A stretch of 64,000 bases of DNA from Azonexus sp. Its GTDB lineage: Bacteria; Pseudomonadota; Gammaproteobacteria; Burkholderiales; Rhodocyclaceae. The translations under genes and the position numbers were made by a program. The first letter of the stretch is position 1. The number at the start of each line of letters is the position of its first letter. Below the pieces are notes generated by a model. The model was given only the letters and a program-made list of their open reading frames with translations, searched no databases and had not been told where the DNA came from. Positions 1-64,000 of the stretch are shown here, piece after piece. The stretch covers positions 62,001-126,000 of the forward strand of contig NZ_JAVBXX010000006.1 of assembly GCF_030824335.1 (NCBI RefSeq), written 5' to 3'.

Positions 1-1595
1 GTGGCGCCGACCGGTTCGAGGTAGCCGACGTATTCCTGCGGCCGGGCGAATTGCAGCAGCTTGGCGACAATCAGGCGAATCCGGTGCACCTGGTCGGCAA
101 TCAGCCGGAATTCGGGTTCGACCGGCTTGGCCTGTTCGCCGAGCAGGCTACGCGCCATTTCCAGATTGCCCTGGATGACGGCAATCGGATTGTTGATTTC
201 GTGCGCCACGCCTGCGGTCAACTGCCCGATGGCGGCCATTTTCTCGTTGCTGATCAGCTTGCCCTGCGTCGCGCGCAGGTTGGCCAGCGCTTCCTGCAGT
301 TCGGCGGTACGCTCGGCGACCTTGCCGTCCAGCGACTCGCCCCAGCGCTGCAGGGCTCGCGCCTGCGCTTGTTGACCTTCAAGCAACTGGTCAAAATGAC
401 GGGCCAGTTCGCCGATTTCGTCTTCGTTATCGACCGGGCCGACGCGGGAGCCGGCTTGCCCGGCTTCGATGGCGGCCATCGTCATGTGCATGCGCTCGAT
501 GGGCCGGAAGACCTTGCGTGCCCACAGCGCAGCGAAAATGGCAGCGAGCAGCATGGCCAGCGCAAACAGCCCGATGATGCCGAGCAGGGCCGATTTTTTT
601 GCCGCAGCAAAAGGTTTTTCCAGGAAACCGACGTAAAGCATGCCGACTCGTTCGCCCCGGCTGTCGAGCAAGGGGTGGTAACCGGAGAAATACCAGTCCT
701 GCACGACGAAAGCCCGGTTCAGCCAGGTTTTTCCGGCGCCGAGTACGGTGTCGCGTACCGTTTGCGATACCCGCGTGCCGATCGCGCGCTGGCCTTCGAA
801 CAGACGGACGTTGGTCGCGATGCGTACATCGCCCAAAAAGAGTGTGGCGGTGCCGACGCTGTCGAGCAGCAATTCGCCTTCGGGATAGACGATTTCGTTC
901 AGCCGGTCGATGAATTCGAGATTGCCGTTTAGCAACACGCCGCCGGCCAGCACGCCGATCAGCCGGCCTTGACGATCATGCACCGGCGCTGCGGTATGCA
1001 CGACCAGCCCGCGCTGTTCTGCCTGGCGCGGGTCGGGGGCGGCGTTGCGCGTGGGGACCAGCGGGGTATGCGCGCGTTGGGCCAGTGCCGGCGCGATGGC
1101 AGCCAGTTGGGCGGAAGAAAAAGTGTCGTTTTCCGTGCGCGAACTGCCTTGGCGCGCCTGCTCGACGACTGGCCAGCCGGTAAAACATGGTGTGTCCCGG
1201 TAGCCGTTGGCGCAGCCTTTGCTGTCCAGCAGGTGCAGGAAATCGAGTTTCAGACGGGTCTTTTCCTGTTGCAGCCATTGATGCAACTTGCCATCCCGCT
1301 TGGCGTTGCCGGCTTTGGGTTCGGCTTCCAGTTGACCGGCCAGGCGCGAAGAACTGGCCAGACCATCGACCGCGGTGCCGATGCCAGCGCTGACGCGGTC
1401 GAAATAACTGTTGGCGATGACCAGGTCGGCCCCGACCTTGGCGAGCAGCAGTCGATCCAGGTAGCCGCTGCCCCAGTTGGCCAGTGTGATCAACAGCAAT
1501 GGCAACACGACGCCCAGCGGCAACAATGCCAGACCGAGCAGACGGCGGCGGATCGAGTGTCGCGTGTTGCCCTGCGGCGTGGCCGGCTGGCTCAA
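1..1595 (-). CDS. Sensor histidine kinase, 3' end cut by window edge
   Basis: Membrane-bound sensor kinase that should phosphorylate the sigma54-type regulator encoded just upstream. I translated it by hand because it runs off the left edge. It begins with a TTG at 1595 that overlaps the regulator's TGA (TTGA overlap); a TTG at 1601 is also possible. A transmembrane helix lies at about residues 20-42, followed by a roughly 290-residue periplasmic region (Cache-like, inferred), a second helix at about 333-356, a HAMP/coiled-coil segment, and the dimerisation box GVAHEINNP with the phospho-acceptor His at residue 465 (base 203). The ATP-binding domain lies outside the window. The ligand is unknown. 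Kinase assignment is firm; the start codon is less certain. Confidence 0.9.
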   Translation of the reverse strand, partial: MSQPATPQGNTRHSIRRRLLGLALLPLGVVLPLLLITLANWGSGYLDRLLLAKVGADLVIANSYFDRVSAGIGTAVDGLASSSRLAGQLEAEPKAGNAKRDGKLHQWLQQEKTRLKLDFLHLLDSKGCANGYRDTPCFTGWPVVEQARQGSSRTENDTFSSAQLAAIAPALAQRAHTPLVPTRNAAPDPRQAEQRGLVVHTAAPVHDRQGRLIGVLAGGVLLNGNLEFIDRLNEIVYPEGELLLDSVGTATLFLGDVRIATNVRLFEGQRAIGTRVSQTVRDTVLGAGKTWLNRAFVVQDWYFSGYHPLLDSRGERVGMLYVGFLEKPFAAAKKSALLGIIGLFALAMLLAAIFAALWARKVFRPIERMHMTMAAIEAGQAGSRVGPVDNEDEIGELARHFDQLLEGQQAQARALQRWGESLDGKVAERTAELQEALANLRATQGKLISNEKMAAIGQLTAGVAHEINNPIAVIQGNLEMARSLLGEQAKPVEPEFRLIADQVHRIRLIVAKLLQFARPQEYVGYLEPVGA

Positions 1596-2959
1596 TCGCA
1601 ACCCCAGGCCGAACACTTGCGGTCCAGTGTCTTGCGCGAAACGCCCAACTGGCGTGCGGCTTCCGACTTGTTGCCGTGGCAGGCCTGCAGGGTGGCCAGG
1701 ATGTGGCGTTTTTCGACGGCTTCCAGCGTTTCAAAGCAGGACGGGCTGCTCGGGGGCTGGTTGTCGTCATCCGGGCCGAGGTCGAACCAGCCGAGAATCA
1801 GCGAGCGTTCGATGAAATTGCGCAACTCACGTACATTGCCCGGCCAGTCGTAGGCGGTCATTCGGGCGAGGGCGCGCGGGGTCATTTCCAGCGGCGGCAC
1901 ATTGAGGCTTTGCGCCATGCCAGCGAGAAAGTGCCGGGCGAGCAGTACGACATCCTCCGGCCGTTCGCGCAAAGGCGGCAGGTTCACTTCAACGACCTGC
2001 AGACGATAGTAGAGATCCTGGCGAAAACGCTGGCTGGCCACGTCTTCCTTCAGGTCGCGATTGGTCGCGGCGATTACCCGCACATCGACCGGGATTTCTT
2101 GCTCCGAACCGAGCGGCCGGATGCGCCGCTCTTCCAGCACGCGCAGCAGTTTGGCCTGCGCCGCCGCCGGCATTTCGGCCACTTCGTCGAGAAACAGCGT
2201 GCCGCCCTGAGCATAGTAGAACAGGCCTTCACGCGAACTGTGGGCGCCGGTGAAGGCGCCCTTGACGTGACCGAACAGTTCCGACTCGATCAGTTCGGCA
2301 GCAATCGCCGCACAATTGATCGGCACGAAAGGGCCGTTATGGCGCGGACTCATCTGGTGCAGCGCGCGCGCCGCGACTTCCTTGCCGGTGCCCGATTCGC
2401 CGGTCAGCAAAACCGTCGCATTGCTCGGGGCGATGCGCTTGATGCGTTCGCAAACGCCCTGCATGGCGTCCGACTGGCAGATCACGCCATCGACGGCCGT
2501 CGAACGCTCGGCGATTTCGCGGCGCAGCACGAAGTTTTCCCGGCGCAGCAGCGAGCGCTCGAAGCAGCGGGCAACGGCATTGAGCATCTGGGCGACGGAA
2601 AACGGCTTGAGCAGAAAATCCGATGCGCCGGCGCGCAGGGCATCGATGGCCGTATCGAGATCGGCGTAGGCGGTGATCAGGATGACGTCGCCGGCAAAGC
2701 CGTCGGCCCGCAGGTCGTGCAGCCATTCGATGCCGGACCGGCCGGGCAGCGAGATGTCGAGCACGATCAGATCGTAGAGCCGGTGGCGGAGCAGCGGCAG
2801 CGCCTGTTCCACGCTGCCGGCGGTGTCGACCTTGCCGTAATGCTGCGACAGCGCGCGCTGCAAAAAACTGATCATGCCCGGCTCGTCATCGACGACAAGC
2901 ACCGAAAATTGCTGCTGGGGCGACGGTGCATTGCCGTTGGCCGATGTTCTTTCTTCCAT
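1592..2959 (-). CDS. Sigma54-dependent response regulator (NtrC family)
   Basis: 455-residue transcription activator with three modules: a receiver domain (about 18-130, phospho-acceptor Asp68 in [10 protein letters not shown]), a sigma54-activating AAA+ domain (Walker A GESGTGKE and the sigma54-contacting GAFTGA loop), and a Fis-type helix-turn-helix at the C-terminus. The ATG at 2959 was chosen over upstream in-frame starts because GGAGAG sits just before it and the receiver domain begins soon after. It overlaps the kinase gene downstream by 4 nt, so the two form an operon. Targets are unknown. A sigma54-type promoter with a palindromic upstream site precedes fdnG at 11556, but no link to this regulator can be shown. 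Confidence 0.95.
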
Positions 2960-3108
2960 GATTCTCTCCGCGTATGCTGCATCATCGCAAACCTGTTGGG
3001 CTGGAAGCAATGGAATGCTTGTAGACAAGCATTCCCCCGGAATACATTGCACGCTGTGCTTGGGTATGATGAACGGCTTCAGCGTGTCGAACGAACCCGT
3101 GTTTGCGA

Positions 3109-5922
3109 ATGACCGAAAATCAAAACCCCGAACAGAAAGCCCGTGATCACATCGATGTGCAATTGCGCGCTGCTGGCTGGGCGGTGCAGAAAAAGATCGA
3201 TTTCTCAACGGGGATCGGCCAGGCGGTGCGCGAATGGCACACCGATGCTGGCCCTGCCGACTACGTGCTGTTCGTGGATCGCAAGGCGGTTGGCATCATT
3301 GAAGCCAAGCGTGAAGAAGAAGGGCAACGCCTGACCGCCCACGAGCCGCAAACCGAAGGTTACGCCGCTGCCAAGCTCAAGTGGGTCAACAACCAGCAGC
3401 CGCTGCCTTTTCTCTACGAAGCCACTGGCATCGTCACCCGCTTCACCGACGCTCGCGACCCCAAGCCGCGTTCGCGCGAAATCTTCAGCTTCCACCGCCC
3501 GGAAACCCTGCGCGACTGGCTAGCCGATGGTGAAAGCCTGCGCGCCCGCCTCGCCGAACTGCCGCCGCTCAACCCGGAACACCAGTCGGCGAAAGAACTC
3601 CGCCTGCGCGATTGCCAGGAAACGGCGATCACCAATCTCGAACAATCCTTCCGCGAAGCCCGGCCGCGTGCGCTGATTCAAATGGCCACCGGCGCCGGCA
3701 AGACCTACACCGCGATCACCAGCATCTACCGCCTGCTCAAGCACGCCGACGCCAAACGGGTGCTCTTTTTGGTCGATACCAAAAACCTCGGCGAGCAGGC
3801 CGAGCAGGAAATGATGGCCTATGTGCCCATCGACGATAACCGCAAATTCACCGAGCTCTACACGGTGCAGCGCCTGAAAAGCAGTTTCGTCGACAAGGGC
3901 GCCGACGTCTGCATCTCGACCATCCAGCGCCTCTACTCGCTGCTGCAAGACAAGGAACTCGACGAAGCCGCCGAAGAAATTAACCCGGCCGAGCTGACCC
4001 AGCCCAAAGCCCCGGCCCCCGTCGCCTACAACGCCAAGATTCCGCCCGAGTTCTTCGACTTCATCTTCATCGACGAATGCCACCGCAGCATCTACAACCT
4101 CTGGCAGCAGGTGCTCGACTACTTCGACGCCAGCCTGATCGGCCTCACCGCGACGCCCGACAACCGCACCTATGGCTTCTTCAAGAAGAACGTCGTCAGC
4201 GACTACAGCCATGAAAAAGCCGTCGCCGACGGCGTCAATGTCGGCAACGAGATCTACCTGATCGATACCCGCATCACCCAGCAAGGCGCCGTCATCGCCG
4301 CCGAGCAGCAGGTCGAAAAGCGCGAGCGCCTGACCCGCAAGAAGCGTTGGGAACAGCAGGACGAAGACGCCGCCTACACCGCCACCCAGCTCGACCGCGA
4401 CATCGTCAACCCGGACCAGATCCGCACCGTCATCCGCGCCTTCCGCGACAACCTGCCGGCCATCTTCCCCGGCCGCGCCGAAGTGCCCAAGACCCTGATC
4501 TTCGCCAAGACCGACAGCCACGCCGACGACATCATCCAGACCGTGCGCGAGGAATTCGGCGAAGGCAACGCCTTCTGCAAGAAAGTCACCTACCGCGCCG
4601 CGCAGGACAAAAAGCTGGCCGACGGCAGCGTGCAGCAGGGCGAAGACCCCAAATCCATCCTCGCCCAGTTCCGCAACGAATACCATCCGCGCATCGCCGT
4701 CACCGTCGACATGATCGCCACCGGCACCGACGTCAAACCGCTCGAATGCCTGCTCTTCATGCGCGACGTCAAAAGCCGCAACTACTTCGAGCAGATGAAA
4801 GGCCGCGGCACCCGCACGCTGGACATGGACGACCTCAAGAAGGTCACGCCCAGCGCTAAAAGCGCCAAGACCCACTACGTCATTGTCGACGCCATCGGCG
4901 TCACCAAATCGCTGAAGACCGCCAGCCAGCCGCTCATCACCAAGCCCGGCGTGCCGCTCAAGGATTTGGCGATGGGCATCCTGATGGGCGCCACCGATAC
5001 CGACAGCGTATCCTCGCTGGCCGGCCGTCTCGCCCGCCTCAACAAGCAGCTCGACGCCGACGACCAGCGCCGCCTGCGCGACGCGGCCGGCGGCGTCGAA
5101 CTCAGCCATCTGGTCAGCAAACTGTTCAACGCCATCGACGGCGACCTCATCGAAGCCCGCGCCCTCGACCTCGCCGGCTTGCCCATCGGCAACGACCCCG
5201 GCGACACGCTGCGCGATCAGGCCCAGCAACAACTCGTCGGCGAAGCGGCGGCGTTGATGAACGGCGAATTCATCGAGCTGATCGACACCATCCGCCGCGA
5301 AAAAGAACAGACCATCGACCACGACAACCTGGATGGCGTCACCTACGCCGGCTGGAACAAGGACAGTGCCGCCAATGCCGAAGCATTGACCCACGAGTTC
5401 GCCGACTGGCTGGCGACAAATCGCGACGAAATCGAGGCGTTGACCATCTTCTTCGCCCAACCCTGGCGCCGGCGCGAAGTGACGCTCAAGCTCGTGCGCC
5501 AGGTGCTCGACAAACTCAAAGCCGACAAACCCAAACTCGCCCCGCTGCGCATCTGGCAAGCCTACGGCCAGTTGGACAGCTACAATGGCGCCCCGCCGGA
5601 ACAGGAACTGACGGCGCTGGTCGCCCTGATCCGCCGCGTCTGCGGCCTGGACGCCCAGATCACCCCGTTCGCCGACACCGTGCGCAAGAACTTCCAGACC
5701 TGGATCATGCAGCACCACGCCGGCGGCGCCGACAAATTCAACGAAGAACAAATGAACTGGCTACGCATGCTCCGCGACCACATTGCCCACTCCTGCCACG
5801 TCGACCGTAACGATCTTGAGCTTCCTCCCTTTGGTCAGGGTGGGCTGGGGAAGATGTGGCAACTGTTCGGCGAGGGCTTGGACCCTTTGCTGGATGAGCT
5901 GAATGAGGCGTTGGTGGCGTGA
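3109..5922 (+). CDS. hsdR: Type I restriction enzyme, R subunit (HsdR)
   Basis: Motor and nuclease subunit of a type I restriction-modification complex, which translocates DNA and cuts unmodified targets. The 937-residue protein carries a PD-(D/E)xK-like nuclease motif near the N-terminus (Asp51 and Glu65-Ala-Lys67), Walker A MATGAGKT at about 192-199, a DECH box at 322-325, LTATP, and a helicase C-terminal half. The C-terminal part resembles the EcoEI R family. The ATG at 3109 was preferred to a TTG at 3103; neither has a strong ribosome site. It overlaps hsdS by 1 nt (TGATG), so the two are translationally coupled. It is divergent from the two-component genes. Confidence 0.95.
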   Translation: MTENQNPEQKARDHIDVQLRAAGWAVQKKIDFSTGIGQAVREWHTDAGPADYVLFVDRKAVGIIEAKREEEGQRLTAHEPQTEGYAAAKLKWVNNQQPLPFLYEATGIVTRFTDARDPKPRSREIFSFHRPETLRDWLADGESLRARLAELPPLNPEHQSAKELRLRDCQETAITNLEQSFREARPRALIQMATGAGKTYTAITSIYRLLKHADAKRVLFLVDTKNLGEQAEQEMMAYVPIDDNRKFTELYTVQRLKSSFVDKGADVCISTIQRLYSLLQDKELDEAAEEINPAELTQPKAPAPVAYNAKIPPEFFDFIFIDECHRSIYNLWQQVLDYFDASLIGLTATPDNRTYGFFKKNVVSDYSHEKAVADGVNVGNEIYLIDTRITQQGAVIAAEQQVEKRERLTRKKRWEQQDEDAAYTATQLDRDIVNPDQIRTVIRAFRDNLPAIFPGRAEVPKTLIFAKTDSHADDIIQTVREEFGEGNAFCKKVTYRAAQDKKLADGSVQQGEDPKSILAQFRNEYHPRIAVTVDMIATGTDVKPLECLLFMRDVKSRNYFEQMKGRGTRTLDMDDLKKVTPSAKSAKTHYVIVDAIGVTKSLKTASQPLITKPGVPLKDLAMGILMGATDTDSVSSLAGRLARLNKQLDADDQRRLRDAAGGVELSHLVSKLFNAIDGDLIEARALDLAGLPIGNDPGDTLRDQAQQQLVGEAAALMNGEFIELIDTIRREKEQTIDHDNLDGVTYAGWNKDSAANAEALTHEFADWLATNRDEIEALTIFFAQPWRRREVTLKLVRQVLDKLKADKPKLAPLRIWQAYGQLDSYNGAPPEQELTALVALIRRVCGLDAQITPFADTVRKNFQTWIMQHHAGGADKFNEEQMNWLRMLRDHIAHSCHVDRNDLELPPFGQGGLGKMWQLFGEGLDPLLDELNEALVA

Positions 5923-7487
5923 TGGAGCTTGGGGAATTGCCGGCGGGTTGGGAAAAGGCAGAGCTATCTGAAATTTGTCTGGTCAATCCAACCATCGACA
6001 AATCGGCTATCGCTGACGATCTGGTAGTCTCGTTCGTGCCGATGCCCGCTGTTGAGGCCGAGAGCGGCGTGATAGATGTTTCCGCGACGCGCAAATTCGG
6101 CGAGGTCAAAAAAGGCTACACGCCGTTCCGCGAGGGCGATGTCTTGTTTGCCAAGATCACGCCCTGCATGGAAAACGGCAAGATGGCTGTCGTTCCGGCG
6201 CTCCACAATGGCCTTGGCTTCGGCTCGACAGAGTTTCACGTCCTGCGCGCGCATCCCGGCATCAGCCCGCAGTTCGTTTATTACTTCGTTTCCAGCCGGG
6301 CGTTTCGCCATGTGGCCGAACACAATATGTCCGGTGCGGTTGGCCAGCGGCGCGTCACCACGCCTTACCTCAGCGCCTGCAAAATCCCCGTTCCGCCGAC
6401 CGCCGAACAACACCGCATTGTCGCCAAGATCGAGGAACTGTTTTCCGAACTCGATCAGGGCGTGGCCAGCCTGAAAACCGCCCGCGAACAGCTCAAGGTC
6501 TATCGCCAGTCGCTGCTCAAAAATGCCTTCGAGGGCAAGTTGACCGCAGCATGGCGCGCCGCCCACCGCGACCAGCTCGAATCCGCCGCCGCCCTGCAAC
6601 AACGCATCAACCGCGAACGCGAAGCCCGCCACCAGCAACAACTCGCCGACTGGCAAACCGCCGGCCAATCAGGCCCCAAACCCAAACCCCCCAAGCCACT
6701 ACCACCCCTCACCGTCGAAGAACTCGCCGTGTTGCCTGTACTGCCGGAGGGTTGGGGATGGGTTAGATTGGAAACGATTCAAGCCTTTGGGAAGCACGCA
6801 GTTAAGGCTGGGCCTTTCGGTTCAGCCTTGAAGAAAGAGTTTTATGTGTCCGACGGCTTCAAAATTTACGGGCAGGAACAGGTAATTCGTGGCGACCACG
6901 CATATGGTGACTACTTCATTTCTGAGTCGAAATATGCCGATCTCTCTTCCTGTGCAGTTCGGCCATTTGATGTGCTGATCAGTTTGGTTGGAACAATCGG
7001 AAAAGTCTTGGTATTGCCTGAACTTGCACGTCCCGGAATCATTAATCCTCGTTTAGTCAAAATCAGCTTGAACCTTGCTGCCTATGAACCTGCTTTCTTC
7101 AAAGCGTACTTTGAGAGTGGTTTCTTGCGTTCCTTGTACGCGACTGAGTCGCAGGGAACAACTATGGATATTTTGAATTTGGGAATGATTCAGGGCTTGC
7201 CGTATCCGTTGTGTTCTCTGGATGAGCAGCGAGAAATACTGTCTGTTCTTGACGCCAAACTCTCCGAAGCCGACCAACTCGACCAAACCCTCGCCACCGC
7301 GCTGCAACAGGCCGACGCGCTGCGCCAGTCCATCCTGAAAAAGGCTTTCCACGGTCAACTGGTAAAACAGGCCAAAAACGAAGAACCCGCCACCGCCCTG
7401 CTCGAACGCATCCGCGCCGAACGGTCGGCTTCCCCGGCGAAGGGCCGGCAGGCAAAATTGGTCAGCAAGCCGCTGACCAATTGTTGA
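5922..7487 (+). CDS. hsdS: Type I restriction-modification specificity subunit (HsdS)
   Basis: DNA-recognition subunit, 521 residues, with the classic duplicated plan: a first target-recognition domain starting at LPAGW, a long conserved helix (about 165-210, with EQHRIVAKIEELFSELD), a second recognition domain starting at LPEGWGW, and a closing helix with DEQREILSVLDAKLSEAD. The second recognition domain (about 6750-7250) is visibly richer in A/T than the helical spacers. This is typical of HsdS recognition domains exchanged by recombination, although I infer that here. The central spacer also has a Pro/Lys-rich stretch (about 245-263). The ATG at 5922 overlaps the hsdR stop. Confidence 0.93.
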   Translation: MELGELPAGWEKAELSEICLVNPTIDKSAIADDLVVSFVPMPAVEAESGVIDVSATRKFGEVKKGYTPFREGDVLFAKITPCMENGKMAVVPALHNGLGFGSTEFHVLRAHPGISPQFVYYFVSSRAFRHVAEHNMSGAVGQRRVTTPYLSACKIPVPPTAEQHRIVAKIEELFSELDQGVASLKTAREQLKVYRQSLLKNAFEGKLTAAWRAAHRDQLESAAALQQRINREREARHQQQLADWQTAGQSGPKPKPPKPLPPLTVEELAVLPVLPEGWGWVRLETIQAFGKHAVKAGPFGSALKKEFYVSDGFKIYGQEQVIRGDHAYGDYFISESKYADLSSCAVRPFDVLISLVGTIGKVLVLPELARPGIINPRLVKISLNLAAYEPAFFKAYFESGFLRSLYATESQGTTMDILNLGMIQGLPYPLCSLDEQREILSVLDAKLSEADQLDQTLATALQQADALRQSILKKAFHGQLVKQAKNEEPATALLERIRAERSASPAKGRQAKLVSKPLTNC

Positions 7488-7527
7488 TACTGCCTTTGTG
7501 CAAAAACAGGTATTCCGAGATAACGCC

Positions 7528-9471
7528 ATGGATGATCTGATCGATATTTCCGAACTCGCTGGCCTGGCTGAAGCCTATGACCTGGAATGCAAGGCAGCCC
7601 AGGGCCGGGACGGTCGCGGCGAGGTGCCGGAGGATTTCTGGAAAAGCTATAGCGCCATGGCCAATGCCGATGGCGGGATCATCCTGCTTGGCGTGCAGGA
7701 AAAGCCGCGTGGTGAATTCAAGGCCTTGGGCATTGCCGATGTCGAGCGCTTGCGCAAGGCGATCTGGGACAACCTGCACAACCGCAAGCAGATCAGCATC
7801 AATCTGCTGACCGAGCAGGCCATTCAGCAGATCAAGATCGATGGCAAGACGGTGCTGCGTATCGAGGTGCCACGCGCGCCGCGTCAGGCGAAGCCGGTGC
7901 ATCTGGGCAGCAACCCGCTGGGTGGCACCTATCTGCGGCGCTACGAGGGCGATTACCCGGCCGACGATGAAACGGTGCGCCGCATGCTGGCGGAACGGGT
8001 CGAGGATTCGCGTGACGAGCGGATTCTCAAGGGTTTCGATTTCAACGATCTGGATATGGATACCGTGTCGGCCTACCGGAACCGTTTTTCTGCCGTCAAA
8101 CCCGGCCATGTCTGGGCGGATTTGCCGGTGCCGGAGTTTCTCGAACGCATTGGCGCAGTCGGCAAGAACCGGGAGGAGGGCTATTCGGGGATTCGTCTGG
8201 CTGGCTTGCTGATGTTCGGGCGCGCCGAGGTGATCCGCGACGCTTTGCCGCATTACATGGTCGATTATCAGGAGCGGCCGGAAGCCAAGGCGGAAAAACG
8301 CTGGGTTGACCGCCTGGTGCCGGATGGCAGTTGGTCGGGGAATATCTACGACTTTTTCCGCAAGGTGTATCAGAAGCTGACGGCCGATCTGAAAATCCAG
8401 TTCCAGCTAAAGGATGGCCAGCGGATTGAAGACACGCCGGTGCATGAGGCCTTGCGGGAAGCGCTGGTCAATACGCTGATCCATGCCGATTTCTCGGGCC
8501 GGGCTTCGGTGCTGGTGGTCAAGCGCCCGGATATGTTCGGTTTCCGTAATCCGGGCTTGATGCGGATTTCACCCGAAATGGCCATACAGGGCGGCAATAG
8601 CGATTGCCGCAACCGTCGGCTGCAAACCATGTTCCAACTGGTGGGCTATGGCGATCATGCCGGTTCGGGGATTCCGAAGATTTATAGCAACTGGGCCAAT
8701 CGGCATTGGCGCCGCCCGGTTCTCTACGAGGTGCGCGAACCGGAACAGACCTTGATGGAATTGCGCATGACCAGTCTGGTGCCGGAGGAAACGATTGCCG
8801 AGTTGGAGGCGCATTTGGGCGAACGCTTCCATTCGCTTTCGGATACGGAGCGCATGGCTTTGATTGTTGCCAGTGCGGAGGGTGTCGTGAGCCATGCTCG
8901 TCTTCTGGAGGTTTGTACTGAACACCCGGCTGATGTCTCGAAAATACTGGCACGGTTAGCGCGGGATGGGGTGCTTCTGCCGGATGGAGCAGGGCGAGGA
9001 ATGGTTTATTTCCTACCTTGGCAAAAGGCACGCGAAGATGCCTTGTTTGATCTTAGGGTCGAGATTGCGCAAGCGGTCAAGGGCGCAGGTAAACCACCGG
9101 AGTCGATGCCGATACCACCGGGGCTAACGGGTATACCACCGGAGCTTGGCGTCAAACCACCGGAGCTCATGCCGCAATACGTCGATTGGGAGGATTTACC
9201 ACCGGAGCTTCAGAGCAGCCTAATGGAAATAGCCTCGCCGGCTCGGGAAAACAAACATCTTCCCCGGGAAGAAATGCGCCGGGTAGTACTGAAGCTTTGC
9301 CTGGGCCGCTATTTGGGCCGTAGGGTCTTGGCTCATTTGCTGAACAGGGATTCAGATGATTTCCGAAAACGGATTCTTAATCCGTTGGTTCAGGAAAAAT
9401 TGCTGACCCCTGCATTTGCTTCCAGCAGTAATCCTAAGCAGGCCTACATGGCTACGAATATCCGTTGTTAA
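7528..9471 (+). CDS. AlbA_2 (Schlafen-like) domain protein inside the RM locus
   Basis: 647-residue protein with an N-terminal Schlafen AlbA_2 domain (about 5-130; LECKAAQG, ANADGGIILLGV), a central GHKL-type ATPase-like region of the kind annotated RecG-related/HATPase_c_4 (HEALREALVNTLIHADF, GSGIPKIY), and C-terminal winged-helix segments. A linker at about residues 522-561 repeats Pro-Pro-Glu-Leu units. Such proteins commonly sit between type I RM genes in many bacteria; their role is not settled, with modulation of restriction or anti-invader activity proposed. The start at 7528 was taken where the domain begins; a GTG at 7498 is also open. It lies 40 nt after hsdS and 60 nt before hsdM. 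Confidence 0.85.
   Translation: MDDLIDISELAGLAEAYDLECKAAQGRDGRGEVPEDFWKSYSAMANADGGIILLGVQEKPRGEFKALGIADVERLRKAIWDNLHNRKQISINLLTEQAIQQIKIDGKTVLRIEVPRAPRQAKPVHLGSNPLGGTYLRRYEGDYPADDETVRRMLAERVEDSRDERILKGFDFNDLDMDTVSAYRNRFSAVKPGHVWADLPVPEFLERIGAVGKNREEGYSGIRLAGLLMFGRAEVIRDALPHYMVDYQERPEAKAEKRWVDRLVPDGSWSGNIYDFFRKVYQKLTADLKIQFQLKDGQRIEDTPVHEALREALVNTLIHADFSGRASVLVVKRPDMFGFRNPGLMRISPEMAIQGGNSDCRNRRLQTMFQLVGYGDHAGSGIPKIYSNWANRHWRRPVLYEVREPEQTLMELRMTSLVPEETIAELEAHLGERFHSLSDTERMALIVASAEGVVSHARLLEVCTEHPADVSKILARLARDGVLLPDGAGRGMVYFLPWQKAREDALFDLRVEIAQAVKGAGKPPESMPIPPGLTGIPPELGVKPPELMPQYVDWEDLPPELQSSLMEIASPARENKHLPREEMRRVVLKLCLGRYLGRRVLAHLLNRDSDDFRKRILNPLVQEKLLTPAFASSSNPKQAYMATNIRC
9091..9211 (+). repeat. 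Degenerate ACCACCGGAG repeats in the AlbA_2 linker
   Basis: Five in-frame copies of ACCACCGG, four of them continuing AG, at about 9093, 9114, 9135, 9155 and 9198. They encode the linker series KPPES, IPPGL, IPPEL, KPPEL and LPPEL. Spacing is uneven (about 20-43 nt), so this is a decayed coding repeat rather than a clean minisatellite. Confidence 0.85.
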
Positions 9472-9489
9472 TTCAAAGTTTTACGTGAT

Positions 9490-9513
9490 CTCTCCGACAT
9501 TGATGTCGGAGAG
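9490..9513. promoter_or_regulatory. Perfect inverted repeat before hsdM
   Basis: Two 11-bp arms, CTCTCCGACAT and ATGTCGGAGAG, separated by only TG. The right arm contains GGAGAG, running into AGG at 9514, which is the only purine-rich ribosome-site candidate before the hsdM ATG at 9532. It could be a repressor operator or an RNA hairpin that hides the ribosome site. There is no T-tract after it, so it is unlikely to be a terminator. Confidence 0.7.
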
Positions 9514-9531
9514 AGGAAAAGAATAAATTTC

Positions 9532-11013
9532 ATGAACGCAACCGCATCCATCGTCTCCCGTGTCTGGAGCTTCTGTACCACGCTGCGCGACGACGGGGTC
9601 AGCTATGGCGACTATCTTGAGCAGCTGACTTACCTGATCTTCCTGAAAATGGCCGATGAATACGGTCGACCGCCGTATAACCGAAAAATCGGTATTCCCG
9701 AAAACCTCGGCTGGGCCAGCCTGAAGGCGGTGCGTGGTGCGGCGCTGGAGGTGCATTACGTGACGGTGTTGCGCGAGCTGGGCAGCAAGCCGGGGCTGCT
9801 CGGGCAGATTTTTACCAAGGCGCAGAACAAGATTCAGGACCCGGCCAAGTTGTCACGCTTGATCGACATGGTCGATGAAACCAGTTGGGTGACGCTGGGG
9901 GCGGATGTTAAAGGCGATATCTACGAAGGTCTGCTGGAGCGCAACGCCGAGGATACGAAGTCGGGCGCCGGGCAGTATTTCACGCCACGGCCGCTGATCC
10001 GGGCGATGGTCGAGTGCATGCGGCCGTTGCCGAACAAGACGATTGGCGATCCGGCTTGCGGTACTGGCGGCTTCTTCCTCGCCGCCTACGATTTTCTGGT
10101 GGCGACATATCCGGGCATGGATAGTGAGCAGCGGGCTTTCCTGAAGCACGACACCTTCTTCGGTAACGAGATTGTCGCCGGGACACGCCGTTTGGCCTTG
10201 ATGAACATGTTCCTGCACAACATCGGCGAGATTGATGGCGACAGCCCGATTTCGCCGAATGACGCGCTGGTGGCCGCACCGAGCCAGACTTTCGACTACG
10301 TGCTGGCCAATCCGCCCTTCGGCAAGAAGAGCAGCATGAGCTTCACCAACGAGGAAGGCGAGCAGGAAACCGATGCACTGACTTACAACCGTCAGGATTT
10401 CTGGGCGACGACTTCGAACAAGCAGCTCAATTTCGTGCAGCACATCAAGAGCCTGTTGAAGAGCACCGGTCGCGCCGCCGTGGTGGTGCCGGACAACGTG
10501 CTGTTCGAGGGCGGGGCAGGGGAAACGGTGCGCCGCAAGTTGCTGGAAACGACCGATCTGCACACTATCCTGCGCCTGCCGACGGGCATCTTCTACGCCA
10601 ATGGCGTCAAGGCCAACGTGCTGTTCTTTGACAACCAGCCGGCGCGCAAGGAAGCGTGGACGCGGGACGTGTGGGTCTACGACTACCGCACCAATATCCA
10701 CCACACGCTGAAGAAGAAGCCGCTGGGTTTTGAGGATATGCAGGATTTCATCGCCTGCTACAACCCGCTGAATCGCTACGAACGCAGTGAAACCTGGCAC
10801 GAGACGGAAAACCCGGAAGGCCGCTGGCGTAAATTCAGTTACGAGCAGATCGTCGCCCGGGACAAGACCAGTCTCGACATCTTCTGGCTCAAAGACAAGA
10901 GCCTGGCCGACTTGGATAATCTGCCGGAACCCGATGAATTGGCGGGTGAAATTATTGAAAACATCGAAGCCGGTTTGAGCAGTTTCCGGGCGATTGCCCT
11001 TGCTTTACAGTAA
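9532..11013 (+). CDS. hsdM: Type I restriction-modification methyltransferase (HsdM)
   Basis: 493-residue adenine-N6 methyltransferase subunit that protects host DNA and, with HsdS, forms the recognition core of the complex. It shows an N-terminal HsdM helical domain (about 1-130), the QYFTPRPLIRAMV lead-in, the S-adenosylmethionine motif DPACGTGGFF and the catalytic motif NPPFG. Length is normal for the family. It is unusual that hsdM is last in the locus and separated from hsdS by the AlbA_2 gene. A perfect inverted repeat lies in its 60-nt leader. Confidence 0.96.
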   Translation: MNATASIVSRVWSFCTTLRDDGVSYGDYLEQLTYLIFLKMADEYGRPPYNRKIGIPENLGWASLKAVRGAALEVHYVTVLRELGSKPGLLGQIFTKAQNKIQDPAKLSRLIDMVDETSWVTLGADVKGDIYEGLLERNAEDTKSGAGQYFTPRPLIRAMVECMRPLPNKTIGDPACGTGGFFLAAYDFLVATYPGMDSEQRAFLKHDTFFGNEIVAGTRRLALMNMFLHNIGEIDGDSPISPNDALVAAPSQTFDYVLANPPFGKKSSMSFTNEEGEQETDALTYNRQDFWATTSNKQLNFVQHIKSLLKSTGRAAVVVPDNVLFEGGAGETVRRKLLETTDLHTILRLPTGIFYANGVKANVLFFDNQPARKEAWTRDVWVYDYRTNIHHTLKKKPLGFEDMQDFIACYNPLNRYERSETWHETENPEGRWRKFSYEQIVARDKTSLDIFWLKDKSLADLDNLPEPDELAGEIIENIEAGLSSFRAIALALQ

Positions 11014-11034
11014 GTCTTTTTCCAAGGAATCCCC

Positions 11035-11388
11035 ATGCAAAACATCCTGATCATCATTCACGCCGCGCCCTATGGCAGCGAACGCTGTCTGTCCGCCTTG
11101 CGTCTGGCGACGGCGCTGGTCAGTCGGGACGACAAGCCGGTGGTGCGCATTTTCCTGATGTCGGATGCCACGGTGCTGGGGCTGCCGAATCAGATCGATG
11201 GCGCGGGTAACGGGCTGCAGGGCATGGTCGAGACGCTGGTCAGTTGTGGTGTCGATATCCGTTTGTGCCGGACCTGCGCGCTGGCTCGTGGCCTGGGTGA
11301 ATTACCGTTGATTGCCGGAACGCAGATTGGTACGCTGGCCGAACTGGCCGAGGCGACCTTGCTGGCCGACAAGGTCATTACTTTCTGA
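11035..11388 (+). CDS. DsrE-family small sulfur-transfer-like protein
   Basis: 117-residue protein of the DsrE/YchN-like fold (MQNILIIIHAAPYGSERC start, SCGVDIRLCRTCALARGL near the middle). Family members carry sulfane sulfur on cysteine or are uncharacterised. Several cysteines are present here (in SERC, VSCGV, LCRTC), and which one would be reactive is not certain. It lies 21 nt after hsdM with AAGGA before the ATG, so it may be co-transcribed with hsdM, but its function fits metabolism rather than restriction. It precedes the formate dehydrogenase control region. Confidence 0.8.
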   Translation: MQNILIIIHAAPYGSERCLSALRLATALVSRDDKPVVRIFLMSDATVLGLPNQIDGAGNGLQGMVETLVSCGVDIRLCRTCALARGLGELPLIAGTQIGTLAELAEATLLADKVITF

Positions 11389-11459
11389 ATCCTGTGGCGG
11401 CAACTGGCGCTGACGGTTTTTCGCTGAAACAGCGCGTCGACCGCAGCAGATGAGTGGGG

Positions 11460-11495
11460 CAATTTGTCCGTCCGTCATTGCGGCAGGACAAATTG
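11460..11495. promoter_or_regulatory. Inverted repeat, candidate activator site upstream of fdnG
   Basis: Arms CAATTTGTCC (11460-11469) and GGACAAATTG (11486-11495) with a 16-nt gap. The right arm continues as the near-perfect palindrome GGACAAATTGTCC. It lies about 60-95 bp upstream of the sigma54-type promoter at 11556, where enhancer-binding activators usually bind. The activator is unknown. Confidence 0.55.
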
Positions 11496-11555
11496 TCCCA
11501 GTTGCCGCTGACGGTTCAAGTTCCGATTACTGATCGTTCAACGACTTAGCGGTAA

Positions 11556-11571
11556 TGGCATGGTCGTTGCA
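11556..11571 (+). promoter_or_regulatory. Sigma54-type (-24/-12) promoter for fdnGHI
   Basis: TGGCATGGTCGTTGCA matches the sigma54 consensus TGGCACG-N4-TTGCW at nearly every position. The GG (11557) and GC (11569) dinucleotides have the required 12-nt spacing. Transcription would start near 11582, about 37 nt before the fdnG ATG. Confidence 0.75.
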
Positions 11572-11618
11572 GTGGTTTTTCCTTGCGACATGGCGTCGCA
11601 TTCAGGAGGAAAAACATA

Positions 11619-14600
11619 ATGAACATGAACAGGCGGCAGTTCTTCAAGGTCTGCTCCGCCGGGCTAGGGGGGTCGTCCATCGCGCTGATGGGATTCTCAC
11701 CGACCGCAGCCCTCGCGGAAGTACGCACCTTCAAGCTGGCCCGCGCCACCGAAACACGGAACATCTGTCCGTACTGCTCGGTGTCCTGCGGTGTCCTTAT
11801 TTACTCGACCGGCGATAAATCCAAGAATTCGCAGGCCGAGATCATCCATATCGAAGGCGACCCGGATAATCCGGTCAATCGCGGCACGCTGTGCCCGAAG
11901 GGCGCGGGTCTGCGCGACATGATCCAGAGCCAGAACCGGCTGAAGTGGCCGGAAGTGCGCGAGGCGGGCAGCAAGGAATGGAAGAAGATTTCCTGGAACG
12001 AAGCCATCGAGCGCATCGCCAAGCACATGAAGGCCGACCGCGACGCGAATTTCATCGCCAAAAACGATGCTGGCGTCACCGTCAATCGCTGGACCACCAC
12101 TGGATTCCTCGCATCATCGGCAGCACCGAATGAGGCCGGCTACCTGACCGTGAAGACGATTCGCGCGTTGGGCATGACCTCGATCGACACCCAGGCACGC
12201 ATTTGACACTCCCCTACGGTGGCCAGTCTGGCTCCGAGTTTCGGGCGTGGTGCGATGACCAACCATTGGGTGGACATCAAGAACGCTGACGTTGTTCTCG
12301 TCATGGGCGGCAACCCTGCCGAAGCGCATCCGTGCGGCTTCAAGTGGGTGATTGAAGCCAAGAAGAACCGCAAGGCCAAGCTCGTGGTCGTTGACCCGCG
12401 CTTCAACCGCACTGCTGCGGTGGCCGACTACTATGCGCCGTTGCGCTCCGGGACCGACATTGCCTTCTTGGGCGGCGTCATCAATTACCTGGTGGCCAAC
12501 GACAAGATTCATCACGAATACGTCCGCCATTACACCAACGCGACTTTCCTGATCGATACCGGCTTCAAGTTCGAGGATGGCATCTTCTCCGGCTACAACG
12601 AGGAGAAGCGCAGCTACGCCAAGGACACCTGGAAGTACCAGATGGGCGACGATGGTTTTGCCAAGGTCGACGAGACCATGCAGGACCCGAACTGCGTCTG
12701 GCAACTGATGAAGCAGCACTATTCGCGCTACACGCCGGAAATGGTGGCCAAGGTTTGCGGCACGCCGAAGGAAGCCTTCCTGAAAGTGTGCGAATACATC
12801 GCGTCGACCGCAACAGCGGACAAGACGATGACCAGCCTGTATGCACTGGGGTGGACCGAGCACTCGGTCGGCTCGCAGAACATCCGCTGCATGGCGATCA
12901 TCCAGCAACTGCTCGGCAACATGGGCATGGCTGGCGGCGGCATCAACGCCTTGCGCGGTCACGCCAACGTCCAGGGCATCACCGATTTCGCGTTGTATGC
13001 GCAGAACCTGCCGGGTTACGTTTCGGCGCCGACCGATGCCGATCCGGATCGCACCACTTATCTGACTAAGCGCACGCCGAAACCGCTGCGTCCGGGCCAG
13101 ATGAACTTCCCGCAGAACTTCCCCAAGTGGCACACCAGTCTGGCCAAGGCTTGGTGGGGCGACGCCGCGAACAAGGATAACGACTTCGCCTACGACTACT
13201 TCCCGAAACTGGGCGGGGCGTCGGATGTGCTGTCGATCTTCAACGCGATGTATGAGGGCAAGGTCAACGGCTTCTTCTGTCAGGGTTTCAACCCGCTGGC
13301 TTCCGTAGCCAACAAGAAGAAGGTCAGCGACGGCCTGTCCAAGCTGAAGTACATGGTGGTGATGGACCCGTTGGCGACCGATACCTCCGAGTACTGGAAG
13401 CCGCACGGCGAGTTCAATGATGTTGATCCAGCCAAGATTCAGACCGAGGTCTTCCGCCTGCCGACCACGCTGTTCGCTGAAACCGCCGGCACTTTCACCA
13501 ACTCCGGCCGCGTCATCCAGTGGCGTTGGAAGGCGGCGGATGGTCCGGGCGAGTCGAAGGACGACACCGAGATCATGGCGGCACTGTTCCTGAAGTTGAA
13601 GGAAATGTACGCCAAGGATGGCGGCGCCTTCCCCGATCCGATCATGAAGCTGACCTGGGCCTACAACCAGCCGGCCAAGCCGTCGCCGGAAGAGTTGTTG
13701 CGCGAAATCAACGGCAAGGCACTGGCCGACGTGCTCGATCCGAAAGACCCGACCAAGGTCCTGGTCAAGGCCGGTGAACAGTTGCCGAGCTTTGCCATGC
13801 TGCGCGACGACGGTTCGACTGCCTGCGGTAACTGGATCTATTGCGGTAGCTGGTCGCAAGCCGGCAACAACACCGCCAAGCGTGACAACAGCGATCCGTC
13901 CGGCCTCGGCCAGACGCTGAACTGGGGTTATGCCTGGCCGGTCAATCGCCGCATCATCTATAACCGCGCTTCGGCCGATCCGTCGGGCAAGCCGTGGGAT
14001 CCGAAACGGACCTTGCTCAAGTGGACCGGCACGGCCTGGGGTGGCAACGACATCCCCGACATGCGTCCGGATGCCGCGCCCGACCAGAACGTCATGCCCT
14101 TCATCATGAATCCGGAAGGCGTGGCGCGTCTGTTCAGCCGCGAGCTGATGGCTGAAGGTCCGTTCCCCGAGCACTACGAGCCGTTCGAAACCCCGCTCGA
14201 CAACAATCCGATGCACCCGAAGAACCCGAAGGCAATCAGCAATCCGGCTGCCCGCGTGTACAAGGGTGATATGGAAGCGTTCGGCAAGGCCAAGGACTTC
14301 CCGTACGTGGCGACCACTTACCGCCTGACCGAGCATTTCCACTACTGGACCAAGCAGAGCAAGATCAACGCGATCATGCAGCCGGAACAGTTCGTCGAAA
14401 TTGGCGAGGAACTGGCGAAAGAGAAGGGTATTGTTGCCGGCGACAAGGTCAAGGTCCGCTCCAACCGTGGCTTTATCCGGGCGGTGGCAGTGGTGACCAA
14501 ACGCATCAAGGCCTTCGACATCGACGGCAAGAAGGTGCACACGGTCGGTATCCCGATCCACTACGGGTTCAAGGGGGCGACGAAGCCTGGTTTCATCACC

Positions 14601-14684
14601 AACACCCTGACGCCGTTTGTCGGCGACGCCAATACGCAGACGCCGGAGTACAAGGCGTTCCTGGTCAACATCGAGAAAGCGTAA
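11619..14684 (+). CDS. fdnG: Formate dehydrogenase N alpha subunit, selenocysteine-containing
   Basis: Periplasmic catalytic subunit that oxidises formate to CO2 at a bis-MGD molybdenum (or tungsten) centre. The frame is interrupted by TGA at 12204-12206, and I read it as selenocysteine 196. The flanking residues (QARI-U-HSPTVASLAPSFGRGAMTNHW) match E. coli FdnG, whose Sec is also residue 196. The N-terminus is a twin-arginine signal (NRRQFFK), followed by a 4Fe-4S site (CPYCSVSCG, GTLCPKG). Full length is 1021 residues including Sec, normal for the family. The ATG at 11619 has AGGAGG upstream. It is followed 12 nt later by fdnH. Selenium supply depends on selA, selB and tRNA-Sec found downstream. 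Confidence 0.96.
12204..12240 (+). promoter_or_regulatory. Bacterial SECIS element of fdnG
   Basis: Starts with the Sec UGA (12204-12206). About 15 nt downstream the RNA can fold as GG, a bulged U, GGCCA, loop GUC, UGGCUCC. The bulged U and a GU-containing apical loop at this distance are the features SelB recognises in E. coli fdhF/fdnG mRNAs. Folding was done by eye. Confidence 0.8.
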
Positions 14685-14696
14685 GGGAGAGCTGAT

Positions 14697-15593
14697 ATGG
14701 CACTGCAATCGCTAGACATCAAACAGCGCTCCGCGACGACGACGCCCTCCACGCAAGTGCGGGAAACCATCGAAATCGCCAAGCTCATCGACGTATCCGC
14801 CTGCATCGGCTGCAAGGCGTGTCAGGTGGCTTGCTCGGAGTGGAATGACATCCGCGACGAAGTCGGCAACTGCCACGGCGTCTACGACAACCCGATGGAT
14901 CTGACGGCAAAATCGTGGACGGTGATGCGTTTCACCGAGGTCGAGCAGAACAACAAGCTCGAGTGGCTGATCCGCAAGGACGGCTGCATGCACTGTTCCG
15001 ACCCCGGTTGCCTGAAGGCCTGTCCGGCCCCGGGCGCCATCATCCAGTACAGCAACGGCATTGTGGATTTCCATCAGGAAAACTGCATCGGCTGCGGTTA
15101 CTGCGTGACCGGCTGTCCGTTCAACGTCCCGCGCATCTCCAAGGAAGACAGCAAGGCCTACAAGTGCTCGCTGTGTTCCGACCGGGTGGCCGTCAACCAG
15201 GCGCCGGCCTGCGCCAAGGCCTGCCCGACGGGGGCGATCCAGTTCGGCAGCAAGGAGGACATGAAGGACTACGCGGCCAAGCGCGTCACCGACCTGAAGG
15301 AACGTGGCTACGAGCAGGCGGGGCTGTACGACCCGCAGGGTGTTGGCGGGACGCACGTCATGTACGTGCTGCACCACGCCGACAAGCCTGATCTGTATGC
15401 CGGCCTGCCGGCCAATCCGTCGATCAGCCCGCTGGTTTCGCTGTGGAAGGGCTTTGCCAAGCCGCTGGCGACGCTGGCGCTGGCTGGCGTCGCACTGGGT
15501 AGCCTGTTCCACTATGTGACCAAGGGTCCGAACGAAGTCTCGAAAGAGATCGAGGACGAGATCGAGGCTGAAGACAAGGAAGGTGCAAAATGA
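14697..15593 (+). CDS. fdnH: Formate dehydrogenase N beta (iron-sulfur) subunit
   Basis: 298-residue electron-transfer subunit that passes electrons from FdnG to the membrane cytochrome. Four ferredoxin-type cysteine groups are visible: [35 protein letters not shown] and [21 protein letters not shown] single C-terminal transmembrane helix (about 258-276, [15 protein letters not shown]) anchors it, followed by an acidic tail. There is no signal peptide of its own, in keeping with co-export with the Tat-targeted alpha subunit. GGAGAG precedes the start. It overlaps fdnI by 4 nt (ATGA). Confidence 0.95.
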
Positions 15594-16210
15594 TCCGCGA
15601 TCCGAAAGACCTCAAGCGTTACGAGCCTAGGGAACGGGCCAATCACTGGGTGGTGGGCATCAGCTTTATCCTGCTCGCCCTCTCTGGTCTGGCTTTCTTT
15701 CACCCGGCCTTCTACCCGCTGACGCAGCTATTCGGTGGCCCGACCTGGGCCCGCATCATCCATCCCTACCTCGGGGTGCTGATGGCGGTCTCCTTCCTTG
15801 GCCTCTACCTCCGCTTCAAGCATCTGAACAAGATGACGCCGGCGGACAAGGAGTGGCTATCGAAAGCGCAGAACATGATTGATGGCAACGACCACGACAT
15901 GCCGGAACAGGGCAAGTACAACGGTGGCCAGAAAGTCATGTTCTGGGCAATGGCCATCTGCATGCTGCTGATGACGGTATCGGGCATCTTCATCTGGCGC
16001 GCCTGGTTCGGCCTGCCGGTGGAGCTCGTGCGGCTCGGTGCCGTTGTTCATGCCGCCGCTGGCGCCGTGATGATCGGTCTGATCATGGTTCACGTCTATG
16101 CCGCGATCTGGGTCAAGGGCACCATCCGCGCCATGTGGTACGGCACGGTAACCCGGGGCTGGGCCAAGCAGCATCATCGTGGCTGGTACCGTCAAGTAAC
16201 GGGCAAATAA
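15590..16210 (+). CDS. fdnI: Formate dehydrogenase N gamma subunit (cytochrome b)
   Basis: 206-residue membrane cytochrome b that delivers electrons from FdnH to the quinone pool. The hydrophobic profile gives four transmembrane helices (about 22-42, 57-77, 119-140 and 150-172). Histidines in or near the helices (for example in ERANHWVVG and [10 protein letters not shown]) are the expected haem ligands. It overlaps fdnH by ATGA, so the three subunits form one operon. A strong terminator follows 30 nt downstream. Confidence 0.93.
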
Positions 16211-16240
16211 CCGGAACGATTTAGCTTTACCTTGCGTTTA

Positions 16241-16282
16241 GGGGGCTCTGCGGAGAACATTCTCTGCATCCCCCGTTTTTTT
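16241..16282 (+). terminator. Rho-independent terminator after fdnGHI
   Basis: GGGGG pairs with CCCCC around an inner stem TGCGGAGA/TTCTCTGCA, followed by G and seven T. It ends 9 nt before fdhE, so fdhE-selA probably depend on read-through or a separate start. Confidence 0.85.
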
Positions 16283-16290
16283 GAGTTGCC

Positions 16291-17208
16291 ATGCACAGCC
16301 AACCGATTGATTTCCATCCGCCGGCCGAAGACGCCGCGCCTTTCTTGTTGCCAGCGACAGCCAGCCTGTTTGCCGAGCGTGCTGACCGCTTCGCCGCGCT
16401 CGCCGTCGGCCATAGCCTGGGTGACTGGCTGGCTTTCCTCGGCCAGTTGAGCCAGGCTCAGCAAGCAGCCCTGAATGCCTTGCCCGAACTTTCTCTGCCG
16501 GATGCCACCGCGCTCGAACAAGCGCGTACGCATGGCATGCCCCCGTTGAACGTGGCTGCTCGTCCCGTCGCCTGGCGCGATGTACTGCGTGGCATGGCCG
16601 GCGAACTTGCCACGACGGCGCCCAATGGGGCCGCCAGTGTTCTGGCAACGTTGGCCAAGGCCGACGATGCCCGCCTCGACAAACTGGCTGATACGCTGCT
16701 GAGCGGTGAGCCGGAAGCCGGCGACGTCGCCGAATTACCTTTTGTTGCCGCAGCGTTGCAGGTGGTGTTCACCCGCCTTGCCAGCCAGCTCGACGTCAAG
16801 CAATTGCAGCCACTCGACGTTCACGCCGTTTGCCCGTGTTGCGGCAGCCCGGCGGTCGCCAGCGTTGTCCGTCTGGGATCGGCGATCAACAACCTGCGTT
16901 ACCTGCATTGCAGCCTGTGCAATACCGAATGGAACGTCGCCCGTGCCACCTGCACGACCTGCGATACCGACAAGGCGGTTGCCTTGCAGGAACTCGAAGG
17001 CAGCGAGCTGAAAAATGCCGGCGCGGTGCGCGCCGAGACCTGCGACGCCTGCAAGAGTTACCTGAAAATCGTCTATCAGGACAAGGACCCGCAAGTCGAT
17101 CCCGTGGCCGACGATCTGGCGACACTGGCGCTCGACATGCTGGTCGACGAGGCCGGCTACCAGCGTTCCGGCCCGAATTTTCTGCTCATCGGTGCCTATA
17201 GCGGCTAA
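16291..17208 (+). CDS. fdhE: Formate dehydrogenase accessory protein FdhE
   Basis: 305-residue cytoplasmic maturation factor needed for active respiratory formate dehydrogenases. It is thought to act on the folded alpha subunit before Tat export. The C-terminal half has the rubredoxin-like CxxC pairs of the family: CPCCGSP, CSLCNTEW, CTTCDT and CDACKSYLK. The ribosome site before the ATG at 16291 is weak. It lies between fdnI and selA on the same strand, 40 nt before selA. Confidence 0.94.
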   Translation: MHSQPIDFHPPAEDAAPFLLPATASLFAERADRFAALAVGHSLGDWLAFLGQLSQAQQAALNALPELSLPDATALEQARTHGMPPLNVAARPVAWRDVLRGMAGELATTAPNGAASVLATLAKADDARLDKLADTLLSGEPEAGDVAELPFVAAALQVVFTRLASQLDVKQLQPLDVHAVCPCCGSPAVASVVRLGSAINNLRYLHCSLCNTEWNVARATCTTCDTDKAVALQELEGSELKNAGAVRAETCDACKSYLKIVYQDKDPQVDPVADDLATLALDMLVDEAGYQRSGPNFLLIGAYSG

Positions 17209-17248
17209 ACCGGTTGATTAACCTTTCTGCCCGGTCCGGGTGAAAGCC

Positions 17249-18658
17249 ATGAACGAAAAAAGACATCTTCCTGCGGTCGACCGCGTTTTAAGCCAACTTT
17301 CCGATTTGATCGAAGCGCATGGTCGCCAGCCGGTCACTGCCTGTGTGCGCGCCGAATTGGCCGCTGCCCGCGAAGGTTTGAAGCACGGGCTGCCTTTGCC
17401 GGAGAACGGGGCCTTGCTCGCCGCCATCGGCCGCCGTGCGGCAGAGGCTGGTCGGGCCAGATTGCGCGCCGTCTTCAACCTGACCGGCACGGTGCTGCAC
17501 ACCAACCTCGGCCGTGCCCAACTGGCCGAAGAAGCCATTGCCGCGATGGTGGATGCAGCCCGTTCGCCCTGCGCGCTGGAGTACGACCTTGCTTCCGGCG
17601 GGCGCGGTGACCGCGACGATCTGGTTTCCGGCCTGTTGGCCGAACTGGTGGCTGGCGGCTCACCGGCGAATTTTGGTCAATACGCTGCGACCATCGTCAA
17701 CAACAATGCCGCCGCTGTGCTGCTGACGCTCAATGCGCTGGCCCAGGGCAAGGAAGCAGTCGTCTCGCGTGGCGAACTGGTCGAGATCGGCGGCGCCTTC
17801 CGCATTCCCGACGTGATGCGCCGGGCGCAGGTCAAGCTGCACGAAATCGGCACGACCAACCGCACGCACGCCAAGGATTTTCAGGAAGCGATCAACCCGA
17901 AAACGGCGTTGCTGATGAAAATCCACACCAGCAATTACGCGGTCACCGGTTTTACGGCGGCGGTCGACGAGAAAATCATTGCCGAAATTGCCCACGCTGC
18001 TGGTTTGCCGTTCGTCGTAGACCTCGGCAGCGGCACGCTGACCGACTTCGCGGCGCTCGGTTTACCGGCCGAGCCGACGCCGCAGCAGGCGCTGGCGGCC
18101 GGGGCCGATATCGTGACTTTCTCCGGCGACAAGCTGTTGGGCGGCCCGCAGGCCGGGCTGATCGTCGGTCGCAAGGACCTGATCGCGAAGATCAAGAAGA
18201 ACCCGCTGAAACGCGCTTTGCGCGTCGGCAAGACGACGCTGGCCGCGCTCGAAGCGACGCTGCGCCTGTACCGTGACCCGGACCGGCTGGTTGAACGCCT
18301 GCCGACCCTGCGCTTGCTGACCCGGCCGCTAGCCGATATTGCCGCGCAGGGTGAACGCCTGCTGCCGGTGATGCAGACGGCGCTGGGTACGCTGCTGACG
18401 GTCAGCGTCGAGCCATGCAGCAGCCAGATTGGCAGCGGTGCCTTGCCGGTCGAACGTTTGCCATCGCTGGCGCTGGTTTTCCGGTCGACGGCAAAAAAAC
18501 CGGGAAAAACCTTGTTGACCGTGGAAAATGCGTTCCGCGGCCTGCCGGTGCCGGTCATCGGCTACATCCGCGACGATGCCTACCATCTCGACCTGCGCTG
18601 CCTGGAAGCGAAGGACGAGGCCCGCTTCGTCGCGCAACTGGCCCAACTGAAATTCTGA
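17249..18658 (+). CDS. selA: L-seryl-tRNA(Sec) selenium transferase
   Basis: PLP enzyme that converts Ser-tRNA(Sec) to Sec-tRNA(Sec) using selenophosphate. The 469-residue protein has the family length, the N-terminal tRNA-binding region ([11 protein letters not shown]) and the PLP-lysine motif [12 protein letters not shown] near residue 311. The ATG at 17249 was preferred over an in-frame GTG at 17240. The 5' coding part contains an exact copy of the palindrome GCGGTCGACCGC (17273-17284). Together with selB and tRNA-Sec further on, it supplies selenocysteine for FdnG. Confidence 0.96.
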
Positions 18659-18754
18659 TTTTTCCGGAAATGGCCCGGTGTTTCACCGTGCCGGGCGGTC
18701 CGCGTACCGCCCGCCATTCCCGACCCTCGGCGCCCTCGGGTGCCACCCTGTAAA

Positions 18755-18786
18755 TCCGGGCATCTCCGTGCCCGGGTGGTTTTTTG
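18755..18786 (+). terminator. Rho-independent terminator after selA
   Basis: CCGGGCA, six-nt loop, TGCCCGG, then GTGG and six T. It sits 15 nt before the ATG of the next gene, so it may separate the two transcripts or act as an attenuator. Other hairpins lie just upstream (18676-18712). Confidence 0.7.
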
Positions 18787-18801
18787 AATGGAGACAACCA
18801 C

Positions 18802-20136
18802 ATGACTATCAATCGCCGGCAATTCCTTGCCGCCAGTGCCGCGCTGGGCACGGCGGGCGCCATCGCAGCCCCGAGCAGCCCGCTGCCTTTCCTGATCAAC
18901 ATGCAATCCGATCCGCTGCTGCCGAAAACAAGCGCCAAACGCGTCGTCGTCTGCGGCGGTGGCTGGGGTGGCGTGTCGGCCGCCAAGCACCTGAAATTGC
19001 TCGATCCGACACTCGACGTCGTACTGCTGGAACGCAATCCGGTGTTTTTCTCCTGCCCGATGAGCAACAAGTGGCTGGTCGATGTGGTCGATACCCAGTT
19101 CCTGACCTTCAGCTATCTGGAAGTTGCGCAGAAGTACGGCTATACCTTCGTGCAGACCGAAGTCACCGCCTTCGAACGCGACAAGAAGCGCGTCATTACC
19201 GCGCAGGGCTGGCTGGACTACGACTATCTGATCGTCGGCGCCGGCATCCGCTACAACTACGAAGCCTGGTTCGGCAACGACCGCAAGGCGGCCGACTACA
19301 CCAAGGCGATGTTCCCGGCCGCCTACATTCCGAACGCCGAACATTTCCGCCTGAAGCAGAGCATCCAGAACTTCAAGGGCGGCGATCTGGTGATGACGCT
19401 GCCGCCGCCGCCGCACCGCTGCCCGCCGTCACCGTACGAACGCGCCTGCTTGATCGCCGGCCTGTTCAAGGAACGCAAAATCAAGGGCCGGATCACCATT
19501 CTCGACCCGAAACCGAGTCCGATGCCGATCACCGGCGGCTTCCAGGAAGCCTTCGAGAATCTGTACAAGGACCAGATCACCTACGTGCCGAAGGCGGTGA
19601 TCAAGGAAGTCGATCCGTTCAACAAGAAGATCAAGACCGCAGTCGGCGACTTCAGCTTCGACCACAGCATCCTGATGGCGCCGCACCAGGCTGGCGACAT
19701 GGCCTGGAAGGCCGGCTTGATCGGCAAGAACGCCGAAGGCAAGCTGACCGGCTGGGCCGGTGTCGATCCCTTCTTCCTGAACATGAAGGACGATCCGGAT
19801 GTCTATGTGATCGGTGATGCCGTCGGTGCCGTCTCGCCGCAGTTCAATTTCTACCCGAAGGCCGGGCACGTTGCCAACGCCCACGCCAAGATCGTCGCCA
19901 AGTACATCGCCGAACGCGTCAAGGGCCGCGAGCCGAAGTACGCGCTGCCCGACAACCTGTGTTTCATGATGGTGAACACCAAGCCACGCGAGGATGTCGC
20001 AGTGCGCTTCAAATACTGGGTCAACGACAAGGGCGTCATCATCCAGGATCAGGACGATGACAACCTGCGCCGCGAAGAACTCGTGACCGAGGACTTCGCG
20101 TGGGCCGGTCGGATGTACGAGGATATGTTCGGTTAA
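18802..20136 (+). CDS. Tat-exported flavocytochrome c sulfide dehydrogenase-like flavoprotein
   Basis: 444-residue FAD protein resembling the flavin subunit of flavocytochrome c sulfide dehydrogenase (FccB/SoxF-type). It has a twin-arginine signal (NRRQFLAASAA), the FAD-binding VVVCGGGWGG, and the family segment PPPPHRCPPSPYERA. Cys207 there and Cys387 (PDNLCFMMV) sit where the redox disulfide of FccB is found. GDAVGAVSPQFNFYPKAGH is the second flavin motif. No cytochrome partner is encoded next to it. Its substrate is unknown; its position between selA and selB suggests, but does not show, a link with selenium or sulfur chemistry. GGAGAC precedes the ATG at 18802. Confidence 0.85.
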   Translation: MTINRRQFLAASAALGTAGAIAAPSSPLPFLINMQSDPLLPKTSAKRVVVCGGGWGGVSAAKHLKLLDPTLDVVLLERNPVFFSCPMSNKWLVDVVDTQFLTFSYLEVAQKYGYTFVQTEVTAFERDKKRVITAQGWLDYDYLIVGAGIRYNYEAWFGNDRKAADYTKAMFPAAYIPNAEHFRLKQSIQNFKGGDLVMTLPPPPHRCPPSPYERACLIAGLFKERKIKGRITILDPKPSPMPITGGFQEAFENLYKDQITYVPKAVIKEVDPFNKKIKTAVGDFSFDHSILMAPHQAGDMAWKAGLIGKNAEGKLTGWAGVDPFFLNMKDDPDVYVIGDAVGAVSPQFNFYPKAGHVANAHAKIVAKYIAERVKGREPKYALPDNLCFMMVNTKPREDVAVRFKYWVNDKGVIIQDQDDDNLRREELVTEDFAWAGRMYEDMFG

Positions 20137-20141
20137 TCAAC

Positions 20142-21980
20142 TCAGTTCTTGAAGGCTGCAATTTCCCGGTTGGAACGGCGCAGGTTGTCTGAAATCTGGC
20201 AGGCGAGCCGTTCCAGTAGCCGGATTTTCAGTTTTGGTCGTTCTGTTTCCAGCCGGTCGAACAAGGCGCGGTCAATGACCCGATAGACGACCGGTGTGTG
20301 GGCGAGTACATGGGCTGAACGCGGTGCGCCGTCGATCAGCCCCATCTCGCCAAAGCTCATGCCCGCGACAAAAACACCGACGCGTTTGCCGGATTTCCCG
20401 CTCGGCTCCGGCAGGCGCACTTCCACCGTGCCGGAAAGCAGCAGGAAGAGCGATTCGGCGTTATCGCCGGCTTCGATAATGCATTCACCGCTTGCCGCGT
20501 CATGCGTCGGCATTTCGCGTGCCAGCCAGGCCAGATCGTCGGCAGGCAGGCCGCGTAGCAGGTGGGTGTTGCCAATCTCGACGGGCGGTGCCTGATCCCA
20601 GTCTGGACCGATCAACTCGGCGAGCAACTGGTTCTCGCAGTACTCAAGCGCGGCATCGTCATCGGCATGCAAAGGCAGCTTGGCGATCGCCGGTGCGAGG
20701 GCGAGCAGGCGGCTGGCCGGGCATAGATGCAGCTGGACGCCCTGATTTTCCAGGCTGTCCTTCAATTCTTCGAACAGCTTGCGTGTCACGTCATCCAGAC
20801 TGGCAACATTGCGGCAATTGAGAATGAGGTACTGGCAATAGGGGGCCTGCTTGAGCGCGGCGCGAATCACCGTCTCGGTGGTGACGAAATTGAGTTCGCC
20901 CTGCAGTTCGAGCAGTCGAATGCGGTGCCCGCTGCTCAGCAGGACCTGCCGTGCCTCGGGCGCACGCTGGCGTCGCGACGCCACCTGGCTGGCATCGTAA
21001 CTGAGCCGGATACTGGCCGGGAGTTGTGGGCCATTGGCGAACAGATGCAGGGAAAGGTCGTGCGAGAGGTCGGTGCAGACCCGTATGCCACGGGCGCTGT
21101 TTCCCTGGGCATCCAGCGGTGGCGAGAAAACGCCGATCCCGAGCTGGCCGGGGAGGGCAGCCAGAACACCGCCGCCGACACCGCTCTTGGCCGGCAGGCC
21201 GATGTGGTACAGCCATTCACCGGAAAAGTCGTACATGCCGCAGCTGGCCATGACGGAAAGTATGTTCTCCACGTATTCCGGGGCGATGGCCTGTTCGTGG
21301 GTCAGCGGGTTGCGCCCGTGGTTGGCGAGCGTCGCGGCAATCACTGCGAGATCGCGGCAATTGACCTGGATGGCGCATTGCTGGAAATAAGTTTCCAGAA
21401 TTTCCGTCGGCTCTTCGTCAATGATGCCGAAATTGCGCAGCATCCAGCCAATGGCCCGGTTGCGGTGGCCGGTGTCGCTTTCCGAACGATAAACGGCTTG
21501 ATCGATGCTCAGTGGCCGTCCGGCACAGGCGGAGAGATAGGCCAGAATGCGCTCGATCCGCGAACGCCCGTCGCGTTTCTGAATCTGGCCGCAGGTGGCG
21601 ATGGCGCCGGCATTGATCATCGGATTGAACGGCGCGCCGCTCTCCGCTTTCAGGCTGATTGCATTGAATGCGTCGCCGGAAGGTTCGACGCTGATTCTGG
21701 AGAGAATGAAGTCTTCGCCCCGATCTTCGAGTGCCAGCCCGTAAGCCAGTGCCTTGGAAATGGATTGAATGGTGAATGTCTGGCGCGTATCGCCGACTTC
21801 ATAAACATGACCGTCGCGGGTGGCGAGGCTGATGCCGAACCAGTGGGCATTGGCGTTGGCCAGCTCGGGGATGTAGTCGGCGACTTCGCCGTCGTCGAGC
21901 GCAGCGTGTCGGGCGTGCAGTGCTTTCAGGTAATTTTCGATGGGCGATTGGGCGGGATGCTTGGCGGTATTACTGGACAT
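20142..21980 (-). CDS. glsA: Glutaminase fused to STAS and cyclic-nucleotide-binding domains
   Basis: 612-residue protein. Residues about 10-310 are a serine-dependent glutaminase (glutamine to glutamate plus ammonia), with the catalytic Ser73-x-x-Lys76 (QSISK) and NPMINAGAI. Residues about 355-455 look like a STAS domain. Residues about 480-600 are a cNMP-binding domain (GTVEVRLPEP, SFGEMGLIDGAPRSA). Regulation of the enzyme by a nucleotide or a partner is therefore likely. It is convergent with the flavoprotein, with a gap of only 5 nt, and divergent from selB across 250 nt in which I see no clear motif. Confidence 0.92.
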   Translation of the reverse strand: MSSNTAKHPAQSPIENYLKALHARHAALDDGEVADYIPELANANAHWFGISLATRDGHVYEVGDTRQTFTIQSISKALAYGLALEDRGEDFILSRISVEPSGDAFNAISLKAESGAPFNPMINAGAIATCGQIQKRDGRSRIERILAYLSACAGRPLSIDQAVYRSESDTGHRNRAIGWMLRNFGIIDEEPTEILETYFQQCAIQVNCRDLAVIAATLANHGRNPLTHEQAIAPEYVENILSVMASCGMYDFSGEWLYHIGLPAKSGVGGGVLAALPGQLGIGVFSPPLDAQGNSARGIRVCTDLSHDLSLHLFANGPQLPASIRLSYDASQVASRRQRAPEARQVLLSSGHRIRLLELQGELNFVTTETVIRAALKQAPYCQYLILNCRNVASLDDVTRKLFEELKDSLENQGVQLHLCPASRLLALAPAIAKLPLHADDDAALEYCENQLLAELIGPDWDQAPPVEIGNTHLLRGLPADDLAWLAREMPTHDAASGECIIEAGDNAESLFLLLSGTVEVRLPEPSGKSGKRVGVFVAGMSFGEMGLIDGAPRSAHVLAHTPVVYRVIDRALFDRLETERPKLKIRLLERLACQISDNLRRSNREIAAFKN

Positions 21981-22230
21981 TGCACGGCTCGATAGTTGTC
22001 ATGCCAAATGTTTAAGCAAGAGCCATTCCAAAACGCCTGTCCCGTGTATCGGTGCGTTGGGGATGTCTGCGCGGTCTGCGCTGCTGGAATCGCACCAGGC
22101 TGGTGCTTTTGCCGCTGTTGCGCTTCATGACGAGGCGCCTCCTGCCGACTGGCGCTGATGGCATAAAATGCTTGTCCGGCCTGTGGCATGGGTGCCGGAG
22201 GTTTTCAAATACATCGAAAGGTAATTGCGC

Positions 22231-24135
22231 ATGATCATCGGCACCGCCGGCCACATCGACCACGGCAAGACAACGCTGGTCAAAGCCCTGACTGGCGTCG
22301 ATTGCGACCGCCTGAAGGAAGAGAAAGCGCGTGGCATCACGGTCGATCTCGGTTATGCCTACACGGCTACGCTGGGTTTCATCGACGTGCCGGGCCATGA
22401 AAAGCTGATCCACAACATGCTGGCCGGCGCCACCGGCATCGACTTCGCACTGCTCGTCATCGCGGCCGACGACGGCCCGATGCCGCAAACGCGCGAGCAT
22501 CTGGAAATCATCGAGTTGCTCGGTATCCGGCGCGGTGCCGTGGCGCTGACAAAAATCGATATTTCTCCGGTCGACCGCATTAATCAGGCAAAAAGCGAGA
22601 TCGTCGAGTTGCTGGCCGGTACTACGTTGGCCGATGCGCCCATCTTTCCGGTCGCCGCGTTGAGCGGCGAGGGCATCGCGGCACTGCAGGCGCATCTTGA
22701 AGTAGCGGCCGCCGAGCGCGAAACGCAGCGCGCCGGCGGTGGTTTCCGGCTGGCGGTGGATCGTTGCTTCAGCTTGTCCGGCGCCGGCACGGTGGTGACT
22801 GGAACGGCCTTTGCCGGCTCGGTCAAGGTCGGCGATCAACTGTTGCTGAGTCCGCCGAACAAGCCGGTTCGCGTGCGCAGCCTGCGCGTGCAGGACGCGC
22901 CGGCGGAAGTCGGTCATGCCGGGCAACGTATCGCGCTGGCGCTGGCCGGTATTGAAAAGGCGGAAATCGCGCGTGGCATGTGGGTCCTTGCGCCGGCCTT
23001 GCATGCGCCCTTGCGGCGGTTCGACGCCAAGATCCGCATCCTTTCCGCGCAGCCCGCACTCAAGCACGGTGCGCTGGCCCACCTGCATCTGGGCGCCGAG
23101 GATGTGCTGGTCCGTATCGCCTTGCTCGGGGCAGAGGAAATACCGCCCGGCGGCGAAGACTGGGCGCAAATCAGTCTCGAGCGTTCAGCTGCCAGCAGCG
23201 GTGCCGAGGGAGAAATCGCCGCCCTGGCCGGCGACCGTTTCATCCTGCGCGATGCCGGCGCACGGCACACCATCGGGGGCGGTGTCGTGCTCGATATTTT
23301 CCCGCCCAGTCGCAAGCGGCGCAGCCCGGAGCGCCTGGCCATGCTCGCTGCGCTGGCCGATCCCGATCCGGCCGTTGCGCTGTTGCTGGCCGCCGAACGA
23401 CAAGCTGCCGGGGTCGATCTGGCAGCCTATGCGCTGAACCGCAATCTGGATGCCGACACCCTGAGCGAACTGTGCCGTCGCTTGCAACTCAAGCTGGTCG
23501 GAACGACGGCCTTTGCACCGGCCGGCTGGCTGGCGCTGGAAAATCGCCTGTTCGCGGCGTTGACCGCAGAACACGAGCGGGCGCCGGATCTGACCGGCGT
23601 CGAGCGCGACCGTCTGCGCCGCCTGACCATGCCGACACTCTCCCGGCCGGCCTTCGATGCCTTGCTGGTCGAGCCACTGCAAGACGGCCGTATTGCCCAG
23701 ACCCATGCCTGGCTGCACCTGCCGGAACACCGCGTGCAACTGGCGCCAGCCGACCGCGACCTTTGGCTGACGTTGCAACCGGCGCTGGCCGCCGACCCGT
23801 ACAACCCGCCGCGCGTGCGCGATGTGGCGAAAGCCAGCGGCATTGCCGAAGACACGGTGCGTGCGTTGTTCAAACGCATCGCCCGACATGGCGATGCCTG
23901 GCCGGTGGCGCACGATCATTACTTCACGGCGCAAGCCGTTGCCGAACTGGCGCAGCACGTCGCCCGGATCAACGAACGTGATGGTTGCGTTCGCGCAGCT
24001 TCCTTGCGCGATGCGATCGGCGGCGGGCGCAAAGTCGCCATCCACATTCTCGAATTCTTCGACCGTATCGGCTACACTCGCCGGGTTCGTGATACCCACG
24101 TTTCACGTGGAACGCCGACGCAATTCGGTTCATGA
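22231..24135 (+). CDS. selB: Selenocysteine-specific elongation factor
   Basis: 634-residue GTPase that carries Sec-tRNA(Sec) to ribosomes at SECIS hairpins. G motifs: GHIDHGKTT (G1), [12 protein letters not shown] (G3) and TKID (G4). The C-terminal half consists of winged-helix repeats that bind the SECIS RNA. The ATG at 22231 was chosen over a TTG at 22225 because the G domain begins immediately ([10 protein letters not shown]). It ends 5 nt before tRNA-Sec, a selB-selC pairing. A parS-like sequence lies within its last codons. Confidence 0.96.
24099..24114. other. parS-like site (ParB binding), first copy
   Basis: CGTTTCACGTGGAACG. The 14-base core GTTTCACGTGGAAC fits the bacterial chromosomal parS consensus TGTTNCACGTGNAACA except for the outermost T and A. 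It lies inside the 3' end of selB. The identical core occurs again at 55012. Confidence 0.6.
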
Positions 24136-24140
24136 TCCAC

Positions 24141-24236
24141 GGAAGAGATCGTTCCCCGGTGGGGCGGCCGGTCTTCAAAACCGGCAGGGCCTGTCAAACA
24201 GGCTTGGGTAGGTTCGACTCCTGCTCTCTTCCGCCA
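24141..24236 (+). tRNA. selC: tRNA-Sec (anticodon TCA)
   Basis: 96-nt tRNA with an 8-bp acceptor stem (GGAAGAGA with TCTCTTCC), a long variable arm, anticodon loop CTTCAAA (TCA, reading UGA), a GGTTCGACTCC T arm, a G discriminator and encoded CCA. All are specific features of bacterial selenocysteine tRNA. It directly follows selB. Confidence 0.97.
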
Positions 24237-24268
24237 ATCCTGCCAAATAGCTGACAAACCAATCCGGC

Positions 24269-26611
24269 TTATACCGGCATCGCCACCCGCACCCGGTTCC
24301 GGCCGGTATTTTTCGCTTCGTAAAGCGCCTCATCGGCACGCGACAGGGCGGTTTCAGCCGTTGCATCATCGCCATGCAGCACCGTGATGCCGATGCTGAC
24401 AGTGATGCTGAGGATTTGGCCATCATGCTCGATCGGCGTCTCGGCAATCTTGCTGCGCAGACGTTCGGCAAATGTCTCAGCCGCAGCCAGATCGGCATCG
24501 AGCAACAGGATGGCGAACTCTTCACCCCCCAAACGTCCTGCCGTGTCGATCTTGCGCAATTCGCCTTGCAGCGTGCTGGCAAACTGCTTGAGCACCGCGT
24601 CGCCGGCAGCGTGGCCGTAGCGGTCATTGACCCGCTTGAAATGGTCCAGGTCGAGCATCAATACGGCAGCACGCGTGATGTCCACGCGTTTTAGACGAGC
24701 GAGTTCGTTGTCCATTTGCCCCATGAAATAACGCCGGTTGAACAATCCGGTCAGGAAATCCGTGGTGGCCATGGCGACCAGTTCGGCTTCCAGGCGTTTA
24801 CTTTCGGCGAAATCCCAGGCCAGGTCGGCGAGCAGAGAAACCGCCTGCATGTCGTCCTCGGTGTAGGGCGTCGGTTTGTTGCCGACACCGAGAATGGCGA
24901 CGATAAGCCCCTTGCGGAATACCGGTACGACCATTTCACGCAGCAGCGCAGCATGCCCCGGCGGTAGTCCGCGTTTGTTTTCCTGCGTCGCGTAGTCGTT
25001 GTGGATCACCGGGCGGCGCAGATGCACGGCTTCGACCCAGATGCCTGCTTCATCGACGTTGTAATGGCGGCCGCTGCCCTCGGCCTTGCAATAGTCGCGC
25101 TGGGTGCGGGTCGACCAGGTTTGCAGTGACAGCGTTTTTTGGTCGGCTTCAAGGAAATGGTAAAAGCCGATCGGGCTTTCGGTCAGGTTGCCGGCTTCAT
25201 CGAGTGTTGCGGTGAGCAACTCGTTCATGCTGTGGTCGCTGGCGAACTCCATCAGTCGCATCCGTGCCGCCCGGATGTCGCGCGTCCGCTTCTGCTCGGT
25301 GATGTCTTCGCCGATGGCCTGCAAATGGGTCAGGTTACCGGTGCTATCGAAGAAAGCCCGGTCAGTCCACTGGGTCCAGCGTGTTTGCCCGTTTTTGCCT
25401 TGCGCACGATGTTGACCGTGCGCGGCGACCGGGTGTTCCGGGGTCAGGGCAGCAATCCGTGCCTTGACTTGCTCCTTGTCCGCCGGATTGGGAATGAAAT
25501 CCAGCCGGTGTTTTCCGGGAATTTCGCTGGCTGGCACGCCGAGGAAATCGGCATACGCAGCATTGCCGAAAATGATTCGTGTGTCGGGTAGGTAGCGCAC
25601 GACCAGCATGGGCGTATCTTCAACCAACTCGTGATACAGCGCTTCCTGGTGGGCGATGTATTCAGTCGCTTTCTGGCTGTTTTGCCAGGCCCGGTACTGG
25701 ACATGCGCTGCGTAAATCGAAGCAATGAGGAAGAGCAGCGCAATGCTGAGCAGCTTCAGTGAGTCGTTGCGCCAGTGTTTCAGATAGTCCGTTGAGGATA
25801 GACCGACGGACACATAGAGTGGCAAATCCTGCAATTTGTGGAAGGTGACGGTGTGGTTCTGGAAGTCAGGGCCACTGCTGCGGAAGGTGCCTTTGCTGGC
25901 GCCGGCGTTGAACAACGCCTGCTTGGCCGGGTCTGCATTTTTTTGCCCGATGAAACGTTTCGTCGCGTCCAGCTCGGGGTATTGGGCAATCAGTCCGAAT
26001 TCGTGGTCGCGTAGCGACACGATGCCGCCGGGGCCAAGGTTCAGCGAAGCAAACTGCTGTGACAGGAAATCCAGGGCCAATGCCGCGAAAATCATGCCAT
26101 CGAAGCTACCATCTGGCAGGTCGATTCGGCGGGCCAGCACAATGACCCATTTATCGTTGATCCGGCTGATTTGTGGCTTGGAAATGAGCAGTCCGGCGTC
26201 CGGATTGTTCTTCAACTGGGTGAAGTGCGGGCGATCGGACAGATTGACCCTGTCCTGCTGGCCTACGTCGTTGCCTGAAATCAGAAAGCCATTTTTGTCG
26301 GTCAGGCGGATGGCGTCAGCCTCGGGCAGCCGGGCACGGATTTGCTCGATGTGCCCGTTCATCAATGCTGGGTTCCTGTGGTGCTCCGCATGGTGAATCT
26401 TGTGGATATCGAGCAGTGCCAGCAGCGACACATCGACCCGCTTGATGTTGTTGACCAGATTGCTTTCCAGAACCTCGGCCAGATTCTGCGTGGTGGTTTC
26501 GGCACGTTCCTGGTATTGACGGTAGCCCAGATAGGCCGATGTCGCGGCCAGCAAGATCACGAAAAGGTTGATTACAAGAACAGTCGCTGTCAGTCGTAAG
26601 CGGTAGGTCAT
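24269..26611 (-). CDS. Membrane diguanylate cyclase with Cache-like, PAS and GAF sensors
   Basis: 780-residue c-di-GMP synthase. Domain order: transmembrane helix (about 8-28), periplasmic Cache-like sensor (about 30-280), second helix (about 286-305), PAS (about 325-440), GAF (about 455-600) and GGDEF (about 615-775). The active site is GGEEF at about 695-699, and RKID with five residues before it matches the inhibitory I-site RxxD, so product inhibition is expected. There is no EAL domain. It is convergent with selC and stands alone on its strand. The ligand is unknown. Confidence 0.94.
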   Translation of the reverse strand: MTYRLRLTATVLVINLFVILLAATSAYLGYRQYQERAETTTQNLAEVLESNLVNNIKRVDVSLLALLDIHKIHHAEHHRNPALMNGHIEQIRARLPEADAIRLTDKNGFLISGNDVGQQDRVNLSDRPHFTQLKNNPDAGLLISKPQISRINDKWVIVLARRIDLPDGSFDGMIFAALALDFLSQQFASLNLGPGGIVSLRDHEFGLIAQYPELDATKRFIGQKNADPAKQALFNAGASKGTFRSSGPDFQNHTVTFHKLQDLPLYVSVGLSSTDYLKHWRNDSLKLLSIALLFLIASIYAAHVQYRAWQNSQKATEYIAHQEALYHELVEDTPMLVVRYLPDTRIIFGNAAYADFLGVPASEIPGKHRLDFIPNPADKEQVKARIAALTPEHPVAAHGQHRAQGKNGQTRWTQWTDRAFFDSTGNLTHLQAIGEDITEQKRTRDIRAARMRLMEFASDHSMNELLTATLDEAGNLTESPIGFYHFLEADQKTLSLQTWSTRTQRDYCKAEGSGRHYNVDEAGIWVEAVHLRRPVIHNDYATQENKRGLPPGHAALLREMVVPVFRKGLIVAILGVGNKPTPYTEDDMQAVSLLADLAWDFAESKRLEAELVAMATTDFLTGLFNRRYFMGQMDNELARLKRVDITRAAVLMLDLDHFKRVNDRYGHAAGDAVLKQFASTLQGELRKIDTAGRLGGEEFAILLLDADLAAAETFAERLRSKIAETPIEHDGQILSITVSIGITVLHGDDATAETALSRADEALYEAKNTGRNRVRVAMPV

Positions 26612-26772
26612 TGATGGTCGGGCGCTGTCTGGTACATGAGGGAGAGTGGGCCTGGCTGGAGCATCGTTTCGAGGGGCCGGATTTTATGGTTCAAAAGCCG
26701 GTCTGTCTGTCAGCTATGCCCTACGTAGGCTAAAAGTAGTAGGATTTCTGACAGGGAGGCGAACGAAAAATC

Positions 26773-27582
26773 ATGAAAAAACAAGAATCAGAATTCAGTT
26801 GTTCGCAGGCCAGGATAAACGAGCGCGCGGCCAGAGCCCTGGATGAAATCGGGGCAAATATTGCGGTGCTTGATCAGGATGGCGTGATTGTCACGACCAA
26901 TCGTCCGTGGCGTGAATTTGCCGCCGCCAATCGATTGCTTGATGGATCGTTGCCGGCAAATACGGATATTGGCAGTAATTACTTGGCGATTTGTCTGGCG
27001 GCCAGTGGGAGCGTTACGGAGTGTGCCCAGGCTGTCCATGATGGCATACGGGCCGTTCTGGATGGCCGGCGCAGCAGTTTTTCCCTTGAATATCCGTGTC
27101 ATGCGCCTGAGCAGCAGCGCTGGTTCATGCTTACCGTCAAACCCATCCGCCGCTCGATGCCCAGGGAGGTGGTTGTGATTCATGTGGATGTGACGGATCG
27201 CTACCAGGCAGAAATTGCAGCGCAGGCAAAACAGGAAACACTGGCGTTTGCGCTGGCGGAATTGCAGGGTATGGCAGGGAAAATCCGGCATTCAATGGCC
27301 AAGGACGCGCCGTTCAGTAAAGCTGAAGGTGTTTTCCATCATCCGGAAAAAAGCCATCGCGATCAGGTTCATGAGCGGCTCCGATCCTTGTCAAAACGTG
27401 AAATGGAGGTCTTCATGGCGCTGGTGCGCGGCGAACGCAACGCCGAAATTGCCGAACGCTTGCAGGTCAGCAACAAGAGCATTTCCACCTATCGGGCCCG
27501 GATCATGGACAAGCTTCGCGTCGAGAACAACGCACAACTGGTGCGGCTTTCTTCGGCGGCTGGCCTGATTGGTGCGGAATAA
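26773..27582 (+). CDS. PAS-LuxR family transcriptional regulator
   Basis: 269-residue one-component regulator: a PAS-like sensor (about 20-145; NIAVLDQDGVIVTTN), a helical linker, and a C-terminal LuxR/FixJ-type helix-turn-helix (LSKREMEVFMALVRGERNAEI through NKSISTYRARIMDKL, about 205-260). No membrane segment or receiver domain is present. GGAGG is found about 15 nt before the ATG. Divergent from the diguanylate cyclase across 161 nt, so the two may share a control region. Confidence 0.88.
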   Translation: MKKQESEFSCSQARINERAARALDEIGANIAVLDQDGVIVTTNRPWREFAAANRLLDGSLPANTDIGSNYLAICLAASGSVTECAQAVHDGIRAVLDGRRSSFSLEYPCHAPEQQRWFMLTVKPIRRSMPREVVVIHVDVTDRYQAEIAAQAKQETLAFALAELQGMAGKIRHSMAKDAPFSKAEGVFHHPEKSHRDQVHERLRSLSKREMEVFMALVRGERNAEIAERLQVSNKSISTYRARIMDKLRVENNAQLVRLSSAAGLIGAE

Positions 27583-27665
27583 CTAAACTCTCCGCCTGAC
27601 TTGGCTCCCGGCATGCATTGGCGGGTTGGTCGTTTCCCTTTGATTTTCTCGCGAAGCCCTGATTC

Positions 27666-28100
27666 ATGCCCCACATTCCTTTCACCGGCAATATTCCCGA
27701 TGATCGCCTCTATTGCCCTGAGTACGACATGTGGGTGCAGGAAATCGACGGTGGCGAGCAACTGATCGGCGCGACTCGCTTCGGCATTTTTCTGGCTGGT
27801 GAGATCATTGCCTTTACCTGCAAGCCGAAAGGTGCCGAAGTGGCGATTGGGCGCGGCATGGGGACAGTCGAGTGCCGGAAGACCGTTCTTGCGGTCCACG
27901 CCCCGATTTCCTTCATTTTGCTCGAAGGCAACGATGCCGCCGAGGAGCAGCCGAAGCGGGTGAATCTCGACCCCTACGGTGCCGGCTGGATGGCTCGAGT
28001 GCGGGCGACGCACTGGGTGGCGGAAAAAGCTGGGCTGGTCGATGCCGCAGCATATCGTCGGCACATCCTGACGATCGAGCCGGAGGCGAATTTTGTCTGA
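27666..28100 (+). CDS. GcvH-like lipoyl-carrier protein
   Basis: 144-residue protein resembling glycine cleavage H protein. The segment GMGTVECRKTVLAVHAPIS corresponds to the hairpin that presents the lipoyl-lysine, with Lys in CRKTVL at the modified position. No other glycine cleavage genes are nearby. Such stand-alone GcvH-like proteins have been linked to lipoate-bound sulfur transfer (LbpA type), an idea strengthened by the DsrE-like protein that overlaps it by 8 nt. That link is an inference. The ATG at 27666 follows a poor ribosome site. Confidence 0.75.
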   Translation: MPHIPFTGNIPDDRLYCPEYDMWVQEIDGGEQLIGATRFGIFLAGEIIAFTCKPKGAEVAIGRGMGTVECRKTVLAVHAPISFILLEGNDAAEEQPKRVNLDPYGAGWMARVRATHWVAEKAGLVDAAAYRRHILTIEPEANFV

Positions 28101-28467
28101 GCAACTGGCCATTCTTATCTGGGCGGCGACCCCGGAGCGTCCCGAGCTGGTGGTTACGCCACTGGTCCATGCGCTGGCAGCGCGGGCACTCGATGCCCGG
28201 GTGGAAATCCACTTTGCCGGGCCGGCAGTCCGCTGGTTGGTTGAAGGCTTGGCCGATACGGCATGGCCGAGCGCCAGCCGCGACAAATCGGTTGGCGATT
28301 TCCTGCGCGAAGTCGCCGCCGAGGATGTTCGTTTACTGGCCTGCGGCATGGCTCGGGCGGCCTGGGTGGGAGAGCATGAGTGTCTGGTGGCGCAGGCTGC
28401 TTCGGCTGGTGCCACGGCTTTTGTGGCGCGGGTGCTCGACCCGCATTGGCACACCCTGACTTTCTGA
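28093..28467 (+). CDS. DsrE-family protein, TTG start
   Basis: 124-residue protein with a DsrE-like fold (LAILIWAATPERPELVVTPL, VEIHFAGPAVRWL). LLACGMARAA contains a single central cysteine of the kind that carries sulfur in this family. It starts with TTG at 28093, inside the end of the GcvH-like gene, so translation is coupled. This is the second DsrE-family gene of the window (the first is at 11035) and the two are not close copies. Confidence 0.75.
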   Translation: MSEQLAILIWAATPERPELVVTPLVHALAARALDARVEIHFAGPAVRWLVEGLADTAWPSASRDKSVGDFLREVAAEDVRLLACGMARAAWVGEHECLVAQAASAGATAFVARVLDPHWHTLTF

Positions 28468-28550
28468 TTGTCGCGGCCAGTGATCGATTTCCCCATTAAG
28501 ATCAGCGTCAAACAGAATTGCGTTGCATAACCTATCAGCGAGGAACTTAC

Positions 28551-30230
28551 ATGAATATCAAAGCGAAACTTTTGACCCTGATTGGTGTTGCTGTTATTTC
28601 CCTTGTGGTGGTTGGGGGAGCCGGAACGTTCGGCATGAAGTCTTCCGGCGCTGCCCTGAGCGAGGTGGTCGAGGTGCGCTTGCCATCGGTTGAGTATTTG
28701 CTGATCGCAAGTGAGGCGCAGACCGACGTGGTCCGTTCAGCACTCCAGGCTGGCGTGTGGGAAAACGATTATTCGGCCAAGGCACGTGAGGAGTTCGCCC
28801 AGACCGTCAAGCTTTACGAGGCTGCCTGGAAACGGGCCGAAGAGAGCTTGGCCAATTACCGCAAGATTCCCGTGGTCGGTGATGAGGCGGCTACATTGTC
28901 GACCATGCGCCAGGCTCTTGACCAGGAATGGGCCGAGTGGACGAAACTGAATCAGCAATGGGGTGGCATCATGCGCCAGTTGGCTGCTGTGGCACCGGAC
29001 GACACGGTGAAGCAGCAACAGCTTTTCCGGGATTTCTACTCGGCTTATTTTGCCCAGCGTGACAAGTTCCGCAGTTCCGAGGCCAAACTCAACGAATTGA
29101 TCCATTACGAAGATACGCAAGCCAAGGCGTCGGGGGCTGCCGCGGAAGCCAGCATGAGTACGATGACCTGGGTTCAGCAGGGGGCTTTTCTTGCTGGCCT
29201 GGCTGTCTTGCTTGTCGTCGGCGTGTCAGTATTTCGCGCCGTCATGGGGCCGCTGGAATTGACCCGCAGCACCATGGAGGACATTGCCCAGCATCGTGAC
29301 TTTACCCGTCGGGTGGCGGTCAACAGCGATGACGAAATCGGCCAGATGGTGCGCAGTTTCAATGGTCTGGTGGATCGCCTGCAAACCTCGATGCAGGATA
29401 TCCAGTCCCGCATGGGAGAAGTGCGCAGCGCCGTCGAGTCGCTGTCTACCGCTGCCCAGCAGGTTGCGACCAGTTCGGCCAACCAGAGCAGCTCGACCTC
29501 GGCGATGGCTGCCTCAATCGAGGAAATGACGGTCAGTATCAATACGGTGTCCAGCAGTGCCGGCGATGCGCAGGCGATTGCGCAATCGGCTGGCGAGATT
29601 TCCGATCAGGGCGGCGACATCATCGAGAAGACGGCCGCCGAGATGGGCGCCATCGCACGTACCGTGGCCCAGGCGTCCGAGGTGATCCAGGCATTGGGTA
29701 ACGAGTCGCAGCAGATTTCCAGTGTCGTGCAGGTGATCAAGGATGTGGCCGATCAAACCAATTTGCTGGCGCTCAATGCGGCAATTGAGGCGGCTCGGGC
29801 GGGCGAGCAGGGGCGCGGTTTTGCCGTGGTCGCCGACGAGGTGCGCAAGCTGGCTGAACGGACCGCCCATTCGACCGGCGAGATCAGCGCGATGATCGGC
29901 AAGATGCAGCTTTCCGCCGCAGAGGCTGTGGAAGAAATGAATCTGGTGGTCAAGCAGGTCGAATCCGGTCAGACGCTGGCCCAGGATGCCGGCGAACGCA
30001 TCCAGGCGATACGCGCCGAGGCCGGCAAGGTTTCGGCTGCAGTGACCGAGATTTCCTGCGCCTTGAAGGAGCAGAGCGAAGCCAGCCTGGATATCGCGCG
30101 CCATGTGGAGAGCATTGCCCAGATGACCGACGAGAATAACGCGGCGGCCGAAGAAACGGCAGCCGGCGCGCAGCGCCTGGATCAGCTGGCGCAGGACGTG
30201 ACGCAGACGGTTTCCCAGTTCAAGGTTTGA
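28551..30230 (+). CDS. Methyl-accepting chemotaxis protein
   Basis: 559-residue chemoreceptor: N-terminal transmembrane helix (about 7-27), a roughly 170-residue helical ligand-binding region of four-helix-bundle type, a second helix (about 205-230), HAMP (about 230-285), and a cytoplasmic signalling rod with the conserved hairpin tip [29 protein letters not shown]. No C-terminal methylation-enzyme pentapeptide is seen. The ATG at 28551 has GAGGAAC before it; an upstream in-frame TTG at 28518 was rejected. No che genes are adjacent. Confidence 0.95.
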
Positions 30231-30245
30231 TTTTTCCGCAGTTTC

Positions 30246-30278
30246 ATGGCCCTGCCGGTTTGCCCGCAGGGCCATTTT
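30246..30278 (+). terminator. Terminator after the chemoreceptor gene
   Basis: ATGGCCCTGC and GCAGGGCCAT form a 10-bp stem around CGGTTTGCCC, followed by TTTTC. It lies 15 nt after the stop codon. Confidence 0.8.
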
Positions 30279-30351
30279 CATTACTGCTTCCCCTGCGGGT
30301 CTGGCCGGTCGACGGGTTAAAATCCCCACTTTCCCCCTGAGTAAACTATCC

Positions 30352-31710
30352 ATGACCTTTGCCGATCTCGGACTTGCCGCACCGCTCCTGCAGTCCCTCG
30401 CTACCCTGGGCTATGACACGCCGACGCCCATTCAGGAGCAGGCGATTCCGGCAGTGCTGGCGGGTCGTGATCTGATGGCCGCCGCGCAGACCGGCACCGG
30501 CAAGACCGCCGGCTTCGCGCTGCCGTTGCTGCACAAATTGGCGGCCGATGAAAAGAAAGTGGGCAGCAACTGCATCCGCGCCCTGGTTCTGGTGCCGACG
30601 CGCGAGCTGGCCGAACAGGTCAACGCCAGCTTCCGCGAGTACGGCGAGGGGCTTGCCGTCAGTTGTTATGCCGCTTACGGCGGGGTCAGCATCAATCCGC
30701 AAATGATGCGTCTGCGCCGCGGCGTCGATGTCTTGGTCGCCACCCCCGGTCGCCTGCTCGACCTGTTTCGCCAGAATGCAATCAAGTTCAAGGAAGTCCA
30801 GGTGCTGGTCCTCGACGAAGCCGACCGCATGCTGGACCTGGGGTTCGCCGACGAACTCGATACGCTGTTCGCCGCACTGCCCAGAAAACGCCAGACGCTG
30901 CTCTTTTCGGCGACTTTCTCCGAGCAGATCCGCAGCATGGCCAAGGCCCGTCTGCGCGAACCACTGACCATCGAAGTCAGTCCGCGCAATACCACGGTCA
31001 AGGCGGTGAAGCAGTGGGTGGTGCCGGTCGACAAGAAGCGCAAGGGCGAGCTGTTCATGTTCATGCTCAAAGACCGGCAGTGGGGTCAGGTGCTGGTTTT
31101 CGTCAAAACCCGCAAGGGCGTCGAGGAACTGGTGGCCCGTCTGCGTGCGAAACGGATTTCCGCCGATTCGATCCACGGTGACCGGCCGCAGGCGGCGCGG
31201 CAGAAAGCCCTGGAAAGCTTCAAGGCCGGTGAAGTACAGATTCTCGTCGCCACCGATGTGGCGGCCCGCGGTCTGGATATCGACGATCTGCCGCAGGTGG
31301 TCAATTTCGACCTGCCCATCGTCGCCGAAGACTATATCCACCGGATCGGCCGGACCGGTCGGGCCGGGGCAACCGGCGAGGCGATTTCGCTGGTCTGCGC
31401 CGACGAGGCACCGCTGCTCTCCGCCATCGAAACGCTGACCAAACAAGCGCTGAGCCGCGAGGAAGAGCCGGGTTTTGCGCCAACGCATCGCGTGCCGGCG
31501 ACTGGCGTCATGCCATCGGCACCGAAAAAGGTCAAAAAACCGAGACTGGGTGCCGCCAAGGGAACGCCCGGCAACTGGGTCGGTTACGACGACTTTACCG
31601 GTGAAAAGCCGGTACGCCGTACCGGGCAGCCCATGCTGTTCCCGACCGGAAATGGGCCAAAACCACGAGGTGCCCGGCCAAAACCTGCAGGCAAACCACG
31701 CGGACGCTAA
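30352..31710 (+). CDS. rhlE: DEAD-box RNA helicase (RhlE-like)
   Basis: 452-residue ATP-dependent RNA helicase. Motifs in order: Q motif (TPIQEQAIP), AQTGTGKT, PTRELAEQV, DEADRMLD, SATF, ARGLDIDDL and HRIGRTGRAG. A basic, Pro/Gly-rich tail follows the helicase core from about residue 375, a likely RNA-binding extension. Subfamily assignment to RhlE is by general resemblance. A 6-nt gap to the next gene suggests co-transcription. Confidence 0.92.
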   Translation: MTFADLGLAAPLLQSLATLGYDTPTPIQEQAIPAVLAGRDLMAAAQTGTGKTAGFALPLLHKLAADEKKVGSNCIRALVLVPTRELAEQVNASFREYGEGLAVSCYAAYGGVSINPQMMRLRRGVDVLVATPGRLLDLFRQNAIKFKEVQVLVLDEADRMLDLGFADELDTLFAALPRKRQTLLFSATFSEQIRSMAKARLREPLTIEVSPRNTTVKAVKQWVVPVDKKRKGELFMFMLKDRQWGQVLVFVKTRKGVEELVARLRAKRISADSIHGDRPQAARQKALESFKAGEVQILVATDVAARGLDIDDLPQVVNFDLPIVAEDYIHRIGRTGRAGATGEAISLVCADEAPLLSAIETLTKQALSREEEPGFAPTHRVPATGVMPSAPKKVKKPRLGAAKGTPGNWVGYDDFTGEKPVRRTGQPMLFPTGNGPKPRGARPKPAGKPRGR

Positions 31711-31716
31711 AAAATC

Positions 31717-33063
31717 ATGACGACTTCCGGTATCAATCAAATTGTTCTGACGCTTGATGCCGCGCTGCACCGTCTCGGCAAAACAGTGCCGATGCCGGAA
31801 GTTGAACGTCTGGCGATACAGATTCACCGCACGATGGATAACCCGAACCGGGCCTATCACACCTCGCGGCATGTCTTCGACGTTTGCGCTGGTGCTTCGC
31901 CATTGGCCACGCTGGCGGCGCTTTACCACGATATTGCCTATTTTCAGCTGGACCGTGCTTTCCCGGTGGATATCCTGCCCGGCGTGGACAGCATGGTCGA
32001 GCGGGTCGATCAAGATTTCATCCTGCACATCGGACCGAAGGCCGGCTTGCCGCTGCGTTTGAGCGCTGCAGTATTCGGATTTTCCGATGGCGCACGGCTC
32101 GCGCCACTCGGCGGGCTGAACGAATTTGTCAGCGCCGTGATCGCGGCGAGTGTGCTGGAACCCTGGCTGGCGCCGGCCGAATTGCTCACCGTCATCGCCT
32201 GTATCGAAGCGACGGTGCCATTCCGTCCAGCCGGTGCCGATGGGGCCTGTATGCCCGAATCCCTCTACCGTCGCCTTGCGCTCAGCAATACGCAATTCGG
32301 CCTGGGCTGTTCTGCCCAGCATCTGCGCGGCATCACCGGTGAAGCTGTCGCACTGGCCAATCGCGACGTTGGCGGTTTTGCCGAGCCCGATCCGGCGCAA
32401 TTCCTGGCCAATACCTGGTTGCTGATCGAGGAATCAAATGCGGCGCTGGTCGCCGTGGGGGTTTATACGGTACGGGATTACCGTCAGGCACTTGGCCGGA
32501 TGGAGGGGTTTCTCTCTTTCCTGAATCCGGCCAATATCTTTCATACTTTCGATGGCATCCCGCCTACTGCCGAATTCACCGCACTATCGGCGGCAGCCGG
32601 GCAAAATCTAGAATTCGCCCGTCGCTATCTGGCCGGCAAGCTGAGCGCGCTGGCCATTATTGAAGCCTTGGCCATGTTGACCGGCGGCGATTGTCCGATC
32701 TCCATGTTGCTGGGCGATATCGCTAGCGGAACGGAGCAGCCGGCGCACATCGAGGACTGTTTGCCACCCGTGGCCGATCACCCCGATGTCGACCAGAAAA
32801 TGCTCGATGTCTTCGATCAGGGCCGGCGCGCCGAATCCCAGCGCGACTCCAGTCAGTCGCCGCTCACTGCCTACGTCTATCGGCACTTGGGCGAATCGGG
32901 AACGCTGGCCCTGTTTGCCCACGCCAAGGCCATGTTTGCCGAACAGACCACGCCTGCCGAATTCCTCCGTCACGTCGATCCGGCGTTGCGCCAAGCTATT
33001 GCCCATGGCTGCGCCCAAATCGCCGTCTCGCGCACCGCTTTGTTGAGGGCGTTGGCAGGTTGA
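31717..33063 (+). CDS. HD-superfamily phosphohydrolase-like protein
   Basis: 448-residue cytoplasmic protein. The N-terminal part has RAYHTSRHVFDV and ALYHDIAYF (about residues 46-75), which resembles the metal-binding HD signature of the COG4339 predicted phosphohydrolases. The remaining 350 residues are mostly helical and I do not recognise them. The substrate is unknown. It starts 6 nt after the DEAD-box helicase stop, so the pair may be translated from one mRNA, which would hint at a role in RNA or nucleotide metabolism. Confidence 0.7.
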   Translation: MTTSGINQIVLTLDAALHRLGKTVPMPEVERLAIQIHRTMDNPNRAYHTSRHVFDVCAGASPLATLAALYHDIAYFQLDRAFPVDILPGVDSMVERVDQDFILHIGPKAGLPLRLSAAVFGFSDGARLAPLGGLNEFVSAVIAASVLEPWLAPAELLTVIACIEATVPFRPAGADGACMPESLYRRLALSNTQFGLGCSAQHLRGITGEAVALANRDVGGFAEPDPAQFLANTWLLIEESNAALVAVGVYTVRDYRQALGRMEGFLSFLNPANIFHTFDGIPPTAEFTALSAAAGQNLEFARRYLAGKLSALAIIEALAMLTGGDCPISMLLGDIASGTEQPAHIEDCLPPVADHPDVDQKMLDVFDQGRRAESQRDSSQSPLTAYVYRHLGESGTLALFAHAKAMFAEQTTPAEFLRHVDPALRQAIAHGCAQIAVSRTALLRALAG

Positions 33064-33212
33064 TGCGGGTCGTTTGAAGGTCGATCCGTTCTGTAGGCGC
33101 TTTTTCTCACGAAAGACTGCACAATCGACTGACGTTTTGCGGTCGACCGCAGAAAAGTGGCAATTTCCATCAGCTACTGCCGCTTTTTTGCGCGATTCAG
33201 GCGATAAACCGT

Positions 33213-34481
33213 TCAGTTCCCGTAGCGTCTTGCAGCATCCACCGCCAGGCCGGCGCCGATGCTGCCGAACAGGTCGCCTTCCACGGCTCGCGCTTGCGGC
33301 AGGAGTGCGGCGATGCGTTGGCGGAGTTGCGGGATGCCGCTGGAGCCGCCGGTAAAGAAAATGGTGTCGATGCGGTTGGCGGCCAGCCCTGCTTCAGGCA
33401 GCAGGCGGGTGACCGCGGTTTCGACTTTTTCCACCAGCATTTCCGTTGCCAGATCGAATTCGATGCGCGTCAGCAGCTTTTGCTCGCCCGGCGCGAAGCG
33501 TTCGAGTGGCAGGCTGGCGGTGGCGTCATCGGAGAGGGCGATTTTGGCTTGTTCGACCTGATGCGCCAGCCAATGACCGGCTCGTTCCCGAATCAGCGCC
33601 AACAGGCGTTCTATGCACTCCGGCTCGGCCGCGTCGATGGCCAGGCGCTGTTGCTCGACCCAGACCTGCCGCGCATAGGCGAAGTTGATGGTGTGCCAGG
33701 TGGCGAGATTGAAGTAGATGCTGGCCGGCATGTCGCGCCCGTTCTTCAACTGGCTACGGTGGCCGAGCAGGGGCATGACGGCGGCCAGGCTCAATTGCCG
33801 GTCGAAATCGGTGCCACCGATATGCACGCCGCCGTTGGCCAGCACGTCGCTGGCCCGGTCAGCCATTTTGCTGCGTTGTGGCGACAGCCGAACGATGGAG
33901 AAATCCGACGTACCGCCGCCAATGTCGGCGATCAGCACGGTTTCTTCGTGCGCCAGCGTGGTTTCGTAATGAAAGGCGGCGGCAATGGGTTCGTACTGGA
34001 AACTGACTTCCTTGAAACCGATGCGCCGGGCAATATCGGCCAGGGTTTCTTCGGCCAGGCGGTCGGCGCTGCTGTCGTCATCGACAAAAAACACCGGCCG
34101 ACCGAGCACTGCGTGATCGAAACTGCGTTCTCCCTGCGCTTCGGCCCGTGTTTTCAGATTGCCGATGAATTGCGTCAGCAAGTCACGAAAGCCGATCACC
34201 TTGCCTTGCACGTCGGTTCGCCCGTCGATCAGGCTGCTGCCGAGCAGGCTTTTCAGCGAACGCATCAGCCGGCCTTCATAGCCATCGAGATATTCGCGCA
34301 GGCCGGCGCGGCCAAAACTGACCGAGTCTTCTTCGGCATTGAAGAAAACGACCGAGGGCAGCGTCGGCTTGCCATCTTCCAGCGGCAATAGGGTCGGGTG
34401 ACCAGGGCGTTGCCAGCCGACGGTGGAGTTGGAGGTGCCGAAGTCAATGCCGCAGGCGCGGGCGGGGGAAAAGTGAGGCAT
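33213..34481 (-). CDS. Hsp70-like chaperone (YegD type)
   Basis: 422-residue actin-fold ATPase. It begins with the phosphate-binding motif CGIDFGTSNSTVGW and contains VLIADIGGGTSDFSIVRL and FFTGGSSGIPQLR, as in Hsp70 nucleotide-binding domains. The usual substrate-binding domain is missing, as in the shorter YegD family. The ATG at 34481 was chosen because the motif starts just after it; the open frame continues upstream without domain content. Clients are unknown. The intergenic region downstream (33064-33212) carries a copy of the GCGGTCGACCGC palindrome. Confidence 0.88.
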   Translation of the reverse strand: MPHFSPARACGIDFGTSNSTVGWQRPGHPTLLPLEDGKPTLPSVVFFNAEEDSVSFGRAGLREYLDGYEGRLMRSLKSLLGSSLIDGRTDVQGKVIGFRDLLTQFIGNLKTRAEAQGERSFDHAVLGRPVFFVDDDSSADRLAEETLADIARRIGFKEVSFQYEPIAAAFHYETTLAHEETVLIADIGGGTSDFSIVRLSPQRSKMADRASDVLANGGVHIGGTDFDRQLSLAAVMPLLGHRSQLKNGRDMPASIYFNLATWHTINFAYARQVWVEQQRLAIDAAEPECIERLLALIRERAGHWLAHQVEQAKIALSDDATASLPLERFAPGEQKLLTRIEFDLATEMLVEKVETAVTRLLPEAGLAANRIDTIFFTGGSSGIPQLRQRIAALLPQARAVEGDLFGSIGAGLAVDAARRYGN

Positions 34482-34625
34482 CGGGAAGCTTTGCGGGAGG
34501 GGCCGCGATGCTACGCGGGGAAGCGACGCCTGTCCAGATTGGCCTGCGCTATTCGGCGAAGCGGGGGGAGCAATGCCGCCTTGGTCAGCGCTAAACTGCT
34601 GGCTCCACATTCAATGGACGTATCC

Positions 34626-35255
34626 ATGCAACGACGCGAATTTCTGCTGCTGACGCTGGCTTCCTGCTTGTCTTCAGCTTGCGGCAAGGCCCAGGAATAT
34701 CAGGCAATTCCGCGCGGCAGCAGCGTGCTGGCCTTTGGCGACAGCGTGACTTTCGGTACGGGGGCCGAGCCAGGCGAGGACTGGCCAAGCTTGCTCGCCG
34801 CTTCGACCGGCTGGGAGATCATCAACGCCGGCATACCAGGCGATACCGCCCAGGCGGCGCGCAGCCGTTTGCCCGCATTGCTGGCTGAACATCGGCCGGC
34901 TTTGGTCGTGATCGAGCTTGGCGGTAACGATTTTCTCCGTCGCCGCTCACCGGACGCTGTGCGTGAAGACTTGCAACATTTGGTCAGTTTGGTCCGCCAG
35001 AGTGGCGCACAGGTCGTGCTGATCGGCGTACCCGAGCTTTCCCTGCTTGCCGTGGTGGCCGGCAAGCCATCCGATTCTCCGATTTATCAGGCGCTGGCCG
35101 AAGCGGAAGGCGTGCCGCTGATCAGCGATGTGTTTTCCAATGTGCTGGCCCGCCCGGAATGGTGCGCCGACCGCATTCATCCCAATGCTGAAGGATATCG
35201 GCAAATGGCCAACGGCATATTCATGGCTTTGCGGCGCATCGGCCTGTCTGGCTGA
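34626..35255 (+). CDS. SGNH-fold esterase/lipase (TesA-like), probable lipoprotein
   Basis: 209-residue GDSL/SGNH hydrolase: catalytic Ser in AFGDSVTFG, Gly in block II (INAGIPGD), Asn in ELGGNDF, and the Asp/His pair in CADRIHPN. The N-terminus MQRREFLLLTLASCLSSAC is a short hydrophobic signal with a possible lipobox (LASC or SSAC), so envelope location is likely. An upstream in-frame ATG at 34614 is an alternative start. It is divergent from the Hsp70-like gene. The family acts on acyl esters or thioesters; the actual substrate is unknown. Confidence 0.88.
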   Translation: MQRREFLLLTLASCLSSACGKAQEYQAIPRGSSVLAFGDSVTFGTGAEPGEDWPSLLAASTGWEIINAGIPGDTAQAARSRLPALLAEHRPALVVIELGGNDFLRRRSPDAVREDLQHLVSLVRQSGAQVVLIGVPELSLLAVVAGKPSDSPIYQALAEAEGVPLISDVFSNVLARPEWCADRIHPNAEGYRQMANGIFMALRRIGLSG

Positions 35256-35302
35256 ATTGATGTGTTTCGTGGTTTTGCGAAACAGCAGATGCTTCATCCC
35301 GG

Positions 35303-35647
35303 TCAACTCAAATACATGGCCTTGTTGTCATTCAGATTCAGCCATCCCTTGACGATCCGGTAGATGAACCAGATGGCATTGGCAATGAGTACGAACCAGC
35401 CAATGATGAAGACGAAGGTGAGCCCTCCCACGACGCACCAGAGCAGACCGAACCAGAAGGTTCGGATTTGCCAGCGGAAATGGCTTTCGAGAAAGGTGCC
35501 GGCGACGTCGTCTTTTTTGACGTAGTTCATCACGATGGCGACGATGGCCGAGATGCCGACCAGGAACGAGACGGCGTACAGGGCGTAAATGATCGTGGTG
35601 ATCGTTTTCCCGGATTTTTCGACTTCGCTGCTTGCTGCGTTTTCCAT
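35303..35647 (-). CDS. DUF4870-like small membrane protein
   Basis: 114-residue protein with three predicted transmembrane helices (about 17-38, 65-80, 78-100 region), as in DUF4870/TIC20-like small membrane proteins. Residues such as HFRWQIRTFWFGLLW between the helices match that family. The ATG at 35647 has AAGGA upstream. The long open frame upstream of it has no protein-like content and overlaps mobA on the other strand, so it was not used. Function unknown. Confidence 0.75.
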   Translation of the reverse strand: MENAASSEVEKSGKTITTIIYALYAVSFLVGISAIVAIVMNYVKKDDVAGTFLESHFRWQIRTFWFGLLWCVVGGLTFVFIIGWFVLIANAIWFIYRIVKGWLNLNDNKAMYLS

Positions 35648-35818
35648 GGCGTTTCCTTGAGGTCGATGCGGTATCGGGGACGGCTTGGCGAGCGCATCGG
35701 TGGGATGCATGCCATAGTCTTTCAGCATAGAGACGGAACAGGCCTGTGTCGAGCCCGATGGGACATGATTGCCCGCTGGCTCGGTAGAATGCCGGCTGAT
35801 CTTGTTCTGGATGCCGTG

Positions 35819-36412
35819 ATGAAAATTGAAGCCGTGACGGGGGTTGTGCTGGCTGGCGGCTTGGGGCGCCGGATGGGGCAGGTGGATAAAGGGCTGCAAT
35901 TGCTCCAGGACAAACCCATGGTGGCGTGGGTCATCGAGCGACTGGCGCCGCAGGTTGGCGCGTTGTTGATCAATGCCAACCGGAATGGCGAGCGTTATGC
36001 AGCTTTTGCCTACCCGGTTGTGGCTGACGCCATTCCTGATTTTGCCGGGCCGCTGGCCGGCTTGCATGCCGCGTTATCGGCGGCCGAAACACCGTTTGTC
36101 GTGACCGCGCCTTGCGATTCGCCCTTTCTTCCGGTCGACCTGGTTTTTCGCCTGTTTTCCGCGTTGACCGCAGCAGATGCCGAGATTGCGGTGGCCCGTA
36201 CCGGCGATCAGCCGCACCCGGTGTTTTGCCTCTGCAGGCGCGAGGTTTTGCCGCATCTGACGGCATATTTGCTGGCCGGCGAGCGCAAGTTCGAGCGCTG
36301 GTATTCCAGCTTGAAAACGGTTGAAGTGGCGTTTGACGATCAAGCAGCGGCGTTCGAGAACATCAATACGCTGGATGAGCTGGCGTACTTTGAAGCGGTG
36401 AGAAAAGCATGA
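35819..36412 (+). CDS. mobA: Molybdenum cofactor guanylyltransferase
   Basis: 197-residue enzyme that adds GMP to Mo-molybdopterin to give the bis-MGD cofactor, required by formate dehydrogenase N. It shows the nucleotidyltransferase signature VVLAGGLGRRMGQVDKGL at the N-terminus, FAGPLAGL, and the metal-binding APCDSPFLP. The start at 35819 matches the family N-terminus. The next gene (rhodanese) begins 63 nt later on the same strand. Confidence 0.94.
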   Translation: MKIEAVTGVVLAGGLGRRMGQVDKGLQLLQDKPMVAWVIERLAPQVGALLINANRNGERYAAFAYPVVADAIPDFAGPLAGLHAALSAAETPFVVTAPCDSPFLPVDLVFRLFSALTAADAEIAVARTGDQPHPVFCLCRREVLPHLTAYLLAGERKFERWYSSLKTVEVAFDDQAAAFENINTLDELAYFEAVRKA

Positions 36413-36475
36413 AGTTGACGTTTCTTATGCGCTTGCTTCCATAATATTGCTTCATTCAAATTTTCCGATAAGCCC

Positions 36476-36868
36476 ATGCAGCATCTTGATCCCCTTGCCG
36501 CCCACGCCTTTCTGCAACAGACGCCGGATGCCGTGCTGGTTGATTGCCGGACGGAAATCGAGCATATGTACGTCGGGCATCCGGTTGGTGCCGAGCATGT
36601 GGCCTGGCAGGAAGCGCCGGATTGGGAAATCGATCCGTACTTTGCCGACAACGTGAAGCGTTTGGTCAAGGGCGATCTGACGCGGCCCGTCGTGTTGATC
36701 TGCCGTAGCGGCAGCCGCTCGGTTTTTGCTGGTGAAGCATTGGAACAGGCCGGGTTTACGCAGGTCATCAACGTGCTGGAAGGGTTTGAAGGCGGGCTCG
36801 ACGACGATTTCCATCGCGGCACGCTGGGCGGTTGGCGCTTGCGCGGCTTACCCTGGCAGCAATCGTAA
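36476..36868 (+). CDS. Rhodanese-like domain protein
   Basis: 130-residue single-domain rhodanese. The active-site loop is CRSGSRS, with the persulfide-forming Cys in VVLICRSGSRS. DCRTEIEHMYVGHPVGAEHV and INVLEGFEGG are typical flanking motifs. It could supply sulfane sulfur, for example to cofactor synthesis; mobA upstream makes this plausible but unproven. The last 21 nt overlap the end of the convergent MFS gene. Confidence 0.9.
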   Translation: MQHLDPLAAHAFLQQTPDAVLVDCRTEIEHMYVGHPVGAEHVAWQEAPDWEIDPYFADNVKRLVKGDLTRPVVLICRSGSRSVFAGEALEQAGFTQVINVLEGFEGGLDDDFHRGTLGGWRLRGLPWQQS

Positions 36869-38059
36869 TTGGCGATGGGCGAGGGCGCACAGGGCGCCAG
36901 CCGTGAGCAGGCTGGCCATGCCCAGCGCCAGACTGGACGTAGCACCCCAGATGGCTGGCGCGATCAGTGCAGCGGCGATGCCATTCGAACTGGACTGGAA
37001 AAAGGTCTGACAGGACGCGGCCAGGCCGCGCTGGGCGGGGAAGGGATCAAGCGCGAATAGCGTCAGATTGGGCATCGCCAGCGACATACCGACGGTGTAG
37101 ATGAACAGTGGCAGAACGCTCCACGGCAAGCCGGGCGGCAGCGTGTAGGAAATGAGCAGATTGATCAGTGCGGCGCAGCCCATGACGACGTAGCCGAGGG
37201 CGATGGTCCAGCTTGGCGAGCGCTTGCCGGCCAGTCGTCCGGCGCACCAGGAACCGCCCATCAGGCCCAGCATGGCCGGGCCGAATAGCCACAGGAAGGC
37301 AGTTTCCGGCAGGCCGAGGTGCTGCATCAGGAAAACCGGCGCCGACAGGACATAAACGAAGAAACCGGCAAAATTCAGGGCCAGCGCGGCACAGGCCAGC
37401 AGGAAGCGCGGCGAGGTCATGACTTTCCAGTAAGCGCCGGCAAGATAGCCCGGGCGCAGCGACTGGCGCTTTTCCGGCGGCAGGGTTTCCGGCAGCAATT
37501 TGAGGCAGGCCAGCCACAATATTGCGGTCGACACGACCAGAAAGGCAAAAACCGAACGCCAGCCGAACCAGGTTTGCAGCCAGCCGCCAATGACCGGGGC
37601 GAGCGCCGGGGCGAGGGCGAACATCATGGTGATCTGGGCCATCAGGCGCTGCGCGTCGGCGCCGTCAAAGAGGTCGCGCACGATGGCGCGGCTGATCACG
37701 ATGCCGGCGCCGGCCGTCATGCCCTGCATGGCACGCCAGAACCAGAGTTGCTCGATGTTGGTGGCCAGCGTGCAGCCGGCCGAGGCCAGACCGAACAAGA
37801 CCAGCGCCCACAGAATGACCCGGCGGCGGCCGAAACGGTCGGCAATCGCGCCGTGCCACAAGGTCATTGCGGCGAAGGAAAACAGGTAGACGGCCAGCGT
37901 CTGCTGGACTTCGAGCGTCGTCGCGTCAAGCTTGTCGGCGATGTCGGGAAAGGATGGCAGGTAGGTGTCGATGGAAAATGGCCCGAGCGCCGCCAGGCAG
38001 GCGAGCAACAAGGCGATGCCACGGGTGCTGCGTGGCGTGGGTTGCACATTGGGCGGCAT
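36848..38059 (-). CDS. Bcr/CflA-family MFS drug efflux transporter
   Basis: 403-residue inner-membrane antiporter with twelve predicted helices. ALGPFSIDTYLPSFPDIA in helix 1 and WHGAIADRFGRRRVILWAL between helices 2 and 3 are characteristic of the Bcr/CflA branch (multidrug efflux of the bicyclomycin/chloramphenicol type). The ATG at 38059 lies 2 nt after the comM stop, so it is probably translated from the same mRNA as comM, an unexpected partner. Substrate unknown. Confidence 0.9.
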   Translation of the reverse strand: MPPNVQPTPRSTRGIALLLACLAALGPFSIDTYLPSFPDIADKLDATTLEVQQTLAVYLFSFAAMTLWHGAIADRFGRRRVILWALVLFGLASAGCTLATNIEQLWFWRAMQGMTAGAGIVISRAIVRDLFDGADAQRLMAQITMMFALAPALAPVIGGWLQTWFGWRSVFAFLVVSTAILWLACLKLLPETLPPEKRQSLRPGYLAGAYWKVMTSPRFLLACAALALNFAGFFVYVLSAPVFLMQHLGLPETAFLWLFGPAMLGLMGGSWCAGRLAGKRSPSWTIALGYVVMGCAALINLLISYTLPPGLPWSVLPLFIYTVGMSLAMPNLTLFALDPFPAQRGLAASCQTFFQSSSNGIAAALIAPAIWGATSSLALGMASLLTAGALCALAHRQLRLLPG

Positions 38060-38061
38060 GT

Positions 38062-39555
38062 TCAATCCCGGGCGAAGCGTCGGTACTGGATGGCTTCGGC
38101 CACGTGGGCCGCGCCAATGTCGGCGCTGTCGGCCAGATCGGCGATGGTCCGCGCCACCTTGAGGATGCGATGCCAGGCCCGGGCCGACAGGCCGAGACGT
38201 TGTGCCGCCTGCTGCAATAGCGCGGCACCGGCCGCATCCGGCTGGCAAGTGGCGTCGATTTCGCGTGTGCTCAGGCGGGCGTTGGCCTTGTTCTGGCGGC
38301 TTTGCTGGGTCGCCCAGGCGTGGGTGACGCGCTGACGCACGCTGGCCGACGATTCGCCTGCGGCTTTGCCGCTCAGGGCTTCGGTCGGCAAGGCCGGCAC
38401 TTCAATGACCAGATCAATGCGGTCGACGAATGGGCCAGACAATTTTCCGCGATAGCGCGCGACCTGTTCCGGCGTGCAGCGACACGGCTTCTGGCTGGAG
38501 CCGTGGTAGCCGCAAGGGCAGGGATTCATCGCGGCGACCAGCTGGAATTCGGCCGGAAATTCGGCATGACGGGCGGCGCGGGCAATGTGCACACGGCCAC
38601 TTTCCAGCGGCTCGCGCAGGGTTTCCAGTACCTTGCGGTCGAATTCGGTCAGTTCATCAAGAAACAGAATGCCTTGGTGGGCCAGGCTGATTTCGCCGGG
38701 GCGCGGTGGATTGCCGCCGCCAACCAGCGCCACCGCCGAAGCAGTGTGATGCGGGCTGCGAAACATGCGTTGACCGTAACGGGCCGGCCGAAACTCGCCG
38801 ACCAGTGACAAAACAGCGGCGGAGGCGCGGGCGGCAGCTTCGTTGAGTGGCGGCATCAGGCCGGGCAGGCGGGCGGCCAGCATGGATTTGCCGGCACCGG
38901 GCGGACCGAGCATCAATAAAGAATGCTGGCCGGCAGCAGCGATTTCCAGTACCCGCCGGGCCTGGGTCTGGCCGCGTACATCGGCCAGATCGGGGAAAAT
39001 CTCGGAAATTTCACGGTCGACCGCGGGTGGGGGCAATAAATGCGTCTGCTCGGCCAGATGCGCGCAAACGGCGAGCAGGGAGCTGGCGCCGAGAATGTTC
39101 TGCTGACCGATCAGTGCCGCTTCGCAGGCGCTGGCTTGCGGCAGGATGAAGATTTTTCCGTCGCCAGCGGCATGCAGGGCCATGGCCAGCGCGCCGCGTA
39201 CCGGGCGCAGTTCGCCCGATAGCGACAACTCACCGGCGAACTCGTAGGCGGCCAGTTTGGCCGCGGGAATCTGCCCGCTGGCTGCGAGTATGCCCAGCGC
39301 GATGGGCAGATCGAAGCGCCCGGATTCCTTGGGCAGGTCGGCCGGCGCCAGATTGACGGTGATCCGTTTGCCAGGAAATTCGAAGCCGGAATTGACGATG
39401 GCGGCGCGCACCCGGTCGCGCGCCTCGCGCACTTCAACATCCGGGAGGCCAACCAACGTCAGTGCGGGCAGGCCGTTGGCCAGATGCACTTCGACCGTGA
39501 CCGGTGGCGCGTTCAGGCCATCGAGTCCGCGGCTCAGCGCAACGGCCAGCGCCAT
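38062..39555 (-). CDS. comM: ComM/YifB-type Mg-chelatase-like AAA+ ATPase
   Basis: 497-residue AAA+ helicase that promotes branch migration during natural transformation in characterised ComM proteins. It has an N-terminal Lon-protease-like fold (about 1-170), Walker A MLGPPGAGKSMLA, Walker B GILFLDELTEF, and a Cys-rich MNPCPCGYHG...PCRC region that probably binds zinc. Full length for the family. ubiK lies immediately upstream and the MFS gene follows directly. Confidence 0.94.
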   Translation of the reverse strand: MALAVALSRGLDGLNAPPVTVEVHLANGLPALTLVGLPDVEVREARDRVRAAIVNSGFEFPGKRITVNLAPADLPKESGRFDLPIALGILAASGQIPAAKLAAYEFAGELSLSGELRPVRGALAMALHAAGDGKIFILPQASACEAALIGQQNILGASSLLAVCAHLAEQTHLLPPPAVDREISEIFPDLADVRGQTQARRVLEIAAAGQHSLLMLGPPGAGKSMLAARLPGLMPPLNEAAARASAAVLSLVGEFRPARYGQRMFRSPHHTASAVALVGGGNPPRPGEISLAHQGILFLDELTEFDRKVLETLREPLESGRVHIARAARHAEFPAEFQLVAAMNPCPCGYHGSSQKPCRCTPEQVARYRGKLSGPFVDRIDLVIEVPALPTEALSGKAAGESSASVRQRVTHAWATQQSRQNKANARLSTREIDATCQPDAAGAALLQQAAQRLGLSARAWHRILKVARTIADLADSADIGAAHVAEAIQYRRFARD

Positions 39556-39561
39556 GCTGGT

Positions 39562-39810
39562 TTACTGAGCGCTGCTGTTGCGGGATTTTTCCAGTGCCTC
39601 GACGCGGGCTTCCAGCGCCTGCAGGCGCTCCCGCGTGCGGGCCAGGACCTGGGCCTGGATGTCGAATTCCTCACGGGTAACCAGATCAAGCTTGCCAAGC
39701 AGGCCACCGACCATCGCCTTGGCATTTTTTTCGATGTCTCTGGCCGGAGAGTTGGCCAGCAGGGCGCTCATTTTGGCGCCGAAATCTTCCAGTATTTTTG
39801 GGTCGAGCAT
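39562..39810 (-). CDS. ubiK: Ubiquinone biosynthesis accessory factor UbiK
   Basis: 82-residue BMFP-family protein (formerly YqiC) that assists aerobic ubiquinone synthesis. MLDPKILEDFGAKMSAL at the start, DLVTREEFDIQAQVLARTRE and a C-terminal coiled coil (LQALEARVEALEK) are the family hallmarks. GGAAGAAC precedes the ATG. Only 6 nt separate it from comM, the conserved ubiK-comM order. Confidence 0.93.
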   Translation of the reverse strand: MLDPKILEDFGAKMSALLANSPARDIEKNAKAMVGGLLGKLDLVTREEFDIQAQVLARTRERLQALEARVEALEKSRNSSAQ

Positions 39811-39900
39811 GTTCTTCCTCCGTAGGCGAAGCAGTTTAGCACAGGGGTATTTGATCAGCTTTTCGTCATGGCTCAGCGCTGGTGCGTAACGCTTTGTGAC

Positions 39901-39917
39901 TGCACCTTATTGGTGCT
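39901..39917. promoter_or_regulatory. NtrC-type binding site upstream of the porin-glnK-amtB operon
   Basis: TGCACCTTATTGGTGCT fits the NtrC dyad TGCACC-N5-GGTGCA with one end mismatch. It lies 63 bp upstream of the sigma54-type promoter, the usual place for NtrC. A weaker half-site (CTGGTGCG) lies about 30 bp further upstream. Confidence 0.75.
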
Positions 39918-39979
39918 CTGAATAAGTGCGTAAACCGTTTGTTTTGAATAGCTCTATGAATATAAATAGAAAAAATAGC

Positions 39980-39995
39980 TGGCACGCGCCATGCT
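39980..39995 (+). promoter_or_regulatory. Sigma54-type promoter upstream of the TorF porin gene
   Basis: TGGCACGCGCCATGCT: the -24 element TGGCACG is perfect and the -12 element ATGCT has one mismatch from TTGCT. GG and GC are 12 nt apart. Paired with the NtrC site, it indicates nitrogen control. Confidence 0.75.
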
Positions 39996-40055
39996 TTATT
40001 GTGTTGCACAAAGATTTTTTATCCTTGATCCACTTTTCCTTACAGGAGAGAAAAC

Positions 40056-40901
40056 ATGAAGAAATCCCTAATCGCTCTGGCCCTCGTTGGCGCATTCGCA
40101 GCTCCGGCCGCTGTTCAGGTTGCTGCCGCTGCTGAAGAAGCCAGCCCGCACACGGTTGCCGGTAACGTTGGTCTGTTCTCCAGCTATCGCTTCCGTGGTA
40201 TCGATCAGACCTTTGGCAAGGCGGCTTTGCAAGGCGGTATCGATTACACCCATTCCAGCGGCTTCTATGCCGGCAACTGGAACTCGAATGTTTCTTCCGG
40301 TGCCGGTTTCCCTGACGGCAACCTGGAAATGGACTTCTACGGCGGCTACCGCACCTCGTTCGGTGATCTGGGCCTGGATGTCGGCGCCATTTATTACTAC
40401 TACCCAGGTTCTGAAGCGCGCGGTTTCGACACCCGCGCCCAGAAGGGTGCTGTCAATAACAAGGAAATCTACCTGGGCGCTTCCTGGAAGTTCCTGTCCG
40501 TCAAGTACTCCTACTCAATCGACGACTACTTCTCGCTGCGCGGCACCGCCAACGATGCAGGCAAGAGCACCTCGGGTACCAGCTACCTCGAAGCCAACCT
40601 GACCTATGACCTGGGCAATGGCTGGGGTGTCAACGGCCACCTGGGCCAGTTGTACGCCAAGAACATCAAGAACGGCGACTACACCGACTGGAAGGTTGGC
40701 GTGACCAAGGATCTGAGCGGTTGGGTGGTCGGTCTGGCTTACGTCGATACCAACGCCGATGGCAACTGCAAGAAGGCATTCCAGCCGTACTGCTTCACCA
40801 ACTCCAACTCTGACAACGGCGCTGGCGGCCTGAATTTCGGCAGCAAGATGAAGGATGCTGGTCGTGGTATTGCCGTTCTTTCCGTTACCAAAGCTTTTTA
40901 A
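40056..40901 (+). CDS. TorF-family putative outer-membrane porin
   Basis: 281-residue exported protein: a signal peptide of about 25-27 residues (MKKSLIALALVGAFAAPAAVQVAAAA) followed by a beta-barrel-like sequence rich in alternating aromatic and polar residues, ending in Phe as outer-membrane proteins do. GNVGLFSSYRFRGIDQT is the recognised TorF (CHP02001) N-terminal motif. It stands first in the glnK-amtB group behind an NtrC/sigma54 control region, so it may let ammonium or small nitrogen compounds through the outer membrane (inferred). Confidence 0.88.
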   Translation: MKKSLIALALVGAFAAPAAVQVAAAAEEASPHTVAGNVGLFSSYRFRGIDQTFGKAALQGGIDYTHSSGFYAGNWNSNVSSGAGFPDGNLEMDFYGGYRTSFGDLGLDVGAIYYYYPGSEARGFDTRAQKGAVNNKEIYLGASWKFLSVKYSYSIDDYFSLRGTANDAGKSTSGTSYLEANLTYDLGNGWGVNGHLGQLYAKNIKNGDYTDWKVGVTKDLSGWVVGLAYVDTNADGNCKKAFQPYCFTNSNSDNGAGGLNFGSKMKDAGRGIAVLSVTKAF

Positions 40902-40911
40902 TTCCGTTTGA

Positions 40912-41319
<408 letters not shown>

Positions 41320-41330
41320 GGAGTTCTAAC

Positions 41331-42818
41331 ATGAAACGAATTTTTGCCATGCTGGCCCTGTTGGGCGCGGTGTCCTTCGGGGCACCGGCCTGGGCCGAAG
41401 AAAAAGCGGCGGAAGCAGCCCCGGTTGCTGCCGTTGTTGCTGATGCAGCGGCTCCTGCTGCTGCCCCGGCGGCCGATGCTGCAGCACCGGCCGCCGCCAC
41501 GCCAGCGCCCGTGCCGGACAAGGGCGACAACGCCTGGGTCATGGTTTGCGCGGCAATGGTCATTCTGATGTCGATCCCCGGTCTGGCGCTGTTCTATGGT
41601 GGCCTGGTTCGCGCCAAGAACATGTTGTCCGTCCTCATGCAGGTATTCACGGTGTTCTCGTTGATCTCCGTGCTCTGGGTGGTGTACGGCTATTCGCTGG
41701 CATTTACCGAAGGCAATGCGTTCTTCGGCACGCTGGATAAGCTCTTCCTGAATGGGGTGACGATAGAATCCGTCGGTGCGACCTTCACCAAGGGTGTCGT
41801 GATCTCGGAACTGATTTTCGTGATCTTCCAGGGCGCCTTTGCTGCCATTACCTGCGGCCTGATCGTCGGTTCCTTTGCTGAACGTGCCAAGTTCTCCGCC
41901 ATTCTGGTTTTCATGGTGATCTGGTTCACCCTGTCCTACCTGCCGATGGCTCACATGGTCTGGTATTGGGCGGGTCCGGATGCCTACATCGATGCCGCAG
42001 CTGCTGAAGCTGCCGGTGCAACGGCAGGCTTCCTGTTCCAGAAGGGCGCGCTCGACTTCGCCGGTGGTACGGTGGTTCACATCAATGCCGCAATCGCCGG
42101 CCTGGTGGGTGCCTACATGATTGGCAAGCGTACCGGTCTGGGCAGCGTTGCCATGGCACCGCACTCCCTGACTTTCACGATGATCGGTGCCTCGCTGCTG
42201 TGGTTCGGCTGGTTCGGCTTCAACGCCGGTTCCGCGCTCGAAGCCTCTGGCGGTGCTGCGCTGGCCATGGTCAATACCTGGGTTGCAACGGCTAGTGCCG
42301 CATTGTCCTGGATGTTTGCCGAGTGGATCTTCAAGGGCAAGCCTTCCATGCTGGGTGCTGCTTCCGGTGCGGTTGCCGGTCTGGTAGCGATTACGCCGGC
42401 TGCTGGTTTTGTCGGTGTGATGGGCGCCATCGTCATCGGTCTGCTGTCCGGTATCGTCTGCCTGTGGGGCGTGAATGGTCTGAAGCACATGCTGGGTGCC
42501 GATGACTCGCTGGACGTGTTCGGCGTACATGGCCTGGGCGGCATTCTGGGTGCCATTCTGACCGGCGTGTTTGCCGATCCGAAACTGGGTGGTACAGGCG
42601 TCTATGACTACGTGGCCAATGCTGTTGCCCCGTACGATATGGTTGCTCAGGTTACCGCGCAGATCTGGGGTGTCGGTACCGTGATCATCTGGTCCGGTGT
42701 GGTTTCCCTGGTGGCCTACAAGCTGGTTGATATGGTGATCGGCCTGCGTGTGCCGGAAGAAGAAGAGCGTGAAGGTCTTGACCTCACCGCTCACGGCGAA
42801 ACGGCTTACCACCACTAA
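41331..42818 (+). CDS. amtB: Ammonium transporter
   Basis: 495-residue inner-membrane ammonium channel. A cleavable signal peptide (about 1-21, ending AWA) is followed by an unusually long Ala/Pro-rich stretch (about 22-60) before the eleven-helix core. Pore histidines lie in LSYLPMAHMVW and DVFGVHGLGG. AGGAG precedes the start. It is co-transcribed with glnK; two hairpin terminators follow. Confidence 0.96.
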   Translation: MKRIFAMLALLGAVSFGAPAWAEEKAAEAAPVAAVVADAAAPAAAPAADAAAPAAATPAPVPDKGDNAWVMVCAAMVILMSIPGLALFYGGLVRAKNMLSVLMQVFTVFSLISVLWVVYGYSLAFTEGNAFFGTLDKLFLNGVTIESVGATFTKGVVISELIFVIFQGAFAAITCGLIVGSFAERAKFSAILVFMVIWFTLSYLPMAHMVWYWAGPDAYIDAAAAEAAGATAGFLFQKGALDFAGGTVVHINAAIAGLVGAYMIGKRTGLGSVAMAPHSLTFTMIGASLLWFGWFGFNAGSALEASGGAALAMVNTWVATASAALSWMFAEWIFKGKPSMLGAASGAVAGLVAITPAAGFVGVMGAIVIGLLSGIVCLWGVNGLKHMLGADDSLDVFGVHGLGGILGAILTGVFADPKLGGTGVYDYVANAVAPYDMVAQVTAQIWGVGTVIIWSGVVSLVAYKLVDMVIGLRVPEEEEREGLDLTAHGETAYHH

Positions 42819-42846
42819 GTTTTACCATCAGTATCTCTCTCCTTTT

Positions 42847-42872
42847 GGGCACCCTCGGGTGCCCATTTTTTT
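42847..42872 (+). terminator. Terminator after amtB
   Basis: GGGCACCC and GGGTGCCC around TC form an 8-bp stem followed by A and seven T, 28 nt after the amtB stop. Confidence 0.88.
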
Positions 42873-42887
42873 GCCCGGATTCTGGCC

Positions 42888-42914
42888 AAAAAAAACCGCC
42901 TTCAAGGCGGTTTT
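42888..42914 (-). terminator. Terminator for the purU-isochorismatase operon
   Basis: CCGCC-TTCAA-GGCGG with eight A on the left, so that transcription from the minus strand ends in a U-tract. It may work in both directions, because TTTT also follows on the right. Confidence 0.8.
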
Positions 42915-42936
42915 CGTATCGGGAGCAGCGACTGTT

Positions 42937-43506
42937 TTATTTGATCAGCGGCAACATGGCCCGGAATTCATCGGTGGCAGCCCGGTGCAGCCACTCGAAA
43001 AGCACCATTTCCGTCGTTACGATATTTACCCCGGCCGAACGCATGCGGTCGATGGCGGCCTGACGGCTGAAAGGCGTGCGTGAGGATGCGGCATCGGCCA
43101 CGAGAAATACGGAAAAACCGGCAGCCAGCAGGCCAAGGGCACTTTGCAGCACGCACACATGCGTTTCCGTGCCGGTCAGGATGATTTGCTGGCGTCCCGC
43201 CAGACGCAGCATATCGACGACGCCCGGTTCGGCGGCACAGGAAAAGTGCGTTTTCTCGAAAAAACGGGCGTTGACCGCAGGATCGGCCATTACATCGGTG
43301 ATGGCTGCATTTCGAATGGCCGCGAGACTGTGGCCAAGACCTTGCACGTACTGTTCCGAAACAAAGGCAGGCACGCCCATCTGGCGTGCGCCTTCAAGCA
43401 GGCGAACGTTGTTGCGTACAACCTCGTCGGCGTCAAAAATGGCCGGTGCCAGCTTGGCCTGGATGTCGACGATGAGCAGCAGCGAATTTTGGCGGGAAAT
43501 CAGCAT
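42937..43506 (-). CDS. Isochorismatase-family hydrolase
   Basis: 189-residue cysteine hydrolase of the isochorismatase/nicotinamidase superfamily. The triad residues are Asp in LLIVDIQAKLAP, Lys in FEKTHFSC, and Cys in LTGTETHVCVLQSA. The closest-looking members are YcaC-like hydrolases of unknown substrate. The ATG at 43506 overlaps the purU TGA by 1 nt, so it is coupled to purU. Substrate not predictable. Confidence 0.87.
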   Translation of the reverse strand: MLISRQNSLLLIVDIQAKLAPAIFDADEVVRNNVRLLEGARQMGVPAFVSEQYVQGLGHSLAAIRNAAITDVMADPAVNARFFEKTHFSCAAEPGVVDMLRLAGRQQIILTGTETHVCVLQSALGLLAAGFSVFLVADAASSRTPFSRQAAIDRMRSAGVNIVTTEMVLFEWLHRAATDEFRAMLPLIK

Positions 43507-44369
43507 CAGCGGAAAACCACGGTCTTGTTGCCGTGGACGAGTACACGATCTTCCAGATGGTAGCGCAGGCCGCGTGCCAGAACTGTCTTCTCGATGTCCT
43601 TGCCGTAACGCACCATGTCTTCCGGCGAATCCGAGTGATCGATGCGGATGACGTCCTGTTCGATGATCGGTCCGGCATCCAGTTCGCTGGTCACGTAATG
43701 ACAGGTAGCGCCGATCAGTTTGACGCCGCGCGTGTAGGCCTGATGGTAGGGCTTGGCACCGGCGAAGCTGGGCAGGAAGCTGTGGTGGATGTTGATGATC
43801 TTGCCGCTCAGCGCATCGCATAGTTCCGGCGACAGGATTTGCATGTAGCGGGCCAAGACCATCGAATCGCCGCGTACATCGTCGAAGATGCGTTGCATCT
43901 CGGCGTAGGCACCGGCCTTGTTGTCCTTGTTCACCGGCACGTGGTGGAAGGGGATGCCATGCCATTCGACGAAACCACGGAAGGTGTCGTGATTGGAAAT
44001 GACGCAGGGAATCTCGATGTCGAGTTCCTTGGCTTGCCAGCGCGCCAGCAGGTCGTACAGGCAGTGTTCCTGCTTGGATACCAGCACGACGACGCGCTTC
44101 TTGACGGCGCTGTCGTTGATCCGCCAGTCCATCGACAGGGGTTCGCCGACTTCGCTGCGAAAACGCTCGCGGAATTCAGCGAGCAGGAAGGGCAGCGAAT
44201 CGGCCTTGATCTCGATACGCATGAAGTAGCGACCGGTCAGATCGTCGGCATGGAAGCTGGATTCAAGTATCCAGCCACCGTGTTGTGCGATGAAGCCGGA
44301 AACCTTGGCGATGATGCCGACCTGGTCCGGGCAGGAGGCGGAGAGCGTGTAGAAGCGGTCGCTATGCAT
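43506..44369 (-). CDS. purU: Formyltetrahydrofolate deformylase
   Basis: 287-residue enzyme releasing formate from 10-formyl-tetrahydrofolate. An N-terminal ACT domain (about 5-80; SCPDQVGIIAKVSGF) precedes the formyltransferase-like domain with ISNHDTF, NIHHSFLPSFAGAKPYHQAY and GATCHYVTSELDAGPII. The formate it produces could feed the formate dehydrogenase of this strain, although no regulatory link is visible. It is the first gene of a two-gene unit with the isochorismatase-like protein. Confidence 0.95.
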   Translation of the reverse strand: MHSDRFYTLSASCPDQVGIIAKVSGFIAQHGGWILESSFHADDLTGRYFMRIEIKADSLPFLLAEFRERFRSEVGEPLSMDWRINDSAVKKRVVVLVSKQEHCLYDLLARWQAKELDIEIPCVISNHDTFRGFVEWHGIPFHHVPVNKDNKAGAYAEMQRIFDDVRGDSMVLARYMQILSPELCDALSGKIINIHHSFLPSFAGAKPYHQAYTRGVKLIGATCHYVTSELDAGPIIEQDVIRIDHSDSPEDMVRYGKDIEKTVLARGLRYHLEDRVLVHGNKTVVFR

Positions 44370-44398
44370 GTTGACGAGTGCCTGGGACGGGGTAGATA

Positions 44399-44450
44399 GC
44401 CCCCCTCAGGGGGGCGGGGAGCGCAGCGAGCCGGAGTGGTGCGCCGCGCC
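44399..44450. repeat. REP-like GC-rich hairpin between purU and thrH
   Basis: GCCCCCC-TCA-GGGGGGC perfect hairpin followed by GGGGAGCGCAGCGAGCC. No T-tract follows on either strand. Similar CCCCCTCAGGGGG-GGAGCGCAGCGA elements are frequent between genes in betaproteobacteria (from memory). Confidence 0.6.
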
Positions 44451-44470
44451 GAAGGCTTGCGCCAGAGCCG

Positions 44471-45079
44471 TCAGGCTCGAGCGAAAGCCTTGTCGATTTC
44501 CGTGCGCAGGTCGTCGTAATTGAGGACGACCGGGAACTGCGGGAATTCGCGGATGACGTTTTCCGGCGGATGGAACAGGATGCCGCCGTGGGCTTCGCCG
44601 AGCATGGCCGTATCGTTGTACGAATCGCCGGCAGCGACGATCTTGAAGTTCAGTTCCTTGAAGCGTTTGACCGCTTCGCGCTTCTGATCCGGCATGCGCA
44701 GGTGGTAGGCGACCAGCATGCCGGACGCGTCGGCTTCCAGCGAATGGCAGAACAGCGTCGGCCAGCCGAGCTGACGCATCAGCGGGTGGGCGAATTCGTA
44801 GAACGTGTCGGACAGGATGATGACCTGATAATCCTCGCGCAGTTTGTCCAAAAAGGCGCGCGCGCCCTGCATCGGACCCATTTCGCCGATCACCTTCTGG
44901 ATGTCCGGCAGGCCGAGCTTGTGCTCGCGCAGGATGTTCAGGCGATAGCTCATCAATTTGTCGTAATCCGGCTCGTCGCGCGTCGTGCGCTTGAGTTCGG
45001 GAATGCCGGTGCGCTCGGCGAATTCGATCCAGATTTCAGGGACGAGGACCCCTTCGAGGTCAAGGCAGACGATTTGCAC
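44471..45079 (-). CDS. thrH: Phosphoserine phosphatase / homoserine phosphotransferase
   Basis: 202-residue HAD-superfamily enzyme of the ThrH type, acting on phosphoserine and able to phosphorylate homoserine. CLDLEGVLVPEIW is the nucleophile motif; ThrH proteins have DLEG where most HAD enzymes have DxDG. ILSDTFYEF and AAGDSYNDTAML are motifs II and III/IV. Length is typical. It lies upstream of purU in the same direction, 101 nt apart with a hairpin repeat between. Confidence 0.94.
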   Translation of the reverse strand: MQIVCLDLEGVLVPEIWIEFAERTGIPELKRTTRDEPDYDKLMSYRLNILREHKLGLPDIQKVIGEMGPMQGARAFLDKLREDYQVIILSDTFYEFAHPLMRQLGWPTLFCHSLEADASGMLVAYHLRMPDQKREAVKRFKELNFKIVAAGDSYNDTAMLGEAHGGILFHPPENVIREFPQFPVVLNYDDLRTEIDKAFARA

Positions 45080-45223
45080 GGTATGGCTCCCAGCGGGAAA
45101 GTTCGAAAAACGGGAATTTTACCTGATGCCGTCGGGCTTGTTTGGAAGCCTGCGCAGCATTTGCTGCGGTCGACCGGGCAAAATCAGGCAAAAGCGGAGA
45201 AAACCGGCAATTGTCAGTGACGA

Positions 45224-47131
<1,908 letters not shown>

Positions 47132-47171
47132 GAGGGGCCGAATTATAACGGTGGGCTGCTAGAATTCCTGC

Positions 47172-48380
47172 ATGATCAAGCAGATTCGCATCGACCAGCT
47201 GAAACCGGGAATGCACATTCACGATCTGAATTGTGGCTGGCTGGATCATCCGTTTCTGACCGGATCGTTTCACGTTTTCGATACCGCGACGGTGGAGAAG
47301 GTCGCAAATATCGGTATCCGAACGCTGTACATCGATACGCTCAAAGGCGCAGATGTGCGCGAGGCACCGACGCAAGCAGAGGTCAATGCCGACCTCGAAC
47401 GCCAGTTGCAGAAAATCGCCGAGAAAAAAACCGACAAACCGGTGATCGTCACGCTCAAGGATGAGGCGGCCCGAGCGCGTCGTTTGCAGGGCGAAGCGAG
47501 CAAACTGGTGCGTTCGCTGATGGATGACGTCCGCCTGGGTCAGCAAATCCAGGTGGATCGGGTCGAGCCGCTGGTCGAGGGGATGGTCGATTCCATTTTC
47601 CGCAACCACGATGCACTGTTGCCGCTGGCCCGTCTCAAACACCACGACGACTATACGTTTCGCCATTCGGTCAGCGTCTGCGCGCTACTCGTTGCCTTTG
47701 GCCGCGGCATGAAGCTGGAGCGCCCGGTGATCAAGGAAATGGCACTCGGCGGCTTGTTGCACGATGTGGGCAAGGCGCGGGTATCTGACCGGATCTTGAA
47801 CAAGCCGGGCAAGCTGAGTGATGAAGAGTTCGGCCACATGCAGCATCACGTCGATGAGGGCGTCCGGGTCCTCGAGCAGACGCCGGGTATCAGCCGGATT
47901 GCCATGCAGGTAACGGCTGAGCATCATGAACGTTTCGATGGCTCGGGTTATCCCGGCCACTTGGCGGCGGAGCGTATTTCACCCTATGGCCAGATGGCTT
48001 CCATCGTGGATGTTTACGACGCCATTACTTCGGAGCGGGTGTACCACAAGGGCATGCCGCCGACGCTGGCGCTGAAAAAGCTGCTGGAGTGGAGCGGCCA
48101 TCATTTCGATGTGCAGTTGGTGCATGCGTTCATCCGTTCGATTGGTATCTATCCCAGCGGTTCTCTGGTCATGCTGGAGAGCAAGCGCCTGGCTGTCGTG
48201 GTTGAACAGAATGAAGACAAGCTGCTTGAGCCGGTGGTCGAGGTTTTTTACCATACCGGCCAGCAACACTATATCCGGCCGGAATTGATCGATCTGGCGC
48301 TGTCACAACAGGATCGCATCAGCAACGTCGAAAGTTACGAAAAATGGAATATAGATCCCTATCAGTGGTTGCCGGGCTGA
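47172..48380 (+). CDS. HD-GYP domain c-di-GMP phosphodiesterase
   Basis: 402-residue protein: an N-terminal DUF3391 domain (about 1-120; IRIDQLKPGMHIHDLNCGWLDHPF) and an HD-GYP domain (about 150-330) with LLHDVGKARVSDRILNKPGKL, HHVDEGVRVLE and HHERFDGSGYPG, the full metal-binding and GYP set. It should hydrolyse c-di-GMP, opposing the diguanylate cyclase at 24269. Its 3' end overlaps the next gene by 37 nt in another frame. Confidence 0.94.
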   Translation: MIKQIRIDQLKPGMHIHDLNCGWLDHPFLTGSFHVFDTATVEKVANIGIRTLYIDTLKGADVREAPTQAEVNADLERQLQKIAEKKTDKPVIVTLKDEAARARRLQGEASKLVRSLMDDVRLGQQIQVDRVEPLVEGMVDSIFRNHDALLPLARLKHHDDYTFRHSVSVCALLVAFGRGMKLERPVIKEMALGGLLHDVGKARVSDRILNKPGKLSDEEFGHMQHHVDEGVRVLEQTPGISRIAMQVTAEHHERFDGSGYPGHLAAERISPYGQMASIVDVYDAITSERVYHKGMPPTLALKKLLEWSGHHFDVQLVHAFIRSIGIYPSGSLVMLESKRLAVVVEQNEDKLLEPVVEVFYHTGQQHYIRPELIDLALSQQDRISNVESYEKWNIDPYQWLPG

Positions 48381-48913
48381 CGCTTGTCATGATGGCTGTG
48401 CCTGTTTGGGCCGAGGAGGTCGATTGGGCGGCGCGTCTGAATCAGGCTGCCAGCATGCAGACGGATGCCGAACAGCGTCAGAAGGCTGCGGATACAGAGT
48501 TCGCCGCGCAAACTCAGGCCTGTCAGCAGAAATTCCTGGTCAATGCCTGTATCGACAAGGCGCGTAAGGAACATAACGCGATAACCCGGGAGATGCGTAG
48601 TCTGAAGGTCGAGGCCAATGCGCTTGAGCGCGAGGTCAAGCGCGAGCAGGCCAAGGCGCGCGAAGTCCGTTTGGTGGAAGAGGCCGAACAGCGCAAAAGC
48701 GAACTGGAAAACCGGGAGCAGCAGGTCAGTGCAGAGCGCGCCGCAGCCGAGCAGCGCCGCCAGCAGACGTTGGCTGAAAAAGCGGCCAAGGCCGAGACGG
48801 GGGCGCAGCGCAAGGCTGAGCAAGCGGCAGCCCATGAGCGCAAGATGGCCGCACATCAAGCCAAGGTGGCCGAGCGCAAGGCACGTGCCGAGGCCAAGGC
48901 GGCCCGGCAGTAA
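48344..48913 (+). CDS. Exported coiled-coil protein of unknown function
   Basis: 189-residue protein: signal peptide (about 1-23, ending VWA), then almost entirely charged helix rich in Glu, Lys, Arg, Ala and Gln, typical of a long coiled coil. Two cysteines (QACQQKFLVNACID, about residues 59 and 68) could form a disulfide in the periplasm. It starts inside the HD-GYP gene (37-nt overlap), so expression is probably coupled. I do not recognise a family; the repetitive composition limits homology inference. Confidence 0.7.
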   Translation: MEYRSLSVVAGLTLVMMAVPVWAEEVDWAARLNQAASMQTDAEQRQKAADTEFAAQTQACQQKFLVNACIDKARKEHNAITREMRSLKVEANALEREVKREQAKAREVRLVEEAEQRKSELENREQQVSAERAAAEQRRQQTLAEKAAKAETGAQRKAEQAAAHERKMAAHQAKVAERKARAEAKAARQ

Positions 48914-48926
48914 AGTACATGGCTGC

Positions 48927-49967
48927 TTAAGCCCCGGGGCGAAGCAGTAACTGGATCAGCTTGCGGATTGGCGTCGGTACGCCGGCATTGACTGCGGCAT
49001 CCAGTGCAATCCACACCTGACCGGATTCGCCGACCATCGCTGGCTGGCTGGGCAAGTGACAGAGCACCGGCTGCAGGGTCAGGCGAAAATGCGTGAAGGC
49101 ATGGCGTAAGGTTGGCAGGTTCTGGCGTTCGCTGACGGTCAGTCCGCGTGCCGCGAGAACCTGATCCACTTCACCTTCCGGCGGCACCAGCAGACCGCCC
49201 CACAGTCCGCTGGGCGGTCGGCGTTCGAGCAGCAAATGCGTGCCATCCGTGATCAGCACGAAAGTTGATGTGCGTTCCGGAATCTTCGGTCGCGGGCGCG
49301 CTTCCGGCAATTCCTTCTGTCGCCCGTCGCGCCTGGCGACACAATCTTCGCCGAACGGGCAGGCCGGGCAGAGCGGTGTGCCGCGCGTACACAAGGTTGC
49401 CCCAAGGTCCATCAAGCCTTGCGTGTAGGCCTCTATGGCGCTTTCCGGCAGCAAGGTTTCGGCCAGTTCCCAAAGTTTGCGGTCAACCGGTGCCGAACCG
49501 GGAAAACCACCGATCCCAAAACCCCGGCACAGCACACGTTTGACGTTGCCATCGAGAATCGCCGCCCTTTGCCCAAAGCTGAATGCCGCAATGGCGGCTG
49601 CGGTCGACCGGCCGATGCCGGGTAATTCCGCCAGTTCAGCGGCGGTTTTCGGGAAAATTCCGCCGTGGACCGCAACAATCTGTTGCGCGCAGCGATGCAG
49701 ATTGCGCGCCCGTGCGTAGTAGCCGAGGCCGGCCCAATGCTCGATGACTTGCTCGATCGGCGCGCTGGCCAGCGCCGCCACGTCGGGAAAGCTGGCGAGG
49801 AAACGCTGGTAATAGGGGATCACCGTCGCGACCTGGGTTTGTTGCAGCATGATTTCAGACAGCCAGACCCGGTAAGGGTCGCGCGTTTGCTGCCAGGGCA
49901 GGTCATGGCGCCCGGCGGTTTTTTGCCAGGCAATCAGGCGTTGGGCAAAGCTTTGTTCTTTCGGCAA
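48927..49967 (-). CDS. mutY: A/G-specific adenine DNA glycosylase
   Basis: 346-residue base-excision repair enzyme that removes adenine opposite 8-oxoguanine. The N-terminal domain has SEIMLQQTQVATVIPYY, the helix-hairpin-helix LPGIGRSTAAAIAAF with catalytic Asp in AILDGNVKRV, and the 4Fe-4S ligands CTRGTPLCPACPFGEDC. The C-terminal NUDIX-like domain (about 225-340) recognises the oxidised base. It is divergent from the flavin reductase gene, with a gap of 64 nt. Confidence 0.96.
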   Translation of the reverse strand: MPKEQSFAQRLIAWQKTAGRHDLPWQQTRDPYRVWLSEIMLQQTQVATVIPYYQRFLASFPDVAALASAPIEQVIEHWAGLGYYARARNLHRCAQQIVAVHGGIFPKTAAELAELPGIGRSTAAAIAAFSFGQRAAILDGNVKRVLCRGFGIGGFPGSAPVDRKLWELAETLLPESAIEAYTQGLMDLGATLCTRGTPLCPACPFGEDCVARRDGRQKELPEARPRPKIPERTSTFVLITDGTHLLLERRPPSGLWGGLLVPPEGEVDQVLAARGLTVSERQNLPTLRHAFTHFRLTLQPVLCHLPSQPAMVGESGQVWIALDAAVNAGVPTPIRKLIQLLLRPGA

Positions 49968-50031
49968 ATTTCATCTCGACGCAGAATCGGCGAGCCGGGA
50001 TAATACGGCCTTTTTCCCGCAGCGATTCCAG

Positions 50032-50523
50032 ATGACCCAGCCCGTTCCCGATACCCGTTCCCTGCGCAACGCGCTCGGCCGCTTTGCCACCGGTATCGCC
50101 ATCGTTACGGCCATCGACCCGGATGGACATCCAATCGGTCTGACGGTCAATTCCTTTTCCGCCGTTTCCTTGCAGCCGGCGCTGGTGCTGTGGTGCCTGG
50201 ATAACGGTTCGCACAATCTGGAAGCCTTCCGCAAGGCCAGCCACCACGCCATCAATATCCTGTCGGCTGGTCAGCAGGATCTGTCCAACCGTTTCGCCAC
50301 CTGGCCTGCCGACCGCTTCGCCGGCTTGCCCTGGCAAGCCGGTGCCGGTGGTGCCCCTGTTTTTCCGGACTGCTGTGCCACCTTCGAAGTCGCCAACGAA
50401 ACCGCCCACGAAGGCGGCGATCATCTGATCTTTGTCGGACGCGTCGAACGTTTCACGGAATCGCCTGCATTGGCACCTTTGCTGTTCCACGCCGGGCAAT
50501 ACCGCAAACTTGCCGATAGCTGA
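50032..50523 (+). CDS. Flavin reductase-like (FMN-binding) protein
   Basis: 163-residue flavin reductase-domain protein. LRNALGRFATGIAIVTAIDPDGHPIGLTVNSFSAVSLQPALVLW is the signature of the family that supplies reduced flavin to monooxygenases or binds FMN itself. No partner monooxygenase lies nearby. The ATG at 50032 begins right at the domain. It is followed by the tRNA-Gly promoter, with a 61-nt gap to the tRNA. Confidence 0.9.
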   Translation: MTQPVPDTRSLRNALGRFATGIAIVTAIDPDGHPIGLTVNSFSAVSLQPALVLWCLDNGSHNLEAFRKASHHAINILSAGQQDLSNRFATWPADRFAGLPWQAGAGGAPVFPDCCATFEVANETAHEGGDHLIFVGRVERFTESPALAPLLFHAGQYRKLADS

Positions 50524-50537
50524 AGACGATTGAGCCA

Positions 50538-50566
50538 TTGAACAGGACGCGATCTAGGCTTAGAAT
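50538..50566 (+). promoter_or_regulatory. Sigma70 promoter of tRNA-Gly
   Basis: TTGAAC (50538-50543), 17-nt spacer, TAGAAT (50561-50566). A start about 7 nt further on would precede the tRNA by roughly 12 nt. Confidence 0.75.
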
Positions 50567-50584
50567 CGCGTCCTTGCCGTCCGA

Positions 50585-50658
50585 GCGGGCGTCGTATAAT
50601 GGTAATACCCTAGCTTCCCAAGCTAGAGCCGTGGGTTCGATTCCCATCGCCCGCTCCA
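50585..50658 (+). tRNA. tRNA-Gly (anticodon CCC)
   Basis: 74-nt cloverleaf: acceptor GCGGGCG with CGCCCGC, anticodon loop TTCCCAA, T arm GTGGGTTCGATTCCCAT, discriminator T and encoded CCA. The last 23 nt are repeated with one mismatch at 52357-52379, the hallmark of a tRNA used as an integration site. Confidence 0.97.
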
Positions 50659-50692
50659 TATAGAATTCTCGTAGGCCGTTGATCTGCAAAAG

Positions 50693-50723
50693 AAAAAGCC
50701 AACCAAAAGCGGTTGGCTTTTTT
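50693..50723. terminator. Bidirectional terminator after tRNA-Gly
   Basis: AAAAAGCCAACC and GGTTGGCTTTTTT around AAAAGC. It can end tRNA-Gly transcription and, on the other strand, that of the PIN-like gene. A relative with the same stem lies at 52402-52428. Confidence 0.85.
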
Positions 50724-50816
50724 GTTGTCTGGTAGATTTCTGGTTAGAAGCTATCGTTCGGTTCAAGAATGGTATGCACAATTGTGCGGGCTCTGAGAGC
50801 TGGCATGGTCTTGCTT

Positions 50817-52067
50817 CTAACAATTTGGTTTTGAGAGAAGGGCCTTTAATGCCGCAAGTCGTGTTCTGCCAATATCTTTGTGGTCACCATCACTGACTAA
50901 CTCCCAAGCGCTCAAGTAGTTATTCTTATCCGACTTAATCGAGATCGCCTTTGAAACACTTGATATCTCAGCAGAGATCAAAGCTAGCTGATTCCGCAAG
51001 TCGGTAGCCTTTTCAATTACCAGCGCCATGTCTTTTGAGTCTTCCTCAAAAACCCCCATCTGAATTACATTATCGACGCCCTTTAATTCAGCTTCAATAG
51101 CTAATTTTTTCTCAAGTAGTCTGTTATATCCAGAAACAAGCTGTTCACGAGCAGTGCCGGAAACAAGATAATCATCTTTATTTAACAAAGCATCAAAGAT
51201 AGCCCTTCGACGAACATCCCTAACTTCATTGAGAGCTGCAGTAGAAATGCTTTTCTTGATGAATTTATTGGAGTATTCCATAAATTGATCTGTTTTGTAG
51301 ATATAGAAATCTACTGATGCTTCCTTTTGCATTTCACTGATCAGTTCAGGTCTCGGTCCAATAGTCTTGCCATTTATTCTCAACCACCAATCTTCTTTGA
51401 CATCGTCGGTAACCAAGATTAATGGCGATTTTGTTTGTTTTCCATAATCAATCATTTGCAACCAAATAATTAAATCCCCGAACTTTCCGTCATCTTTTTT
51501 GGTTTGTGCGTCTTTGTAACCAGGTGGTTTTAATTTTGAATATCGTATATCACCATCCTTGTATATCTTGGCTAGCCGCTCATCATCGTAAGGGGCGCCA
51601 ACTCGACCATCGAATAGCTCCGTTATTGTATTTAGAATTGAGTCTTCATCAGTTTGAGGGTGTTTAAGCCGATGTTCATCTAAGTTTTTCAAAGCAGAAT
51701 CAAATCCTTTTTCGAGTCGACTTGCAAGGGAGTCGATCCGAATGATTGGATGCCGCTTGAAATCAGCAAATTTTTTTTCTAAATCAGACTTGTTGTTTTT
51801 TAACAATGACTCAAGTTTTTCATACGCATCCAGTTGTTCAAATATAACCGGAAGTCTGTTTTTGTGAAATTCGAGCGCTGCCTGATGAGGCAGCCATAGC
51901 CGCGATTTAAACTCTTTGAGAATCGAAATTAATCGATCTCGAGTATCGATAGAATATCGATAGAGGTTAAGAAGAACATTTGCGTCTAACGCAATTGTGC
52001 CGGTTTTCCAAATCTCATCGAATTGCTGGTCTGATGGACGATAGTAGCCATTAAATAAGTTTCGCAT
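50817..52067 (-). CDS. PIN-like domain protein, island cargo
   Basis: 416-residue protein. The N-terminal region IALDANVLLNLYRYS, LWLPHQAALEFHKNR, and later DDGKFGDLIIWLQM and LILVTDDVKEDWW give the spaced acidic residues of PIN-like nucleases (the PF18476 'PIN-like' group). The rest is helical and charged. Base composition is clearly more A/T-rich than the neighbours, with many AAA/AAT codons, which indicates transfer. It is the only gene of the tRNA-Gly element. RNA cleavage, perhaps in phage defence, is an inference from the fold. Confidence 0.8.
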   Translation of the reverse strand: MRNLFNGYYRPSDQQFDEIWKTGTIALDANVLLNLYRYSIDTRDRLISILKEFKSRLWLPHQAALEFHKNRLPVIFEQLDAYEKLESLLKNNKSDLEKKFADFKRHPIIRIDSLASRLEKGFDSALKNLDEHRLKHPQTDEDSILNTITELFDGRVGAPYDDERLAKIYKDGDIRYSKLKPPGYKDAQTKKDDGKFGDLIIWLQMIDYGKQTKSPLILVTDDVKEDWWLRINGKTIGPRPELISEMQKEASVDFYIYKTDQFMEYSNKFIKKSISTAALNEVRDVRRRAIFDALLNKDDYLVSGTAREQLVSGYNRLLEKKLAIEAELKGVDNVIQMGVFEEDSKDMALVIEKATDLRNQLALISAEISSVSKAISIKSDKNNYLSAWELVSDGDHKDIGRTRLAALKALLSKPNC

Positions 52068-52356
52068 AATGAAGTATTTTATTCACCCATCCACGCAATA
52101 CGTGGGCGGTTCAGTTATTAACGTGTGCTGAAGACTACTCTCTCACGAATGCCGTTGGCAATATTTTTAGGGGCTGGGTGACGCACTTAAGCGTGTCTGG
52201 TCACAGTGAAATCTAGTTTGGTAGTGCCGAGTCAAATGTCGATCGCTCGGATGCCCCCAACTGTGCTTCAGAGTTCTTCTGCAGTGCGTTGATTATTAAT
52301 AATTTGCATTGAATACGGAGATGCTAAGTAGTCGGTTGTAACGTCTGTTCGACGTT

Positions 52357-52379
52357 TTCGATTCCCTTCGCCCGCTCCA
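52357..52379 (+). repeat. attR-like partial copy of tRNA-Gly
   Basis: 23 nt matching the 3' end of tRNA-Gly(CCC), including CGCCCGCTCCA, with one mismatch. It marks the far edge of the island; bases before it do not form a tRNA. Confidence 0.85.
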
Positions 52380-52401
52380 AAATACAGAAAGTCGAAAGCA
52401 C

Positions 52402-52428
52402 AAGCCAACCCCGCAGGTTGGCTTTTTT
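52402..52428 (+). terminator. Displaced tRNA-Gly terminator
   Basis: AAGCCAACC, loop CCGCA, GGTTGGCTTTTTT. The same 9-bp stem as the terminator at 50693, suggesting that one of the two came with the island. Confidence 0.8.
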
Positions 52429-52506
52429 GTTGCCCAGTCCTTTGTCATGAAGTTTTCATGGAATTTGCTTCTAATGCACCCAGTTCATTCCATGAGTTTC
52501 ATTGTC

Positions 52507-52827
52507 ATGTACCGATATCTATTTTTTGTTCTGCTGGCATTCAATGCGGCGCCGACTTTGGCTGTCGAGTACGGATCGACTACGCTGCAGTACGCCTCTT
52601 CGCCATATGCCAGCGTGCAACGGTATTCTCAACACCTGTGCGCGAGGACGACGGCGCGCGCTTTACCGGCGTCGACCGGGTCGGGTTATGTGCATATCGC
52701 CTGTGATTCGGACGGGGTGAGGACCGGTGACGTTTTTGCCTTTTATCGCGAGGGCAGGCTGGAGATCAACTACCGTTTGGCGAGCAACGATGCTGGAGCA
52801 AGTCGTTTCTTTGCCGATGCGCGATAG
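52507..52827 (+). CDS. Small secreted protein of unknown function
   Basis: 106 residues from the chosen ATG. A signal peptide MYRYLFFVLLAFNAAPTLA is followed by a mature part of about 87 residues with two cysteines (HLCART, HIACDS). In-frame ATGs at 52447 and 52492 would lengthen the N-terminus but give a poor signal sequence; none has a good ribosome site. It lies just outside the tRNA-Gly element, after its terminator, and is convergent with the OprB gene (3-nt gap). No family recognised. Confidence 0.55.
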   Translation: MYRYLFFVLLAFNAAPTLAVEYGSTTLQYASSPYASVQRYSQHLCARTTARALPASTGSGYVHIACDSDGVRTGDVFAFYREGRLEINYRLASNDAGASRFFADAR

Positions 52828-52830
52828 GTT

Positions 52831-54174
52831 TCAGAGCAGGATTTCGAAGCGGATACCTGCGGCACGCGCTTTGCGGGCGCCGGCATCGCCACCTGAATGA
52901 TGAATCCATTGCAGGTCTGGTTGGATGGCCAGCCAGTGGTTGATTGAAATGCGGTAGGTCAGTTCTGCGGCGTTTTCGGCGTGCGCCATGTTCAGACCGT
53001 CATTCCCTTGCCGGCTGCTGCGGTATTTTTTCGCTAGCCCGGCAGTAGTCCAGGCCAGGCCGAAGGTGTCATCGGGTCTCGTTGCTAGAAGCCCGCGTAC
53101 GGCAATGCCGAGGTTCAGTTGTGCCTTGATGGGGGTTGAGTTGCCATCGGTGAAGGCGTAACGAAGCAAGCCGTTGACCTGGCGTGCCGGATTGCCTTGC
53201 AGGTTCCACAGTGAGTGTTCGGCTAGCAGGTAGGCGCCCCACGAGTTTCTCTTTTTCGGGTTGCCCAAGCGGTCGACCGCAAGTTGGTCATCAACCTTGT
53301 TGCTGTAACGCCATGCACCGATGGCATATTTGGCAACGCCTTCATGTTTTTCGTGCAATTTCAATTCCGGCGGCTGCAGGATATCGCCCGGGTCGCTGGG
53401 TTCGAAAACATGGCCTTGTTCGATGGGCATCCAGCCAAATTCAGCAATCGTGAAGTTCCCATCGTGCTTGCCGAATTTGATGTGCGTGCCCTTGGGTTTG
53501 GCCGGATCGCCGGGTATGCCGTCAAGCAGTGCGAGCATTCCGTAGCGGGTACGGTCGCTGGCCTGCCATTTGACGCGCATGCCGGCGGCCGAGTTGTTGA
53601 AGATCGATGGGCCTCTGGTCAGGGCGAGGTCGGCTGATACGCCGTAAGCGGGATTGATGAATACGCTGGCAGAGTCGAGGACGGAGAATTCGGAGTCGAC
53701 CGGATAAAGTCCGGCCAGCAAGGACCACTGTTCCGCCATGAAGCTTTGCTGAATCCAGGCATGGAAGAGCCTGCTCGTACCGACCGGCACCTCAATGTTC
53801 GAAACGCCTATCAAACTGCCGATTTCTCGTGCGTTGATGCCTGCGCCCCGGTTGTCGAGCAGGTGGAAATAGGCCGTGCCATCCTCCCAGCCCCAGAGCT
53901 TTTCGAGGTCGGCACGCAGCTTCAGATCGAGGTTGCTCATGCTGCGGGAAGCGCTGCCGAATCCACGGTTCAGGTTGTTGAAGCTGTCGAGCTTGAAGCC
54001 GGCCTCCACGGCGATTCCGCGCTGGTAAAGATTGCTGCGCAGACCGTGCCAGTTGCCGGTGAGCGTGTCGCGCTGATAGTCGGGGATGGGGGCATTGTCT
54101 GTCGCATTTGCTGAGCAGATCGTGCTGCCGACAAGGGCTGCGAAAATGAAATTTTGTAGCCGATTAGCGAACAT
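52831..54174 (-). CDS. OprB-family carbohydrate-selective porin
   Basis: 447-residue outer-membrane protein: signal peptide (about 1-25, ending ANA), then DYQRDTLTGNWHGLRSNLYQRGIAVEAGFKLD, the OprB-family opening, and a long beta-barrel sequence rich in Gly and aromatics ending FEILL. OprB proteins pass sugars across the outer membrane; the substrate here is unknown. It contains one exact GCGGTCGACCGC copy (53269-53280). The LON-domain gene ends 13 nt upstream of the start. Confidence 0.9.
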   Translation of the reverse strand: MFANRLQNFIFAALVGSTICSANATDNAPIPDYQRDTLTGNWHGLRSNLYQRGIAVEAGFKLDSFNNLNRGFGSASRSMSNLDLKLRADLEKLWGWEDGTAYFHLLDNRGAGINAREIGSLIGVSNIEVPVGTSRLFHAWIQQSFMAEQWSLLAGLYPVDSEFSVLDSASVFINPAYGVSADLALTRGPSIFNNSAAGMRVKWQASDRTRYGMLALLDGIPGDPAKPKGTHIKFGKHDGNFTIAEFGWMPIEQGHVFEPSDPGDILQPPELKLHEKHEGVAKYAIGAWRYSNKVDDQLAVDRLGNPKKRNSWGAYLLAEHSLWNLQGNPARQVNGLLRYAFTDGNSTPIKAQLNLGIAVRGLLATRPDDTFGLAWTTAGLAKKYRSSRQGNDGLNMAHAENAAELTYRISINHWLAIQPDLQWIHHSGGDAGARKARAAGIRFEILL

Positions 54175-54186
54175 TTCCCACCAAGT

Positions 54187-54816
54187 TCAGCCGAGCAGTT
54201 TGCGCTGATCCAGGAATTTTTCCAGGATTTCCAGCCGGGCCAGCGGGTCGTCGAGTTCCAGCAGTTTCTGTTTGGCCAGGTTCTGTACCGGTAGCACTTC
54301 GATGATGCGGTAGCCGACCCAGGCAGCATCGTCGTAGCGGTGCGGTTCGGGGATGCGTTCCGGGCCGAGGTCGCTGATGATGCGTTGCAGCAGCGGCAAC
54401 AGGCGTTCGCGATTTTGTGGCAACGGGGCTTCTGGTTCGATCAGCAACTCGACGGTGGCTTCGAGTAGTTTGCTGGCGCCGACCTCATGGTCGAGAATGC
54501 GAAAGCGCCGGCCGCCGATGGCGTTGATCATCAGGATGCCGAGTTGCTCCATGTCCCAGTTGCCGATTGTTGCCAGCGTGCCGACCAGATGCGGCAGCGC
54601 GGCCTCGCCGATTTCGTTGCCGCTGTCGATCAAGCAGATACCGAAGGGCGAACCGTTTTTCAGGCAGGTGGCGGCCATGTCCAGATAGCGTTGCTCGAAA
54701 ATTTTCAGCGGCTGGACGCCTCCGGGAAAGAGCACGGTATTGAGTGGAAACAGTGGGATACGTAGCGTTTCTACACTGCCGCCATCTGGTGAGCGAATGA
54801 AATCGAACCAGCCCAT
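54187..54816 (-). CDS. LON N-terminal (substrate-binding) domain protein
   Basis: 209-residue protein consisting only of the LON N-terminal domain (LRIPLFPLNTVLFPGGVQPLKIFEQRYLDM), without the ATPase or protease parts of Lon. Such stand-alone proteins are widespread in Proteobacteria and their function is not established. It starts 1 nt after the ubiX stop, within a run of close or overlapping minus-strand genes from rapZ. Confidence 0.92.
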   Translation of the reverse strand: MGWFDFIRSPDGGSVETLRIPLFPLNTVLFPGGVQPLKIFEQRYLDMAATCLKNGSPFGICLIDSGNEIGEAALPHLVGTLATIGNWDMEQLGILMINAIGGRRFRILDHEVGASKLLEATVELLIEPEAPLPQNRERLLPLLQRIISDLGPERIPEPHRYDDAAWVGYRIIEVLPVQNLAKQKLLELDDPLARLEILEKFLDQRKLLG

Positions 54817-54817
54817 G

Positions 54818-55429
54818 TCAGTGCGCCTCGCCCCAGCGTTGCATCAGCGTGTGTGCGACACCGACTTGATCGAGGACGCGGGCGACGACGAAATCGACGA
54901 TGTCCTGAACGCTTTGCGGGTGGTGGTAAAAGCCCGGGTTGGGCGGCAGGATGATGGCGCCGGCCCGCACCAGGCGCAGCATGTTTTCCAGGTGGATGGC
55001 CGAAAACGGCGTTTCACGTGGAACCAGCACCAGCTTGCGGCCTTCCTTGAGGACGACGTCGGCAGCGCGTTCGATCAGATTGTCGGACAGGCCCTGGGCG
55101 ATCGATGCCAGCGTGCCCATCGAACAGGGGCAGACGATCATCGCGTCGGGCGGGTTGGAGCCCGAGGCGACCGGCGCGAACCATTCCTCGCGGCCGAAAA
55201 CCTGCAGATTTTCGCGGTCGACCGCAGGAAAACGCGAAATCAGCGCCGCCCGGGCGTCGGCCGGCCGTGACGGCAGTTCGAAATCCATTTCCTGGCGGGC
55301 GACGATCTGCGCCGCCTGCGAATACAGCAGTTGCACGCGACAGCCGGCGGCCAGCAGGCTTTCCAGCAGGCGCAGGCCGTAGGGCATGCCGGAAGCGCCG
55401 GTCAGGGCGAGGCAGATGGTTTTGCTCAT
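54818..55429 (-). CDS. ubiX: Flavin prenyltransferase UbiX
   Basis: 203-residue enzyme that makes prenylated FMN for the UbiD decarboxylase of ubiquinone synthesis. FMN-binding motifs: ALTGASGMPYGLRLLESL at the N-terminus, CPCSMGTLASIAQGLSDNLIERAADV and PRETPFSAIHLENMLRL. The ATG at 55429 overlaps the preceding Gx-transporter gene's TGA by ATGA. It contains a parS-like site and one exact GCGGTCGACCGC copy. Confidence 0.96.
   Translation of the reverse strand: MSKTICLALTGASGMPYGLRLLESLLAAGCRVQLLYSQAAQIVARQEMDFELPSRPADARAALISRFPAVDRENLQVFGREEWFAPVASGSNPPDAMIVCPCSMGTLASIAQGLSDNLIERAADVVLKEGRKLVLVPRETPFSAIHLENMLRLVRAGAIILPPNPGFYHHPQSVQDIVDFVVARVLDQVGVAHTLMQRWGEAH
55011..55026. other. parS-like site (ParB binding), second copy
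   Basis: CGTTTCACGTGGAACC; the 14-base core at 55012-55025 is identical to that at 24100-24113. It lies within ubiX, overlapping the codons for the conserved PRETPF motif, so coding constraint could explain part of the match. Confidence 0.5.
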
Positions 55430-55959
55430 CGTGGGGAATCCGTAGCGGGCGTATCAGCCAGCAGTTTAGCTGCGATCAGACCGTTGATGGTGCCGAACAC
55501 CAGTGCCGCGCCGGCAAACACCGGCGTCAGCAGGAAGACCCCGTCGTGCGGAATCAGCCAGAGCCGGGCGAGCAACAGCTGGCCGCCGATATGGGCGAAG
55601 GCCGCGAGGATCGACAGGCTGACCGGTCCGAACCAGCGCACCGGCAGATGACGGGCGGCACCGAGGGTGAGCAGGCTGAGCGTGGTCCCGCTCAGCGACA
55701 GGAAGAAGCCGGGGGCGAGGAAATAGCCGAGCAGCAGGCTGCCGGCGAGCACGCGCAGGACGCTGACCCAGACTGCCGTGCCCCAGCCGTAGCGCAACAG
55801 CACGACCAGCGTGATGATGTTGGCCAGCCCCGGTTTGACCCCGGGCAGCGGCGAGGGAATCGCTGCATCGACCAGCGACAGGCCGACCGCCGCCGTCGCC
55901 AGCCAGGCAACGCGACGGTCTTCCGGTGTCACGGTGAGTTCAGTAACTGATTGAGTCAT
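55426..55959 (-). CDS. Gx-transporter family membrane protein
   Basis: 177-residue protein with about five transmembrane helices, annotated in relatives as 'heptaprenyl diphosphate synthase component I' or Gx transporter (VDAAIPSPLPGVKPGLANIITLVVLL is the signature). It overlaps the NusG-domain-II gene before it (20 nt) and ubiX after it (4 nt). From memory, the same two families form EetA/EetB of flavin-based extracellular electron transfer in Gram-positive bacteria, so a membrane redox role is possible. Confidence 0.85.
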   Translation of the reverse strand: MTQSVTELTVTPEDRRVAWLATAAVGLSLVDAAIPSPLPGVKPGLANIITLVVLLRYGWGTAVWVSVLRVLAGSLLLGYFLAPGFFLSLSGTTLSLLTLGAARHLPVRWFGPVSLSILAAFAHIGGQLLLARLWLIPHDGVFLLTPVFAGAALVFGTINGLIAAKLLADTPATDSPR

Positions 55960-56314
55960 AGACCTTGGTCCGGCCGGTGATTTGCACGCTGACGCGATTG
56001 GGAGCGCAGATGGCGATTTCGCCCGGCCGCATCAGCCAGCCTTGCTTGACGCAATATTGCCGCGGACCGGGGTCGGAAACGACGCGGGCGCGCCCGGGTT
56101 CGACAGCAATCAGCGTGTTGCCCAGTGGTCCCGGCACCTCGATCTGCTTTCTTGTCTTGAGGTCGATATCGGCAAACACCTGGCCTTCCTGCCGGATGAT
56201 CGCTCGGTCGGCCAGCCCGCCTTGCCAGAACATCGGGATGCTTAGTCCGACCAATGCGCCGCCGCCCAACAGAATCAGCCAGTCGCCCGGCCGGAACAGG
56301 GCAAGCCAGCGCAT
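55940..56314 (-). CDS. NusG domain II-containing membrane-anchored protein
   Basis: 124-residue protein: a single N-terminal helix (about 12-32) and an extracytoplasmic NusG-domain-II fold (EVPGPLGNTLIAVEPGRARVVSDPGPRQYCVKQGWLMRPGEIAICAPNRVSVQI). The two cysteines CVKQGW and ICAPN are conserved in the family. The ATG at 56314 overlaps the rapZ TGA by 1 nt. It is not the transcription factor NusG. Its pairing with the Gx-transporter protein is the main clue to function. Confidence 0.85.
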   Translation of the reverse strand: MRWLALFRPGDWLILLGGGALVGLSIPMFWQGGLADRAIIRQEGQVFADIDLKTRKQIEVPGPLGNTLIAVEPGRARVVSDPGPRQYCVKQGWLMRPGEIAICAPNRVSVQITGRTKVYDSISY

Positions 56315-57183
56315 CAAGCGCCGGCCAGCGTGCGATGCCGGACGAGTGTACGCAAAGGTGTACGAACCGGCGCGGTGGCCTGATGGGAAAATTCGCCAGC
56401 CAGCACTTCGGCCAGGTAGACCGAACGGTGTTGGCCGCCGGTACAGCCGATAGCGACTGTCAGGTAATTGCGGTTGTCGCGAATGTAATTCGGCAGCCAG
56501 TCACTGACGAAACGCGCGATATCTGCCCGCATGCGCAAGACGTCGGGTTCGCCTTCGAGAAAATCGATGACCGGTTGGTCGCGCCCGGTCAGTGGACGCA
56601 ATTCGGGCGTGTAATACGGGTTGGGCAGGCAGCGCACATCGAACACAAGATCGGCATCAAGCGGAATGCCGTGTTTGAAGCCGAAAGACTGGAACATCAA
56701 GGTCAGTCCCTGGCTGGCGTCGGCTTCGATGAACTGGCGCACCCATTCGCGCAAGGCATTGGCTTTCAGCCCGCTGGTATCGATGCGGTGGCCGAGGTTG
56801 GAAATCGGGGCGAGCAATTCGCTCTCGGTATGAATCGCTTCGGCCAGTGTCTGTTGGTCCGAGGCCAGCGGATGGCGGCGCCGGGTTTCCGAATAGCGCT
56901 TGAGCAGCGTTTCTTCGTTCGAATAAAGAAACAGGAAGGTGTGACGGACGTTGTCTTCCGAGAGTATTTCCAGCTTTTCCGGCAGTAATTCGATACCGCC
57001 GCCGGATCGGGCATCGATGGCGATGGCGAGCTTGCTTACTTTTTCTTCCCGGAGCATGCGGACAAGAACGGTCAGCATGGCTACGGGCAAATTGTCGACA
57101 CAGTAGTAACCCGAATCTTCGAGGAGGTTCAGGGCAACAGACTTGCCGGAACCGGAGAAGCCGCTGATCAGTATGAGTTCCAT
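56314..57183 (-). CDS. rapZ: RNase adapter protein / P-loop protein RapZ
   Basis: 289-residue P-loop protein. In E. coli it guides RNase E to the small RNA GlmZ and so controls amino-sugar synthesis. Walker A is [12 protein letters not shown], with [34 protein letters not shown] and [12 protein letters not shown] as the conserved blocks. The ATG at 57183 (MELILIS) matches the family start; an ATG at 57195 is also in frame. It heads the overlapping run down to the LON-domain gene. Confidence 0.95.
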
Positions 57184-57251
57184 GAGACAGAGCATAATGA
57201 AGGGTCTGCCTTGCCGCAAGCCACGGCATAATAGGCAGAAAAGGAGACATC

Positions 57252-58427
57252 ATGGCTGCAACCCTTCCCCTGCTCGATTTACCCTTTCTGGCCGAGTTGA
57301 CCGCAATACGCCGCGATATTCACGCGCACCCGGAACTGGCCTTCGACGAATACAGGACTTCAGACATCGTCGCCCGCGAGTTGCAACGTTATGGCCTGGA
57401 AGTGCATCGTGGATTGGCGCGGACTGGTGTGGTCGGTGTGCTGAAGGCCGGGACTTCACCGCGGATGATCGGCCTGCGCGCCGACATGGACGCCTTGCCT
57501 CTCGGTGAATTGAACGAATTTCCGCACCACTCGAAGCATCCGGGAAAAATGCATGCCTGCGGTCACGACGGCCATACCGCCATGTTGCTGGGTGCCGCCC
57601 GCTATCTGGCGGACAACCCGGAGTTCGACGGTACGGCAGTTTTCATTTTCCAGCCGGCCGAGGAGTCGGAAGGCGGGGCGGCGGTGATGATTGAGGATGG
57701 CTTGTTCGAGCAATTCCCGGTCGAATCCGTGTACGGCCTGCACAACTGGCCGGGCATTCCGGTCGGTGAAATGATGGTCATGCCCGGGCCGGTGATGGCC
57801 GGCACCTGCGGCTTCGAGATCAAGGTACGCGGCCACGGCTGCCATGCCGCGATGCCGCACCAGGGCATCGACGCCATCGTGACCGGGGCGCAACTGGTGC
57901 AGGCCTTGCAGACCGTGGTCAGCCGGACGCTGCATCCGTGCGATGCGGCCGTGGTCAGCGTGACCCAGTTTCACGCCGGCGAAGCCTGGAACATCATTCC
58001 CGAGGAAGTGCTGATGCGCGGCACCATCCGTACTTTCACGCCGGCCGTGCAGGACAGCGTCGAGCGTGCCATTGAGCGCCTGTGCAGCGGCATCGCCTCA
58101 GCCAATGGGGCGCAGATCAGCGTGGCTTTCGACCATCGCTATCCGCCTACGGTCAACAGCGTTAACGAGGCCAAATTCTGTCAATCGGTGGCGGGCGAGG
58201 TGTTTGGGCCGGACAAGGTGCTGACCGACATTCTGCCGTCGATGGGGGCCGAGGATTTTGCCTACATGCTGCGCGAAAAACCGGGCTGTTATGTCTGGCT
58301 GGGCAACGGCCCGGGCACCGGCGGTTGCACCTTGCACAACCCGCATTACGACTTCAACGATGAACTGCTGGTGCACGGCGTCAGCTACTGGACGCACCTG
58401 ATTCGTCGCGCCCTGCCGAAGGCCTGA
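57252..58427 (+). CDS. M20-family amidohydrolase (hippurate-hydrolase-like)
   Basis: 391-residue zinc-dependent hydrolase. IRRDIHAHPELAFDEYRTSDIVA, GLRADMDALPL, MHACGHDGHTAMLLGAA and FQPAEESEGGAAVMIEDGLF contain the metal ligands and catalytic Glu of the M20 aminoacylase/hippurate hydrolase group. It cleaves N-acyl amino acids in characterised relatives; the substrate here is unknown. AAAAGGAGA precedes the ATG. Divergent from rapZ with a 68-nt gap. Confidence 0.93.
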   Translation: MAATLPLLDLPFLAELTAIRRDIHAHPELAFDEYRTSDIVARELQRYGLEVHRGLARTGVVGVLKAGTSPRMIGLRADMDALPLGELNEFPHHSKHPGKMHACGHDGHTAMLLGAARYLADNPEFDGTAVFIFQPAEESEGGAAVMIEDGLFEQFPVESVYGLHNWPGIPVGEMMVMPGPVMAGTCGFEIKVRGHGCHAAMPHQGIDAIVTGAQLVQALQTVVSRTLHPCDAAVVSVTQFHAGEAWNIIPEEVLMRGTIRTFTPAVQDSVERAIERLCSGIASANGAQISVAFDHRYPPTVNSVNEAKFCQSVAGEVFGPDKVLTDILPSMGAEDFAYMLREKPGCYVWLGNGPGTGGCTLHNPHYDFNDELLVHGVSYWTHLIRRALPKA

Positions 58428-58465
58428 ACGCCAAACAAGGCAAAGGCTAAAACTTCAGCGAGCGC

Positions 58466-59377
58466 TTATTTGGCGCTCAGCAGGCCGTCGCGCAGGTGCA
58501 GTGCCCCGACGAGGATCAGTTCCTGTTCGATGCGCTGGACCAGCACCTCGTCGGCCAGGCCGAGATAACGCCGATTGACGTCGATGGCGAAGGGGATACC
58601 CTGGACAAAGGCGGCAAACCCGCTGGCTGGCAGGCTTTGCCGTTCCATCATGGCAAAGGCGACCAGTACCTTGATCGCATGCCAGGCCATCTTGTCGAGA
58701 TTGGCGGCAAAACTGTCGAGTCGGCGGAAAGCACGGGCCAGCGCCTCGTCGACCGCAGAAAACGGTGCGCCGTGGCCGGGAATCACGATATCGATCGGCA
58801 GGCGAGCCAGCATTTCCAGCGTTGCTCGCGTTTCGGTTATCCCGTCGGCTTCGCCCAGCAATTCGGGAAAGATCAAGCCAAAGCCGTTTTCCCACAGCGC
58901 ATCGCCGGAGATCAGGATGCGTTTTTCCGGGTTGTAGTAGGCCAGCGCTTCCATGTCGTGACCGGGAACGGCAATGGCCTGCCAGTTCAGCCCGCCCATT
59001 TCCAGCTCGCCGCCGGCGCTGAGCGTCTTGTCGTGCTGAAAACGCGCGCCTTGCTGGCCGAGCGGCGACAGCAGCAGGGCATTCTCATCCCACTCGGCAA
59101 TTACCGCATGCAAGCCGGCCGGGACGGTGATTTCGCAGCCGAAAGCCGCCTGCAGGGCCGCATTGCCGCCGATATGATCGGAATGCGAGTGGGTGTTGAT
59201 CAGCCGGCTCAGGCGTCGACCGGCCAAGGCCTGGCCGACCAGCGCCACGGTTTGTTCGGCGTGCGTCACGTAGCCGCTGTCGATCAGCGTTGCCTGATCG
59301 CCGTCGAAACACAGGATGTTGTTGGCGGAAAGCCAACCGCGTTCGAGAACCAGCAGGCTGTCAGGCAGTGTTGGCAT
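58466..59377 (-). CDS. Metallo-beta-lactamase-fold hydrolase
   Basis: 303-residue protein with the MBL metal motif NTHSHSDHIGGNAAL, the later ligand region VPGHDMEALAYYNPEKRILISGDALWENGFG, and VIPGHGAPF. It has the general layout of glyoxalase-II-like hydrolases with an extra C-terminal helical domain (about 225-300). Substrate unknown. It overlaps the DUF1289 gene before it by 1 nt. Confidence 0.9.
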   Translation of the reverse strand: MPTLPDSLLVLERGWLSANNILCFDGDQATLIDSGYVTHAEQTVALVGQALAGRRLSRLINTHSHSDHIGGNAALQAAFGCEITVPAGLHAVIAEWDENALLLSPLGQQGARFQHDKTLSAGGELEMGGLNWQAIAVPGHDMEALAYYNPEKRILISGDALWENGFGLIFPELLGEADGITETRATLEMLARLPIDIVIPGHGAPFSAVDEALARAFRRLDSFAANLDKMAWHAIKVLVAFAMMERQSLPASGFAAFVQGIPFAIDVNRRYLGLADEVLVQRIEQELILVGALHLRDGLLSAK

Positions 59378-59556
59378 TATTCCGGAGTGTCCGGGTCATC
59401 GCCGGCGTGGGCGCTGTCGGCCGATGGCATGACGGCTTCGGCCACGATGCCGGGCGATTCCATTGGCGGTCGACCGCAGCCCAGGCAGTAGCCGGAGTCC
59501 GGGTCACTCATGCAGATGCCGACACATTGATAGCGTTCTTCGTGGTTTTCGTTCAT
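59377..59556 (-). CDS. DUF1289 small protein, second of a tandem pair
   Basis: 59-residue protein with the Cys-rich DUF1289 core CVGICMSDPDSGYCLGCGRP (four cysteines, probable metal or cluster site) and an acidic tail. The open frame extends upstream, but the ATG at 59556 is the first that begins with the domain. It contains an exact GCGGTCGACCGC copy at 59466-59477. Function of the family is not known. It lies 8 nt after the other DUF1289 gene. Confidence 0.75.
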   Translation of the reverse strand: MNENHEERYQCVGICMSDPDSGYCLGCGRPPMESPGIVAEAVMPSADSAHAGDDPDTPE

Positions 59557-59564
59557 GGCAAGGC

Positions 59565-59753
59565 TCACTGAGGCTGCTGATCCTGAGCTTCCTGTGCCTC
59601 GCGTCGGATAGCTACGGCAGCCAGTATGTCGTGCTGGGTCTGCTCGTCGCTGCGTGCCCAGTGGGCGATTTCGTCCAGCGTGCGGAAGCAGCCCAGACAA
59701 AACTCCTTGTCCGGGTCCATTTGGCAGATATTGATGCAAGGGGAAGCTGGCAT
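59565..59753 (-). CDS. DUF1289 small protein, first of a tandem pair
   Basis: 62-residue protein: PCINICQMDPDKEFCLGCFRTLDEIAHW is the full DUF1289 motif, with cysteines at about residues 6, 10, 19 and 22. It resembles the next gene in the core only, so an old duplication or recruitment is likely. It overlaps the 329-residue unknown gene by 1 nt and starts the same way as typical family members. Confidence 0.85.
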   Translation of the reverse strand: MPASPCINICQMDPDKEFCLGCFRTLDEIAHWARSDEQTQHDILAAVAIRREAQEAQDQQPQ

Positions 59754-60742
59754 TAGATGATGATGTAGCGTTTCTGGCGTTCGCGGGATTTATTGACGGC
59801 ATTCAGCGCTTCGTCGCGCGAGATGCGGACCAGCGTTGCCAGATGCTGACGCCTGTCACGACTGGAAAGTTCCGGGAAAACGATGGTTTGTGCGTCGGCG
59901 CTGCTTTTGCCAGCATCCTGAACGATGCCCATGCGGTCAATGCAGATGCTGACTGGTGTCAGGCTCAGGGCGGTTTCCGGGTGACGCAGGAATTCGACCA
60001 GCACTTCGACCAGGTTTTCCGGCATCAAGGCTTCGCCGTTCTGGCGCAAATGGACATCCAGTTCGACCAGATGCCGCGTGTGTTTCTTCTCCTCGTCACC
60101 GTCGTGCCGCTGCTGGATGGCGAGAATCTGCGCATGTTCGATCGACAGGTCAGCGCGCAAGTGTTCGCGTTCATGGCGCAGTGTCTCGACATGGCTGTTG
60201 AAAGTGCGCAGCAAGCTTTCCAGCGCCTTGGCGCGCAATCGATGGCGCGTTGTGTCGAGGTCGCAGCACGGTTCGATCAAGGTCTGATCGGAAAAATACA
60301 GCACCTCCTGCGGCACATCGGCGCGGATGATGTCGCCCTGTTGGGCCATGCCGAACTGCCGCTTCTGTTGCCTACGCGCCGCCAACATGGCGCAGAAGCA
60401 GTCGCTGGCCCAGCATTCCGGACGGTCGAGAAAATCGCGGACAGCCTGGCTGCGACCCAGCATGTCATCGATGTCGTTGGGCGTGGCAAACAGCGCATGC
60501 ACCAGCATGTCGTTGCCAAAACTGCGCCGGTTGATTTCGATCGGGCCGGGCAGGGCGCTGACCAGTTCGTCGCAGTAACCCAGCGCATGTTCGACGGCGC
60601 CCAGCAAATGCTTTTCCAGGCGCGGCGCAGCGCGCACCAGCGGGTCCACCATGCCGATCACCCGATCCAGCGCGGCAGCCACCTCGGGGTCGGGGGGGGC
60701 GGTGGGTTTGAGCAGATCGGCAATGGTAGAAAAAAGGCTCAC
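59753..60742 (-). CDS. Conserved-looking cytoplasmic protein of unknown function
   Basis: 329-residue soluble protein without signal or membrane segments. The N-terminal part has [33 protein letters not shown]; the middle (about 165-215) is a charged helix/coiled coil ([23 protein letters not shown]). I do not recognise a family. It overlaps the HMG-CoA lyase gene by 4 nt and the DUF1289 gene by 1 nt, so it is translated as part of this operon. Confidence 0.8.
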
Positions 60743-61647
60743 TCGGTCGTCCCGGCACAGATTGCCCGACCGGCTTTGGCACCGTTCGGGCGATTGATGG
60801 CACTGGAAATCCAGTCGCCGATACGCGCCAGTTTAGCCAGATCGATGCCGGTTTCAATGCCCAATCCGTGTAACAGATAAACCACATCCTCCGTCGCCAC
60901 GTTGCCGGATGCTCCCTTGGCGTAGGGACAGCCGCCCAGTCCGGCAACCGACGCATCGAACGTTGCCATGCCCATCTGCAATGAAGCGTAGATATTGGCA
61001 ATCGCCATGCCATAGGTGTCGTGATAATGCCCGGCCAGCTTGGTAACGGGAATGCGCTTGGCGCAAGCTTCGATCATGCGCTGGATCGAGGCTGGATTGC
61101 CGACGCCGACGGTGTCGCCGAGCGAGACTTCATAGCAGCCCATCTCGAACAGCGTGTGCGCCACCTCGGCCACTTTGTCCGGATCGATGGCCCCTTCATA
61201 AGGACAGCCGACGACACAGGACACATAGCCGCGCACCTTGATATCCAGTGCCGAAGCCGCACAAACCACCGGTTCGAAGCGTTTCAGGCTGTCCACGATG
61301 GAACAATTGATGTTTTTCCGGGAAAAACTTTCGGAAGCCGCAGCAAAAATGGCGACTTCCGTTGCCCCGGCCTGCACCGCTGCGTCAAAACCCTGCAAAT
61401 TGGGCGCCAAAACCGGGTAGACCGTAGCAGGATGCCGCGTGATGCCCTGCAGCACCTGCGCGTTGTCGCCCATCTGCGGCACCCATTTCGGCGACACGAA
61501 AGACGTCGCTTCAATGACCCGCAGGCCGGCATCGGCCAGACGGTTGATCAACTCGATCTTGGTTTCGCTCGGGACGAGGGTTTTTTCGTTCTGCAACCCG
61601 TCACGCGGGCCGACTTCGACGATTTTTACTTTGGTGGGTAGGTTCAT
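60739..61647 (-). CDS. mvaB: Hydroxymethylglutaryl-CoA lyase
   Basis: 302-residue TIM-barrel lyase that splits HMG-CoA to acetoacetate and acetyl-CoA, the last step of leucine breakdown. [13 protein letters not shown] holds the catalytic Arg-Asp, [12 protein letters not shown] a conserved loop, and [19 protein letters not shown] the signature with the active-site Cys. The carboxylase subunit gene at the right edge belongs to the same pathway, but an accessory block of three genes lies between them. Confidence 0.95.
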
Positions 61648-61723
61648 GGTGTTTGTTCCGTTGTTCTTGATGACTTCTGTCTGCGCTCGAGGGGGCCGGA
61701 TAGTTGTTCGTTAAGGATGGTCT

Positions 61724-62224
61724 TTACCGTAAGCCCATAACTGAATCCAGCAGCCCTTTTGCGAGAGTGCGCACTCCAGATAACGAGTATGAGCCTCCAA
61801 TTTGTTCGAACGAATAACGTCCCTGCTCGAAATATTTCGAGCACTCTTTTAGCAAGGGAACTAGCTGGATTTCTGTCGATTCCAGAAAGCCTATTTCGAT
61901 TGCATTCTGAGTTTCTGGCTTTAACTTAGTGAAGATCGTATACAAGTCATGTCCACGAACAGCCGACTCAGTGTTTACCGCCATTAAAAGTCCTTCGGGG
62001 GTAACTTTGGAGGATTTCACGAGTCCCTCAGATGCTTTAAGGCTCAACTCACAACTAAAAGCGTAATTTACGATTAGCGGACCGACATAGTGGTCAAGGC
62101 CAATATCATCGGCATTCCATAAGTGTTCGGCAGCATTAAAAAACTGTTGTGCAGCCATCCATATGTACCCATTTGGTCTTGTTCGCTTGGTTTCATCGGA
62201 AATTTTCCGAGAAGTGGTGGTCAT
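61724..62224 (-). CDS. HEPN-like protein of unknown function
   Basis: 166-residue helical protein. WMAAQQFFNAAEHLW, PLIVNYAFSCELSLKASEGLVK and GHDLYTIFTKL recall HEPN-domain proteins, though the catalytic R-x4-6-H motif of HEPN RNases is not seen. The start at 62224 has GGAGA upstream; an earlier in-frame ATG at 62308 would overlap the toxin gene. Codon use is more A/T-rich than in the flanking catabolic genes, so it is probably acquired. Confidence 0.6.
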   Translation of the reverse strand: MTTTSRKISDETKRTRPNGYIWMAAQQFFNAAEHLWNADDIGLDHYVGPLIVNYAFSCELSLKASEGLVKSSKVTPEGLLMAVNTESAVRGHDLYTIFTKLKPETQNAIEIGFLESTEIQLVPLLKECSKYFEQGRYSFEQIGGSYSLSGVRTLAKGLLDSVMGLR

Positions 62225-62282
62225 GATCGTCTCCAGGCCAAGCGTTATCAAGGGAAGGGTAAATGGGGCAGACCCCGTTGAT

Positions 62283-62579
62283 TCAGCAACGCCAAAAACC
62301 AGCTTCACGCTGGTGGCGAATGGCGAGGATCAGTACGGCATCTTCCGGGGCTTCAAAACTGTATAGGGCAACGTAACCCGTTTTGCCGCGGGAAATGACC
62401 AGTTCCCGCAAGTGGTCGTCGATCGGGCGCCCGATCAATGGATGACGAGCCAGAATCGAGATGGCTTCATCGATCAACGCAAAGGTCTCCCTTGCTGCGA
62501 TTGGATCTGATTCCGCCAGAAAATCAGTCAGATGGCTGATGTCGGCGATAGCCGAGGGTGAGTAGCTCAGGGTCGCCAT
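62283..62579 (-). CDS. parE: ParE/RelE-superfamily toxin
   Basis: 98-residue toxin-like protein: YSPSAIADISHLTDFLAESDPIAARETF, ILARHPLIGRPIDDHLRELVISRGKTGYVALYSF and VLILAIRHQREAGF follow the RelE/ParE fold pattern. ParE toxins poison DNA gyrase and RelE toxins cleave mRNA; the ParE side is favoured by the partner type. It overlaps the antitoxin gene by 13 nt, antitoxin first, the usual arrangement. Confidence 0.87.
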   Translation of the reverse strand: MATLSYSPSAIADISHLTDFLAESDPIAARETFALIDEAISILARHPLIGRPIDDHLRELVISRGKTGYVALYSFEAPEDAVLILAIRHQREAGFWRC

Positions 62580-62851
62580 TTTTTGGGCTGGGGAAGCTGT
62601 GGGTCATCGCCAGCGAGTCTCGCCTGGAAGTAGGCGCGTACATCACTGGCATCGTAGCCTTCTCCAGACCTGAGCATTTCTTCCCGCGCTGCCAAAGCGT
62701 CATTGACAAAGCCCCGTCTCAACTCGGCGGCTGATGCTGCCTGTTCGATGGCGCTGACCATGAAGGCGTGCGGTGACATGCCTTGCTGCTCGGCTGCGGC
62801 AATGGCGCGTTGTTTCAGTTCATCCGAAAGTTTGAGTGAGGTGGTCGCCAT
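62567..62851 (-). CDS. parD: Ribbon-helix-helix antitoxin (ParD/CopG type)
   Basis: 94-residue protein with an N-terminal ribbon-helix-helix DNA-binding motif (TTSLKLSDELKQRAIAAAEQQGMSPHAFMVSAIEQ) and a charged C-terminal half that would wrap the toxin. It probably represses its own promoter; the upstream gap (62852-62907) is short and contains AGTAGCACC repeats in opposite sense that could form the operator (by eye). First gene of the toxin-antitoxin pair. Confidence 0.87.
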   Translation of the reverse strand: MATTSLKLSDELKQRAIAAAEQQGMSPHAFMVSAIEQAASAAELRRGFVNDALAAREEMLRSGEGYDASDVRAYFQARLAGDDPQLPQPKKWRP

Positions 62852-62907
62852 GAGGGTTCTCCGAGGTTGGTGTTACCAAAGTAGCACCAACCTTCAGGGT
62901 GGGCAAG

Positions 62908-64000
62908 TTATCCTGCGACGGTCTCGAACTCAACCAGCGCCGCGCCATCGCTGACCTGTTCGCCGGCCGCGTAGCAGAATGCCTTGACGGTACCGGCGGC
63001 GGGGGCGGTGATGGTGTGTTCCATTTTCATCGCTTCGAGAATGAGCAGCGGCGTGCCTTTTTCCACTTTCTGGCCGGGGTGGGCGAGCAGGGCGACGACC
63101 TTGCCGGGCATTGGTGCGGTCAGGCCGCCGCCGTGGCTGTCGCCAGCGTCGACACGGTGTAACGGGTCGTCGCGCAGAAGTGAGTACGTGCTTCCCTGCA
63201 AAAAGATGCTGCGCCGGTTGTCGACCGTGGAATCCTGCGAAACGACGACGCTGGCAATCAGGCGGCGGTCGTCGAGTTCGACGGCAAAGCGATCGCCTTC
63301 CAGTTTCTTGCCGCGGGCCAGCGTGGTTTCGCCGCCCAGCGTGATCGCCCAATGCTCGCCGAGATAGCGGACGTGCGCATCGACCAGCGTGTCGCCGTCC
63401 TTGAAACTGATGCTGCGCGCCGACGACGAATTCATCCGCCAGCCGTCGCGGGCGTGCCAAGGCGAGTATGGGTCGCCGCTGTGCTGCGCCGCCTGTCTGG
63501 CCTGATGCTGTTCCCACAACAGTTCGCCGACTGTGGCGACGAGCAGCGCATCGCGCGGCACGGCCTGGATGGCCGGGAAGAGGAATTCCTTTTGCCGTTC
63601 GATCAGGCCGGTGTCGAGGTCGGCACTGGCGAAAGCCGGGCAGGCGACGAGGCGCGACAGGAAATCGATATTGGTCGTCAGGCCGGCCACCCGGTAATCG
63701 GCCAGCGCCTTGCGCATGCGGGCCAGCGCGGCGTCGCGGGTTTCATCCCAGACGATCAGCTTGGCGATCATCGGGTCGTAGTAAGGCGTGATTTCGTCGC
63801 CTTCCTCGATCCCGGTATCGACCCGCACATTGACGCTGTCGGCCGGCGGGACGAGCCGAATCAGCTTGCCGGTGGCGGGCAGGAAACCCTTGTTGGCGTC
63901 TTCGGCGTAAATCCGGGCTTCCAGCGCATGGCCGCGAATCTGCAATTGTTCCTGGGCCAGCGGCAGCGACTGGCCGGCGGCGACGCGCAGTTGCCATTCG
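62908..64000 (-). CDS. Biotin-containing acyl-CoA carboxylase alpha subunit (methylcrotonyl-CoA type), 5' end outside window
   Basis: C-terminal 363 residues of a biotin carboxylase/biotin carrier subunit. GHALEARIYAEDANKGFLPATGK is the biotin carboxylase C-terminal region, and the last 70 residues are the biotinyl domain with LEAMKMEHTI (biotinylated Lys). HMG-CoA lyase on the same strand favours 3-methylcrotonyl-CoA carboxylase (leucine pathway), but propionyl- or geranyl-CoA carboxylase cannot be excluded. The start lies beyond base 64000. Confidence 0.9.
   Translation of the reverse strand, partial: EWQLRVAAGQSLPLAQEQLQIRGHALEARIYAEDANKGFLPATGKLIRLVPPADSVNVRVDTGIEEGDEITPYYDPMIAKLIVWDETRDAALARMRKALADYRVAGLTTNIDFLSRLVACPAFASADLDTGLIERQKEFLFPAIQAVPRDALLVATVGELLWEQHQARQAAQHSGDPYSPWHARDGWRMNSSSARSISFKDGDTLVDAHVRYLGEHWAITLGGETTLARGKKLEGDRFAVELDDRRLIASVVVSQDSTVDNRRSIFLQGSTYSLLRDDPLHRVDAGDSHGGGLTAPMPGKVVALLAHPGQKVEKGTPLLILEAMKMEHTITAPAAGTVKAFCYAAGEQVSDGAALVEFETVAG

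Follow-up and report, generated by a model that had tools for sequence, protein, structure and literature searches.

A single PIN_8 gene in a small islet without an integrase at tRNA-Gly(CCC) of Azonexus: a candidate stand-alone phage defence cargo

Several described systems are close to the locus reported here. Cis-mobilizable elements (CIMEs) are defined in the available text of PMC5704250. On the defence side, the available text of the DefensePredictor study (2026; PMC13092281) presents DS-3 as a defence system made of one protein, whose PIN domain is split and which lacks a cognate antitoxin, and according to the available text of a survey of E. coli, defence genes are often located in islands of unclear mobility (PMC10121019). 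The locus lies in a stretch of 64 kb of DNA from Azonexus sp., analysed as a whole and referred to as the window, and consists of an islet inserted next to a tRNA-Gly(CCC) gene (Table 1). The best explanation, to which a probability of about 0.6 is assigned, is that of a CIME-like islet devoid of an integrase, whose cargo would be a stand-alone, self-inhibited PIN nuclease acting in phage defence. The interpretation proposed in a preliminary description, based on the sequence of the window, is largely supported.

Table 1. Features of the tRNA-Gly(CCC) islet and of its flanks; positions are those of the window.
Feature	Position	Strand	Basis or remark
Left flank: flavin reductase-like gene	50032..50523	+	tRNA neighbour in most of the relatives
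tRNA-Gly(CCC), insertion target, intact	50585..50658	+	tRNA call; left repeat formed by the last 23 nt (50636-50658)
Proximal terminator hairpin and T-tract	50698..50723	+	by eye; of a kind found at many sites of the same genus
Left-arm motif TCTGGTAGATTTCTGGTTAGA	50728..50748	+	2 mismatches to the search pattern; two TCTGGT copies, 11 bp apart
PIN_8 (PF18476) protein gene, 416 aa, sole cargo between the repeats	50817..52067	-	ORF list and profile
Right-end sequence adjoining the distal core (...GACGTT/TTCGATT)	52335..52356	not assigned	end comparison
Distal repeat (attR-like): tRNA 3' end, 23 nt, 1 mismatch	52357..52379	+	repeat search
Second terminator hairpin	52402..52424	+	repeats and terminator scan
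Right flank: conserved gene past the variable interval, presumably Lon substrate-binding-like	54187..54816	-	ORF list and comparison of relatives

The direct repeats of the tRNA 3' end, on which the preliminary description was centred, are identical at 22 of 23 positions and 1,721 bp apart, and the boundary of the repeat coincides exactly with the 3' end of the tRNA. When the 23-mer was searched in the genome of origin (3.77 Mb, 91.8% complete), allowing up to 3 mismatches, three places were found, corresponding to the two islet copies and, on contig C5, to a tRNA-Gly(TCC); the reversed pattern, used as a control, gave 0 matches. The duplicated terminators were also recovered, as two hairpins both containing GGTTGGCTTTTTTGTTG (repeats D3/D4); the terminator scan reports the distal one only, and the proximal one was recognised by eye. 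A match to the Rfam family ctRNA_p42d (50686-50722) was discarded: it falls below its cut-off and sits on the terminator region. The sharp A/T shift is evident from the GC content, which moves from 0.61 to 0.37-0.43 inside the islet and to 0.57 beyond it, the general level being about 0.60.

Only one ORF of at least 60 aa is entirely contained between the repeats, so that the single gene is confirmed for that interval, at this size limit. The next conserved gene is separated from the distal repeat by two more genes (52447-52827 and 52831-54174), neither of them seen at the tRNA-Gly site of the 40 relatives compared, and the description as a one-gene island is therefore valid between the repeats only. 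These two genes code for 126 and 447 aa, the latter product being porin-like by eye, and sizeable DNA matches to their region (52447-54174) were found in four relatives only, elsewhere in the genome, at 66-70% identity. A tRNA-SeC gene is also present in the window, at 24141-24236.

The tRNA-Gly regions of 40 genomes of the same genus, mostly about 20 kb each, were compared with the window; the genome collection includes one genome per species, and all site comparisons run between species. The presence of the gene at the same place in all relatives had been indicated beforehand as an argument against an island; tblastn at 1e-5 detected the PIN gene in 0 of the 40 regions. Apparently empty and differently filled sites, which the preliminary description suggested looking for, both exist in the genus: about 85 bp separate the tRNA from the next conserved gene in G066, and other relatives have long inserts. 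Within the species an empty site is not demonstrable, owing to the composition of the collection, and the right flank of the window was found beside tRNA-Gly in 0 of 76 genomes, which counts against an island. As to the content of the inserts, a PIN-domain gene and a HTH/peptidase gene are found in G026, an ankyrin protein in G075 and single genes in G083 and G064, and no recombinase-like ORF was recognised by eye in any of these four small islands. Tyrosine-recombinase-like genes were recognised by eye beside the tRNA in G071, G034 and G010.

At 7 of 45 sites an insert splits the tRNA-Gly(CCC) gene itself, at about position 39; the insert contains a reverse-transcriptase-like ORF, recognised by eye, along with another, complete tRNA-Gly(CCC) (L053 2524-5416, from G062; L067, L068, L069, L070, L071 and L074). 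ARAGORN reports one tRNA-Gly(CCC) in each of the seven loci, the internal one. Rfam analysis of L053, the sole locus scanned, revealed parts of a group II intron at 2760-2909 and 5220-5296, in addition to the internal tRNA. A group II intron interrupting a tRNA gene while bringing a replacement tRNA, as these sequences would suggest, looks unusual, and a literature search found nothing on such an arrangement among the titles listed.

The nature of the cargo was evaluated on ten hand-picked proteins from eight sister islands, one of which, in G016, has a variant of the left-arm motif only. By scanning against PADLOC at E<=1e-5, 7 of the 10 proteins were found to match anti-phage models: ThsB in G457 (1.5e-63), a type I REase (REase_I, 2.9e-133) and a GmrSD/HEC-05-like protein in G452, an RmrA-like protein in G026, PDC-S59 in G064, PDC-M66B, together with Pfam DUF3037, in G016, and PDC-M72A in G075, the last being a weak case, located on the ankyrin region. 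DUF3037 is among the domains newly linked to defence in the available text of PMC13092281. No PADLOC match was obtained for the PIN gene of G026 nor for the cargo of G083 and G076. The scan left out G013, G017, G453, G466, G033, G028 and G019; type I restriction genes were recognised by eye in G453 and G466, and two observations count against a site devoted entirely to defence, namely the stress and signalling genes seen by eye in G013 and the absence of low-GC cargo in G017. The defence cargo of the sister islands is the main reason for reading the PIN_8 gene as defence cargo as well, and agrees with the layout of a defence hotspot proposed at the outset.

The 416-aa protein matches PF18476 (PIN_8) over residues 25-242 with an E-value of 1.6e-65 and 221.7 bits (cut-off 26.1), which substantiates the PIN-like motifs previously noticed, and also matches phrog_9788, a family of unknown function, at 2.5e-69. 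PF18476 is presumably linked to DUF4935. The protein comes near no NCBIfam cut-off and a sequence search of the PDB gave no significant match. It matches 0 PADLOC 2.0.0 families at E<=1, and literature searches found, among the titles listed, no defence role for PIN_8, no paper for PF18476 and one for DUF4935, the term PIN_8 returning mostly plant auxin transporters. To this extent the gene is undescribed, as had been suggested; stand-alone defence by a PIN protein, however, has a precedent in DS-3, at least as presented in the available text of its source.

In a 60-sequence alignment, as well as in one of 13 sequences, residues D28, E66, D198 and D226 do not vary, and D222 is conserved at 90% or more; these acidic residues probably represent the PIN active-site set, and would include the catalytic ones. 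The conserved part corresponds to the N-terminal ~287 residues, the remainder being variable, and the C-terminal third matches few relatives. The AlphaFold2 model reached a mean pLDDT of 88.1. With Foldseek alone, no structure of the PDB was matched at E<=0.001; its output was re-aligned, and the resulting PIN fold match, with middling Z, involves the PIN-domain VapC4 of Pyrococcus horikoshii (5h4g; residues 20-273, Z 9.3, rmsd 3.6, 143 aligned) as well as an RNA exosome complex (5k36, chain K; residues 15-283, Z 9.0, rmsd 3.4, 149 aligned). A helical insert separates the two halves of the predicted fold, and the match of residues 297-387 is to antiparallel coiled coils, which are a common arrangement. 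Among viral models the top Foldseek match was a 'PIN like domain' protein, at a non-significant E of 0.012. The PIN fold was thus recovered in the predicted structure, and the protein may be described, according to the model, as a VapC-like PIN fold split by a helical insert and followed by a C-terminal coiled coil.

PIN_8 genes are rare in the genus and widespread outside it. PF18476 is detected above cut-off in 5 of 76 genomes, counting that of the window: G461 scores comparably to the window gene (3.3e-56) and has a C-terminal part which, by eye, is like that of L076 (G430), and the matches in G029 (1.0e-30), G030 and G002 are weaker. The whole protein is matched in 2 of 369 genomes of the class at E<=1e-10 and in 2 of 60 relatives at E<=0.001, its own genome being counted in both cases and the other match among the 60 being weak and partial. 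A scan of public genomes produced at least 594 pattern matches, at least 520 of which are relatives. The best 80 of these come from both bacteria and archaea and are 33-46% identical over the best segment; the closest, among the matches listed, reach 46% identity over segments of about 290-310 residues. No match in 59 plasmid records spans 80% of the query protein, and tblastn with the cargo protein against phage records gave no match. Five PIN_8 genes were also compared, as DNA queries, with 5,426 E. coli genomes: one matched a single genome, the other four none.

The genomic context of the family was analysed by comparing proteins encoded near and far from PIN_8 genes (112 each, from 28 of the 80 loci) with PADLOC at E<=1e-5, after leaving out loci close to a contig end, those with too few usable genes and 11 loci from taxa that were near-duplicates by name. 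Near PIN_8 the most represented families are mad8 (5), HerA (3), PD-T4-6, mad6 and PglW (2 each), whereas no listed family has more than one member among the far proteins (commonest 1/112). In all, 285 families were matched near and 55 far, many of them by overlapping models, and Pfam analysis of the same 28 loci shows that neighbours are mostly ordinary genes, which counts against a defence role; the contrast between near and far proteins is weak support for defence. On larger plasmids, PIN_8 genes have as neighbours, in separate regions, a restriction endonuclease; restriction and SIR2 genes; DGQHR-domain and Abi genes; a pore-forming-effector gene. Three further regions have no clear defence partner, judging by gene names.

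Transfer RNA genes are present in 9 of 60 PIN_8 loci scanned, and in two of the nine the tRNA end is repeated. In both cases PIN_8 is located within a tRNA island bordered by 30-nt tRNA-end repeats, with 1 mismatch in L112 (7749-13354, Paenibacillus plantarum) and 0 in L100 (1504-14347); the other seven loci (L129, L132, L141, L144, L152, L166, L167) have a tRNA and no second copy of its end. Islands at tRNA genes are not the usual setting of PIN_8 genes. In three loci a short PIN_8 gene is directly followed by HerA-like (DUF87), NurA and methyltransferase-like genes (L100 8001-13708, L107 8001-13796, L116 8001-13715), the last name being assigned by eye, and in L109 the arrangement is broken off by the contig end. 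Judging from gene order, these loci are a candidate multi-gene defence operon.

The finding of PIN_8 genes on very small plasmids would also fit a different role for the same island, in which the protein would serve addiction or maintenance in the manner of a toxin, or would be a plasmid or prophage cargo with a non-defence function, such as competition between mobile elements. A 4.2-kb Psychrobacter plasmid combines PIN_8 with rep, mob and one small hypothetical gene only, a 5.2-kb Klebsiella plasmid with Rop, an HTH gene and two hypothetical genes, and a 2.1-kb E. coli plasmid with one hypothetical gene, all three according to gene tables which may be incomplete; PIN_8 genes are present in prophage-like contigs as well. 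In addition, the available text of PMC13092281 names VapC toxins as the best-known source of PIN domains. A role of this kind is nevertheless rather improbable here: no partner ORF of at least 60 aa is located between the repeats, leaving room for a shorter one, and the same slot is filled by defence genes in relatives. Furthermore, with its 416 aa and its insert, the protein does not resemble a VapC toxin.

The ends of the islands were compared as well. After the first terminator, several sites share TCTGGTCGATNTCTGGTCAGA, which contains two copies of TCTGG, 11 bp apart; the window motif reported in Table 1 is common to other islands of the genus. Such repeats are taken to resemble the arm-type sites of integrases, and may function as such. 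The pattern was found in 32 of 76 genomes with up to 3 mismatches, a search that gave 5 matches for the reversed control and includes apparent chance matches or a conserved coding stretch; with up to 2 mismatches, it was found at 18 places in 17 genomes. Of 18 sequences examined, all of them selected for showing the motif, 16 carry it with at most 3 mismatches, and 15 of the 16 have a terminator ahead of it. Variants beyond this limit are present in G016 and G062. The 1,000 bases following the motif have a GC content between 0.40 and 0.56 in 14 of 15 cases, the exception being G017 (0.60). The test was extended to 37 of 45 tRNA-Gly sites, 8 being dropped as no complete tRNA 3' end is nearby: the median downstream GC is 0.507 with the motif (n=11) vs 0.621 without it (n=26; Mann-Whitney p=3.5e-5). 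G452, G457, G466 and G076 entered this test through the motif, so that the share of motif-positive sites (11/37) is inflated; in G076 and G457 the 3' part of the tRNA is present at the site and its 5' end is not there.

G019 has this left end elsewhere in its genome, away from tRNA-Gly and after a degenerate tRNA end, an indication that the element takes its spacer, terminator and motif along. A contrary observation is that the left-end sequence also follows the distal repeats in G028 and G033; the order of these sequences could reflect tandem elements, or a left end which is partly native flank.

The right ends are less uniform. G075 and G026, whose cargo is different, have about 140 bp in common ahead of the distal repeat, and an exact 23-mer from this region occurs only in these 2 of 76 genomes; the right end of the window gave no alignment with the 140 bp, a result that counts against the island reading. 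ACGTG immediately precedes the core in four of six other distal ends (G452, G028, G075, G026) and not in G453 and G033, the window having GACGTT, i.e. ACGTT, at this position. The T of its distal core is also found in the tRNA-Gly of G064 and G017, which may be a hint of the donor lineage.

The absence of an integrase, noticed in the preliminary description, was confirmed by searching for PF00589 (Phage_integrase): the four matches of the genome are all located outside the 64-kb window. As regards the search for a donor integrase that had been recommended, none of the four lies near the islet: the one on C22 is XerD-like by eye, two others are on C28 (a 315-aa frame) and C17 (a fragment), and the fourth is a fragment on C23, integron-integrase-like by eye and below the PF00589 cut-off (G000 C23 64215-64349; L182 6177-6686). 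In 15 relatives no PF00589 match lies within 80 kb of the left-arm site on the same contig, among the matches listed, which are known to be complete for G452, G466 and G013. In G033 and G076 the 5' half of the broken tRNA lies on another contig, together with a PF00589 match (C121:290165 and C154:907-1338), and these two sites may therefore belong to composites provided with an integrase.

The lack of an integrase would also fit an origin of the repeats by homologous recombination, or by local duplication of the tRNA and terminator, with no site-specific recombinase involved, an explanation compatible with a defence role of the cargo. The proximal spacer and terminator indeed look native for the genus, and the distal spacer differs from them. 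Such an origin is unlikely, given that the repeat stops exactly at the tRNA 3' end, that islands at the same tRNA have adjacent tyrosine-recombinase-like genes (by eye), with PF00589 in G033, that the left end is found away from tRNA-Gly in G019, and that ACGTG is repeatedly found before the core of other distal ends, with ACGTT in the window. Finally, it is very improbable that the PIN_8 gene is a functionless leftover, as a single gene with no partner, rare in the genus, might be, since the 416-aa frame and the acidic set are intact.

The preferred explanation, that of an integrase-less islet with a PIN nuclease for defence, may be formulated as follows. A small island without an integrase would have been inserted at the 3' end of tRNA-Gly(CCC), as one of a genus-wide set with a common left end and exchangeable cargo, in good part anti-phage, and would have moved in a site-specific manner by means of an integrase supplied from elsewhere. 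The split PIN domain would be the effector, probably with RNase activity, which the helical insert and the variable C-terminal coiled coil may hold off, or use to sense infection. Upon phage infection, tRNA or mRNA would be cut and phage growth stopped. Nuclease activity, self-inhibition, trigger, mobility and phage defence are what we infer for the system. A broader proposal, advanced here as no better than tentative, is that the tRNA-Gly(CCC) site hosts non-autonomous defence cassettes with a constant left end and swappable cargo, moved in trans, possibly as integron cassettes depend on an integrase located elsewhere, and that PIN_8 is a new family of stand-alone ribonucleases for defence. 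The ends of small integrase-less defence islands can be compared across many species of one genus at one site, and what moves such islands becomes directly testable.

In comparison with known systems, the islet has the far-side repeat of the tRNA 3' end, the patchy presence and the foreign composition of tRNA-associated genomic islands, but no integrase of its own. It resembles CIMEs in keeping att-like repeats, with a putative att role, on both sides, in having no integrase or transfer genes and in being located at a tRNA that is occupied by tandem elements in relatives; it differs in having just 1.7 kb between the repeats, and its origin from an ICE or IME, like its mobilisation in cis, is conjectural. 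The multi-gene PIN_8/HerA-like/NurA/methyltransferase-like operon shares the PIN_8 domain and, in L100, the location in a tRNA island, whereas the window gene has no such partners. With VapC of VapBC the protein shares the PIN fold of the catalytic part of its model, but it is longer and split, and no antitoxin-like ORF of at least 60 aa is found between the repeats. Within the PIN_8 family (PF18476), to which residues 25-242 bind it strongly, it is set apart by its C-terminal third. It is likened to DS-3 by description only, on the basis of the available text: both are one protein with a split PIN domain, which in the window gene is predicted by the model.
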